From the NCBI GenBank assembly GCA_010093705.1, contig MU006091.1, forward strand, positions 672,702-736,701: a stretch of DNA of 64,000 nucleotides, read 5' to 3'. The translations under genes were made by a program, and so were the position numbers. The number at the start of each line of letters is the position of its first letter. Within the stretch, counting starts at the first letter, position 1. Shown one piece after another: positions 1 to 64,000 of this stretch. The notes under the pieces are model-generated. The model was not told the DNA's origin. It did no database searches and saw nothing but the letters and a program-made list of their open reading frames with translations. Source of the DNA: Patellaria atrata CBS 101060 (lineage: Eukaryota; Ascomycota; Dothideomycetes; Patellariales; Patellariaceae).

Positions 1-292
1 ACCCTTATGCTTGGCGCTGAGGGCATCAAGCAAGCTATCCACAGCTTCGAAGACGCCAGAAAAGTTGACTTGCAGAATGAACGGCTACCACCGAGTCACG
101 AAGAAGTCGTCAAGTCTCATGAGGATAGTAGACACAAGGCCATCGACAAGGCCGTCAAGGAAGCTGATAATGATAAGAACCTTGCGACGGTCGCCAGACG
201 GATCAGCATGTAAGTACCCGTTCACGCTCCTGCACCTCAGGTCGATTTCGCTAACGGACACCTCTAGGTCTTCTGGTTCAAAGAGGCGATAG
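1..292 (+). CDS. 3' end of an unknown gene (partial)
   Basis: The window opens inside an exon. Reading from base 1, the frame stays open to a donor GTAAGT at 210. An intron (210-267, branch-point-like GCTAACG at 250-256, acceptor CTCTAG) leads to a 25-base last exon (268-292). The join restores a Met codon and ends in SSGSKRR and a TAG stop. About 77 residues are visible. They are hydrophilic and charged, rich in K, D and E (for example [15 protein letters not shown]), with a basic C-terminus. I do not recognise the family. The donor, branch point, acceptor and phase agree, so this is probably a real gene end, but the product cannot be named without the missing 5' part. The overlapping minus-strand frame (85-561) needs a GTG start and is probably a shadow. 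Confidence 0.55.
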
Positions 293-1018
293 TCTCCGCG
301 TTGGCTCCAATCTGCATCTTTCCTCAGATGGCGTATGTTCTGGGTGTAGGGCAATTTCATGTCTAAGTATTGATGAAGGAAGTCTTTTTGAGTGGACTTT
401 CTCCTTGCTGGTAAAGTTGCGACGGGGTTTCTGGTATCGGTGGAAAATATAATGAGAATGACTGAGAGTAGAAGGATACTATATCCCATGTGACCGAACA
501 AAATGAGCGTGAAGACTAGTAGCCACCGTGTGTACGTCCCGTGTTCGAGAACACATCTCACCGTATCGTATTAGCTCATGATTTGAACCCTTGAATGCCT
601 TGCTCACTTCCATCTCAGTATCTGTGGATAGAAAGATGTGACCGTAGCAGCTGATTTAATGCGGGATGTTCGAGAAAGCTCTCAGAAATCTTATGTTACT
701 TCACTATTTCTAAGATTCTGTCTTTGAAGAGTTTCGTTTCACAATACAAAACTAGATAAGGAGGGGAACGCGTAAACTTAGTAGGTCGGAACAAAGTTCT
801 TCGGAGATAACGGAGGACATATAAACTAACCTCGATTTGGGTCTGATAGCATCGTGACGGCACGACTGCGAGCTCCGGCTGACAAAAGCCGACGGTAAAG
901 GGAATTTCGGGTCAATATTTCGAGGGGTAATAGCCTTATAATTCTGACATCTCGGTCCCTGCTTCATACCTTGATAAGCTTAGGAGGTACCCCAGCTTTC
1001 TCTACCAATTCTGAAGTT
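293..1018. other. intergenic interval, no gene seen
   Basis: This is the 3' flank of the unknown gene and the 5' flank of NPY1. Short frames on both strands lack ATG starts or family resemblance. A CCCCAG acceptor-like site at about 990-995 could belong to a 5'-leader intron of NPY1. I see no RNA gene or repeat. Confidence 0.5.
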
Positions 1019-2330
1019 ATGAGCAAGGGAGGAGCAATGTCCCAAAATATCCCCGATCTACCGGAGCCAGCACATCCAGAGGTAGATTCAATGTTAGGGA
1101 GAAAATTTGGGAAAGAGGTCGCCAATTATTTCTCAGGTGGATCTACCACTCGTATATATACGCTCCACATGAGTTGAAGTCTAATTGATCCCAGGTTCAC
1201 CCCTCAATCGAGTCTCTTTCCTCCGTACCGACCATACTTTCCTCTCCCGAGCAATCCAACACCCAAGTACCTCCTTTGTCCTCCTAAACAACCTATGGCC
1301 CCTAACAAAATCCCCCACCGAACTGGCCAGAATCTCATATAAAGATGTCGAACCTCTCATAGGCGAAGAACCCTTTTTCCAACCCGAAGAAGACCAGATA
1401 AAAGGCTTCAACTCCAGCACCTACATCCCCCAACTCCTCTTCCTAGGCCTAGACACCCGAATCCCCGACTCCCTCACCTACAAAGAGTACTACACCGGCG
1501 CCCCCTACTTCGCGCTGGACGTCACACCCAAGGGCACCATCACCGACGCCGCAACGGCCCTCATCGAGACCCTAGAAGCCCGCTCCCTAACCTTCATCTC
1601 TGACCGCATGCTCCTCTCCCTCTCGGCCCACGACGCCGCCATCTACGCCACCGCCCGCCAGGTCATGGACTGGAACCTGCGCAATCCCTTCTGCGCGCAG
1701 TGCGGCTACCCCACGCTCTCCGTAAACGCAGGCTTCAAGCGCGCTTGTCCACCCTCCGACCTCGCCGCCGAGCTTCCCGCCCGCGAACGTCCCCCCTGCG
1801 CCACCCGCACCGGGATATCAAACCTCTCGTTCCCGCGCACCGACCCGACAGTCATCATGGCCGTAGTGTCGGCAGACGGCACAAAAGTCCTCCTCGGCCG
1901 CGGCAAGCGCTACCCGAAATATTGGTACAGCACTCTCGCCGGCTTCCTCGAGCCCGGGGAGTCCGTCGAGGAGGCCGTCCGCCGCGAGGTCTGGGAAGAG
2001 GCGGGCGTCAGGTGCGGTCGCGTTGTCATCCACTCTACGCAGCCATGGCCGTATCCGGCGAACTTGATGATTGGGGCTATCGGACAGGCGGTCCCGGGCG
2101 GGGAGGAGATTCACCTCGGTCATGATCCTGAGCTTGAGGATGCGAAGTGGTATGAATTTGAGGAATTGAGGCAGGCGTTGAGGGTGGGGACGAGTGGGTT
2201 GGGAGAGGAAGCGGGGCAGGAGTATAGGGAGGGGGATTTGAGGTTGCCGCCCAAGACGGCGATTGCGAATCAGTTGCTCACGGCGGTCGTGAATGGGTTT
2301 GTGGGGGTCGAGAGCGAGAGTAAGATTTGA
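1019..2330 (+). CDS. NPY1: NADH pyrophosphatase (Nudix hydrolase, NudC/Npy1 type)
   Basis: Exons 1019-1136 and 1195-2330 (intron donor CAG|GTGGAT, acceptor CCCAG) give 417 residues. The join restores ANYFSG|SPLNRVSF, the usual fungal N-terminus. The middle carries a zinc-ribbon-like CAQC segment. Next comes a complete Nudix box (GFLEPGESVEEA followed by RREVWEEAGV), then QPWPYP, matching the SQPWPFP signature of NADH-diphosphatases. The family hydrolyses NADH or NAD+ to NMN(H) and AMP, and also processes NAD-capped RNA. The protein ends in SKI, a plausible variant of the peroxisomal PTS1 tripeptide, and yeast Npy1 is peroxisomal. The start could instead be the in-frame ATG at 1037 (MSQNIPDLP). 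Family assignment is firm; only the start is uncertain. Confidence 0.93.
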
Positions 2331-2791
2331 GTGTATTGGTTCATCTGTCTGGGCATATAGAAAAGAGTTGATATCTATGGTGAATTTAGCACAGCGGATG
2401 ATGCATATGGTACGATTTCTTAGGGTCAGAGTTGCATATGATTCGGGTTAACGAGTTCATGTTTTCATAGATCTGCTGAGCTCAGATGGAAATGCTAAAT
2501 GCAAGAGGGTATATACAGTGGTAAGGATAGACAATAAATGTAGATCGTGGAACAGAAACGTAGATAGCAGGAATGAACGAATCAACCATTCAAATTTTCA
2601 CCAATATCGAACCCTCGAATTCTTCCAACGCAGTTCTCAAACCGTCTAATAAACTAACCTAGACAGACCCGAAACTCCTACGCTCATGGTACTCGTAATG
2701 TGCTATTAAGGTTTTTGTACGTACGTGTTCGCGGCTCAGAAGCCGCACGTGGATCATTCCGGTTGACCAGATTACGCAAAGTTGGGGGGAT
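2331..2791. other. convergent intergenic interval
   Basis: These 461 bp separate two converging genes and must hold both 3' UTRs. I see no gene, repeat or clear structured element. Confidence 0.5.
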
Positions 2792-5433
2792 TTACGAGAT
2801 ACCCCAACTCGCAGCCATCCCCGGCACAGGACTGAGCGCCTGCTGCGGCACCTGTGGCATCGGGGGCGGCGGATACCTCCCCATGCTCTCCGGGGGGCTT
2901 GGACTGGAATATCTAAACGTCTGCTGCGGCGGCGGCGGCGAGCGGACCCTCTTAACGTCAGGGGGTTGAGGGTGTCCAGAGAGTCGCGCGATTTGCGGCA
3001 TCGGCGACGTCGGGGGCATCATTGGTAGCTGGTGGACGGGTTGTAGCTGGTAAGCGGGTGTCAGGCCAGGGATCTTGAAATCAGTTTGCGGTGGATATGG
3101 GTACCCTTGCTGTTGTTGTTGTGGCATTAACTGCTGCTGCTGTTGTGGCATTAATTGTTGCGGATTCTGCGGTTGGTTGACGGCGGGCGGGATCTGCATT
3201 TGCGGTCCGGCCATCGGCATAGGTGACCATTCGACGTGGATTGGTTGGTCTTTGTTGAGGCGCTGGCCGTTGAACCCTAAGTTGTGAGCTATTGTTTAGG
3301 GGGGAAAAAGATGAGAGAAACTTACAGAGCTCGAAGCGTATGTCGGCTGGGCCGATAATGACGCGGACTTGATAGTTAACTTTGAAGTATTTAGGTCCAG
3401 CACTCCAGAAATGTCTGTTCTTGGCTTCGAATTGGCCTTCGTCAATGCTGGAGAGATCGGCTTGGAGCTCGCATATGACGTGGGTGTTTCCGTCTACGTA
3501 GCTAGGGAGATATCGAGGATCGATCTGTGTACAAACGATGCTGGTTGGAAAGCCCTTTCTAGGATCGCTAGGGGCTACTTTTCGGGTGAATTCGTGGATT
3601 ATAGGTGTATCTGATGACACGGGATCTCCTTTTCGGATGAACCATGCGATGGCATTGGCGACGTAGAGCTTTCCGGTCATACTATCTTTTTGAGTAGGGA
3701 CGTTTGCATGATCCGGGTTATTCTTGTCATAAGGGACTTTGCAAATCGTCCCATACGATGCTCTAGCGCACCTCCAACCGATTACTGCATGCCCAACATG
3801 GAATTTACGGAGACGATCGACGACAATACCTTTGCAAACTGCAAGCTGGGGGTCTGGTGCGATTCGTACCTGCATCGTACGTCCGGACGATTGCATATTG
3901 CCGCCTATTCCGTACCGTTGCCGTAGTTGATTTTGGACATATGCGGAGTTTCCAAGACCACCTGAGAGTACAAGATGGCTCTGTACAGAATTAGTAACTA
4001 ACAGTGTGATGGAGGGGAAGTTGAACATACAACTTGCTCCAATGGCATCTTTGTTCTGAGATTATGGAGCTGTGAATCGATCAACCGGAACATCTTCTGT
4101 ACTTGCTTATCGAACAATCGCTGCAAATCTTCTCTCGTAAATCTCATTTCGCCATTGTCGATACCCATGGTCCGGTTGAGATAGTTGGTTGACAGATGTG
4201 GTACGGTGATGGAAAACAGTGGTGTATCACTTGGACCGCCAAACTCGCACTTGGTGTTCTGGAATTCTTTGCTCTTCATCATCTCCCATGCGGCACCTTC
4301 TGCACTTATACCTATTGGCATAACTCGGTTTGCTTCCTCTAGACGTGCGCGAACGAATCGTTCAAAATCAAAATCAATGGCTGCTGAACCGATCGTATCA
4401 CCTGAGGAAAGTTAGAGCTGTACAATCAAGTTCCGTTGAGATCAGACATACCAAAAACAACATCAAGCTGTTGGAGAGATATTGAGTTACTTTGAGCATT
4501 CGTCACACGAAGGACAGAAAGATCCTAATCACATGATTAGTGGAAAGTATTAATATTAGACCAACCTCTTGGGTACGTACTGTGGTTCCACCACCGGCAT
4601 CGCATACTAACAATATGTCTCGTTCCTATACACGATTAGCACCAGCTTTTCAACCCAATTAATCAGGGAACTCACTCTGAATATACCCGAAGCTTCGGTG
4701 GAAGTATGCACTGCGGCAGCTTCTGCTTCAGTAAGTCCAACACTCAGTTTGTGATTGTACAGCTCTCCAAATCCAGCTCTCTCTAGCATCTGTCGAAAGT
4801 TCTCGACAATCGGAGGGCTCCATGTCGTGGGTACACTGGTGATGAACTCTATCCTTGCATTCTGCCATGTTGTACTCTGAAGCTCTGGACCAAGTTTGAA
4901 TTCGATATGTTGATACAGTCGTCGGAGGTAGTCCTCGCACCATCTCTCCACCTCTATGGACGAGTTGGGTGCTTCAGTCGGGCGATCTATTTGTGCCTGT
5001 CGAAGCCTCCCAGGATCTATGAACGTCTTGAACCATTCTCGATATTCCTTATCGTGGCCGGTTTGCTCGTGGACGGTTTCTGAAAGGAAGCCCCAAGATG
5101 AAGGTGCCTTCGAGCCTCGGGGGTACACCAGGACGGTTGGGACTTTATTCTCGTTCGCTTGCCCTCTTCCTGGCCACTTTTGTATCCATCGTACAGTACT
5201 GGAACCAATAGAAAGATTTGCGTATGCTACCCCAGTGCCTACAAGACGAAGTAGATGTCAGTTACCTTGCACCTACAATCGCTCGATATATTGAGGTGAA
5301 TTCGTCGGACCGTCGGGTCGGTATTGGCGACCGATGTGTCCCACCAAGAACATCAACGCATGAGTGGGCATTATAACTTACATGTCATGCCAAAGTCAAC
5401 GCCGACAATCATATCAGGTCTTTGGTTCTCCAT
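2792..5433 (-). CDS. Hsp70-family ATPase, HSPA12-like, with P/Q-rich C-terminal tail
   Basis: Seven exons (5433-5382, 5238-4676, 4625-4581, 4524-4452, 4401-4031, 3980-3326, 3276-2792) close in phase to 747 residues. The actin/Hsp70 nucleotide fold is recognisable: phosphate-1 loop IVGVDFGMTCTGVAYAN near the N-terminus, phosphate-2 loop ILLVCDAGGGTTD at about residue 210, and the adenosine-type motif LVLSGGLGNSAYV further on. There is no canonical Hsp70 peptide-binding domain. Instead the protein continues with a beta-rich segment ending in RFELWFNGQRLN and a tail of about 150 residues rich in Pro, Gln and Met, with QQLMPQQQQQ repeated. HSPA12-like proteins are widespread in filamentous fungi and poorly characterised, and substrates are unknown. 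It is divergent from the gene at 6316 and convergent with NPY1. The fold is certain; the cellular role is not. Confidence 0.88.
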
Positions 5434-6315
5434 CTTGAACTGTCTTTGCAGTTACACAACGACTGTACGTCGGTGAGATGTATATGTTTGAGGGATGAAA
5501 TGATGTCAAAGACAGCGACGGATATCCTCTACTACATTCGAACGAGCAGGAATGCGATCCAAGGTGCTTACAAGGCCTGGATGATCTGAAAATCGCCCTT
5601 TGGAGAGCGGGAGTGGGAGCAGGTCTCGATGTCACTGGGCTTTCATGGCTTCCTGCAAAGCCTCTCTTCCCACCCAACTTCATACAGGATTCACTGCCCA
5701 TCATTGGTCTATTTTTATTCAGTAGCGAGTTTCCGTTCCGAAATCTAAGCCTTGCATACCTTCTAGGCCCCATGTCGTACTTTTGTACTGTATTGATTCC
5801 TTCGTTGTTAGAACTACCGTTAAGTTCTAGCACCGCGTTTCATGCTACTTTACTTGCCACGCTTGCATCTTCCCAAAGTCTATACCTTTTCTTCTAGAAT
5901 CCCAGTTTTCCACATATTCTTCATTATCATGCATTAACATGCTAGCGTCAGTCTTTCCTCTACTGTACTGAGAGATTCCGATCAATCCACTGTTTTTATT
6001 CCGGTCTCTCCGCGTATTAAAACCACAAGTCACCACACATGGTACCGTACGGGTACGTACAGCGTTAGGCATGCCACTGTGGCTGGTCTGATCCAATCAT
6101 GTAGTGTTACAGACTGGTTTAGTTAATGTGCTGAATTGTTAATCCTCGTACTTGCTGGCTGAGTTCAGCTAGCGTAATCCTGCGACGTTCCCAATAATAT
6201 CATCTTAGCTTTCTGAGGAATATTATCAGCCCTTCTTCCGCACCTTACCTTGCGAACTTCTCATGACATCTTAACCTCACCTCTACAGTCAGCGCTTTGA
6301 GAAGAGAACATTAAC
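5434..6315. promoter_or_regulatory. divergent promoter interval
   Basis: These 882 bp separate the starts of the Hsp70-like gene (-) and the membrane protein (+), so both promoters lie here. A GTAC-rich stretch occurs at 6041-6060 (GGTACCGTACGGGTACGTAC) and a TATTAAAA box-like site at about 6015. Short frames on both strands show no family resemblance. Confidence 0.45.
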
Positions 6316-7613
6316 ATGAATTTCGACATGGAACGTCGACAGGAATCTGGATTTGGATTTCCTACTTCTACCGATTCCAAAGTTGCGGAAGCCCCAAGCA
6401 GCGCGGATATTGGAGTCGGATTTACTCAGACGAGCAGTACTTTACCTGAAGCAACCCTCAGCCGCGACCAAGATATTACTGGGACTGCTTCTACCTTATC
6501 ATCAAGCACCAGTGCACCTACTGGAGCTCTTCAGACCAAGCAACCGGACAGAGACTCGGATAGCGGAGATGGTGTAGCAACGGGTGCTGTCGCTGGCATT
6601 GCGATAGGGAGTGCCGTAGCAGGCGCCCTCATCGCCTTCCTGATATTCTTCTTCCTCTTCAAGAAGCGAGGCAATAGGAGGGCTGGTAAAGAGGCGGAGA
6701 TTGAGCACTTGAACCGATACAGTCCTGCAATGGCATCCACAGAGAAGACAACCGCATTGAAAGGAAAAGGACTAGAAGCTGGATCTGCTGCATTAGTTGT
6801 TGAGAGCCACCTACCTCAACCGCTTGAAGACGATGCTATTGCTTCAGAGTTAACGAAATTGAAGATCCTGATCAAGAATCACGTCCAGAGCTATTACCAT
6901 CTGTCAGCCGTTGACGCAAGCCAAATTGCTGCCGACACCAGAACCATCGAAGCAGCGCTCCCTGGAACAGCTCTTACGCCATCCAGACTCGCTCAGTTCA
7001 TCGCAAACCCTACTTCGCGATACGCAGCTCTCCGTCTAGCCATCGCTTGGGTTGTTATCTCCAATGTAGATGTCATGAGTCCCCCTGAAACGACACTCTT
7101 ACCTCCCGCGGTGGCCAAATGCGTCGAAACCATGACCGGAATGGAAGGGAACGAAGAGGGTAAGTTTTCACTTTACCTGTCACCAACGAGACAAATCCTA
7201 ACTGATCCACAGCCCGTATGGCCTTCCTATCAAAATGGTGTTCCATCACCTCTACGTTGATGAAGCCGACCTACAGCCGCAATCCATTCTCCTCTTCCGA
7301 CCCGCGCAATCACAACATTGCCAAAGCAGTTGACGCTCTAGAGGCGCTACTCCGCCCCTACGCATCCGACCGCGTCTCCATATCCGAAAGACGCACAAAC
7401 CTCGAAGAGATCGTACGTCGTGGCGCCAGTTTCGCGTTCCTCCTGTTCAGCCAGCCCAGTTTCTTCACCTTCGAGTGGGAAGAGCAGAACGGGACCGAGG
7501 CCGGCAGTCTCGTCGTCTTCCCCGCGATGCTCCAGGTTGCAGATGAAGCCGCAGTACCGTTGGCGCGACCGAGAGTATTCGGTGACATGGAAGTCGTGCG
7601 GCGGTTAGCTTAA
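6316..7613 (+). CDS. single-pass membrane protein with Ser/Thr-rich N-terminus (unknown function)
   Basis: Exons 6316-7159 and 7213-7613 (donor GG|GTAAGT, acceptor CCACAG) give 414 residues. The first 90 or so are Ser/Thr-rich and mucin-like, without an obvious cleavable signal peptide. A strong membrane segment follows at about residues 91-115 (VAGIAIGSAVAGALIAFLIF), then a basic KKRGNRR stop-transfer. The remaining roughly 290 residues form a probably helical, mixed-charge cytosolic domain that I do not recognise. The arrangement resembles many Pezizomycotina plasma-membrane or wall-sensor-like proteins (S/T-rich outside, GxxxG-rich helix, cytosolic domain), but no sensor family can be named. 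Start choice rests on the first ATG in a good context (AACATGA). Topology is inferred. Confidence 0.72.
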
Positions 7614-9087
7614 AAACGATCCTTTTCCCTTTTTATTTTTTTATAATACTTATATGAAATGGAACGGGGTGGGTTAATCGCTCCCCTGGAGTTGAAATTG
7701 TTTCATTTACACCATCTGGGAGGAGTATTTGGGTTCTGCATCGTGAGATGGGTCTATGATAATACTAGATCTTTCAACATCCGACTCGTCTCCCCGTCAC
7801 CTTAGAAACCTCGCAATGCATGCAAATCACTATCGTGAGCAATCTACCCAAAAATTTCAGCCCCCATTATTCACCGGAACATGAAGAGAAACTCAGCTGC
7901 ATTTTGGCCCCCACACTCTTTACCTTAGAACCTAACCGGTATGCACAAGCCTGCATGGCGTTTTCCAGGGTCCGGCTATCCCGGAATTGCGGAACATGCT
8001 TAATCGCACCTCTACTCCTCCCTACTTTACAATACAGCCCCATGAACTAATTACCTTACCTACCAACAGCGCCGTGGAAGCACTGCCTCCGTCCTCCGCA
8101 AGATCAGTTAGCTACGACTCATCACACACACACGTTTCAAGTAAAAGATTCACTGATCTGCTGTGGTGAGGTCATTTTCATGCGTAGCACTCGTTGGGAG
8201 CAATCAGAATGTTGCAGGTTGGGGGCCAGAATCCTGCGGTTCGGAAGTGCTAAAGAGGGTACTGAGACGTCGGCGTGGATGGTTTCAGAGCGGGAAAGCC
8301 CGACGATGACTAAGCGGCCCTTTGAATAACTGAGGTTTTTAAAAGAGTATTATGTAGAATATTTTAAAGAATAGCTCTTGAAGTATATATCTCGTCTTTT
8401 CTATAATATTATTATTATTAATATTAGATAGAGCACGAATAGGCTTTCAAACAACACCAAAGACACTAGAAATAAAGCGATATTGACTGAGATAGCTCGA
8501 TTCAAAGCTTCAACAACTCGGGATTTGTGGCACAGATTCCCCTCCCTTTTGAGAAGCCAGAAGCGCTGGAAATATTAAATTCTAGTTGAGCATTTCCTGT
8601 CGAACCAGCAGAGTTCACGATTACCTCATCGACTTTTTTCCTGCAGTGGACTGCTCTGAAACGGAAGCTGAGCTCAGCCTTGATACAGCGAATAGAGAAT
8701 AGTGGATGCAGGAAACTGACTATTCTAAATTAAGAGAAGGCGCGTATGGGCTCCCGTCATTGCTTATATTAGTAGAATACCGTAACTCGGGTTACTCAAC
8801 ACCTCAACACCAACGAAAACTTGAAATTAGAAGCAAAGTAAAGTTCAAAGATCTTTACATACTATCTTAACATTTTATTTAGAAATCAAATATTTTGAAC
8901 ATGTTCCATAACTGTCTCAAGAAAATCTCCTGTGCCAGCGCCCCCGCTTGTATGTGCACTCTTCGAGTGCTTCAAATTGAACCCGCTTTCCTCTATTTCC
9001 CATGGCTTCCAGACTCACTCCTCCTATCGAACATAGACAAGTCAAAGCAGAATTATCTATCGATTCCTGTATCGGCCAGGCCATTGA
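7614..9087. other. gene-poor interval with AT-rich island
   Basis: No gene is supported here. A strongly AT-rich island at about 8330-8450 includes a run of ATT triplets (8404-8426), the look of decayed repeat DNA in ascomycetes. Short frames in all phases lack family resemblance. The interval leads into the decayed gene at 9088. Confidence 0.45.
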
Positions 9088-10489
9088 ACTAAAGCTATAC
9101 AGCCACTTCAAACGACACTCAATCCGGACGATTCTCCTCGATTCCAAGGGAGGAAACGGAAACGTGGACCTAAAAAGGAGGAATCGGAAGAACAACGACG
9201 GGAGCATGTACAGTCTACGCCCAAGCCAGCTGTACCGTTCATACCCCTTAACAAGAAGGATCTTTCGAAGTTGAACAAACTCAATCGCCAGAAAGGTGCA
9301 GTAGAATCGTTCGAGAACATGACGAACAAGCGACCTTGATCACAATCAAACATTACAGACCCCTCTGAGGGTAACGGCACGACAAACTCCGCACCCTCCA
9401 ACAAATCGTCGCTCTCGCTGCACAATTTGATAGAATTGTTGTTCAGCATGATCAAATACCCAAGCATGTCTAGACGTGCTTCGATTCCATAATGGAGTCT
9501 CAAATCTCGGAGGAGGACAAGCATGAGGTTACTTCAATTGCAAAGTCCTTGCGCGATAAATTTGTAGACGTCTTGAAGGCTGCGTGTCGGGAAGATGACT
9601 CTGTCGAACTGATCTTTCGTGCTCTGGACTTAATGAGCACAACGCTTCTAGATAATACCTATGCTATTCGCCGGAAAGCTGGAAAGATATTAATGCGCGG
9701 ACGATTCGGATAGTTAACTCATATTGTCTCAGATTGGAATCTCCTCCTAAAACCCACCGTTCAACACCAACGCTACAGCTCTGTCCTTCTGGCTAAGCGC
9801 CGCAATCAAACGAACGGTGCTCTCGACGAGTCAAGTACGTAGAAACAGCGTCATATGACTCCAGACAGGTCAGCATCGGCTATGCCGCCACCTTAAATCT
9901 CCGCTCAATAAAAACGACGGCAACGTAAAAACCCCTTTTCCGGATATGACGATAAGATTTCGCCATAAAATTGTCGTCGCAAAGTCCAAATCTCTAGGCG
10001 TCCCCGAGCTTCAAGCCAACGACCTTTTGAACGATCTTCAACTCTCTGGAACGCTCATATCATGCCCGATGCATCACGCCATGCTTCTTCGATTCTCATC
10101 ATTCGTCGTTGGAGGTAAATCGTATGGAACTGGCAAGATCCTGTATGAGGCTGAGAACCAAGCCGCGGTCGTTGGAAGCATGATGCTTGTAATGCAGAAC
10201 CAGGTCCGAACTTGTCGGAAGCGGGTCCCTTGAATCACCTCTAGCCTTTTCAATCTACAGTCAAGGCCCTATAATAGAGCTTTGGGTCCATTACAACATC
10301 TCCATAGACGATGTCCGCTACTAAAACATGAAATTCGTCCAAATTTATCACGCGTCGGCTTTAGATACGGTGATGGCATTCCTGCTGGCAATACTACGTA
10401 TCATGCGATGGGTCAAATCCACAGTTCTGGACAACGTCGCAGAGAAGCTTTCGAAGGTGTGGAAGGAAGCTCAAGATATTGTCACATAA
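9088..10489 (+). pseudogene. decayed gene of an ascomycete orphan protein family
   Basis: Successive frames on the plus strand encode pieces that read as one protein in order. The first is basic, with RKRKRGPKKEES (about 9088-9342). Next is an acidic helical piece starting ESQISEEDKHE (9495-9713). Then comes FRHKIVVAKSKSLGVPELQA with SYGTGKILYEAENQAA (about 9940-10233), and last ESPLAFSIYSQGPIIELWVHY (about 10233-10489). The pieces sit in different frames or are split by stops, and no plausible introns join them. From memory, the order 'changed-residue motif LQANDxLxDLQLxGTLISCP, EAENQAA, PLAFSI, ELWVHY' matches a multicopy family of uncharacterised proteins in Leotiomycetes; I cannot name its Pfam entry with confidence. 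It lies between AT-rich flanks, as expected of a dispersed family in a decaying region. Confidence 0.6.
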
Positions 10490-11167
10490 TCACTACACGC
10501 CCCACCGCTTCAGATCCATACTGTACTGTATGTTTATGATACCCGACCTTTTGTAGGATAATTCTAAAAAGCCCTATTATTTGATAAGATGAATATCTTC
10601 GAAGTTATTGGAGGTTAAAAAGCCGTATACGGATTAAAGATATAGCCCTATGGAAAAGGAGTGTTTCTACATCTCGAAAGTAATAATGTTCAAGGTCAAA
10701 ACTTTTTGCAGTCCGTTTACTCCCGTCCGTGTATTAAACAAGGTAACCCCGTTTTAAGCCCTCTTACGCAGCCCCTACCTACCTCATTCCATAGTTTTAT
10801 GATCCGTACCTTAGAATCCGTGATACAATTTCGTACTTTGGAATTATAAAGTAATATACCCCTATTTATCTGGATTCTCCTTTCTCCTTTCTCCTTCTAC
10901 TCTCTATACCACAGTACTACTATGGAGCTAGAACCTGGCACAGACGGGAGGAAAATAGTTACAAAAGCCGTTAAAAAAAATTTGGCATCGGATATCCAAG
11001 GTCAGTACAGTCATGTCAAAGGATTTTCATATCCGAGCGTATACGTACAAGAGTCAAAACATACGACGTCAAAGGGGTAGTAAAAGTTCATCTATCAAAT
11101 TAGATATATCATTAGAAGACTATATTCCGGATCTCAGATCCAAGTCGCCTGCTCCTGGCCTCTCTTC
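10490..11167. other. intergenic, AT-rich, 3' flank
   Basis: AT-rich sequence with no supported gene. It includes a pyrimidine-rich run (TTTCTCC repeated, about 10877-10900). The right end is the 3' flank of the minus-strand gene ending at 11168. Confidence 0.4.
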
Positions 11168-12823
11168 TCAAGGCGCCAAATCCAACCTCACGTCGCCATC
11201 CGCCTGCCCATGAAACCGTTTCGTCAACAGCGATTCTGTGCACGGTAGCGATATAGGGACAGGTTTGATCTCCAGCAAAAGGGGGCGACCCGTTAGTGCG
11301 GCCCTACCGTTGGTACTCCTATAATAGCTACTGCTGTCAATGCCATTCGAAAAACCACTTTCAGAAGACTCGAAAGTAGAGTCCCCGTAGCTCGAGTATG
11401 TGAAAGGAGAGGACATCGCCAGACCCTGTTCTCTCTCGAAGCGTCTGCGTGTCAGTTCTATGGAGTCAGGAGAAGTCCTAACCGTCCATGGCTCAGACGA
11501 TGCCGATTCGAAACTCAAGTCAGTTAGAGAACGTCGCTCAAAGTGGTCGCGCTGGACTCCACTAAAAGAGTCAAAATGCAACACATCGTTTAGATATGGT
11601 CGTCCGCTTGTAGAGGGGGTAGAGTCCAAGGAGATCATTCCCTTCGAGGAGACAAGAGATGCACGCTGGGACTGCAATCCCTCAATCATATCTCTCAACT
11701 CGCCCATGCCTTCAGCGCCAAGATCAAAGATCTGACCATCTCGTACATTATTTCCTTCCGGCCGTGTTGGGGCCTGGGAGGCCATTTCAGCATCCTCTTC
11801 TGCCTTTCTTCGTTTTTTTTCTTTCTCCTCCAGTAATTGCTTGATCAGCCGCTCTAAGTCGGCTTTCTTCTCATTCCACATCACCACTTCTGTCACAGCT
11901 TCTTCGTCGATGTACACACTACCCCAGTACTTCGCCACCTCCTCCTTTTCTTTCCTCTCGTTGGTTATGGCATTTTTCGCTCTCAACTGTCGATCGTGCT
12001 CGATAGCTGCGGCGAATCCCCATGGAGTCCCGGAGTAATCATAGGAGTAATCGAGCGGGTACTCACCATCCGCGCAGGAAAATCCTGGAATCACACCGCG
12101 GTTCGGGTCAACGCAGCAGCACGGCAATATGACAGTGCCACCCTTGCACAAGCAACGTGTGTCTAGCACTGACGTTGCCTGTAGTAAATTATTAAGCGCT
12201 TTGTATCCAGCAAACTCACCTTGTTGCTGGGACTTGGAATGGACCCTACGTCTCAGCGTTCCGCTGCGGGGCCACATAGGCATACCGACATGAAGACACG
12301 GCTCTTGCAACACATTCTGCGGGATCGTCTCACGCAAACCCGCAGATACTTCCGCAGACGTCATAGGCGCCAGTGGTACGTTCACCGGATGCGAATTCAG
12401 CGGTCCGTTAGGGGCTCGATATCCATCATCCTTACTCCTTGATTCCGTTATCTCAATTAGCGACGAGCACGCGGATGAAGTGTTGGATTCAGCACTTACG
12501 CTACTCCTTCGCTTTGCGGCGCGAGTGGCCAATTCGCGCAGCTTGCTGCGAAGGTGCTGGCCTGGTGGCGTTTGAGTCCATGGCGTGTGGGATATCTCAA
12601 GGGGATGCGGCTGCGGGTTGCGGCGCTGGCTGAGCATGTTCCACCAACTCCGAGATCGTCGGTGTGGAGGTCTGGTTGTCTGTGCATGTGCCATGGCAGC
12701 TTGTCGCTCCTTTTCGTCCTCGTCTCTGTGACAGTGAGGACGTAAGGGAGCAGGGCGAGGCTTGAGGAATGCGTTGTTGCTTGTGCGGCGGCTTGATTGT
12801 GGACGGACTTTGTTGATGCTCAT
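11168..12823 (-). CDS. orphan protein with Cys-rich core and charged coiled coil
   Basis: One uninterrupted exon of 551 codons starts MSINKVRPQ. The N-terminal 200 residues are basic and Ser/Arg-rich. A compact Cys-rich segment follows (about residues 222-255: CLCKGGTVILPCCC, then GFSCADGEYPLDYSYDYSG). After it comes a highly charged probable coiled coil (KADLERLIKQLLEEKEKKRR, about 320-345). The C-terminal 200 residues are Ser-rich and low complexity. I recognise no domain. The Cys cluster plus the conserved-looking DYSGTPWGF segment are the likely functional parts. A GTGAGT...CTACAG pair at 12182-12223 could be read as an intron, but it is only about 41 nt and removing it breaks the frame, so I kept the single exon. 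Function unknown. Confidence 0.68.
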   Translation of the reverse strand: MSINKVRPQSSRRTSNNAFLKPRPAPLRPHCHRDEDEKERQAAMAHAQTTRPPHRRSRSWWNMLSQRRNPQPHPLEISHTPWTQTPPGQHLRSKLRELATRAAKRRSSVSAESNTSSACSSLIEITESRSKDDGYRAPNGPLNSHPVNVPLAPMTSAEVSAGLRETIPQNVLQEPCLHVGMPMWPRSGTLRRRVHSKSQQQGEFAGYKALNNLLQATSVLDTRCLCKGGTVILPCCCVDPNRGVIPGFSCADGEYPLDYSYDYSGTPWGFAAAIEHDRQLRAKNAITNERKEKEEVAKYWGSVYIDEEAVTEVVMWNEKKADLERLIKQLLEEKEKKRRKAEEDAEMASQAPTRPEGNNVRDGQIFDLGAEGMGELRDMIEGLQSQRASLVSSKGMISLDSTPSTSGRPYLNDVLHFDSFSGVQRDHFERRSLTDLSFESASSEPWTVRTSPDSIELTRRRFEREQGLAMSSPFTYSSYGDSTFESSESGFSNGIDSSSYYRSTNGRAALTGRPLLLEIKPVPISLPCTESLLTKRFHGQADGDVRLDLAP

Positions 12824-14689
12824 TTTTGATCCGATGTTTGGTCGTCCGATTTAATTCTATAGAAATATAGGGAGAAAGAAACTTTTGAAACAAGAAGTTA
12901 GTTTTGATCGTCTATAGTATAGAGGTAGGTAAGAGGATATCCTGTATCGTTACTCTGCCTAGAAACTTGTGCGAGCGTGAGGCTCCATAGTGGTAGCGGT
13001 CAACTGGCCTATTTGTACATTACAGTTTTCGATCGGGGTTCCATACACAATGTTGCTAAAGACGTTGGAGGGGCTCATAACCCTTTGTCGATGTAAAGAC
13101 TATACAACGTAGGTCATTGTGTAGGGGACGTCAAATTCCTTTGTAGGGACGGATGTTACCGCTGTGAAGTGTCGTAAGACACAATGTAGCGTGAAGGTCA
13201 AATGTATGTAGTATTGTAGATACGTTTGCGATTTGACATAATATCAATGGCCGCTGGATTTGTGAGTGAACTGAATGTTGCAAAGGAAAGGGAAACGCGA
13301 ATTGAATGTCACTTATTATGAAGACGACATCTAACTTGAATCTCTGTTGTGTAATGAAGGATATGCGACGAGTTACTGCGTACTTCTTTCTATTTTGCGA
13401 TCACGACGCGACAGATTTCTGGCATACTTTTGTCCATAAGGCCAAAGAACTAAAAACATGCAATGATAGACAGTATGCAAGTTCAACAACAGCATGAAGC
13501 CTAACATCATATTAAGGTGATAATAGAACAAAGGAAGAAAAAAAGAAATAAAAATTGGAAGGGAAAATCCCGGCAAGATCTTAGAAACCAGGCGAACTGA
13601 TTTTCAGTGGCGAATTCATGATATAAACGATGTTTAACAGATTCAGTTTCCCTAAACTCAGATGAGTGTCCTTAAGCAGCCATAACCGGCGAATGAACCC
13701 TCGTACCAGGGAGCAACGCAGGAGGTTGACTTGAGCAAGTACCGCTACTACTGCACCAAGGTGTCTTGAAATTCAAGAAAAACGGGAGCGACTTTTCACT
13801 GATAAGGTGCAAGGGAGAAGGGGGAACGGGGAAAGTGTGGCAATCATGTTTATCTTGATTTGACTCTCGATGTCTCTAACTACCCCCAATCGCATACGGA
13901 ATTTGGAAGGATAAACGGAAACTCAATGGAACTGGGAAACAACACAACATATTCACAGCTCAACTCAAGAGGTTTACTCTATTATACGCCCGCTTTCAAC
14001 ATGCTTTTGACTTCCTGTAGGAAATCGTCGAACACATATGGATAACCCTCTGACCGTATGTGGGCCTTGACATTACATAAATAGGATTTACTGAATACTA
14101 CGGAATCATAGGAAGTGATATTGAGTTTCCAAAAACTAAGAGAACGTAAACCGTACTTGGTGGAGTAATTAACTGAGCGGTCACTAATGAGCTAAATCAC
14201 CGAGATCTTTTTGTTCATAGTGTACGATAACTGAATGCAACAAGGGAACGGAGCACAACCTTATCGGCCTTTCGATACGTCTTTCTACGGAGAGCTAGAT
14301 TGAGGCTATAGAATATTTAGAATAGTAAGGGAATAGAGGCCAGCGTATCACGGACTATAATAAAGAGACGTGCGAAGTAAGTCGGACTTGGATATCATAA
14401 AGGGGAGGAACTAGCTCTTCTAAAGTACTTTATCAAGTTCACGTCTTAAATGAAAGTCTTTTTGCAGGCGGATTAGATACATATCTACTGCGCCATAACA
14501 ATTTCCAGCCCAATATTGTGTCTACGGAGGTCTGATGTCGTCAATAGAAAGTTGTGTCCACCAGGGTCTGCGAAGCGATCCAGATCTTCAACTCTTGACC
14601 TCACATCTCCACCACACGGCGAAACTCGCCATAAACCATAGAGTACTATCCACATAACCCTCCTACTACCCCTCTAAGGTACAGAGAAG
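12824..14689. other. large divergent intergenic interval
   Basis: These 1.87 kb separate the orphan gene (-) from SRP54 (+), so both promoters lie within. No coding frame longer than about 70 codons has any resemblance to a known protein. Purine-rich and AT-rich tracts are present (for example GGAAGAAAAAAAGAAATAAAAA at about 13530), but no repeats with clear units. No RNA gene is recognised. Confidence 0.4.
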
Positions 14690-16394
<1,705 letters not shown>

Positions 16395-16774
16395 GTTCGG
16401 AATGCGTGGTGCAAGCTTGATATCCTGAAGTCTGCATTAAGGGATGAGGAACCAATGATACATAGCAAGGCGTTGGGAGCATTTGAGGCGTTTGGGAAAA
16501 GAGAGTATCATAAGATTATTCATCAGTCGATGAGGATTGGGCTTCCCGTTGGATACGTTATTACATCCGCAACGGTGGCGTACTATATCTAGATATGTAC
16601 AGTATAGTCATGAAGCAGAGTAGAATTGTCCCTGCCGCTATTGAACAAAGAACACTTAGTCATGATCATCCATCCATCCATCAACCAACGCCTAAAATAA
16701 CCACTCGTGGAAGCATATAAATAGAGTAATCCCAGCATGCTTCAAGCTTCCCCCTTCTTTACTCATTCCTCGCC
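16395..16774. other. convergent intergenic interval
   Basis: These 380 bp hold the 3' UTRs of SRP54 and UGO1. A short CATC repeat (CATCCATCCATCAACCAACG) lies at about 16668-16690. Nothing else is seen. Confidence 0.45.
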
Positions 16775-18387
16775 CTAAAACTCTCCACCACTTCCACCTC
16801 CAAACGCAGCCGCACCCCAAACACCCACCAATCCCCAAAACCCCACTCTCCATCCCCTCCACAACCCATGGACCCCCTGCCCTTTCCTCATCTTCGGCGG
16901 TAAGCCTCTCAACCTCGCTGCTTGAACACTTTTACTCGAGGTCGCCGGCGTCACCGCACTCGTGCCCTCTTCCCTTACCACAAACCAGGCCGTACCCCAG
17001 ATGCCCTTATATGGGCCTGGTTCGACCAAAAACCGGAGCTCTTGAGGACGGGCAGCAGTTCGTATGGATGCGTAGAGTTGTTGTTGGTGCTGTTGTTGGA
17101 GCACTGAGACTTGCGCCCTGCGGAGAATGGTTTCGAGGGGCAGCTTGAGGAAGAGTTCAGCGGTGGAAGAGAGAAAAGAAGAGATAGAGTAAGTAGCGGG
17201 TGTTAGAAGGGGATCGATGCGAAAGGAGGAGCGCAGGATAAGGGGGGTAGAGGTGTTGACAAGGGTGGGGAGACAGGAGTGGAGAAGGGTGATGGGAAGG
17301 AGTTCGCTTGGGACGATTAAAGAGGGTAGAGCACGTAGAGAGGGAAGGATCGCGCGCGGTGGACTTGATGTAGAGGTTAAGATGAGACTGGGCTAATGTT
17401 AGCTTCATGCCGTTGTTTCGGGGAGTGGTTAAAGAAACGTACCGTGTGCGGATGAGATCGATTGGGGCAAGGATAAGGGCGGCAATCCCGGATGCAGTTA
17501 TTGCTACACCCAGACTTGTGAGGGGACTCGAGGAGTCTATGACATCCAATCCGCCAATTCCGGGTCCTGGATGTGATATGAACGATGCAGGATCTGGGAT
17601 ATTTAGGAGAGCTGATAGTAGACTCCGCGTCCAGCTCTCAATCGTTTTGAGTAGGACATTGTAGACAAAGGTTGAATTGGTCCCTTTCCATAGGCCCCAC
17701 GCGCTCTCTTTAACCCAGAGCTGCGATATCACTTCTAGTAGAGAGTCATGACGTCGTAGGTCTAGCTTATGTGATGCGGAGACGGATGCAGGAGTGGGTG
17801 TGGAGGAGTGAGAACGACTAGGAGTATGTTTTCTTCTCTCTGGCGAGTGGTTGGGAGGGGGGGAGAAAGCAGCATTACGCGGTGCGGTAGAAGTGAAATA
17901 TGACGGCTCGTTATCTGAATCATCAGACAGATACTATACAATGAACATATGAGTATCCATCCTATTTCTAATCTTGGAAAAGACTTACCTCGTCAAACCG
18001 TCCCTCTCTATAGCTATCTCCATATCCTCTAGGTGTAGATGATGGTGTTGGCTTTGTAGCTTGGGTTTTATCACTAGCTATATGGACCTGTAGTATTATC
18101 TTCGCAACCTCGAACGGTTGAGCAAGCAGCACGCTTGTATAATTCCATATTGCCTGATCCATCAATTTCTTAGCCATACCGGCAACGGAAGGCGAGCCAT
18201 CAGGTATATAGTCCCCATAGTCCAAGTCAGACAATATATCGCGTGCTGATGATCGAAAATTCGATTGAGGTCCTTTCTGCGGGTTATGAGTGCGTGCGGT
18301 ATTGTGGGCGGGTTCTGGTTGGAGACCTATGGATGGAGGCTTGTAATAAGGACGTAGAGGGTTTGGAGCATCCATAGAAGAAGCCAT
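16775..18387 (-). CDS. UGO1: Ugo1-like mitochondrial outer-membrane fusion protein
   Basis: Exons 18387-17989, 17933-17443 and 17387-16775 close in phase to 500 residues, against about 502 in yeast Ugo1. The N-terminal part has a disordered Pro/Ser region, then DQAIWNYTSVLLAQPFEVAK, a degenerate mitochondrial-carrier motif (Q-P-F-E-V replacing P-x-D/E-x-x-K/R). The centre contains VKESAWGLWKGTNSTFVYN and APIDLIRTR, a second carrier-type signature. The C-terminal third carries LKLPLETILRRAQ and GVHGLWRGWRVGFWG. Ugo1 is a modified carrier in the mitochondrial outer membrane that links Fzo1 and Mgm1 during fusion. The acidic stretch SDDSDNE after the first exon is typical of fungal forms. It is head to head with a mitochondrial ferredoxin gene. 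Family assignment is strong; function is by homology. Confidence 0.9.
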
Positions 18388-18654
18388 TCTGAAGCTTCAA
18401 GAAGGATGATGTGAGAGCTATGGGTGTTCAAAGTGGGTGGTTGATTTTTCACAAAAGGATGATGTCCTGCTTGCAACCAGCACCAGTGCATCGACCAATC
18501 GTTGCCGTCTGGATCTGAAGCTTCCCAAGTCACTTTTGACATTTTTATCACCGACCGCCGCCTGTGCCGCATAAGCTTACGATATAAGACAAAGACCTGT
18601 CTTACTCCTCTAGTTCTTTAAGACCCATTGATCTATCTATACCAATCTTTCAAA
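18388..18654. promoter_or_regulatory. bidirectional promoter between UGO1 and YAH1
   Basis: Only 267 bp separate the two start codons, which face away from each other, so the promoters must overlap or abut. Both products are mitochondrial. No single transcription-factor site can be assigned by eye. Confidence 0.6.
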
Positions 18655-19446
18655 ATGTCTATCTGCAAGCCGTGCTTGCGATCGCTCCTCTCACGAAGCT
18701 CGGTGATGTCCTGTTGGCGATACCATCCTCAACTAAATAAACCCGAGTCCGCCATAATAAAACAAAACAACACTCCATTACAGTCAAGAAAGAGCCTGGA
18801 AACAACGAGATGGGCAGCACATTATCTTCCAGCGCGAAGACGCTTCTCTACCACTCCCACTGTGCAGCATGGCCATCTTACTCCCCCTAAACCTGGTGAA
18901 GAGTAAGCAAGCAATGAGCCCACTCCTAGAATATCTCTTCAGATAAGGAAGGCGTAATATAAGGTCATCAGGGCTGATGCAAGTGCTATCACAGACGTCA
19001 TGTCACCTTCATCGACAAAGACGGCAAAACCGAACAAACCTTTGTCTGCGCAGACGGCGATAACCTCCTGGACCTCGCGCAAGCCAATGATATAGATCTA
19101 GAAGGTATCTCTTTCCCTTCTACTATATCTCTTCTCCGTCCCATCTCCGCCAGATTTCCTCCCAATAACCCTCACTGACCTATACCCAGGGGCTTGCGGC
19201 GGCTCTTGCGCCTGCAGCACCTGCCACCTGATCGTGCAGCAACCCGAGCTATACGACCTCATTCCCGAACCTGACGACGACGAAAACGACATGCTGGACA
19301 TGGCCTTCGGATGCACTGAGACTTCCCGTTTAGGCTGCCAGGTTAAGATGGCGCCCGAGCTTGACGGACTGAGGGTACGGCTGCCGAGTCATACGCGGAA
19401 TATCGAAGCGGAGACGTTCAAGAGTAGGGGTGCGGGTGCGGGATAG
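18655..19446 (+). CDS. YAH1: mitochondrial [2Fe-2S] ferredoxin (adrenodoxin type)
   Basis: Exons 18655-18902, 18995-19104 and 19190-19446 give 204 residues. The first roughly 65 residues are basic and Ser-rich with RRRFSTTPTVQ, a good mitochondrial presequence with an R-2/R-3-like cleavage site. The ferredoxin fold begins VTFIDKDGKTEQTF. The cluster ligands are GACGGSCACSTCH (C-x5-C-x2-C) plus the distal Cys in FGCTETSRLGCQV. The acidic helix PEPDDDENDMLD is the adrenodoxin interaction surface. Yah1/FDX2-type ferredoxins receive electrons from the Arh1 reductase for Fe-S cluster and haem A synthesis. Start: the ATG at 18655 is the first in frame. Assignment is certain for the family; the YAH1 role follows from it being the usual single fungal adrenodoxin. 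Confidence 0.95.
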
Positions 19447-19879
19447 GAGTGTAGTTTGTTTTTCCCGTGGTCAGGGAGTCGTGAGGGTTCGTGTATCATA
19501 TATCGGTGAAGGTCTTGCAGATATGGCGGTCTTCTGTACTTGGGTGGTCTTTGTTGATATGATCCTTCCATCGCGGGGATAGGTTGTTTATATGGTTCGA
19601 CGAATAATCATTATAATCACCCCTCAAACTTCTGGTGGTCCATAATATGGCAATATAATACGCTCCAGTACAGAAACTAGTCCCCGTATTCACTAATCAA
19701 TCGAGCTGTATAAAGGAGCCAAAACTGTACAGCTGTCTGAATATTAAATGATATTATCTGGTCGATTAAATATCCTAGAAACAAAATTATTCCGAAGGTA
19801 GCCAGATAATCACCTCCAGATCAGGCCGCATCGTATCGACCAAGCCCAAAAGAGACTACTGTACAATCAATATGTCAAA
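19447..19879. other. convergent intergenic interval
   Basis: These 433 bp hold the 3' flanks of the ferredoxin and CID-protein genes. The sequence becomes AT-rich from 19670. No gene or repeat is seen. Confidence 0.45.
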
Positions 19880-21925
19880 TCACCACCCACGACCCCTCCC
19901 ACGTCCTCCACGCCCTCCACGACCGTATCCCTGATTCTGCTGCCATCCGCCCCGATTGTTCCCACCAAAATTCGCGTTTCCGCCACCACCGTACCCGCCG
20001 TGAGGTCCTCCTTGCTGAGGTGGCTGCTGCCACTGCCCTGGACTCATGTTGGGATTGCTTTGCCCCATATTCGAGTTTGGGTATTGGGACTGGGGCCAGG
20101 GCATACCCTGACGAAACAGCTCCGCGAACTGTTGGAAGTTGATCGCCTGTTGATTCATGTCTTGCGTATGTGGTGGCATGAATCCAGGATGACCCACTGG
20201 CGGTGGAGGAGGGGGTGGGAAGGGCATCCCAGCACCAGCTGCCGGGAATTGGGGGTTAAATGAGCCGGGGAATTGAGAATTTGGGGGGTTTACCATAGAA
20301 TTTGGAGCGTGGTGTTGATTGGAAATACTCGGAAAGTTGCCATAGCTCGGCCACGAAGGTGGTTGTGGTGGCATTGAAGATGGTGGAGGAGGTACCGAAG
20401 GTGGTGGAGGTGGTATCGAAGGTGGATGAGCTGGGAAATCCGCCTGTTGCGAGCTACGGCGAGGGATTGATTCTGATTGGGGTGGTAGAGGGCCTGAGGA
20501 TGGACGGAATGGAGAGTCTGAATGTCCATTTGAGTGATGTTTGTACGGAGATGGACTGCTTCTTCGATACCTTGGTGGAGTTTTTGAGCGAGACCGGCTC
20601 CTGTAACGTCTTGGGGATCTAGACCTCGATCTGTACTTCCTAGGAGATCTAGAGCGCGAACCCCTACTAGAGTACGAGCGGGATCGCGAGCGGCTGGCAT
20701 ACCCGCGAAGACTTCTGCTGCGGCTCCTGCTGAGACTCCTGCTGTCATACCTCCGCCTCTTACGAGGACTAGACATTCTACTCCTGCTCCGACTTAGACT
20801 ACGCGAGTAACTACGGTCCCTCTCCCTAGAGATTGAGCGACCGCGGTCTTTTGGAGGGCCTCCTCGTCTGAGTCGTTTCATTTGTTCACAAAATCGAGTT
20901 GACCAGCCATAATATGTATCTGAAACCACCATATCCCCAACTCCTTCGTCTTTGACCAGTGGTTGGCCTATGTTGTCGATGTCTACAATACCTCTTTCGC
21001 TCGCATCACATTCCCCGTAGATATATTCCGCATCCTGAAGAAGTTTCTTGACAGCATCTACAAGCTCTTCATCCGCAGGACCTGCTTTAAGCTGTAATGG
21101 TCTGACGTCTCTCGGATCAATTGGCCGAGATGATCTTGGGATAATGTGTGGTATAAGGTTGCCTGCCGGGAGATCATACCACGGTGTAGAGTAATCTCCA
21201 TGGGTTTTCGGCAGAAACCACGGAGTGTCTCTGTTGGTATCCTCTGGCACCTTACCATGAGCGACAATAATATCTGGATTATATTTAGCGCTAGCAGCAC
21301 CAAGGGATCCTGCAAGTTCCATTCTCTCACGAAGTTTATCAATGAATTGTTTGTCATAGTAACCATTGTCCTTCCATAAGGTCATGAGCTGGCTAAGCTT
21401 CCCATGCAGTTTACGGTTGGTTTCAAGCTTATATGATGCAGATAATTCGACTAGGCTCAGCAGATGTGACTCTAAGCGGTTCGTGAGAATAGTCTGTATC
21501 TCGGAATTGGATTCATGGTATTTAGTGTGGTGGAGAAGGTCGTTTAGGATATAAAGAATGTGAAGACGCTTCTTTCTAGAAGATACTGGGGCTGATCTAC
21601 TAGAAACCCTAGGATCATCTGCAGAGGATTTGGATAAGGCTGTAAGGAATTTAAGGATGGCTTCGAGCCTCCCTTCAGAGACCGCATATTTCAATAACCA
21701 GTCTTTGCAACGCTAATTAATCGAAGAATTTTAGCTATCAAGTCAAGATTCATTCATGGATATATGTCGCCAAACCTGGACGTCTTCGCGGGAGCATCGC
21801 GCCACGGCTTGATCTAATGAGGTGAGGAATTGGCTGAGATCATCTTTAGATACTGGTGTTGTCTTGGAATCAGAACGCAAGAAAGCTGCAGTCAGGGCCG
21901 CTTTTGGAACGACGAGTCCATCCAT
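19880..21925 (-). CDS. CID-domain / RS-domain RNA-processing factor
   Basis: Exons 21925-21776 and 21712-19880 (donor CAG|GTTTGG, acceptor ATTAG) give 660 residues. Residues 1-170 form a CTD-interacting domain: CKDWLLKYAVSEGRLEAIL, KKRLHILYILNDLLHHTKYH and LMTLWKDNGYYD. From about 290 to 400 there is a dense RS-dipeptide region (SRSRSRSPRKYRSRSR type). A Pro-rich tract follows (PPSIPPPPPSVPPPPSS), and the C-terminus is Gly/Arg/Gln-rich ending in GRGGRGGRGRGRGW. CID domains bind the phosphorylated RNA polymerase II C-terminal repeat, and RS/RGG tails bind RNA and splicing proteins. The order resembles CHERP/SCAF-like proteins, but no SURP or RRM is visible. Likely nuclear, coupling transcription to pre-mRNA processing. 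Confidence 0.85.
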
Positions 21926-22099
21926 CGTGATAAATTGGATGTGCGAAAGTTGGACACGACGGATGAGAGTGTGAGATACGCGACAACTTTGGAAGTCGAC
22001 GATGTCTTACGCAAAAGAGACTATGAGCTGACTAAGCGGTGCGTAGCCGAGTCCCGTGACGCGGGAGTACATAAGGCCGGGGACGGAACGACTAAGGAC

Positions 22100-22183
22100 C
22101 TCCTCAAACCTCCACTCTCTGCAATATAAACAATCATAATGCTCCTCAAACTTTCACTCTCTGCAATATAAACAATCATAATG
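22100..22183 (+). repeat. two tandem 42-bp units
   Basis: The unit starting CTCCTCAAAC and ending ACAATCATAATG occurs twice back to back (22100-22141 and 22142-22183). The copies differ only around CCTCCACT versus CTTTCACT. A partial third start (CTCTTCATTTG) follows. It lies in a divergent promoter interval. Confidence 0.9.
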
Positions 22184-22227
22184 CTCTTCATTTGAATCAC
22201 TTAGAACTACTGACTATTGTCTCAAAA

Positions 22228-22312
22228 GTCTAGTGGCTGATAGTATACTGGTTGAGCACCCGCATTGCTAATACGTAAGATCGTGTTCTCGAGTTTCTAT
22301 TCACGACTCGTT
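22228..22312 (+). other. degenerate tRNA-like segment (possible tRNA-Ser(GCT) relic)
   Basis: TGGCTGATAGTATACTGG (22234-22251) resembles an A box. TTGCTAA at 22265-22271 resembles an anticodon loop with GCT. GTTCTCGAGTTTC (about 22285-22297) resembles a B box. The anticodon stem has mismatches and the acceptor stem cannot be closed convincingly, so this is not called as a functional tRNA. Confidence 0.25.
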
Positions 22313-22633
22313 GCCCAAGAAACCGACAATGTGACAAGAACTTCCCTGGGGAGAAGAACAATAGCAAACAGATTGTTACTAGTAATATACCCGACATTTA
22401 TCCTATTGAAACCCAAATCGAGGCATCATTGATTTTGTGATGCTCCATCATCAATGCAATACATGTGCTAAAGCTGTGATTATCTTTATTTTATCAATAT
22501 GATGCCGCAGTCAATCGTTAGTCTTTCTCTGTCTTTCTTTAGGTTTAAATTCTTGGGAATTCTCAATCTTTTTCCGCAGTTCTGTCGACTGCTACATTCG
22601 TTCAATTTCATGCTGTCATACAAAGTTACAAAC

Positions 22634-24346
22634 ATGGCCCAAGCAAATCAACTCTCTATTCCAACCCCACCTGCGCAGGGCAACCCAAACTCGAGCGGAC
22701 ATGACATAACATCATCACCTATCAATCTAGTTACTCAAGCTACGGAAGTTCTTGGCTTGAACACCCCAATAACTCCGTCATTTCCGATCCAGACCGCACA
22801 CAGTGATGAGTCAGATATGGATGACGGTGATGACGATGAAGAAGAAGACGACAATGTGGAGGACGAAGATGCTGATAATGACAAGTCGAAAGACGATTTT
22901 CTCGTCGACGGCAGACCTCTAAGCTATTGGGAAAGCTTACCAGATGAGGAGTATTTTCGTCTGTTTGAGGGCCCTTATGATTCTGATATAAACGACTCGG
23001 ACGACGATTTTCTCATTGACGACAGACCTCTGAGCTATTGGGAAAGCTTGCCTGACTCAGAGTTCTATCGCCTTTTTGACGAACCTTCTGATTCCGAAGA
23101 CGAGGAAACTGGAGAAAACGACGTGGAGGAGGTAGAGGGCATCACATCCGAACCCACTACTGTCGACAAGAGCAAAGGCCGCAAGAGAGAAGCCAGTGAA
23201 GATCCAGATGATTTGCGAAACAACCCGTCCGAGAACAAGCGGGCTCGGTTGATTTTACAGCCGCGCGCACCAAAAGGAGGCTCCGAGCCGACTCAACCTG
23301 AAGGAAACAGCAAAGTCGGTGACCTTTCCTCTGCAACAGTCCTCTCGAACCCCACTATAATCCCTCCAGGGGACAAACTCAGCGCCGTTCAAGCAGGACC
23401 CCTCAAGACTTTCGATATCGAGCGCATCCTCGAGCATCCCGACCTCTGCCTACAATTCGCTACCCATCTCACCATGGCAAACCTCGTCGACCTCTACAGC
23501 ATCTCCAAAACCTTCCACCAGCGCGTAAACAACCACTACACGACCTACATTCAATACATCTCACGAGTCAAAGCACCAGACGCCATGTCCATCTTCCCCT
23601 TCCGGTACTACGCGCGACTCTGCACGCAAGACCCCGCAGGACGCCCTCACCCCGTCATTCCTCACCAGATTCGGACGGTACCTAGCCTTAGATACCTCCA
23701 GATGGTAGTCTTCAGAAGTACAGTGGTCCAGCAAATCATGATCCTCTTAGCACATTATGGTCACCGCTTCCCGCGCGGCACGAGGCAGGCAATCCTCAAG
23801 ATCGGGTTCATGATGGACCTCCCCACCAATGCCCTTCGCATCGGGGTAATCCACAACAGCAGCATGTGGACGGACCGCGATCTTATACTTGCAACCACCT
23901 TCTTCGTCAAGCTCGACATGCTGTACTCGCACCCTTTCTACGGTCGTGGGGGCGCTAAGATCCGTAAGCTGCTGATGGGTCAGAGACAGTTGACGAGGCT
24001 CTGGCACGCGTTACGTAGGGAGGAGCTCATGAAATACGCCGACTTCGTCCAGATGCAGGTAGCGTATGATTATCAACCCTTCCCACAAGATGCGGGAATG
24101 TCTATCTTCGGGGTACCTGCGGATTTGGTCGGACGGGGTTGTCTGGAGGGATGGGGTGCGGGACATCAGGTCCTGTTGCGGCCGGATGAGGTGGTTGCGC
24201 GAGAGGCGGTGCGGAGAGGGCTAAGAATTCAGACGATTTGGCCGGAGGCGATTAGTGTGGGCTATCAGGATTTAAGATCTAAGAGGGATTTGCCTAAGTT
24301 ACCCTGGAGGATTGTTATGGCGTCCATTGGTCATTGGGATCAATAG
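22634..24346 (+). CDS. F-box-like orphan protein with tandemly duplicated acidic module
   Basis: The single open frame runs from an ATG at 22499 to 24346. I prefer the ATG at 22634 (ACAAACATGGCC, good context), giving 570 residues; the longer start adds a hydrophobic 45-residue leader of doubtful status. Residues about 55-85 are a D/E run. Next is a 37-residue module present twice in tandem, DDFLVDGRPLSYWESLPD and DDFLIDDRPLSYWESLPD, each followed by an RLF element. A basic KGRKRE / ENKRAR segment may be a nuclear localisation signal. From about residue 265, LKTFDIERILEHPDLCLQFA and LVDLYSISKTFHQRVN look like a divergent F-box or F-box-like helix pair. The C-terminal 280 residues are globular and unrecognised. 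Function unknown; substrate-recruiting ubiquitin-ligase role is only inference. Confidence 0.75.
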   Translation: MAQANQLSIPTPPAQGNPNSSGHDITSSPINLVTQATEVLGLNTPITPSFPIQTAHSDESDMDDGDDDEEEDDNVEDEDADNDKSKDDFLVDGRPLSYWESLPDEEYFRLFEGPYDSDINDSDDDFLIDDRPLSYWESLPDSEFYRLFDEPSDSEDEETGENDVEEVEGITSEPTTVDKSKGRKREASEDPDDLRNNPSENKRARLILQPRAPKGGSEPTQPEGNSKVGDLSSATVLSNPTIIPPGDKLSAVQAGPLKTFDIERILEHPDLCLQFATHLTMANLVDLYSISKTFHQRVNNHYTTYIQYISRVKAPDAMSIFPFRYYARLCTQDPAGRPHPVIPHQIRTVPSLRYLQMVVFRSTVVQQIMILLAHYGHRFPRGTRQAILKIGFMMDLPTNALRIGVIHNSSMWTDRDLILATTFFVKLDMLYSHPFYGRGGAKIRKLLMGQRQLTRLWHALRREELMKYADFVQMQVAYDYQPFPQDAGMSIFGVPADLVGRGCLEGWGAGHQVLLRPDEVVAREAVRRGLRIQTIWPEAISVGYQDLRSKRDLPKLPWRIVMASIGHWDQ

Positions 24347-24663
24347 GGTGGGTAATACTAGAGGGAGTAGTTAATAGCTAATTCTAATACTTATTCCCCG
24401 TCATGATCACATTTGGATAACACAAGCACAACTTGAACATCATACTTTCGTTTCATAAGCACAAAGTCGAGCACTGATTTGGAGTGATAAGAGTGCCACT
24501 ATGGGTGCCTTGATTCTGTAAGATGTTCAATATCTTGGACTGTGATATACAACCACCCGCTCCATCACTCCAAGTTTCCAACGAGCATCGGATAAGACAG
24601 GTTGTGATAATATTCGCCTCAACGCCTTAGATGATGAATCATAGTTGTTAACACATCCTCGAA
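24347..24663. other. convergent intergenic interval
   Basis: These 317 bp are the 3' flanks of two converging genes. No gene or repeat is seen. Confidence 0.45.
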
Positions 24664-26718
24664 TTATTCCTGCACCTCGTCATTTGGCACCTTTTCCTTC
24701 TTCTTTTTCGGCATTTGTACGAGAGCTCTAGACGGACGGAAAACCTGGATCTGGTTGTCTTCCGCAGCGGCAGCAATGAGCCAAGGCTCTGACTTGTTCC
24801 AGTTGAAGTCACAAATCTTGTTCGTAAAACCACCGTGCATAAAGAGTCTGTTGTGGTAGTTAGTACTACGGTCCTTGGCAGGGAAATTGTTTATAACTCA
24901 CAGCTCAGGAGGGCCGTCCTCAGCTTCATCAGGGTCCTGCTCGTCTCCCAATTTGCTCATATCCCAGAAGAGAATACGCTTATCCGCACTTCCACTGGCA
25001 AGGATCGCGGGGTCCATCGGATTCCACTCTAGCTTCATCACAGCATCTCTGTGCCACTCCAGACTATGTAGTTTAGTGTCGAATTTACGGAGATCCCACA
25101 TTGCGACTGATTTATCTGCGGAACCAGTTGCAAGTATGGATTCCCAGAGTGGATGAAAAGCCAAGCAATTAACGGCATCCTTGTGTGCCTCTGTTTTGAA
25201 AACGGCGCCCTTGCCTTTTTGGATGCGGGTGTCGATGACTTGGACAGTCAGGTCATCAGAAACGGTTCCAATCCACATTTTGTGTATCGGGTGATGCTGC
25301 ACATCATTGACGATTGAAGTATGGTGAGTATAGGTACGCAGTGGTTTGATAACTTTCGAGCCATTGGTGAAACCACCTACGATATCCCTAAACCATAATG
25401 AGTATCACTGATTCCCATCGTGCTTTTGTAAGCTTACCAAATTCGGACAGTATTGTCCTCAGCTCCTGTCGCAAGCTGGCCTTCGATTAGTGGACTCCAA
25501 TCGAGGCCGTAACCCTCCGCTTCATGACCTTGCAGCTCTAATTCGCATACAAATTCGCTGCTCTTAGGATTCATCGTATGCTTAGTTCGGTCAAAAATGT
25601 AGACTTTAGAGTCTGCACTCATTGTGGCGATGATCTCGGGGTTTTGAGGTTGATAACGGGCCTTATTGACCTCTGTAGGGTGGTTGATCTTCTGGATAAT
25701 GTTCCACGTAAAGGGTTTCTTTGCACTGCCATACCCACCAATTTCTCCACGTTGCTCATCGTAATTTGAGACATTTGGTTTTGCTTGGTCAGGAACTTCT
25801 ACGGATGCAACTTGGAGATAGTTCTGAGCTGCACCTGAGGTATGCGTACCAAGGAGAGCGCGATGTTCTGAAAGAGATGTGCCGGGAACTCTTAATACCA
25901 CGTAGTCATTAGTATGCGCTTTATAATCTAGAGAGATGTCGCTCACTTTCTCTTATCCGGAAACCACTGCATTGAGAGAGTTGGCCATTCCAGAGCACGA
26001 CTAAATGAGTGTTAGTATGGCCGGTGACCCTTTAGTTAGGGAACATACCTATAGATCATGTCGTAGAGCCAAACGGAATTCTTCTTCCATATCTTGTACT
26101 CTTCATTTGCGAGCTTTTGCTCCGCATGTTCATCTTCGCCCGATATCTGTTCAGGTGGGGCATCTATAAATGGGGACAAAGTTAGTATCCGACTGTGAAA
26201 ACGTCTCAAACACAAGTGATAAGGAGGTTCGAAAAAGTTCAATCTTAGTGAACCAAACCTAAGATGCTATTAAAACTTGCATCTACGAGAGACATTAGAT
26301 CTGGAATGGGTTGCAAATTTGGACTAGGTGTGCGATCTAGCGTCAGTGCCTGATCTTGTGTAGGCGTGGGATCCTCTGTAGACGTCGGACTCTCTGTAGG
26401 CGTCGGATCCTCTGAAGGTGTCGGACCCTCTGCAGGCGCCAGGCCAGTTGTAGCAGGTTGAGATAAGGTATCCCAGTGCAATGTAGACTCTGGAAGAGTG
26501 TTCTGATCATGTAGAGACAGTAAAGCAAGGGAAGCAGATTCCACGTGGGATGGAATCTCCCCGAACGTTTCCTTTGGCGGTACACAAGCGCGATGTCCTA
26601 AGGGTTCATGTTTTTCCTTTTCCGGGGCGGCTGTATTGTAGAAGATATTCGCATCCTTATTCACACTTTGGAGACTGGCCAACTCCCTTTGTGATATGCT
26701 TTTACCTTTGCCAGGCAT
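24664..26718 (-). CDS. HAT2: Hat2/RbAp48-type WD40 histone chaperone with long N-terminal extension
   Basis: Exons 26718-26259, 26163-26049, 26000-25947, 25890-25438, 25387-24902 and 24847-24664 close in phase to 583 residues. The last 430 match the whole usual protein. They include the N-terminal helix EEYKIWKKNSVWLYDMIY, ALEWPTLSMQWFPD, GTHTSGAAQNYLQVA and seven WD40 blades (for example EAEGYGLDWSP, ATGSADKSVAMWDLR, ASGSADKRILFWD), ending IQVFRPSRALVQMPKKKK. Hat2 binds histone H4 for the type B acetyltransferase Hat1. It is also the RbAp46/48-type subunit of other chromatin complexes. The first exon adds about 153 residues, with ESPTST/EDPTPT hexapeptide repeats, not seen in typical Hat2. 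It ends SILAG-like at a GTTTGG donor whose phase fits exactly. An in-frame ATG inside that exon (MSLVDASF) is an alternative start. It is divergent from XRN1. Confidence 0.92.
26361..26440 (-). repeat. 18-bp tandem repeat coding PT-rich hexapeptides
   Basis: Four 18-bp units (26361-26378, 26379-26396, 26397-26414, 26415-26432) and a partial fifth differ at a few bases and keep the frame. They encode E-x-P-T-x-T/S hexapeptides in the N-terminal extension of Hat2. Confidence 0.88.
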
Positions 26719-27362
26719 TTTGGAATGATTGAAGAGAGATTTGACCAAGTTGCTGCTGAAGGAAACTGATAGAAGCAATTTACATACCGCTCATATCCTC
26801 CTCCATCGTAAAAGAAGTTTATTATGGGAAAATCAGGATAGGTGGGAAGGTGCAAAGCAGATTAGGGAGAGTGCGATTAAGCGACGAAATTCCAATTGGG
26901 AGAGCACAGTCTTGCTTGCAGGATTAGTCCAAGAGGTTAAGGTAGTTTTTCTGGTAGATATTGAAATAGATACCGTGGTTGTAATACGCATTTACCAGAT
27001 GTCAAATGTGATAGACGCGACGCGATCTCATTGTAGAGCTCAACATTGTGCCAAGAAGAATTCCGAAGCTTTCCCGAACACTTCACAGCTTGAGCAGCAG
27101 CAGACAGATGAATGACCTTTCTTTCTTCGAAGACTCCGCGTCCAGTTCGCCATCACCCCCCTCTTTCCGCGCACCACTTTACACCTGCGCCTCTGTGCGC
27201 ACACTCTGTATATCCTCTTTGGTTTCCGCTGGAATACGCGAAACCTTGAAGGATATCCTACCCTTTCAGCTCTTCCTCATCCTAATTATCGTCATCTCTC
27301 AAAAGCAGAATATCTAGTTCACTCATTCATTCTTTGTCTAGTATAAGTAACTAGAAATCGCC
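26719..27362. promoter_or_regulatory. divergent promoter interval HAT2-XRN1
   Basis: These 644 bp lie between start codons pointing apart and hold both promoters and 5' leaders. The region before XRN1 (27120-27300) is pyrimidine-rich (CTCTTCCTCATCC type), common in fungal core promoters. No gene is seen. Confidence 0.5.
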
Positions 27363-30300
27363 ATGGGTGTTCCTAAATTCTTTCGTTGGATGTCGGAGCG
27401 GTATCCTGCTATCTCCCAGCTCATTGCGGAGAACAGGATACCAGAGTTTGACTGTCTTTATGTGCGCCAAGAGATATACAATTTCCTTACCCCGTTGCTA
27501 ATAGCCTGGTAGTTGGATATGAATGGTATCATCCATAATTGTACCCATAAGGATTCCGATTCGCCTACCTTCCGAATGACTGAGGACCGGATGTTCATTG
27601 CCATTTTCAACTATATCGAACACTTGTTTGGCAAGATCAAACCGAAGCAGCTCTTCTTTATGGCTATCGATGGTGTTGCGCCTAGGGCAAAGATGAACCA
27701 GCAACGCGCGCGCCGTTTCAGGACTGCTTTAGACGCCGAAGTAGCTAAAAACAAGGCGATCAAGGAGGGCATCGAAATGCCGAAAGAGGATGCATTTGAT
27801 AGTAATTGTATTACACCGGGCACAGAGTTCATGGCAAAGCTGACAAAGCAATTGAAATATTTCATTAACAAAAAGGTCTCAGAAGACGTGGATTGGCAAG
27901 GCGTTGAGATTGTGCTGTCTGGCCATGAGGTGCCAGGTGAAGGTGAACATAAGATTATGGAGTACATTCGACAGGCGAAGTCGCAACCGCAATATGACCC
28001 GAATATGCGCCACTGTCTTTACGGATTGGATGCTGATCTTATTATGCTTGGTCTTCTGAGCCATGATCCACATTTTAGTCTGCTCCGTGAAGAGGTTACA
28101 TTTGGGCGACAAGCGAAATCGAAGTCTACCGAATTGGAGCATCAAAACTTCTACCTCATGCACCTGTGTATAGTGCGCGAATATTTGGAGCTCGAATTCC
28201 AAGAACTGAAAGAATCTGGGGTGCTAGACGTTCCTTTCGATATGGAGCGTATTATTGACGATTTCATTCTAATGGCGTTCTTCGTGGGTAACGATTTCCT
28301 GCCTAATCTACCTCATTTACACATCAACGAAGGTGCGCTGGCGCTTATGTTTAATGTCTACAAACAAGTTTTACCAAAAGCGAAGGGTTACATCAATGAA
28401 GGTGGCGTTATCAACCTTGAACGTTTAGAGCTTCTTCTAGATGAACTTTCGCACGTTGAGTATCGTTTCTTTGAGTCCGAAAATTCAGACGCAAACTGGT
28501 TCAAGGGTAAGCAGATGGGTAAGGAAGATGTCATGGAGCGAACAAAGAGGAAGGGTCAGTTGGTCCTCACTTCTGGTCAGAAGGAATTATTTCAGACTAT
28601 CAAGCAGTATGTTATGAATCGACCTGGAGAGGGACAGCCTAAACCCCTGGATCTACCTTCATCGCTTCCTGCTAGGGACCGGAAGTTCGTAGAAGAGCTT
28701 GCGAATGACCTACACCTTGAATGGAAGACGGTAGTTGATGAACACGATGATCGGCATATGCAGTTAGCTTTGCATGCCAGTCCGGATGACAGCGAGGAGG
28801 AAGAAGATGATCCGGAAGCGCAATCCGCACTTTTAAGGGTGATTAAGAAATATGAAAAGGCAAAGATTGTGGATATCACTCCTGAACAAGCGCAGTCAGA
28901 AATGGAAAAGAAGTACCAAGAAAAGTTCGAAGCATGGAAAAATAAACATTACGAATCCAAGTTCGGATGGGGACTGGAAAACGAAGAAGAACTACGAAAG
29001 CTTACTGAAAATTATGTGCAGGGATTACAATGGGTTCTATATTACTATTACCGTGGTGTTGCATCGTGGCCATGGTTTTTCACCTATCATTACTCGCCGA
29101 TGATCTCGGATGTCAAGAAAGGTCTTAATGCGGACATGAATTTCAAGCTCGGTCAACCATTCCGACCATATCAGCAACTAATGGGTGTCCTACCCGATAG
29201 GAGTAAGAAAATTGTACCAACTCCTTATCACGACCTCATGACCAACGAAAAGTCCCCTATCATTGATTTTTATCCGCGGGATTTTGAGCTCGACATGAAT
29301 GGCAAGAAAATGGAGTGGGAAGCAGTTGTCAAAATTCCATTCATTGATGAAACTAGGTTGTTACCTGCTATGGCAACAGTGGAACATCTATTAACTGATG
29401 ACGAACTTGCTCGCAACGAATTCGGTGTATCTCTCAAGTTTATATATCAGCCGGATCTGGACTTTGTGTACCCTTCATCCCTCCCGGGCATTTTTCCCGA
29501 CCTTGCTCATTGCCACTGCGTAGAGAATATCTTCGAGTTACCGACCATGGATGGCCTCGAAGTATATGTGGGTCTCATGAACGGTGCGAAGCTTGGAATA
29601 GATGCTTTAGCCGGATTCCCAAGTCTCAAGACCCTGCCGTTCGTAGCTTCTTTAGGATTTCATGGAGTTAATGTATTTCAGAGTGATTCTCGTAATGAAA
29701 GCATGGTCATCACACATACGGAGTCGGGACAGCGCACGAAAGTGGCCGCCGCTCAAACAAAACTAGGTAAAGCTGTCCATGTTGGATACCCGTTTTTGCA
29801 GGAGGCCAAGGTTGTTCGTGTGTCCGATGAACTTTTCGACTACGTCCTTCCGGAAGACGGCTCCGCTCAACCCCTACAAATCCCCCATGGCCCTCAAGAG
29901 ATCTCAAATTGGAAGAAGAAAGCCGATCGTATCGAAAACTTCTATAGCAAGAGATTAGGCATGATTATCGGCACAGTTGAATCGTTAGTGCATGTAGAAA
30001 TGTTAAAGGGGCTTCGCAAGACCGACGAGGGAGCTACAGTCAAAGAGTATGGACACATCTCTGGGGTTGAAGCCGATCATGCCACTCAAATCATCGTAGA
30101 CGAAGTTGTCAGCCAAGACCAACGCTTCATTGAGAAGGCCGCTGTACCCTTTGCGGAAGAGTTTGCGGAGGGTACAAAAGCCTTCTTCTTAGGTGATTTC
30201 AATTATGGTAGACCTTTGCAGGTCACATCGGTGAATAATGATAGAGCCGACATCTGGGTGTTGACGACGGAGAAAGAAGACTTGCTCTGGGGTAGACGAG

Positions 30301-31721
30301 TGGCCGCGGAATCTGAACGTATCACGCCATATACACCATCTTTCGCTGTCGCAAGGATGTTGAATCTTCACCCACTCGTGATGAGCAAGTTAACATCTTC
30401 GTTCTCTGTACAATCCAGTGGTCTACGGCTTAACCTAGGTCTAAATCTCAAATTCGAGTCCAAGAAGCTAAAGGTTCTTGGTTATTCCCGGAAAGGCCCA
30501 TCGGGATGGGAGTATAGTCAGAAGGCCATCGAGTTGATCCAACAGTATATGATCAACTTCCCCGAGTTCATCGCCGGTATTGTGAGAAACCCAAAAGGTG
30601 ATATCTATCAGGATACGGACTTCTATCCAGAAGAGGAGGCCAAACAGAAAATGAAGGAAATCGGCGCATGGCTCAAATCAATAGAGTCGAAGAGTTTTGA
30701 GAAAGTCCCTCTTGAAGCGGAACAGCTCGATTCTGACGTGGTTAAGAAGATTGAAAATTCGGCAGATCTTTATATACAGCAGGGTCCTGCAGTCAAAGCG
30801 CAGAAAATGTCGGGAGTTCCTCGCACTGCTCTTCTCAAACCCTCCGATGCAGAACACCGACTGAATGGTCAACACTTTTCACTTGGAGACCGGATCGTCT
30901 ACGTTCAAGATAGAGGAAGGGTCCCTATCGGTCAACGAGGTACCGTCATTGGTATGACTCGTACTCCCAGGATGATGATGCTTGATGTTGTCTTCGATAC
31001 TACGTTTATGGGAGGCACTACCTTGACAGAGCGCTGCTCACCATTCAGAGGATCGACTGTCCCAATAAATGCAGTTCTGAACCTCACAGACAAGCAGGTC
31101 GTGTATCTGTCGCAAGCTGCAGCTGCCAGACAGCCCCAGCAACAAGTTCAACCTCTGGTCATCCAAGGCAATTACAGTGCTCCTCGCGGCGGCTACGGCA
31201 ATCTACAGCCAGCCGCCGCACCACCACCTCTCAGAGGTTCTTTCCGAGGAGCGGTCTCGGGCCAGCAGAATGGCATGGGACGCGGCCGCGGTCGCGCAGG
31301 CTTTCCCAACGGTGCCAACGGTCACCAACCCCAGCAGCAGTTGCCCATCCACAACGGTCCACCTACACAACCCGCTAACAACGGCCGTGGGCGTGCAGGA
31401 TTTGCCCCTCGTGGTAACAATTTTTCACCTCGCGCCACGGCGAACACCTTCGTTCCAAGGGGAAGAGGTGGTGCTCGTGGAGGCGGTAACCCGAGCCCAA
31501 ATCATCAGGGATACACGGTTGTTGATGATGTTGATCCGGATGCCGGAATCTTGCGTCACAATCCTAACTTCAAACCACGTTCGTATCAGAATGTGCCGCC
31601 ACCAGCTATCTACGATGTTACGAATCGTGGACGCGGGCATGGAAGGGGGAGGGGTCGTGGAGATCGTGGTGGAGGGAGAGGCCGTGGTAGTACTGGTGAG
31701 CAGCCACAACAGCAAGAGTGA
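27363..31721 (+). CDS. XRN1: 5'-3' exoribonuclease 1
   Basis: Exons 27363-27461 and 27513-31721 (donor TAT|GTGCGC, acceptor TGGTAG) give 1435 residues. The start MGVPKFFRWMSERYP is canonical. Catalytic blocks are intact: LDMNGIIHNCTH, FFMAIDGVAPRAKMNQQRAR, SGHEVPGEGEHKIMEYIR, YGLDADLIMLGLLSHDPHF and FVGNDFLPNLPHL supply the Mg2+-binding Asp/Glu residues. The D1-D4 (PAZ/Tudor, KOW, winged helix, SH3-like) region follows, then a roughly 230-residue Gln/Gly/Arg-rich tail with RGG-like repeats. Xrn1 degrades decapped 5'-monophosphate RNA in the cytoplasm and co-translationally. Its length is close to yeast Xrn1 (1528). A T15-16 tract directly follows the stop. Assignment is certain. Confidence 0.97.
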
Positions 31722-31985
31722 GGCTTTTTTTTTTTTTTTGGAAGACTGGATCTAGGGCTGCGTGTGTTGGACTAGAATCATATGAGGTCCTATAGTTGTT
31801 CATGAACATGATGATTGACGTATGAGAGTCACGTAGTAGGCATTGTGTCATAGCTCTTCAACAACCTGCAAATACCGTCGTTTCTAGGACTATCATGTCC
31901 CCTCTTAGTAGATAGGTGAATGAATCAAATGGGTATTGTAGAAAGTAATCAAAGTGCATCCTCTATGTGGCAATCTGCTTTCCCT

Positions 31986-32591
31986 TCACATTCCCCTTGT
32001 CCGCAACTCTCGGTCCAGCGCCTGCATATCCGTACTCCCCGCAATTCTGGCATATCGAATCAGCAATTGGCTAAGGAAGTTGAAGGAACGGTGAGGAAGC
32101 ATACCCTTGCCCATCTTCGTTGAAGATGCTATATGCGCTCCTGACCCCTTTTCTCCTCTCTCCTGTCCCCAAGTTTGAAATCATAGCCCAGAAGATTCCA
32201 ACGATGAGCATTATAGCGCCATATCTACTCGTCATCAGTCAGATCACTCACCATATCAAAATACAAGCGTAAGAGTTTGAGAGTCCTAAGAAACAGACAA
32301 TGATATCTACTGCAAAGATGATCCTGAGCATATCAAAGTAGCCACCTCTCTTTATTTGGGGAAATAACTAGTTCTACAGAGAACGACTCACCCGGCCCAC
32401 AACGCCATACCCATCAAAATGCACCAAGCCTGAAACTGCCGACTCCCTTTCAGCCTCTCTAATGTTCTATTCAGTAGTAGCTTTGGGTCTTTGGCGTCGC
32501 GCTCGGCGATGAGGGAGGGGAGATCGAGCTCCGAGTGGGGGATGTGGTGGGGTTTTTTCTTCCTGGGTTTGGGGTTGTCGGTGGGTGCCAT
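31986..32591 (-). CDS. SAYSvFN-domain small membrane protein (SAYSD1-like)
   Basis: Exons 32591-32392, 32224-32105 and 32034-31986 close in phase to 122 residues. The N-terminus is basic (NPKPRKKKPHH), then SELDLPSLIAERDAKDPK. A membrane hairpin or segment is formed by QAWCILMGMALWAGYGAIML and VGIFWAMISNLG. The signature RSAYSIFNEDGQG gives the family its name and lies near the C-terminus, which ends LDRELRTRGM. In animals SAYSD1 sits in the ER at the translocon and acts in translocation-associated quality control; the fungal role is unstudied as far as I know. Intron 1 (32225-32391, 167 nt) is long for this window and holds an open hydrophobic stretch after a CAG|G site (32323) that cannot be spliced onward in frame. 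The gene is convergent with XRN1. Confidence 0.8.
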
Positions 32592-33127
32592 TGTCAATTA
32601 ATTGATGTAGTATTAAATGTGAGAATGGAGGTCGAGCATTGGAAGCTTCCTTGTGGATAGAGAGAGATGATACCAACGGAAGGGAGCAGCTGGGCCATAC
32701 TTTGATTAACATAAATGATCACGTGCCAGATATTCTAGAGACATTTAAAGGGGGCAATTCCTCTTCAAGTGTTCAATATCTAATTGTATTGCCATTTTCT
32801 ACAGGATACAGCACGAAAAAAAAAAAACAACCGCTGCTAGACTAGTTACCGCCAACCGTTACAACTCCTAGAGAAAATATGCACAAGTAAGAATCCCTCA
32901 ACCGCCAAAGGAGCACTGGCGCTGAGTTTACCACCAAATGGGAATGATGAGTAAATGGTCAAGCCAGAAGCCAAGTGTGTCCCCTTTCCCAAAGACGAAA
33001 AAGAACACCCACGCTCCGCCAGCGCCAGAAATGGTGCTCATGATAGAACAGTGTACAGACTCAAGGGAACAAACAGCAATAAAAGACCACGCTGAATTAT
33101 TTCCAATGCTCCCATTGTCGAATGATG
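32592..33127. other. intergenic between two minus-strand genes
   Basis: This holds the SAYSvFN-gene promoter and the UBP15 3' flank. An A-run occurs at about 32816-32827. A 37-codon minus-strand frame starting MSTISGAGGAWVFFF (33043-32930) is noted but unsupported. Nothing else is seen. Confidence 0.4.
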
Positions 33128-36933
<3,806 letters not shown>

Positions 36934-37967
36934 GTTGAAGGAATCCTAGCGGGGTTGATGGGTGGCCAAAGGTAGGTAAGAAGCTGCGGAGAATGGGTGG
37001 ATGTTGGTGGATATTGCGGGCGCAAAAGAAGGATATTATACAAGGCGTAGAAAGGGCGCGGGTGAAGTTGTTGAGGAAATAGGTAAGGAAGGTGGATATC
37101 CACTGTGGTTTTCTTTTGGTGGCATCCAATGTAAAGTTCTTAGGTACAGCAGTTCTTTCGTATGGAGGAACGCTAAAGGTGGCGGCGTAAGAACTGCAAG
37201 GGTAGTAATAAGGTATAGGTGGGTACCCCTCGGGCAATCACTCGTCATATAATACCAAGGAAGTCGAATGTGATTCCCTCCAGATTTGTACCGTCGTTCT
37301 ACTTTTTAAAAAAGTGCTTCCTTTAAGGTATCTTGTGTTCGCGAAAATCTTTTAATTTGACGCTTGTGATCTCATGGCTGTGTAAAACACGCGGTCCAGC
37401 GCAACTTGCCAACTCAGAGCAAAGTCAGAAGTAGTTCTACTTCTGTCACAGGGAATTCGTATACCTTACAGTACTGTATGGATTATATTCTTTCCTTACG
37501 TCAGATCAATGGCTACCTTAGCTACCAACCGCTCCCGTCAAAACTCCTTCGACTTATTGAGCAGTTCATTAGGATCTGGAATAAAAAAGGAACAAGATAA
37601 AAGAAAAGTAGGAATGCATTTAGCTCAGACACTACTGTATAGACAGCAGCTGGACATTTGCATATAGCCTGTCAAATCCGTAGTAGACATTTCTTCATCA
37701 AGATAACCTAACTACGGCTAATATCAAGGGGGTACACCTCATAGATCCCTTTTACGCAGTTGAATTTGAATTAACAGTATACCTGGTTATTATTCTCGAG
37801 GACGCCGATCTGATCGGTTGCATGTGCTTGTATAGTTTTAATGCACGAGCTTCCCTTGTAACTACTTAGAGTCACTACCAACCGACAACTTCTTCCCATC
37901 CCACCAAAAGCAATACCCTTAACTTCTTTCAATTACGCTGTGCCAGAGTCAACATTGGCCTGGGATC
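36934..37967. promoter_or_regulatory. divergent interval UBP15-kinase
   Basis: These 1.03 kb separate divergent start codons. TACCTTACAGTACTGTA lies at 37462-37478, one of several related motifs in this window. The left part carries a shadow frame to 37252. No further gene is supported. Confidence 0.45.
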
Positions 37968-39470
37968 ATGGCAGCAAGCCAATTCCCTAGGTCGTGTCGC
38001 TCTGTGCCTGCGTTGTCCCGCTCCATTCTCTTACATGCGACCTCCCGTCGTAGTTTGTATTCACCGAGTGGAGCTCCTCCGAAATGGCGACCATCCTCCG
38101 CATTGGACGAGTTAGTGGACTCAATGCTTTTGTTCTCCAGTACATTGATTGACCATGCCGTAGATGGGTCCAGCGAGAGGCAAGGCCAATAAGTCTTCGC
38201 CAATTGACATTCTTTGGTAGAACGCTCACGGAATCCCGCCTGCTAAGCTCCGCGAACTATGTACGGACTGAACTTCCAACTCGGTAAGCGGTAGTGACAG
38301 GCAGCTATTGCACGCATTCCCTCTGATTGAAAGTCAGGATAGCTCACCGCTTGCGAGATATGCAAACTCTGCCCTACATCGTCGTCTCGAATTCCCATCT
38401 CTCGCATGTGTACGAGCTCTACTATAAAGCCTTCGAAAAGCTTCGACGTGTACCGGAAATCAGGACAATCGATGATAATGATAGATATTGCACTGTTGTA
38501 CAAGACACACTAAGAGAACATCTTACGGTTATCCCACAACTCGCAATGGGTGTCCTCGAGATTCAAGGATTAATGAAACCCGAAGACACGGACAAGTTTA
38601 TGAACACAATGCTGCGATCTGTATGTTGCGTATGAGCAAAATCTCGTAAAGCATCACTAACAGTCCATCACTCTGCAGCGCATATCCCGCAGGACAATCG
38701 CAGAGCAACACCTCGCTCTTACGGAGACATACCACTCACCTTGGCATTTCCCCGATGCAAAGGTGCAAGTGGACGCAAATTCAGATTTTGTTGGCGAGAT
38801 ATTCCTACGTTGCAGCGCGAAGGAGATCGTCGAGAAATGTGCAACGGCAACTCAAGAATTGGTAAGAAAAGCATATGGCTCTGACACGCCTGTACCGGAA
38901 ATTAAGATCCAAGGACACCTTGATGCCACATTCCCGTATATCGTGAGCCACTTAGAGTATATCGTGAGTGAATTGTTACGCAATTCATTCCAGGCAGTCA
39001 TTGAACATAATCATAAACGGCCCGAGCCACCTCCTATCGATGTACTGATCTGCGAAACGGCTCAACACGTCATTATAAGGATATCAGATGAAGGAGGAGG
39101 TGTTCCTCCAGAGATCTTACCATACCTTTGGTCTTTCAGTAAAGGTCCAAGGAGGCAACTACGGCTTGAGAACCTTAACAGGGTTCCAAGGATGGCTGCT
39201 ACAATTCAAGATCTGAAAATTGGACCGAGGTCTTCTGACTGGAAAACTACCGGAAACGGCGACAGTTCCCTCAGTTCTCTAACAGCTAGGTCTCCAGATC
39301 TACGTCTAGGTATTGGACTACCAATGAGCAGAATATATGCTGAGTACTGGGCTGGAAATCTCGAGGTTCACAGTTTGGAAGGCTACGGGGTAGATGCATT
39401 CCTGCAAATTTCAAAATTGGGGAACAAGAACGAGACCCTTACAACTCGTGCAAGTATGGATGCGGTATGA
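37968..39470 (+). CDS. mitochondrial PDHK/BCKDHK-family protein kinase
   Basis: Exons 37968-38110, 38164-38283, 38338-38620 and 38679-39470 give 445 residues. The N-terminus is basic and Ser-rich (RSILLHATSRRSLYSPSG), a mitochondrial presequence. The helical regulatory domain reads WVQREARPISLRQLTFFGR and AHRLRDMQTLPYIVVSNSHL. The GHKL ATPase part has the N box ELLRNSFQAVIEHN, G1 box ISDEGGGVP and G2 box LGIGLPMSRIYAEYW. These kinases phosphorylate Ser on the E1alpha subunit of pyruvate or branched-chain ketoacid dehydrogenase and switch the complex off. A Ser-rich insert of about 45 residues (PRSSDWKTTGNGDSS) separates the G1 and G2 boxes, larger than in animal enzymes. I cannot decide between Pkp1, Pkp2 and BCKDK from sequence alone. 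Confidence 0.92.
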
Positions 39471-39712
39471 TCTATTTGGCTCGCTACCGTGAGAGGCTAC
39501 TTCCACAATTCCCCTGCCTAGTTAAAATTGGAAGTCGAACTTACCAACGAACTGACCTTTCGACTCGAGACTCGGAACCCCAACTTCAATCCTCCCACAA
39601 ATAATCTCATATAACAATCGAACACACCTCCAATAACAGCTTGTGCTCATACCGTGAATATCTGAGTACGGCACACAATCCTCGGGGCCTATTCATCTAT
39701 AGTCTTATCAAC

Positions 39713-41824
39713 ATGGCTAACGAATGCTCGGTAAGCACCCGTATTTCCCCTATCTGATCTCTCTATAATAAATAACTAATACGCCTCGCCGACGTAGACT
39801 GCAAGCGAGAGGCTACAAAACTTATCGCTTACTCTTAGTGGGGTATCAATCCCAATTCGAAAGTCACATATAGATGTCTACATCCCTCAGTTTCGTTCTT
39901 ATCCCAATAAGTTAAATGGCGAAGCTGCTTGGGATATTGTTGGTATCAGTACCGTCTGGAAGGGATTGAAAGCAGCGCAAGCTGAAGAGATCTTATTCTG
40001 GGAAGAGACGTTTAAGAAAACAGTGGAAAACTGCGTCTTGGAATGCCTTCTTGAAAAATGGAGAGATGATGAAGAACGTAAAGGTAACTGTACGTCGCAC
40101 CTTGCTCGGCACACCTCTGGAACCTCTGGATCTATTATATTCTCGTTATCCTTCCTGGTTGTACTCTACTAACAATATATGTGGTAGGTGGTGTTTCAAA
40201 TCCGTATATTAAGTTCCACGAATTTTTGAACTCGGTCGCAATTCTATCATTCGCAATCGATACGAACACTATAATCTCCCGAATGGTTGAACACTGGGAC
40301 CAGAATGGTAGGCAGCACATATTCTTTTCGACGACCGAGGACTTTCACCGCACACTTGTTAGCTTTCTCAATACACGGGAATGCTTTATTCCGTTTCAGG
40401 AAGGTAATCCTAGAGTGAGTGTTCGGGTATCTACAGAATGCGTCAATGGCACAAAGCTTAAAATCCATGGGCAACTCCTGTGGGTCCCTCCCTCAATTCA
40501 GTATGACAATCCGGTCCACAGCGTTTCCAGGGAGCAGAAGTACTATTTGGCACCGCGACTGGCGGAAACTCCTATCGACTCGTCCTGTGCCAAACTACCT
40601 ACGAGGGTTGAACATGTCCTGCAATGTGGAATCATGACATTCGTCTGGGACGCAGAAAAGCAGGCGTTTCGGGGTACTCTGTCTCCGGATGCTGAAACAT
40701 CCTCATATGTCAATGTTAGATCGACAATGACTACGTTTTTCTCCCAAGAGGTCCATTATGAACGAGAGATACGTTCCAAAGTTGCTCTTCTATTAGCGGC
40801 CCGGTCCGCTCCGTGTCAAATTCAAACGCACCATCGCCCACAGACGTGGGAGTCTTGGCAAAAATGGATGGTAGCTCATTCTCATTCTCAGTCACCTGGA
40901 CCTCAGGCTCAATCATTACAACCCGATACTAAACCAATAATTCTAACGAAATCTGGACAATTACTGTCCAACTTGACGTACTCTCAAGCATTATCACCAT
41001 GCTTCGATGGTAAACCACTCCGTAAGCAAGCGTACTCTCAGTGCCCCGAAATCCCATATTCGGAAGTCTTATGCAAGGAAATCTCACTCCCTGAAATCCA
41101 ATCGCCGATTCTTCAATTTCACGTACTACTTGAGGATGCACCTGCCACCTCAAAGTCTGTGCATATCAGCGAAAGCAACTCATCTAAGTCAGCGGGAAAG
41201 AGGCCTGTGTCAAGCTTCTCTAATCCACACAGAGACGCTACTCCAGACTATCCAGCAGACGATGAGGGCTCTAGCGCCTCAAGTTCATCTGTTCTACACG
41301 AGCCCAGATGTTCACGGTCGATCTCGAATCAATCAGCTGCATCATGCTTGAAACGTGTTGACTCTTGTCACAATGAAGTGAGCGATGCTGAATGGGAGGA
41401 GTGCATGGATAACTTTATCTCAACGCTCGATTTTTCAAACGAAACATCCACCTCAGTGTCCGTTGAGTTAGTAAAGTCATTCATAAGCGCCTTTGCCGAA
41501 GATCATGCCAAAAAGGACATGGTCAGACAGATGGAAAACTTCTCCACTATCGCAAAAAGACGGCTAAGCTCAATGGATGGTCTGTGTCTGTATCTGTCCG
41601 CCGGTAGTGACACTGGACTTGACGAAGTTCAGCGGCAAATGCAGGCATATTACGAGAATCTACCATCGAGGCCATCGGCGCACAGGTTCGACAGTTCGGA
41701 AGTGCATGCGTTTGAGCGTATATTCTTAGAAGCTCCCGATTCTGATGATGAATCGAGCGATTGGGACGTTAGCTGGGCTGAATATGGATTGGAGCATATC
41801 GAGGATATCGCCCTTTGGCAGTAA
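39713..41824 (+). CDS. orphan protein of 646 residues
   Basis: Exons 39713-39730, 39798-40083 and 40188-41824 close in phase, with an 18-base first coding exon (MANECS). The N-terminal 330 residues look globular (HIDVYIPQFRSYPNKLNGEA; AAWDIVGISTVWKGLKAAQA; FHEFLNSVAILSFAIDTNT). The middle is Ser/Pro-rich and probably disordered. The C-terminal 120 residues are acidic and helical, with paired Trp near the end (SDWDVSWAEYGLEHIED). I recognise no domain, signal peptide or membrane segment. Correct splice phases and an uninterrupted 545-codon last exon argue for a real gene. Codon use looks like its neighbours. Possibly lineage-restricted. Confidence 0.7.
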
Positions 41825-42197
41825 ACGACGGGATGCTACTTGTACAGTAAATGCGTGGAATTATTACACTTGTGAATAAGGTAAGGATGTATTCCGTAAG
41901 GTAGCAGAAATACCTTACATAGCTTTAATACATATTGTCTAACCTACAACGGTACCTTTTGTGGCTCGTGTGTGTAGTTGTTACACAGTAAGGTACAGGC
42001 TCGCTGACGCGTTCCTGAATTGGGAGCTAGGGCTCCTTTGGCCTCGTACTAAACTCAACGTCATTTAGCACCAGCCAGGCAACATTAGCTCTCTATCGTA
42101 GTGAAAACTACCTTCTACACCAGCTTTCCAAAACTTTATGAAGAAATAAACACCCTTCTATTATCATCAAGTTCATTTGCGAACTTTCTCAGTCAAA
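41825..42197. other. intergenic interval with inverted repeat
   Basis: These 373 bp hold the 3' flank of the orphan gene and the PMP3 promoter and leader. They include a perfect 8-bp inverted repeat (41896-41918) and another AGTAAGGTAC motif at about 41987. Confidence 0.5.
41896..41918. repeat. perfect inverted repeat GTAAGGTA-N7-TACCTTAC
   Basis: Two 8-base arms with no mismatch flank a 7-base loop, 72 bp after the stop codon of the orphan gene. It could fold as a hairpin in the 3' UTR, or be a paired protein-binding site on DNA. Confidence 0.8.
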
Positions 42198-42615
42198 ATG
42201 CTCAGCGCTATCCTTCTTATCATCATCACCATTTTCTGTACGTACCGTCTCGCGCTTATTGCGCCATGTGTCAAGCCCCCATACTTCTAGCCTCGCTGTC
42301 TAACATAAGAATTCAACAGTCCCACCCATCGGTGTCTGGGCCGTCGCTGACTGCGGTGCGGATCTTCTCATCAACATCGCCCTCACAATCCTTGGGTACG
42401 CAGCGCCTTTCGATGAATGTGCAAGCATAATACTGATGAAGGCAAATAGATACTTCCCTGGCCACGTCCACGCTTTCTACATCGAGTACGTCTATTATAA
42501 GCGCAAGGAGGAGAGTCGCGAAGGTATCTTCGACAACACCCCGGCACCCGGAGTGTACAGTTCGAATGTGCAGACTGGTGGCCGTGGGTATGGGACTATT
42601 GCGCAGGCGGCGTAA
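42198..42615 (+). CDS. PMP3: plasma membrane proteolipid 3 (Pmp3/UPF0057)
   Basis: Exons 42198-42237, 42320-42395 and 42450-42615 give 93 residues. Two membrane helices are visible: LSAILLIIITIFFPPIGVWA with the family FPPxGV motif, and LLINIALTILGYFPGHVHAF with the GYxPGxxHAxY motif. The C-terminal tail of about 35 residues is hydrophilic (YYKRKEE...GGRGYGTIAQAA), longer than the 55-residue yeast protein but usual for filamentous fungi. Pmp3 proteins are small plasma-membrane proteins that affect membrane potential and cation tolerance and are often stress-induced. Each exon junction splits a codon and all restore the conserved motif, so the model is secure. It is too short per exon to show as a single open frame. 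Confidence 0.95.
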
Positions 42616-44568
42616 GGAAGAGCACATGGAATCTGGGAGATATAGGATACAAACATGATTCATGGTGGATCCACGTCTAATACCTAAATTCAAATATGTG
42701 TTAGCGGGTTGAACTTCGACTCTTCAATTATGGATGGCTCTTGGAGTTCGTTCATGATTGGTACCGTTATCTATCTCGACGGATTTGAGGATTATTCAAA
42801 CGGTGAAAATCTGAAAAAAAAAAAAAATGAAAAAAAATGAAAAAAAAAGTACAAAATTACCCGGTTCATCATTCTCACTTCCAAATAGATTCCCTTTCCA
42901 GGAGAACCACCGTATCTCGAATACTAATCTTGACTAGCCAAACTACGGTGAATCTTAACCCTGCATTTGCTGCATTAGTAAGTGAAAGTTCACTTTTCTG
43001 AGACTCACTACATAGAAAATAATTATGTTTCAATGAAGCTATCCATCATATTTGTCTTAAATCTATCGAAAAGCCGAATTACGTAGTAGAAAAGAGATCA
43101 TTGTTTTTTTTTCCAACTTTCCCACAATATCCTTTATACGCCTATCAGACTAAGTCCCGGTCTTGAACTTGTTCATTAGCAAGAAGTTTACGTAATGCTC
43201 CAGCCCACTTCGAACCGAAACGTGAGTCGGAAGCTACAGCGTTCGCGTAAATGGGGCTCCTACTCTAAAAACCGAAGACAGTCCCTCCTTGTACCCTTCG
43301 AACACCTCTACCTTTTCCGACACGGGGTGGTCGTCGTTTCGAACATGTTGTTTCGAGTTACCGAGTTGGACAGCTTGCCGGAGGCTTGATTCCATACGAT
43401 CGATATACTCACTCCATGGCCGACCTGGTCTTATGGAGGTCTTTCTCAGAAAAACCATTACCCACGCGTGTCCTCCTGTCGGCTCCGATATGGAGCTTTG
43501 TTCCATAGTATTTCCGCTAGCAACGTGTTCAGTGTTCTCTCGGACTGACTACCTTATGCGTGAACAAACACATGAGTAGGCCCACCAGGACCGCTGCATG
43601 GGTTACGTTTGTGATGACTTTCGTCTTAATCCTCTCCATGAAGCAGGACTGTTCGATTACTCACCTTTTCCGGAAGGGCTAATATGACCCTTAGGATATT
43701 CTACATACTTCAAACTTGAGCGACGTTCCGAGAACGAGACTGCGGCAGAAGTAGAAAAATTCTGGAATCGGTTCAAGCGCATAGCTGAACGTTTCGGTCT
43801 GACAGACCATCTTCCCAATCATACCAAGATGATGAATGAGACTTGCTAAGATCCCAATGATTCATAGCATCTCTTCAGGAGCAATAGATCATATTCTTCT
43901 TGTCCACAGCCTAAATCTCGAGCATCAATTGAGCCCTGCAGAGTTGGGAGCTGTGTTTGTCATTGGGAGTAGTAAGCTGTATAGGTAGGGAATCTGTAGC
44001 ACTTGTACTCGTTGTTCTGATAATACGCTACAACGGCATTGCCATTATAGAAAAGGGATTGCACTTAGAACATGCCCCATCTTTTCTGGAAGTAGGTAGG
44101 GGATATACTAAATAGGTATACTGCATTATGTACGAAATATCGGTCAATGGTAGCTTAGGTATGGGCAATACGTTGTATTGCTGCACACTACAAACTGGTC
44201 GGATGCTGACGCAGTAATATAATCTCGGGAACAGATGTGTTTCCCTCGAAACCCTGTAATTGCAGTTCGGCTTACGATGTGGGGTGTGGGGTAAGAGTTA
44301 CTATACCTGAGCAACTACCGATATTTGTTTATCGGCCTGTACAGTACGGTACATCTGTACAACACCATAAGCCGAGGCACATTGAGTCCGAATTCAACGT
44401 CAAGAAAGATAATTGTGGTGCGGCTAACTATACGTTGTCATCGAACTGTTCGAGACTGCTGTATTCTGTAACTAGATTTCTCAATCTTGTTTCTGTGTGA
44501 TATATTCACGGGTATTTCACTGTTTACAGTTTGCAAGTATAGAGGATACAAAAATTGAGAATCTAATC
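42616..44568. other. gene-poor interval with A-rich tract and small frame relics
   Basis: No gene is supported over 1.95 kb. An A-rich tract with AAAAATG units lies at 42812-42850. A short coding-looking piece, ERRSENETAAEVEKFWNRF (about 43713-43855), lies after an open piece in another frame (about 43597-43682), suggesting a decayed gene. The minus-strand frame 43506-43234 is of similar doubtful status. The right end holds the AACS promoter, with GTAC-rich motifs at about 44340. Confidence 0.4.
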
Positions 44569-47190
44569 ATGGGCGATGCGTATGGATTGCACACCCCGCG
44601 GAAGATATGGGAACATCCCAATCCCAAGGGTACAAGCATGTGGAAATTCATCGAGAGTGTTAACCGAAGGAGAGGTTTAAACTTGAAGGTAATCACACCC
44701 CATTGTCGATTTTTAAGATACAGTATGACTTGGATCATGCTAATACATACGATGAACAGGGCTATCGTGATTTGTACGCATGGTCTGTCGGTGACAACCG
44801 AGTGGATTTCTGGAACGATGTATGGAAAGGGGTCGTTGGACTGATATATGAGGGAAGTTATGATCAGGTCAGTTTTATTTCTCTTAGAGATATAGTATAC
44901 TATAAAGAAGAGTGTCTATAAGAGCTAGGACAAGTCGTTGGAATCTTTATCTGGCCTCCTTCTCCATACGTCAAAAACGACCTATCAAACCGGAATACCA
45001 GTCATCTTCATCCCATTCTCTCCGTCAACCTCATCTCACAACCCTTAGGTCGTCGACCCCAACGCCCGCATGGACTCCATTCCACACTGGTTCCGCGGCG
45101 TCCGTCTCAACTTCGCCGAAAACATCCTCTACTCGCAATCCTCGCCTTCGGACCCCTCAACCCGCAGCACCGCAGGCAAAGAGGACTCCAAGATCGTACT
45201 CACAGCCGTCCGCGAAGGTGGCGAGTTCCTCCGACAAGTAACGTGGGGCGAGCTCCGGCGCCGCGTGGGTATCCTCGCCAACGCACTCAAAGCCCGCGGT
45301 GTTAGGAAGGGTGATCGCGTGGCTATCGTCGCTAGCAATAGCGTGGATACACTGTGTGTTTTTATGGCGACGACGGCGCTGGGAGGCCTGTTTACGAGCA
45401 GTAGTACGGATATGGGGACGAAAGGGGTGTTGGATCGTCTGCTTCAGATCCGGCCGAAGTTCGTTTTTGTGGATGACTGGGCGGTTTATAATGGTAAGAC
45501 CACGGATCTGCGGAAGAAGGTGGCGGGGATTGCGAGGGGTCTGAAAGATGTGGAGGAGTTTCAGGGGATGGTGGTGCAGCCGAGATTCGACAAAGCTGCA
45601 GATATCGCCATGGTGCCGAGAGCGGAGACGCTGGAGAAGTTTGTGGAGGCCGCGGGTGGGAAGAATAAGATCCCCTTCGAGAGGGTAGAGTTCAGAGATC
45701 CGTTTCTGGTGGTTTACTCAAGTGGGACAACGGGCACTCCTAAGTGTATTGTGCATTCTACGGGTGGTGTACTCCTAAGTTCGAAGAAAGAGGGTATATT
45801 ACACAAGGATCTTGGACCGGATACGGTTGCAATGCAGTTTACTACGGTAAGAGTAGACCCCTTCCTCCGACAGATATCTGATGAACATTGCTAACATGCG
45901 AGCGGCAAGACCGGATGGATCATGTACATGGCTAGTATCGTAACTCTACTCCACGGAGCTCGAGTCGTGATGTACGATGGCTCACCATTCTATCCAGACC
46001 TCAAATTCTTCATCTCACTAGCGGCCCAACAAAAGTAAGGATAAGACCTCCCCCAAATCCTTTAATCCTATAACTATCTAACCTCAACGAACTCCCAGAG
46101 TAACAATCTTCGGGATCTCTCCACGCTACCTCCACGAGCTCCAGAAGAACAACATCTCCCCGCGAGAAATCTGCAACCTCAGCTCCTTCCGCACGGTAAC
46201 GAGCACCGGCATGGTTCTCTCCGACGCCCTCTTCGAGTGGTTCTACGACACCGGCTTCCCGAAACACGTCCAGCTCGCCAACATCTCCGGCGGTACCGAC
46301 ATCGCAGGATGCTTCGGCATGGAGAACCCACTCGAGCCCGTTTACGTCGGCGGCACCATGGGCCCAAGTCTCGGCATCAAAGTCGAAGTATACGACCAGA
46401 TGATAGAAGGCGGCAAAGGGGTGAAAGGGAGAGCAGTCGAGGACGGCGTTCCGGGAGAGCTAGTCGCGTAAGTACCACTACCACCTAGAGCCCCTAATGT
46501 TCGAAGTCTCCGGCTGATGGAGAAACAGAACCAAGTCCTTCCCAAACATGCCCGTCTTCTTTTGGGGCGACAACGACGGCTCCCGCTACCACGGCGCCTA
46601 CTTCGCCCGCTTCGACAACGTCTGGACCCACGGCGACTTCGTCATGCACGATCCGCCCACCAAGCGTCTCCTCTTCCTCGGCCGCGCCGACGGCGTGCTC
46701 AACCCGTCCGGCGTCCGCTTCGGCTCCGCGGAGGTCTACAGCGTCATCGAGACGAACTTTGCCGACGCCGTCCAGGACAGCGTCTGCGTGGGACGACGGC
46801 GGCCGAACGATCTGGACGAGGTCGTCATGCTGTTCCTGCTCATGCAGCCGGGGAAGAGCTTTTCGAAGATGTTGGTCAGGCGGGTTAAGGAGATGATTGG
46901 GAAGGAGTTGAGTAAGAGACATGTGCCTAAGTTTGTGTTTGAGACGAGGGAGATTCCGGTATGTTCGTCTAAGATCTTTTGATGGGAGGTTTAAAATGTG
47001 ACTGATTTTGGATGTATAGACGACTGTTAATTTGAAGAAAGTCGAGTTGCCGGTTAAGCAGATCGTGTCGGGGCAGAGGATCAAGCCGTCGGGCACGCTC
47101 GCGAATCCGGAGAGCTTGGAGTATTATTACCAGTTTGCGAAGGTCGAGGATGAGGGTTACGTTCCTGTGTTCGCGAAGAGTAGGTTGTAG
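44569..47190 (+). CDS. acetoacetyl-CoA synthetase
   Basis: Exons 44569-44688, 44724-44867, 45049-45846, 45910-46034, 46099-46467, 46529-46958 and 47020-47190 close in phase to 718 residues. The N-terminus holds the ACAS_N-like region (WKFIESVNRRRGLNLK, DLYAWSVGDNRVDFWNDVW, IPHWFRGVRLNFAENIL). The adenylation core follows: VVYSSGTTGTPKCIVHSTGG (A3), QFTT|TGWIMYM (the splice join restores the TTTGW signature), NISGGTDIAGCF, and the hinge/A8 region GRADGVLNPSGVRFGSAEVY. The C-terminus has KVELPVKQIVSG and SGTLANPESLEYY, the A10 Lys region being K in KKVELPVKQ. The enzyme activates acetoacetate to acetoacetyl-CoA with ATP in the cytosol, feeding sterol and leucine/ketone metabolism. Length fits animal and bacterial AACS (about 650-690). 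Assignment is secure. Confidence 0.96.
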
Positions 47191-47479
47191 TTATAGACGC
47201 TGAGAAGGAGGGATACGGGTACGTAGTATTCAGACCTGAAGCTTGAAAATGAAACTGGAACTCATGGAATTATATTGCTCGTGATCTTTTATCGATTTCT
47301 CTCCTTATCTGAATCATATAGATGTATTGGGATGTCGAGGAATCGGTACGGCAAGAGTTGTCCAGACTCTATCTAATTCTTACATAGCAGACCTGAGAAC
47401 TGAGATCTGAGAACTTCACCAAGAGGACTAAAAACCCCATCTCCCTTACCCCCCTCCGCCCCCCACCTTCACTCCGCCA

Positions 47480-49391
47480 TCATATCCCCAACCCATCAAG
47501 CCGCGGTAACCACCGCACAGTCCCCACAAGCGCAACCCCCAACGCAACCAAAATCGCCCACACAAGATACCCGCCCAGAATCTGTTCTCGAACACTGAGC
47601 GCGAAGAGACTAGTCGCCAAAGAGGGTGCAACGGTGCGAACGCCGCTGTTCGCCGCGAGCGCGAGCGCGTTGAGCGTCCCCAGGGTCTGCGGACTGGGAC
47701 TGATGTCGTTGAGGGCGAGTTGGACGGCGGCTTTATCGCCCCTCCTCGTTAGTCTGGGGGTTTCGAAAGGCGCAGAGGGGGGCAACGAAATAAGGGATAA
47801 GGGATAGGAAACAAGGCACACATACTAAACGCCATACTGACGCCACTGCCCACCGCAAGCGCCGGGAGGACCACACACCACGCCGCGACATCCAACCGAT
47901 GCCTCAACAGGACGCTGCCGAGGGGCGCGGCGAGGAAGAAGAGCGGCCAGGCGGCGGCGCAGAGGCGCAGGACACCGCCGGTGCCGAGGCGGTGTTGGAG
48001 CGGCGGGAAGATCAGGAGTAGCCAGAGCGCTTGCGAGAGGCCCGAGAGACACATTAGGAGGGATATTTGTTTGGGCGTGAGGCCGTAGCCGCCGAGGGGG
48101 ATTGCGGTGAACCACATTACAGGGACGACTTGGGTGTGTTAGTCACTTTTCCGAGAATCTTGGGGATTTGAACGGTGCAAGTCTGATGACATCTTGTTGC
48201 GAGCGTACGACGAGGAAGGTGTGCTCTACAAGGGTAAGGAAGAGAGGCTTGGTTGGGTGTGATACGTACCTGCAGTGTAGAACATGGCAAGTATCATGAC
48301 ATGCGAATAGATGAATATGACAGGTTTGACGCCTTCAAACTGCAAGAGCTCCATCGTGGATATCGTCTTTGATTTCGACGATCCCTGTCTGAACTCTGGA
48401 TCGAGAGTCTAGAAAGTCTGTCAATAGTGAACCTTCAATATCGTCAGTCAACCATCTCACCTCCTTAAGGTAAATTGCATTCACGAGAGCGGAGATGGCC
48501 GTCATAACTCCCGTGAAAAGCGTAGGTAGTGCGTAAGGGTATTCCTTCAATAAGCCGATGTTGCCGAATATTCTCGGATATTGTTTCGCCGGTTCTTCCA
48601 ATACACCACCTAGAGTATATTAGCTGGATGGTACTATCACATCGATAGTATGATATACCAATGACAGGCCCAAGCATGATCCCCAGATTCCCAGCAAATG
48701 CAAAGAAACCGAAGGCCCTAGCCTGCGTCTTCGGCGTGCTATTCTCCGAAATCATAGCTCGGATCGTCCTGTCCGTTCAATTAGGGGAGCATATATTCAA
48801 ACAGAAGAGGTGGATTCTTACACGATGGTACCTCCAAACATTCCAGCAAGACACCTACAAACAATCATCTGCCATACCCTCTTACTGAACCCGAACAACG
48901 CCATGGAAATTGCAGCACCGCACAGGGAGAAAAGTAAAACAGGTTTTCTCCCAAGTCGATCCGCAGCCCGACCCCAGAATATCATGAGCAGCGTTCCAGC
49001 TAACGAAAACAAGGATTCCTACAGTTCAGTTAGTCTCATTCCTAAGCTCTGTGACTTTAAATTACAAACTCACAATCAACCCGCTATAAAACCCAACATC
49101 CACCTCTCTAACCCCCGTTTCAAATATCATTTGATTTATATACGGGAAGATACAGAAGAACGAAATCGGCTCTACTACTCTCGAATAGCACAACAGCGCG
49201 ATCTGCAATTTAGGAAGCAGTCTATCCAGATCATCGTCCTTCGCAGTGGTGCCATTATGATTAAAAATCTCTTCCTCATTCGCAGGAGCATCGTCAGCGT
49301 TTGAGGCTAGGAGTGGTGAATTCTCATCAAGCGCGGAGTGGCCATTTTCACTTGGAGTATTTTTCCTTATTGGTTCGTTCCTTGGTGCCAT
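47480..49391 (-). CDS. major facilitator superfamily transporter (ZIFL/YCR023C-like)
   Basis: Exons 49391-49074, 49018-48822, 48768-48659, 48609-48461, 48408-48270, 48128-47822 and 47753-47480 give about 497 residues. A cytosolic N-terminus with a SPLLAS dileucine-like signal precedes twelve probable helices. The MFS loop 2-3 motif is clear (GRAADRLGRKPVLL), and GTIVTIRAMISE and GFFAFAGNLGIMLGPVIGG are the family helix 4-5 signatures. The relatives I recall are plant ZIF1-like and yeast YCR023C proteins, probably vacuolar or endosomal; substrate cannot be read from sequence. The junction between exons 6 and 7 (47821/47754) is uncertain: donors at 47821 and 47825 and three acceptors within 15 bases are possible, adding a short RRGDKA-type stretch before AVQLALNDISPS. 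Confidence 0.88.
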
Positions 49392-50270
49392 GGTATATAT
49401 TCACGGAAAGTAGCGATGAAGAACGACTGTGAAATTTTCACGGCGACCATGGAGATGCCTAAGTGCGAATTTTCTTTTCCCTTATAGCCGTATAGATAGT
49501 TAATAATAGACTATTCACCGGTTGTAAGTCTTGACCGCTACTTCAGCTCTGTAACTGGTTGCCTTTGGGTGCTTAGTTTGACAGGTCAAATCGACGTGGT
49601 TATATAGTCACTGGGCCTGTATAGCTGTATCGGACGTCTCACCTAGTAATGAACGTATCCTACAGTGATTCAGTTAACATATTCTTTTACCTCCGCACCC
49701 TTTGTTTACGCTGTAATTTCTTTATAGAGACGGCAGGGAGAACCGGAAGAGATGGAGCAGGCGGCCTTAAGGAAGCAAGGTACAACCCTCACAGATGAAA
49801 AACACAGACTATACAAGTAAATTGGCAATTGTAAAAATTTGACTCACTTAATAATTGAAAGAATATACTGGGAAAAACCCATAAGGAAATAAAATAAGCT
49901 TCTGCCTTAAGCTTAAGCTGATTAAACGGGCACTATTGTGTTGTGTATAGGGCTTAGTAATGGTCTTGATTGCGGCACCCTTCACCGTGATTGGTCCCCA
50001 TATTCTTTACTTTGCTCAATGTTCAAAGTGTTGCATGATATTGAAGATGGCTGCTAATAGCCAACCTCCAAGGAGGTTATATGTACAGAAAAGTTTCAAA
50101 GTTTTGCATCCACGCATCGGCAATTCCCAGTAGCTTCTAGCCCCCTATCCTACTGTAATCCTAACGCAAATATTCCTATCGCATTAGGTATTTGCCAAAC
50201 AAGCACCCCGTCAAACATCTCATCATTCAGACATCGGTTCTAATACTGGAACCTGGAAGGTGATTGTTTT
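49392..50270. other. intergenic interval
   Basis: These 879 bp contain the transporter promoter (left) and the 3' flank of the Ser-rich protein gene (right). The middle is AT-rich with CTTAAGCTTAAG at about 49906-49918. No gene is seen. Confidence 0.4.
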
Positions 50271-51395
50271 CTAATCGCTCAAGTCGGGATTCGCGACGAA
50301 TAACCGAACTCCACTCATGGTCATGGTCCTGTCATCCACACTGCCGCGACGTCTCAGCTCATCGGTAGACTTCTTCTCTTTCTCCGGGTCTTCCATGACG
50401 CGTATTGGCATGTTGCCTAGACCTCCAAAGCTATTCTCTCCTTCACCTGAAGAAACGCTGCCGGTGCTAAGGCCCGTATTTGTCGTAGCAAAGTAGTCAG
50501 GATTCGATGAGGCAGACTGGTAATCACCAGGTACAGGCGTCTCGTTGGGATCTACTCCTTCGGGAACAGTGTAGATCACTTGAGTTTGTTGTTCTGGGGG
50601 TGTAGAGTCCGTCGAGAACCTACCAGATAGATCGGTTTGGGTGTGCGATTGCATAGTGACTCTCCTGCCGCTGCCCAGGGAGCTTCTTCCACTCCCAGTC
50701 CTTTGATGATACAATCCCGTGTTGCTATCTTCATCGGAGTCATTCTCGTCGACTTCACTGGCGCTCAAACGCATGGGTACAGCGTTGCCGCTCAGATTTG
50801 CTCCGTAGAGTTGTCCACTGGTCCTGACATTTCCGTGATGTCGTATCTTGCTCCTAACACCACTCACTACCCCACTGCTTGAAGTGCTTGTCCTGGGTTG
50901 TGCGCCACCCACAACTTCGCGGTTCGCACGCATCTTTGCGGCGCGTTGTTGTGCTAGTATTCCCGGGTCTTCGTGTTGGGCGCGATCGCACCAGACGGTG
51001 GCCTTTTGCCTGCGCATGAGGGCGACGTAGGATGAGCCGGTTGTGGTATTGGTAGAGCGTGAGGAACCGGAACGACGAAGCCCATTATCAGAGCGCGCCG
51101 GACCTGTTGACGCCGTCGAGGCAGTCGCGTTGGAGAGGGTGCGACGATTCATCGTGTTTTGGGTGTAGATTTGCATGTTATTTGGTGGGGGTTGAGGGGA
51201 GTAGGTGGAGGGAGAATAGTTTGCTCCTGCGGCGGGAAACACGCTAGAGGAGGATGAACGCGTATGTCTGTGGGCACTGAGTTGTTGCTGGACGTCGGGA
51301 ATGAGGTTTGCTCCTTCTAATGTAACTGATCCCGAGGGGAGAGGCTTTCTGTGAGGGTGGAAAGCCCTCGTCCCCATGGTGGTGGACATGATCAT
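50271..51395 (-). CDS. Ser/Thr-rich conserved fungal protein (unknown function)
   Basis: One exon of 374 codons starts MIMSTTMGTRAF. The protein is mostly disordered, rich in Ser, Thr, Gly and Asn. One compact segment of about 45 residues (about 120-165) stands out: SSYVALMRRQKATVWCDRAQ, followed by EDPGILAQQRAAKMRAN. I believe that short block recurs in uncharacterised Pezizomycotina proteins, but cannot name a family. The middle has an acidic SEVDENDSDEDSN stretch. The C-terminus has SFGGLGNMPIRVMEDPEKEK and GVRLFVANPDLSD, also likely conserved. There is no signal peptide or membrane helix. Many Ser/Pro sites suggest phospho-regulation, which is inference. MSTTMG at the second or third ATG is an equally good start. 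Confidence 0.72.
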   Translation of the reverse strand: MIMSTTMGTRAFHPHRKPLPSGSVTLEGANLIPDVQQQLSAHRHTRSSSSSVFPAAGANYSPSTYSPQPPPNNMQIYTQNTMNRRTLSNATASTASTGPARSDNGLRRSGSSRSTNTTTGSSYVALMRRQKATVWCDRAQHEDPGILAQQRAAKMRANREVVGGAQPRTSTSSSGVVSGVRSKIRHHGNVRTSGQLYGANLSGNAVPMRLSASEVDENDSDEDSNTGLYHQRTGSGRSSLGSGRRVTMQSHTQTDLSGRFSTDSTPPEQQTQVIYTVPEGVDPNETPVPGDYQSASSNPDYFATTNTGLSTGSVSSGEGENSFGGLGNMPIRVMEDPEKEKKSTDELRRRGSVDDRTMTMSGVRLFVANPDLSD

Positions 51396-51857
51396 TGCAC
51401 AATGATTGAGTCAACGGATCAAAGTCCGACGTGACACCTGTCTGGTGCGCTTTCACGTGGAAGTCGAAAGTGACTTGGAGGTGGGTGGGTTTTTTGGTCG
51501 CTAGGGCGGATGGTTTCTACGGTCGACGGAACAGCTGATCTCTCGTTCAACTCTTCACACAGGCGCGGGATGTCTTCCAATGCGGATTCGAGATGACGTT
51601 AAAGCGACAAAGACTGGTGAACTGGATTCCCTAGCGAAGTTATACAGCCGAAAGATAGGTCGACAATGTCCTCTGTGACTCTGTGAGAGTATTTGAATTG
51701 ACTGAATCTCTCGTCAGCACGCTTGTCGACCAGCCAATGCGATGATAACGCGACGATGGTCCGATTGTATCATCGCATACATTCCGTACCTTTCGATGTA
51801 ACAGCAACTGAAACTAAATTGTCAAACCTTTTTACGAGTAGGAACAGAAGGGTACGG

Positions 51858-51890
51858 CACGCTTTATACACGCTTTATACACGCTTTATA
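51858..51890 (+). repeat. 11-bp tandem repeat, three copies
   Basis: CACGCTTTATA occurs three times with no mismatch. It has no link to a gene. Confidence 0.9.
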
Positions 51891-53323
51891 ACAAGGCTGA
51901 AGATGCGAGCATGGGGAGATAGAATTATCGTTACACTTGCATCAAGTGGCGTGCACTGTGGTGTCCAGGTCGAATACTCAAGGCTGGCTGAAGATAGACA
52001 TAACCCTAAGGTAATAGATCAAAAGTCCTCAGATGATGTTTTACAACAGATTCAAAGATGCAGGAAAGACTACAACTATCATTTTCCAACCTTTCTCCGT
52101 TCTCCTCCTTCTCCTACGCCCTTACATATGAGCCTTTCTCGTGCCGTTCCCGCGCGCGCACTGATACTCAACTTTTCCTTGCTCCACCCGCCATAACTTA
52201 TGACGAAAGGACAATCCAATAAGCGATCGCCGATACATCCCAAGACGGGATCAGGGCAATTCAAAAAATGCCCATGTTTGATTGTTGAGCTTCAGTTACT
52301 GTACGGAGTAATTCACCAACTGTCACTTTCTGCTCCTCTGAAGAATCAAGGCAGAGGCCCATGTGTCGGGTTGTGCCATGCAGATTGCAGATTGAAAGCT
52401 GAAAAAGCTCACGAACAGCACGCATGACGCTAAACCCTATTGCCTGAGCGCCATGTTGGGGGAATCTTTGGGATCTTTCGTTTCTTTGGCTTATAATGCT
52501 GTATGCTTTCCTTGAATGCCTCACAAACGGTTAGATGAACTGTTCAGCTATCTCAATTCGGAAATACTACTCATCAGTCGTCCTTGTTCCTTATCAATTT
52601 CTGTCAACGGATTACAAGGTTGTAGTACTAAAAGCATACTTTCTACAACTACCAACGAGGACTATTAGATTACCGCACGGGGAATCCCCTCTCTTTCTGT
52701 CCAAGAGACCAAAACGCTCGGTCAGTCACGGCACAGGTTAAAGTATACATCATGGCTCATTATCATATATCATCCTTAAGTATTTCTTCTCATTGTGTCT
52801 AGTGTGCTTACAACCGGAAGTTGGACATCTTCTTCCTCGTACTTCTACAGCAGAAGCAGCATAAGTACGATTACTGTACGGTACCTTGAATAACATAGGA
52901 CAGCGGGCTCTCCGAGACCGTATGCACGGAAGCCAGCAACTAGAATTCTTCAGATATGCGCAAAAAAAAAAAAAAAGAAAAAAAAACACCAGGTCCCTAG
53001 TACTCCGTTAATCCTTCTTCTTTCAACCTCGTACTTTTCGTATCGCATACAAGCCCCAAACACGTACATCCTTCCCCGAACATTTCCGTATCCAGATGTA
53101 CCCTTTAGAATCTCGTACCTTGAGCAATTGGTTCATCTCTTCAGGACGAAAACCTGTTGTCGTACAATCGACTTACCCCATATGCGCCATGGGGACCTTT
53201 TAATTACCTAGAAACTTCACAGGCTCACAGCCCGCCAGCAGTCTTCCAGCAAGCGTATAGATACGGTAGAAGTTCGGCCAGCCAATCGTGCAGGGGGGAG
53301 CTAATAATATGCAGGTTACATCC

Positions 53324-53353
53324 GTACCTTGCAGTACCTTACAGTATCTTACT
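53324..53353 (+). repeat. 10-bp tandem repeat, three copies
   Basis: GTACCTTGCA, GTACCTTACA and GTATCTTACT follow one another. The unit belongs to the same TACCTTAC-like word seen elsewhere between genes in the window. Confidence 0.8.
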
Positions 53354-53617
53354 CCATTCTGCTCCATTATCGTCTTACTGCCTGATTATTGGATATAGAG
53401 CCATGAATCAATAATATCTTATTCGTGCACATATCATCATTAACATTTTTTCAAACCCCTCTCCAAAACCTCAGGTAGTGAAAGTGACAGGAAAGTCCAT
53501 ACTAGACAACAATAGGAAACATGAAAACTAGAAAATAATAATAGGAAACCTTCCCCCATCACACATACAATCTTTCAATAATAGGGCCCTCATCACTTGA
53601 GATCCCCCTTTCCCTAT

Positions 53618-55045
53618 CTACATCCCCCACCCTCCATACTCGCCCAACCTCGGGCTTCCACCCCTCCAATCAAGCCTCTCAAAGTATCGAAACACCAAAT
53701 CATACCCGTCGAGATCATGAACGATCCGATCAACCCTCCTGTACCCCTTGATAGTCTCCATGCGCGAGCTATGCTTAGGGGCCTGCGCGAGTTGCCTAGA
53801 CTCAAACTCCGCATCGCCGTAACCCCTAATCCCACCCTCGCCGGAACCAGGCTTAGCTTCGAAGAGCGTGACGCTGAAGCGGCCTGGTCGGAAGATGTTG
53901 ACTACCTGTTCGACGATATCCGAAGTCTCGCGGCCGGTCTGCGCGGCGGGCACGTTGGTTTCGAAAGAAGCGAAGGAGCAATGTGGCTCGGGTGTTACGT
54001 GAACGGTGAAGTAGTGACCATCGGTATCTGTCGTGCCGGGAATCACGCCGTTGGCTGAAAAGCCGCAGGGCGTGAAGAGGTAGGCATCAACGCGAGCGTC
54101 AGGATATTTGTTCGTGGGATAAACATCTGATAGACCACATTCTTTGGAGACGACGGTTCCTAGCGCATGTCCTTCCGTGGTGAGTTCTTCGGGCAAATCG
54201 TCACCCTCTACCAAGCGTGCCTTGGCAAGGGCGGAAGCGTCCTTGAGGTAGAACTGACGAGCATTCGTCTCATCCAAATCAGTCATCAGAAGCTCTAAAG
54301 TCTCGTCCTGGTTCCCCTCGGGAGAAGATCCTACGGCCATCCCGCTGGGGAAGTTGAGAAACCTTGTCTCGGTCTCGCTCCTCTCGCTATCGGGCGTACC
54401 TGGAGGGCTCAGGCGAGTATCTGGTTCGGTAATGTACAGATACCAGTGCTCTCCGTTCATCTTACCAATCATGTAAGCACTTCCTCCAAGGAAGATATTA
54501 TCCAAGAATTGGACCTCCTCCCTCCAGCTGCGGTGAGGACCACGCTGGCGGTCAGGGTGAAGGAAGTTCTTGCGGCTGTAAAAGACCCGATATGGGGTTG
54601 CATATGCGGGAATTTTCTTCGCATAGTTGGCTACCGTGTGTGGGAAGCCAGCTACCAGAGCAGCAATCTCAAGCATGCGTGGTAGACCAAGTAACAAAGT
54701 CGTGGTGCCGCAAGTCTTCAAGACCAACTTGTGCGGAAAAACAAACATGCTCGATTCAGATAAGAGGTATGCATCCACAGTCTCCGATCTCACAATGGAG
54801 AGGACCTTGCAATTGACGAGGTCAAGAACCTCGTTCCATGTTTCGGCAGGAACCTTCTTCAGACCCAAAGGTCCTACATTCGCTGGAAGGGAGTCAGGAG
54901 TGGGACTAAACCACACTTCGAGAAGTTTCTCCGGACCTTCAAAGGCATTGGTGGAGTCTAAATCAACGGTAGCTTCATGATTGATTTGGAGATGTGGCAT
55001 GCCGTTATTCTGAAAGTCAAGGAAGTTGAAATTTGTCATTCCCAT
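53618..55045 (-). CDS. SPE2: S-adenosylmethionine decarboxylase proenzyme
   Basis: One exon of 475 codons starts MGMTNFNF. Near the N-terminus, AFEGPEKLLEVWF carries the two Glu residues (human Glu8 and Glu11) needed for activity and processing. YLLSESSMFV is the self-cleavage site: the chain breaks before Ser, which becomes the pyruvoyl group. KTCGTTTLL holds the proton-donor Cys. CGFSANGV and TVHVTPEPHCSFASFETN hold the Ser and His that drive processing. The enzyme makes decarboxylated AdoMet, the aminopropyl donor for spermidine and spermine, in the cytosol. An insert of about 60 residues (RLSPPGTPDSERSETE onward) before the C-terminal half is larger than in human enzyme but usual for fungi. 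All key residues are present, so it should be active. Confidence 0.96.
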   Translation of the reverse strand: MGMTNFNFLDFQNNGMPHLQINHEATVDLDSTNAFEGPEKLLEVWFSPTPDSLPANVGPLGLKKVPAETWNEVLDLVNCKVLSIVRSETVDAYLLSESSMFVFPHKLVLKTCGTTTLLLGLPRMLEIAALVAGFPHTVANYAKKIPAYATPYRVFYSRKNFLHPDRQRGPHRSWREEVQFLDNIFLGGSAYMIGKMNGEHWYLYITEPDTRLSPPGTPDSERSETETRFLNFPSGMAVGSSPEGNQDETLELLMTDLDETNARQFYLKDASALAKARLVEGDDLPEELTTEGHALGTVVSKECGLSDVYPTNKYPDARVDAYLFTPCGFSANGVIPGTTDTDGHYFTVHVTPEPHCSFASFETNVPAAQTGRETSDIVEQVVNIFRPGRFSVTLFEAKPGSGEGGIRGYGDAEFESRQLAQAPKHSSRMETIKGYRRVDRIVHDLDGYDLVFRYFERLDWRGGSPRLGEYGGWGM

Positions 55046-57301
55046 GGGTTCTTATTACACTGGAAGTGTGGATCTTCCGCTTTATATGGGGTCTGAGGAT
55101 CTTGTGAAGTGGTCTATTTTGGCTGAGACTGTGAAACAAGGATTGTCAAGACGACAAATAGAGGGGTGCCCACCTGAGAGATGGAGTCTCAGGAGAGCTT
55201 TGAATGTGTATGCTGGCAACAGCTATAGGAAGATAATGCAAGTATTTCGGGGAGCGTTATGGAGGGCGAGCCGAGAGGGGTATGAAGAAAGTTTTTCGTG
55301 GAGTAATGGCGACTATCACGAGGTCCCCCGAACTGACAGATTCCGATACCCTTACAAAGTATCGGGTCTAGCAGACGAGGAAATCTGCTTAGTTGTAATA
55401 ATGTTACAAAATTGGTTGTTAAGGAGACAAGTAGCGGGGGTTATCTGGGCCTGATGTCATAGCTATTAGCGAACAATTCAGGAGAAAGATGCCATTTTGT
55501 GTCTAAGGCGATCTTGAGGTATGTCATTGACTTACTTAGCAGGCTTGGATAGGAATCGAAGTAGGTCGTCTCGGAGCATAGAGTAAAACGAAGTTGACTA
55601 GCGGGCAAACAGCTCTGCTGGGTGTCTAAACCCTAGCAGTATGATTTGTTCTGTATGAACGTGGTTTTGCCAGTTTGTCAGAGTCTCTTGAAGAGCACAA
55701 GAGTATTCACAGGAGCTGTAGACGTATTCGTGAGGTGAGTTTTCACTCTTGTATATGTCGAAGAATCAAAATGCGGTGGACTGAACTTTTTGCCTACACG
55801 AATCGTCAGCACCTGTAATAACCAAAGTTCTGTTCAACCTCGTAAGGTGTAATAGAATGAAGACTGGACAAGGAATAAGCTGACATACTTGGTGGTGGCT
55901 TTTGCAGATAATCTAAAGGAATTTGAAGGTAGAATTGAATGTTTGTGTGGAAAGTTTTTTTGTGTGGGCTCTTGGTGTTTTTCAATGAATCGGTCAATCG
56001 GTGGTAAGGTATGCGCATCATACCCCAGTTATTTTGCTTAACGCCACCCCCCTCGTATATGCTTTACCATATTGCGCATAGTCCTAGAATTCGCTCGTTT
56101 CTAGGTGAAGCTGGACTCTCAGAATTGATATTTCTATTTCCCATATGTAGTCTGCCGTTATTACTTGAATGTACAGGCGCTTAAAATATCCGACCACATC
56201 GATTGTCCTCTAGCAGAGCATCGTACTCTTACAGACGGTCAGATCTCACAAAAAAAATCGGGACAGACAAAGGCCGCTGGTGGGCGTGTGAGCGCCCTTG
56301 AAGAGCCCAAAGATCTCTCCCGTCAGGGGCGTGCTTAGGGAGTACAGACACCTGTGACAAGGTAGATCAAGCGCACAGGTACTGTACAGTTACTACGGGA
56401 CAGTGCACATAAAGCGTTCGAGATACTTGAAAGCGGTGAACGAGATATAATGTGCGATTGGGCATCGAGCTGGAACTCGGCCCACAGATTCCCACATACA
56501 GCAATATATTTCTTCTCGACGTGGGGTGGCGGGACGCTGACAACCAACATTTTTAACGTCAACGCTCAAACTCCACCTGACCATTTTCCCAGAGCATTCT
56601 CTTGGGATGCCGATTCTTCAGCTTCTTAGAACGTCATAGCGGCAATATGCTGACTGTTTTGACACACACATTGGAGGGCTCAAAGGAGCTTGTGAAACTT
56701 AGATTCAGCATTCGATCCTCCGCCGAATGAGAAAAAGTCCTAGTTTAAAGTAATCGCCGATTACGAGATCCTGACGGTGAGTGACAACCCTAAATTATAT
56801 GCAGATGTGCTCGAGGTGCATATTCCATTTTGACAAAAGCGCGCAGCTGGGATTCCTGACAACGTTTCTGAATCTATTCCGCTATCATATCTATTTACTT
56901 TTGTTATCGTCTCTCACCCCAACTCCAATCCTTGTATCCATAGAGTTCGTAAGGGATGATGAATATGTGCAAGTCGTTATATCTCTGGTCTTCGGATAGT
57001 CGGACACTCCTTTCTCCCGTAAGTTCACCGGCCAAGATCCAGCTCAGAGAGGATTTGTTACTCGGCAATCTGGCGGTGCACTACGAACTATCCGGATGGT
57101 GACAAATTAAGAGTATTAAAATTTAGTCGTTCCTGAAACCAATGAACCAAAATATCCACCCAAAAGATATACCGTTTCGTGGGGAAATATTATTCCCAAG
57201 CTCATGTGTACCGTGACCCGCCAAAACCACTAGAAGGCTCCAATTGAACTCCGTCCGTTTCACAGTCCATGCGTCTCCACATGTCTTCATCTTGCATAGA
57301 T
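55046..57301. other. gene-poor interval; SPE2 leader at left
   Basis: The left part is the SPE2 promoter and leader, including short upstream ORFs (listed separately). A plus-strand frame of 136 codons (ATG at 55044) opposes the SPE2 start and is not supported. From 55500 to 57300 only short frames with no family resemblance are seen. A GTACTGTACAGTTAC motif lies at 56379-56393. Confidence 0.4.
55419..55495 (-). promoter_or_regulatory. two short upstream ORFs in the possible SPE2 leader
   Basis: On the SPE2 strand, ATG at 55495 opens a five-codon frame (MASFS, stop) and ATG at 55460 a thirteen-codon frame (MTSGPDNPRYLSP, stop). They lie 374-450 bases before the SPE2 start. Small upstream ORFs repress AdoMetDC translation in mammals and plants in response to polyamines. 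Whether the transcript extends this far here is not known. Confidence 0.35.
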
Positions 57302-59056
57302 CTATGATCCATCTAATGGCTTGAATCTCACTAAATGCGCATCGATCGCGTGTTGGTAGAATTCCCTGAGATCGACCACCAGCTCATCCGGGGCATCAAA
57401 CGCTGGACGTCTTGCTTCATGTTGATGTCTCTTGATCCATTGTAGATTCTGAATACTTGATGCCCATGTTGGTGGTGTTGTACTCACTCGACTACCAGTT
57501 CCGACAGGTCGAAAATGACTTATACCCAGAGGCACGTGGCTGTAGGTGTCCCAACACTCAGCCCCAACTTCTCGATTTGCGGCTCGTAACCAACGTAAAC
57601 CAGCTTCCGGTCCAGGTAGCCAATGCATCATCGTCCAATTTAGAATCTCCGTTGCTGACCAAGTATAGGTGTTTGAAGTATATTGTATTGCATCGAGCAT
57701 AGAAGCCAAAAGCCCAATAGGGGAATCGCATAATGAATAAGCTCTTGTCTGGGGCCGTTGGCCGTATTGGGAGCCAAGACACTCGTCCGAAGATTGTTCA
57801 TAATTATGGTTCATCTGGAATTCGGACGGCACATAACCAAAACTAAGGGGTTGAAGGCGTGCTTTGGTCAACCGTGCAGCATGATACTTCATGAATGCTA
57901 GCGGGCTTCTCTTTACTTTTGGTGGAGGTAGTTCAGGCGATGTGGTATGCACCGCCAAGCAGTTCTCGGGGTGTTGTAGTGCAATCATTCGAGAAATCTT
58001 GAATCCCCTGAAGATAGTTAGCCTTATCAGCATTAAAAGGGTGTGTATTCCTACCAGCCAGCTCCGTGTACAACGTACTCATTGTAACCTAATCGACGCA
58101 TCAGAGCATCAAATATATCAGCGGTAGCCTTGAGACCGAATCCTTCGTGCGGACTTGAATCACTGAATCCAAAACCAGGTATGCTGGGGCATACTACATG
58201 GAATCCAAGTGTAGGTCCACTGCCCATCGATGGCTCATTGATAGGTTCTGCTAGCTTGTTTATGACCTTCGATACTTCCGTAAAGCTCCCTGGCCATCCG
58301 TGGCAAAATAGGAGAGGTATAGAGTTGGGACGCGAACTTCGCTTATGGACGAAATGCACGCGTAGTGGAGGATGTGGTGAAGATTGGAGGGTAAAATCGT
58401 TCAAAGTGATCGTCGTCCGATATTGTGGGAGTGTCTCGTTGAACATGGACTCCTGTGCCCTCCAGTCGTATTCTTCTAGCCTGGTACCGGTTAGCGGAAG
58501 ATCTAAGGGTACGCTGATGTAGCAATCTATGATATTCACGATTCCGTAATGTCGCATAGTGGGAATTGCGCAAGGTCAACCGCGTGTCTCTCAAGACAAT
58601 AGCCGAATTAACGAGACCACTTGTCTCCGCGCATACAGCGCAAGGACACCAAGATAGTTGTCTGGGAGGACATCACCCGTTCAGATGCTCATGATCTCGG
58701 ACGCCACTAGTTTCTACAGACATCGCTCGAACATGGATATTGCGCGTTTCGGCTTCTTATCCAGAAGTCCAGGGTATAGGTAGGGGAACTGCTCACCAAT
58801 AATCAAGCAATGGCTCCAATGTCGTCTTCGGAGTCCCATAATCCCACTTGCGGTGCTCGGGCAATAACAACTCGCGTGGTAATCGCGTCAATTCTAATTT
58901 CCTCTTTGTTAAGTCCAAATAACGTGCAGATACCTAAAAGCTCAGTAAGTTCGCGTTCTCAACTAATCAGTCCGTGTTGTAGAAGCTTACATGCATGTTA
59001 TAGGGTTGAATTGCTATTTCACCATCCCCATTTTCGCCAGCGATGTTTGTCGCCAT
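57302..59056 (-). CDS. epoxide-hydrolase-like protein, probably catalytically inactive
   Basis: Exons 59056-58991, 58933-58797, 58480-58055 and 58007-57302 close in phase to 444 residues. The N-terminal EHN domain is complete across the splice joins: PYNMHVSARYLDLTKRKLE, RKWDYGTPKTTLEPLLDYW and LEEYDWRAQESMF. The alpha/beta-hydrolase core has the oxyanion HGWPGSF and VCPSIPGFGFSD motifs of microsomal-type epoxide hydrolases. The nucleophile elbow, normally GGDWG, reads GAGWG: Asp is replaced by Gly. The catalytic His, normally in GGHFA, aligns with Arg in HEARRPAFDAP. The reading frame is otherwise intact, so this looks like a pseudoenzyme or a rebuilt hydrolase rather than a decayed gene. 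Intron 2 is 316 nt, far longer than other introns here. Not in a visible biosynthetic cluster. Confidence 0.88.
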
Positions 59057-59519
59057 AGCGCAACTTCGGTCCCATAGGAATTGATCATCAGGGGAGAAAG
59101 TAGCATATCGAAAGTATGGTACAGATACACGAAATTAAATCAGACCCTCAAATCTCAGTAAGCGCAATGAGAGAACAGGTGACGCGACAATGATCGACAG
59201 AATATCGGAGAATGCTATTAAAAGGAGTACGTATGCTGCCTCAGGAACATGCAGTATAAAATTTGCCATCAGAGTAACTGTGGCCAATGATAGGGATGGA
59301 AGGGGGGATGAGGCTGTGCAGAGTGGCGTTCTGCCGATTGTCACCGCTTCAAAGATCGCCAACAGGACGATCGAGACTGCAAAGCAAACATGACAGGAAC
59401 ACCAATGACAAAACCGCTACCACTTCTCAACACTATTCTGGAACCAGGATAAAGTTTAGACTCCTTGTAGTGCTATCCGTACCTGGTTTTGCCTTAAGGG
59501 AACCCCTCGCTTACAGACA
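59057..59519. other. intergenic between two minus-strand genes
   Basis: These 463 bp hold the 3' flank of HID1 and the promoter of the epoxide-hydrolase-like gene. Short frames only; no repeat seen. Confidence 0.45.
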
Positions 59520-62467
59520 TTAAACGTCCCTAACTGTAGTTTGACCACCGTTGCCACCAGTGGGTGTACTGCTTTGCGGTGTCGTGGTCCCTCGTCTGAG
59601 ATTCAAGCTTCGGATACCTTGGACTAGGTTACTACCGACTGCATCCACTGCGCCTCTGGGATTGACCAATGAAGGGGTAGCCGCATTTGTTTCCTGCACG
59701 CGGAAGAGCTTTATGGCGGTGTTGTTCCAGACGCCAGTAGTTCTATTCGATAGTTCGCTCGCGAATATGAATCCCCAAAGTAATGATTCGTACCATCCTA
59801 AGGATAAGGGTGACCATTCGAAAAGGTGAACCCTTATAGAAGACGGCTCGATGCCACGTATTTGGGCACTCTTTATGATAGCTAGATTTGCGGCTGTGCT
59901 CGCGGAACTCTCAGTGGATGGAATTTGGGGAGATAGCTCTGATATCAAGGTCAGAATTGTATGAAGTGGCAATTCCGGTAACCACGATTCGATCTGCATC
60001 AATGTTAGCGTTATGATGGAGAGGTTGATTTGTAAACGCCAATACCCATTCACTTGTCGGCGTAAATTGACCATTAGTAGTAAGGACAGGTGTCGATACA
60101 CTGTGCATGCTAGTCATACTGTTTTGTCTAGAAAATGAGGGCTGTCCTATGGGCATCTTCCCTCGAGCTTTCTCCGACATCCCCCGAAGTTGTAATGGAA
60201 GAGCCTCATCGGTGGTTGACGAGATCGACGGAGTTCTAGATGTATTACTGGACTGTGCTGGAGCAGATGCGGGAACGGGTGTGGTGATGCCATCATTATC
60301 GGAATCATCATCATCGTCACCTATTGTAAACTCGTTATGCTCTTCGGGAACGTTACTTAGTGTTGGTGCTCGTGTCGTTGTCGGACTTCTGATACTATCC
60401 ATCGAATCCCCCCTGGTAGGGCTGCGCAACGAGTCCTCTTCGCCACGTTCCTTACGTGCTCGGTTCAAGTTCTCGATTTCTTTTTGACCGCTCTCTAATG
60501 TAAATTCTCGCAACGCCTCGAACCGTTTCCTCGATCGAACGATGGTGTAAATAAGATTGGGATTTTCTACTGATAATTAGAGGGACCGTCTACAATTGCA
60601 AGATGCGTACTTACTGCTATACTGATGCTCAATAATAGCATTTATAGCTTCTAGAAGGGAGTGTAAAAGAGTATGATTACTCTCATTGGCAAATAAGAAG
60701 CTGGGAGAAGACATGGAGGTAAATAATTGGACTAATTTTGAGCTTGTGGCTCGGCCAAGGTTTTGGATATACGCGGCAATATTGTTTAGGATGGCTAGTA
60801 ATGCTGGATATATCGCATCCAACTTTCCTTTGCTACCGGTAAGGAGAGTATAGATCGACTGTATTTAGGTTAACAACGTCGCATCTAATACACTGAAGTG
60901 TAGGTTAATATACTTACTGTAATGAGGTAATCGGCATAAGTACCGTGGAAGTTGGGTATTCTGATGCTAGCTGGTAAGGTTTCCTGGCCCTCAAACGTCT
61001 TGCTAAGGCTCTTTCCAAAGTTCGGCTCTACACTTAGTGTTTGCAGGACGAAGATACACATTCTAATTACCCCCTGTTTCGAAGCATCGTTCTTCTGATC
61101 AATCGCGTAGAACAAGAGGAGAATCACAAAGTCATGTGATCGATCTGTATCGACAATAAAGGAGCGAAATCTCTTATTGCACTGTAATACTTCCCAGAAA
61201 AGCATCATCATTTCGGGAGCCCAAGTCAATGATTTTTGACTACCCGGGAGGTATGAGTTGGTAGCTTGCATCTGTATAATGTCAATTAACTCATGCAATT
61301 TTATAGACCTGAGATATCTTACGGGCTGATTTAGTATTCTTGTCATACCATCAACAAGGAACTGAAAGTCTTGTGGTCTGTGTAGACGTCCTAGAAAGTG
61401 TCTATAATAGTTCTTCGACGGCACTCCATTGCCTGTTTCAGGAATAGGATAGAGAATAACAACAAGCAGAAACTGAAGGCAGTATGTAACTAGCATTTGT
61501 TTCGGGTCCTTAAAGACAACATGATCGTAGGGAACACGCCACGATGCTGGGTTGTATTTCAGAGTCGTGTTAAGAAGAGAACATAAAACTGACAAAACAA
61601 GCTGTCTGTCAGAGCATGTCGTAATATAGGTAATAGCCTTGACTCCGTGGACTGGGAGCACATCTGTGAGGGTTAGACCCCGGTCAAGTATTGGTTTGAA
61701 ATACTTACTGGATGTCATATACATAGATTTGCTCACCACTGCAAGGAGAAGTCGCAGTATTTCTGTCCGATTGTTTTCAAACTCTTTGGAAGACGCAACG
61801 GGCGTATTACAACCTACACCACTCTGCCATATTGCATAAGAGACCTTGTTCTTCCCCGGAAGAACCTTTGGTAAAGTAAAGTCTGAGAAGAATAACAGGT
61901 CGATTAATGTGTCAATCAACTCCTCTGCAAGCGGTTTCACCTCTTCAAATTCCGGAACTTCCTCTTTAGGTGTATCGTCAGGATTTGACTCATCAAATAG
62001 AACCTCCGTTTTTCTAATTTGACCTTTCCTGTTTCGCTTTCTACGTTTTGCCCAAAAGAACTTGTCTTCCCATTGTTCTAGATATTCTGCCTCGTAGAGG
62101 AAGGGGAGAAGACGCGTAAGTATCCGTATACAGTTCAGAGCATCTCTTTCTGGAGCAATCTCTGGGTCTGGGAATGAGGGGTGATTTCGCAGAATGCATA
62201 GCCTCGAGGTGACGGCGAGAATTAAGGTCTCAAGGTTACCCAAAGAGTTGTCCCTGGTACGGCGTATGTCTGCCGGTGAAAATAGAGAGAAGACATCCTC
62301 AGCAGACTCAGGGAGCTCCCAGAACTGTACAAATGAGCATTTACCCTACTAAAGAATTGATTCCAGCTTACACCTGTCCAATATGGATCGTCTGCAGCAA
62401 TTTCTTGCGGCTCAGAAAGGCGGAAAATGCCCTGTTTAAAAACAAGTTTTGAATCAGAAGCACCCAT
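59520..62467 (-). CDS. HID1: Hid1/dymeclin-family Golgi sorting protein
   Basis: Exons 62467-62372, 62324-60918, 60858-60615, 60566-60046 and 59993-59520 close in phase to 913 residues. The protein starts MGASDSKLVFKQGIFRLSE. Gly2 with Ser near position 6 is a good N-myristoylation signal, as in animal HID1. Family blocks follow: ADDPYWTG|FWELPESAEDVFSLF, LGNLETLILAVTSRLCILRN, YLEQWEDKFFWAKR and GSKGKLDAIYPALLAILNNI. The C-terminal WIESWLPELPLHTILTLI closes it. A disordered, Ser/Asp-rich stretch of about 170 residues (DDDDDSDNDG) separates the last two parts. HID1 in animals is a trans-Golgi peripheral membrane protein needed for dense-core vesicle sorting; the yeast relative is Ecm30. It is divergent from SSL2 across 286 bp. 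Confidence 0.94.
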
Positions 62468-62753
62468 AATGTTCCGGTCTGTATCGTGTTGTTATTGGCT
62501 TCTATTCGTGCTATCTGATCTCCATTGCTGTTTTGTACATGTGAGGGAGGATCCTCTGGTGTTTGTTCCTCATACCGTAAGGGAACAACGTCACCATTTA
62601 ACCGAACTTTACCCTCTAGTCTCATCAGTAAGAAAGCAAACCGCCCAGTGAACAAGGCATTACTCCAACTTCAACTTCTCCATCCTGCGCATTCTTCCGT
62701 ACCAGTACGCTCCATTAAATGGCTTAGTTTGGTTTTATCTGATTGTCTTAGAT
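62468..62753. promoter_or_regulatory. bidirectional promoter between HID1 and SSL2
   Basis: Start codons 286 bp apart point outward, so the two promoters share this interval. The leader side of SSL2 is pyrimidine-rich (CTCCAACTTCAACTTCTCC, about 62665). No single site is assigned. Confidence 0.55.
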
Positions 62754-64000
62754 ATGCCACCTAAACGAAAGGCCGGACCAGCAGTCGGCGGACCGAAGGG
62801 CTCCAAAAGAGTGGCTTCCGGCGTTGGGACACCCGTTAGCATTGCGAGCAGTGATGACTACGTAGAAGATGGCGCTACTCCCGTAGACGATGAAGAGGAA
62901 GAGGAGATAGATCATTTAGTACAAAAGTTCTCGGTCGGCAGCTATAGTCGGCAACGTAAAGAGGGCAATACCCGCGATCCAGCGTCCGCCTTCTTCGCGA
63001 ATCGTGATTTTGCGTATCTTCCACTCAAGCCAGACCATGCCAATCGTCCAATATGGATTGATCCCAATAAAGGGAAGATGATTCTGGAGAGTTTCTCGCC
63101 CATGTTCAAAGCTGCAGAAGAATTCATGATTGATATAGCGGAGCCTCAGTCAAGAGTATCCCGCATACATGAGTATACCCTTACGCCACATAGCCTTTTC
63201 GCTGCTATTTCAGTAGGACTCACTACAGAGGATGTCTTGAAACGCCTTGAGTTCTTCTCCAAAACCCCTGTGCCTGACGGTATACGGGACTTCGTTATAG
63301 CTTCTACAAAATCATTCGGCAAAGTTCGGCTGGTTCTCAAACATACCAAATATTATATCGAGAGTTCGGATCCGGCTGTATTACAGAAGTTGTTGAAAGA
63401 TCCAATTATAGGACCATGCAGAGTCGAAGATGGAGAAGAGATTACAATGGAGAAGGCGCCACAAAGAGGGGGTTTGTACATCCCAGGTACGAAGATTGCG
63501 GCGGGTGCAAAACAGGCGACGGACCAAACTCAACCTCAAAGGCAGAATGAGGAAGATCAGGAGCAACCTGTAGTACAATCCGATGCTTATCTGGCAGAAC
63601 TCAGAGAAGATGACGACGAGGATGAGGAGACGGACGTCGTACATTCTTTCCAGGTTAGGGCAGATACAGTTCAGACGGTACAGAAACGATGTCGAGATAT
63701 AGATTTACCCCTGACCGAAGAGTACGATTTTCGCAATGATGAAGTCAATGCGAATCTCGATATCGATTTGAAACCTATTGTCTCAATTAGGCACTACCAG
63801 GAGACCGCCCTTGGAAAGATGTTTGGCAACGGACGAGCGAGAAGTGGTATTATCGTCCTTCCTTGCGGAGCTGGGAAGACGTTGGTGGGCATCACAGCAG
63901 CTTGTACGATCAAGAAAGGAGTCATCGTCCTCTGCACCAGTTCTATGTCCGTCGTCCAATGGAGAGGAGAGTTTTTGAAATGGTCCAACGTGAATCCCAA
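62754..64000 (+). CDS. SSL2: TFIIH helicase subunit XPB/Ssl2/Rad25 (5' part)
   Basis: The frame starts MPPKRKAGPAVGG and is open without a stop to the window edge, 415 residues, about half the usual 840. The N-terminal extension is acidic (DDEEEEEIDHL). FAYLPLKPDHANRPIWID and FSPMFKAAEEFMIDIAEP are the XPB N-terminal domain. An acidic linker follows, then the damage-recognition/helicase entry LKPIVSIRHYQETALGKMFG, and Walker A in SGIIVLPCGAGKTLVGI. The last visible block is CTSSMSVVQWRGEFLKWSNV (motif Ia). XPB is the 3'-5' ATPase of TFIIH that opens promoter DNA and acts in nucleotide excision repair. Typical I(I/V)RPYQE appears here as SIRHYQE. Assignment is certain. Confidence 0.96.
   Translation, partial: MPPKRKAGPAVGGPKGSKRVASGVGTPVSIASSDDYVEDGATPVDDEEEEEIDHLVQKFSVGSYSRQRKEGNTRDPASAFFANRDFAYLPLKPDHANRPIWIDPNKGKMILESFSPMFKAAEEFMIDIAEPQSRVSRIHEYTLTPHSLFAAISVGLTTEDVLKRLEFFSKTPVPDGIRDFVIASTKSFGKVRLVLKHTKYYIESSDPAVLQKLLKDPIIGPCRVEDGEEITMEKAPQRGGLYIPGTKIAAGAKQATDQTQPQRQNEEDQEQPVVQSDAYLAELREDDDEDEETDVVHSFQVRADTVQTVQKRCRDIDLPLTEEYDFRNDEVNANLDIDLKPIVSIRHYQETALGKMFGNGRARSGIIVLPCGAGKTLVGITAACTIKKGVIVLCTSSMSVVQWRGEFLKWSNVNP

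Follow-up and report, generated by a model that had tools for sequence, protein, structure and literature searches.

The gene at positions 57302..59056 on the minus strand of the window (the whole 64,000-nucleotide stretch of Patellaria atrata CBS 101060 DNA analysed here) encodes an EHN-family protein of the alpha/beta-hydrolase fold in which all five positions of the epoxide hydrolase catalytic apparatus align with other residues. The sequence suggests that the gene is maintained and that its product is a pseudoenzyme, without hydrolytic activity, of the EHN (microsomal or Aspergillus niger type) epoxide hydrolase family, a reading to which we give a probability of about 0.58. Pseudoenzymes are known in many families. 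If orthologues share these changes, the EHN family would have a non-enzymatic branch, for which automated naming as epoxide hydrolase would be wrong.

Gene structure, domains and relatives

The spliced model comprises four exons on the minus strand with a closed frame of 1335 nt, including the stop, that specifies 444 amino acids. Exon 1 (58991..59056; M1-H22) starts with the ATG at 59056 and ends at the donor GTAAGC. Exon 2 (58797..58933) carries the first half of the EHN domain, with a match to EHN positions 6-52 over the exon, and exon 3 (58055..58480) carries its second half together with the hydrolase core as far as the nucleophile elbow. Exon 4 (57302..58007), which closes with the stop TAG, contains the cap and the C-terminal part of the hydrolase fold. 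The three introns (intron 1, 58934..58990, 57 nt; intron 2, 58481..58796, 316 nt; intron 3, 58008..58054, 47 nt) are all GT-AG, with a CTTAC box 16 nt from the 3' end in intron 1 and a CTAAC box 14 nt from the 3' end in introns 2 and 3. An earlier note made from the letters of this DNA had stated that all splice phases close, and the model agrees with it. Most of the introns read in the region are likewise short and GT-AG. Intron 2 is long: the introns otherwise read in this gene and in both paralogues measure 47-75 nt. The idea that it is an inserted repeat was rejected, as a search of its own genome returned intron 2 alone, a single copy.

The predicted protein matches the EHN domain (Pfam PF06441) with 116.3 bits against a curated cut-off of 22.8, which places it in the EHN family by descent. 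A match to Abhydrolase_1 (67.7 bits, above its cut-off), together with the HGWP motif, identifies the hydrolase core of this family. The oxyanion-loop motif HGWPG (58288..58302, minus strand, HGWP starting at 58302) is retained according to both the alignment and the motif scan. The EHN domain, the oxyanion motif and the sequence signature of the core fold are preserved, as previously claimed. NCBIfam gave haloalkane dehalogenase matches that were weak and far below their cut-offs.

Structure models were made for two single-exon fragments, each read in one frame, and both model as the expected fold. The exon 4 fragment, with a pLDDT of 74.3, was the one used for structure searches. At E <= 0.001 Foldseek returned 13 matches, all of them EHN-type enzyme chains also matched by phmmer; in the VIA Z ranking, alpha/beta hydrolases of other kinds score almost as high (9.5 vs 11.5). 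Exon 4 is therefore predicted by its model to form the cap and C-terminal part of the EHN-family fold. Among solved structures the best match is the EHN-type epoxide hydrolase of Streptomyces carzinostaticus (5f4z; E 1.1e-38, residues 17-323), whose elbow reads GGD where the window protein has GAG. The match to the Aspergillus niger enzyme 1qo7 has a phmmer E of 4.2e-27, and the exon 4 fragment aligns to its residues 194-396. The A. niger epoxide hydrolase (1qo7, 3g0i, 3g02) and AuEH2 of Aspergillus usamii (6ix4) have the same EHN domain, hydrolase core and helical cap as the window protein. Compared to these enzymes, however, the window protein appears to have replaced the Asp, the acid, the His and both tyrosines, and it carries insertions before RPQT and in the acid loop.

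A search of the P. atrata genome (28.3 Mb, 46 contigs) identified two further EHN genes beside the window gene, both with the Asp and the His. One, C2 (L001, 1492-2836, plus strand), encodes 412 aa; the other, C24, lies on L004 (307-1728, minus strand). Both are catalytically intact by sequence, and neither shares an intron position with the window gene when compared by eye. C2 is the nearest row to the window protein in the tree (SH-aLRT 92, with a long-branch warning from the program) and is 44% identical to it in the first half. Unlike the window protein, it has GGDWG, FPRE, GGHFAA and both tyrosines intact. The end branches of the paralogues exceed one change per column, a divergence too great for dN/dS. 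In one scan of prokaryotes at least 536 stretches were found to encode a relative, with a segment identity of at most 36% among the best 80. Relatives were also present in 454 plasmid records, all below 60% identity, and one scan of viral contigs found no close relatives.

Replacement of the catalytic residues

The alignment consisted of the window protein, the two EHN paralogues and 79 prokaryotic relatives, taken from the best 80 of the at least 536 confirmed (L055, a partial frame, was dropped); one of them is archaeal by its record title. Its stability was checked in six MAFFT settings. The catalytic residues of the A. niger epoxide hydrolase, which we take to be D192, D348, H374, Y251 and Y314, were carried through the phmmer alignment to 1qo7 in order to assign the catalytic columns. 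These columns correspond to the Asp-His-Asp/Glu triad, usually accompanied by two tyrosines, that is described for epoxide hydrolases in PMC8244358.

The nucleophile Asp is present in 79/79 prokaryotic relatives and in both paralogues. In the window protein its position is occupied by Gly209 (GGC, 58057..58059, minus strand) in all six settings, so that GGDWG has become GAGWG, just as the earlier note had read it. The catalytic His of the GGHFAA column, equally invariant (79/79 and both paralogues), aligns with Arg409 (AGA, 57410..57412, minus strand), again in six of six settings and in agreement with the residue named before. The replacements extend beyond these two residues to the third member of the triad and both tyrosines. 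The charge-relay acid, Glu or Asp in 76/79 relatives (two have Gln and one Ala), is read as Arg383 (CGA, 57488..57490, minus strand) in all six settings, with a 5-residue insertion adjoining. The two epoxide-holding tyrosines, each found in 78/79 relatives, are read as Leu287 (CTT, 57776..57778, minus strand; six of six settings) and Arg351 (CGA, 57584..57586, minus strand; five settings, the sixth placing Leu350 there). The placements of Arg383, Leu287 and Arg351 are less certain than those of Gly209 and Arg409, because of the insertion in the acid loop and because the Tyr regions are poorly conserved and the stretch before RPQT is hard to align. A nearby Tyr291 might conceivably be a shifted partner. 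By sequence, then, the catalytic motifs are lost, as is characteristic of a pseudoenzyme.

Two of the bacterial relatives, L075 and L087, have Gln in the acid column but keep the Asp, the His and both tyrosines. A third EHN relative, L057, is on a contig titled Enterococcus innesii and has Ala in this column and a long branch (1.55); it may represent contamination or a real oddity.

Wrong splicing, an assembly error or a mis-joined exon 4 could in principle conceal a true active site. Two observations are in keeping with such an artefact: the unusual length of intron 2, and the drop in identity to prokaryotic relatives at the border of exons 3 and 4, from 39-49% (28 segments matching exon 3) to 21-27% (40 segments matching exon 4). 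Nevertheless, a six-frame pattern scan of 56000-60500 revealed nothing resembling GGDWG or GGHF on the gene strand that a different splicing could exploit, although such a scan would miss motifs interrupted by an intron. The introns have GT-AG borders and branch-like boxes, exon 4 still carries the PQT, Y, L, DSP, W and P motifs of the family and its model matches EHN-family structures, and the elbow change itself sits in exon 3, the rest of which is highly conserved. We therefore consider an artefact very improbable. Apart from HGWP, the minus-strand output of the six-frame scan was GGHRS; on the plus strand it picked up GGHHP, GACLG and GHLP. The idea that another splicing brings back GGDWG or GGHFAA was rejected for want of a usable string in this interval, and so was a local frameshift behind EARRPAF, where the two other frames, inspected by eye and by the scan, have no GGHF.

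Unequal divergence and maintenance of the frame

The two parts of the window protein differ in their conservation. We selected 81 columns that were at least 90% identical among the other 81 rows and split them at residue 206 of the window protein. It keeps 38/41 of these columns up to the divide and 18/40 after it (Fisher p = 2.8e-6); the corresponding numbers kept are 36 and 37 for C2, and 27 and 32 for C24. Ahead of the elbow, the EHN domain and the core match the catalytically intact C2 in their degree of conservation, or nearly so. Some of the conserved positions lost after the divide belong to the former active-site surroundings (GGD, Y...Q.T, R.Y and GGHFA.E). Others are at S312, M313, A316, T320, N322 and H338 in the numbering of the window protein; these columns are not known to contact the active site, so that the loss reaches beyond it. 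The stretch PQT..Y.L.DSP.G of the second half is kept.

End branches on a fixed tree give a similar picture. The ratio of the window protein to C2 is 1.17 before the divide and 2.28 beyond it, and that to C24 is 0.50 and 1.82, respectively. All three branches of this genome are long compared to the medians for end branches in the two halves, 0.30 and 0.19. By this measure the cap and C-terminal half of the predicted protein has diverged about twice as fast as that of C2. The acceleration, which is limited to the second half, fits a changed function, but it also fits relaxed constraint. That a conserved first half is followed by a rapidly evolving second one provides a testable hint as to which part is still in use.

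These data bear directly on the possibility that the gene is dying, with catalytic constraint lost, the second half drifting and an open frame that simply precedes visible decay. The 2.28-fold rate relative to C2 and the loss of 22 of 40 conserved columns in the second half are what such a gene might display. Conversely, a gene without function would be expected to lose both halves alike, and the first half retains nearly all of its conserved columns with a rate close to that of C2. The number of base changes that separate the present codons from a catalytic codon is also relevant. The minimum is one for Gly209, two for Arg383, three for Arg409, two for Leu287 and three for Arg351, and because of these distances a recent loss of catalysis seems unlikely, with the caveat that the firm placements are those of Gly209 and Arg409. 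The three changes between the Arg409 codon and His speak against a dying gene.

Neutral decay was simulated from the coding sequence of C2, with 400 runs per distance and without indels. The frame was still open in 28/400 runs at 0.05 substitutions per site and in 2/400 at 0.1, and in 0/400 at each of 0.2, 0.3 and 0.5. An open frame this diverged is thus not expected after long neutral decay. The rapid loss of simulated frames and the intact splice signals argue against an old pseudogene; selection that ended recently would still be compatible with them.

Codon usage is more favourable to the idea of a dying gene. With a codon table built from four neighbouring open frames, each taken whole, synonymous codon choice in the window gene does no better than chance (z 0.25 in exons 1-3 and -0.42 in exon 4), compared to z values of 3.06 for C2 and 1.91 for C24. 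Codon bias therefore failed as proof of coding, as the window gene has none. The own-frame coding score of exon 4 is the weakest among the pieces tested (-0.022 vs 0.108 and 0.101), but its own frame is still the best of its six. These weak codon signals fit low expression, but also weak constraint. Taking both sides together, we regard a dying gene as doubtful, and a maintained pseudoenzyme as the better account of the open frame.

Possible roles and genomic neighbourhood

Hydrolysis by the family mechanism is not expected of the window protein, because the glycine at the GAGWG elbow has no side chain, and the ester intermediate presumably could not form. As a maintained pseudoenzyme the protein would still fold, with the cleft between core and cap persisting, and would bind rather than cut. 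Its target would be either a small ligand, in a cleft remodelled towards a more basic character, or another protein. It might serve as a sensor, carrier or regulator, with regulator or sensor the likeliest of these. A partner could possibly be an intact EHN paralogue, although naming C2 for this part is a guess. The suggestion made before, that selection has favoured a non-hydrolytic role, therefore holds in part: loss of the family's hydrolytic mechanism and a frame that looks maintained agree with it, but selection for any specific new role goes beyond the evidence.

Some precedents exist. ABHD5 (CGI-58) belongs to another subfamily and has no EHN domain. It is an alpha/beta-hydrolase-family protein that, having neither the nucleophile nor hydrolytic activity, acts as a regulator and activates a lipase (PMC5314347). 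It resembles the window protein in the missing nucleophile, which is the one loss named in the passages of PMC5314347 relied on here; the likeness is one of analogy and not of functional homology. In trypanosomes a dead AdoMetDC paralogue is described as activating its live partner (PMC5201418). Cfl2 of Burkholderia cenocepacia has an epoxide hydrolase fold and has been proposed as a possible pseudoenzyme; unlike the window protein it keeps the epoxide hydrolase motifs, and the portions of PMC8244358 consulted do not name it as EHN-type. Among the papers listed in our literature searches there was no EHN-type pseudoenzyme, none with triad and both tyrosines gone, and no non-catalytic EHN-family receptor.

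Arginine is read at the positions of the acid, of the His and of one Tyr, which suggests a more specific idea, namely that the old active site is an arginine-lined, anion-binding pocket and that the protein serves inside the cell as a receptor for, or carrier of, an acidic metabolite. We consider this highly unlikely. Were it true, the ligand might be, for example, an oxidised fatty acid or a phosphorylated compound, and a detoxifying enzyme would have turned into a receptor or carrier.

Alternatively, the protein could be a catalyst with a different chemistry, in which residues that have migrated or are newly acquired, such as the arginines, put the old cleft to use in a reaction on something other than an epoxide. 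Arginine occupies three of the five catalytic positions in five of the six alignments, the oxyanion motif HGWPG is retained, and pseudoenzymes with migrated catalytic residues are described in PMC10211241. However, the GAGWG elbow offers no nucleophile of any kind, and the arginines at the acid and second Tyr positions are uncertainly placed. The neighbourhood likewise lends this idea no help, as no biosynthetic-cluster gene was recognised among the 8 frames scanned in 38-64 kb. We judge such a catalyst unlikely.

These 8 were drawn from the 27 frames in this interval that reach 130 aa or more. By Pfam they include Hid1 (two frames), an XPB-type helicase, an S-adenosylmethionine decarboxylase, an AMP-binding enzyme and a kinase-like HATPase_c protein, and most of the Pfam-matched frames appear to be housekeeping genes. 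The best solved relative of the helicase is RAD25, which we take to be SSL2 of yeast. The two frames with no Pfam match are long, at 40088-41824 (plus strand, 578 aa) and 50271-51410 (minus strand, 379 aa). The frame at 38661-39470 (plus strand) has, in addition to its HATPase_c domain, a sub-threshold match to branched-chain dehydrogenase kinase.
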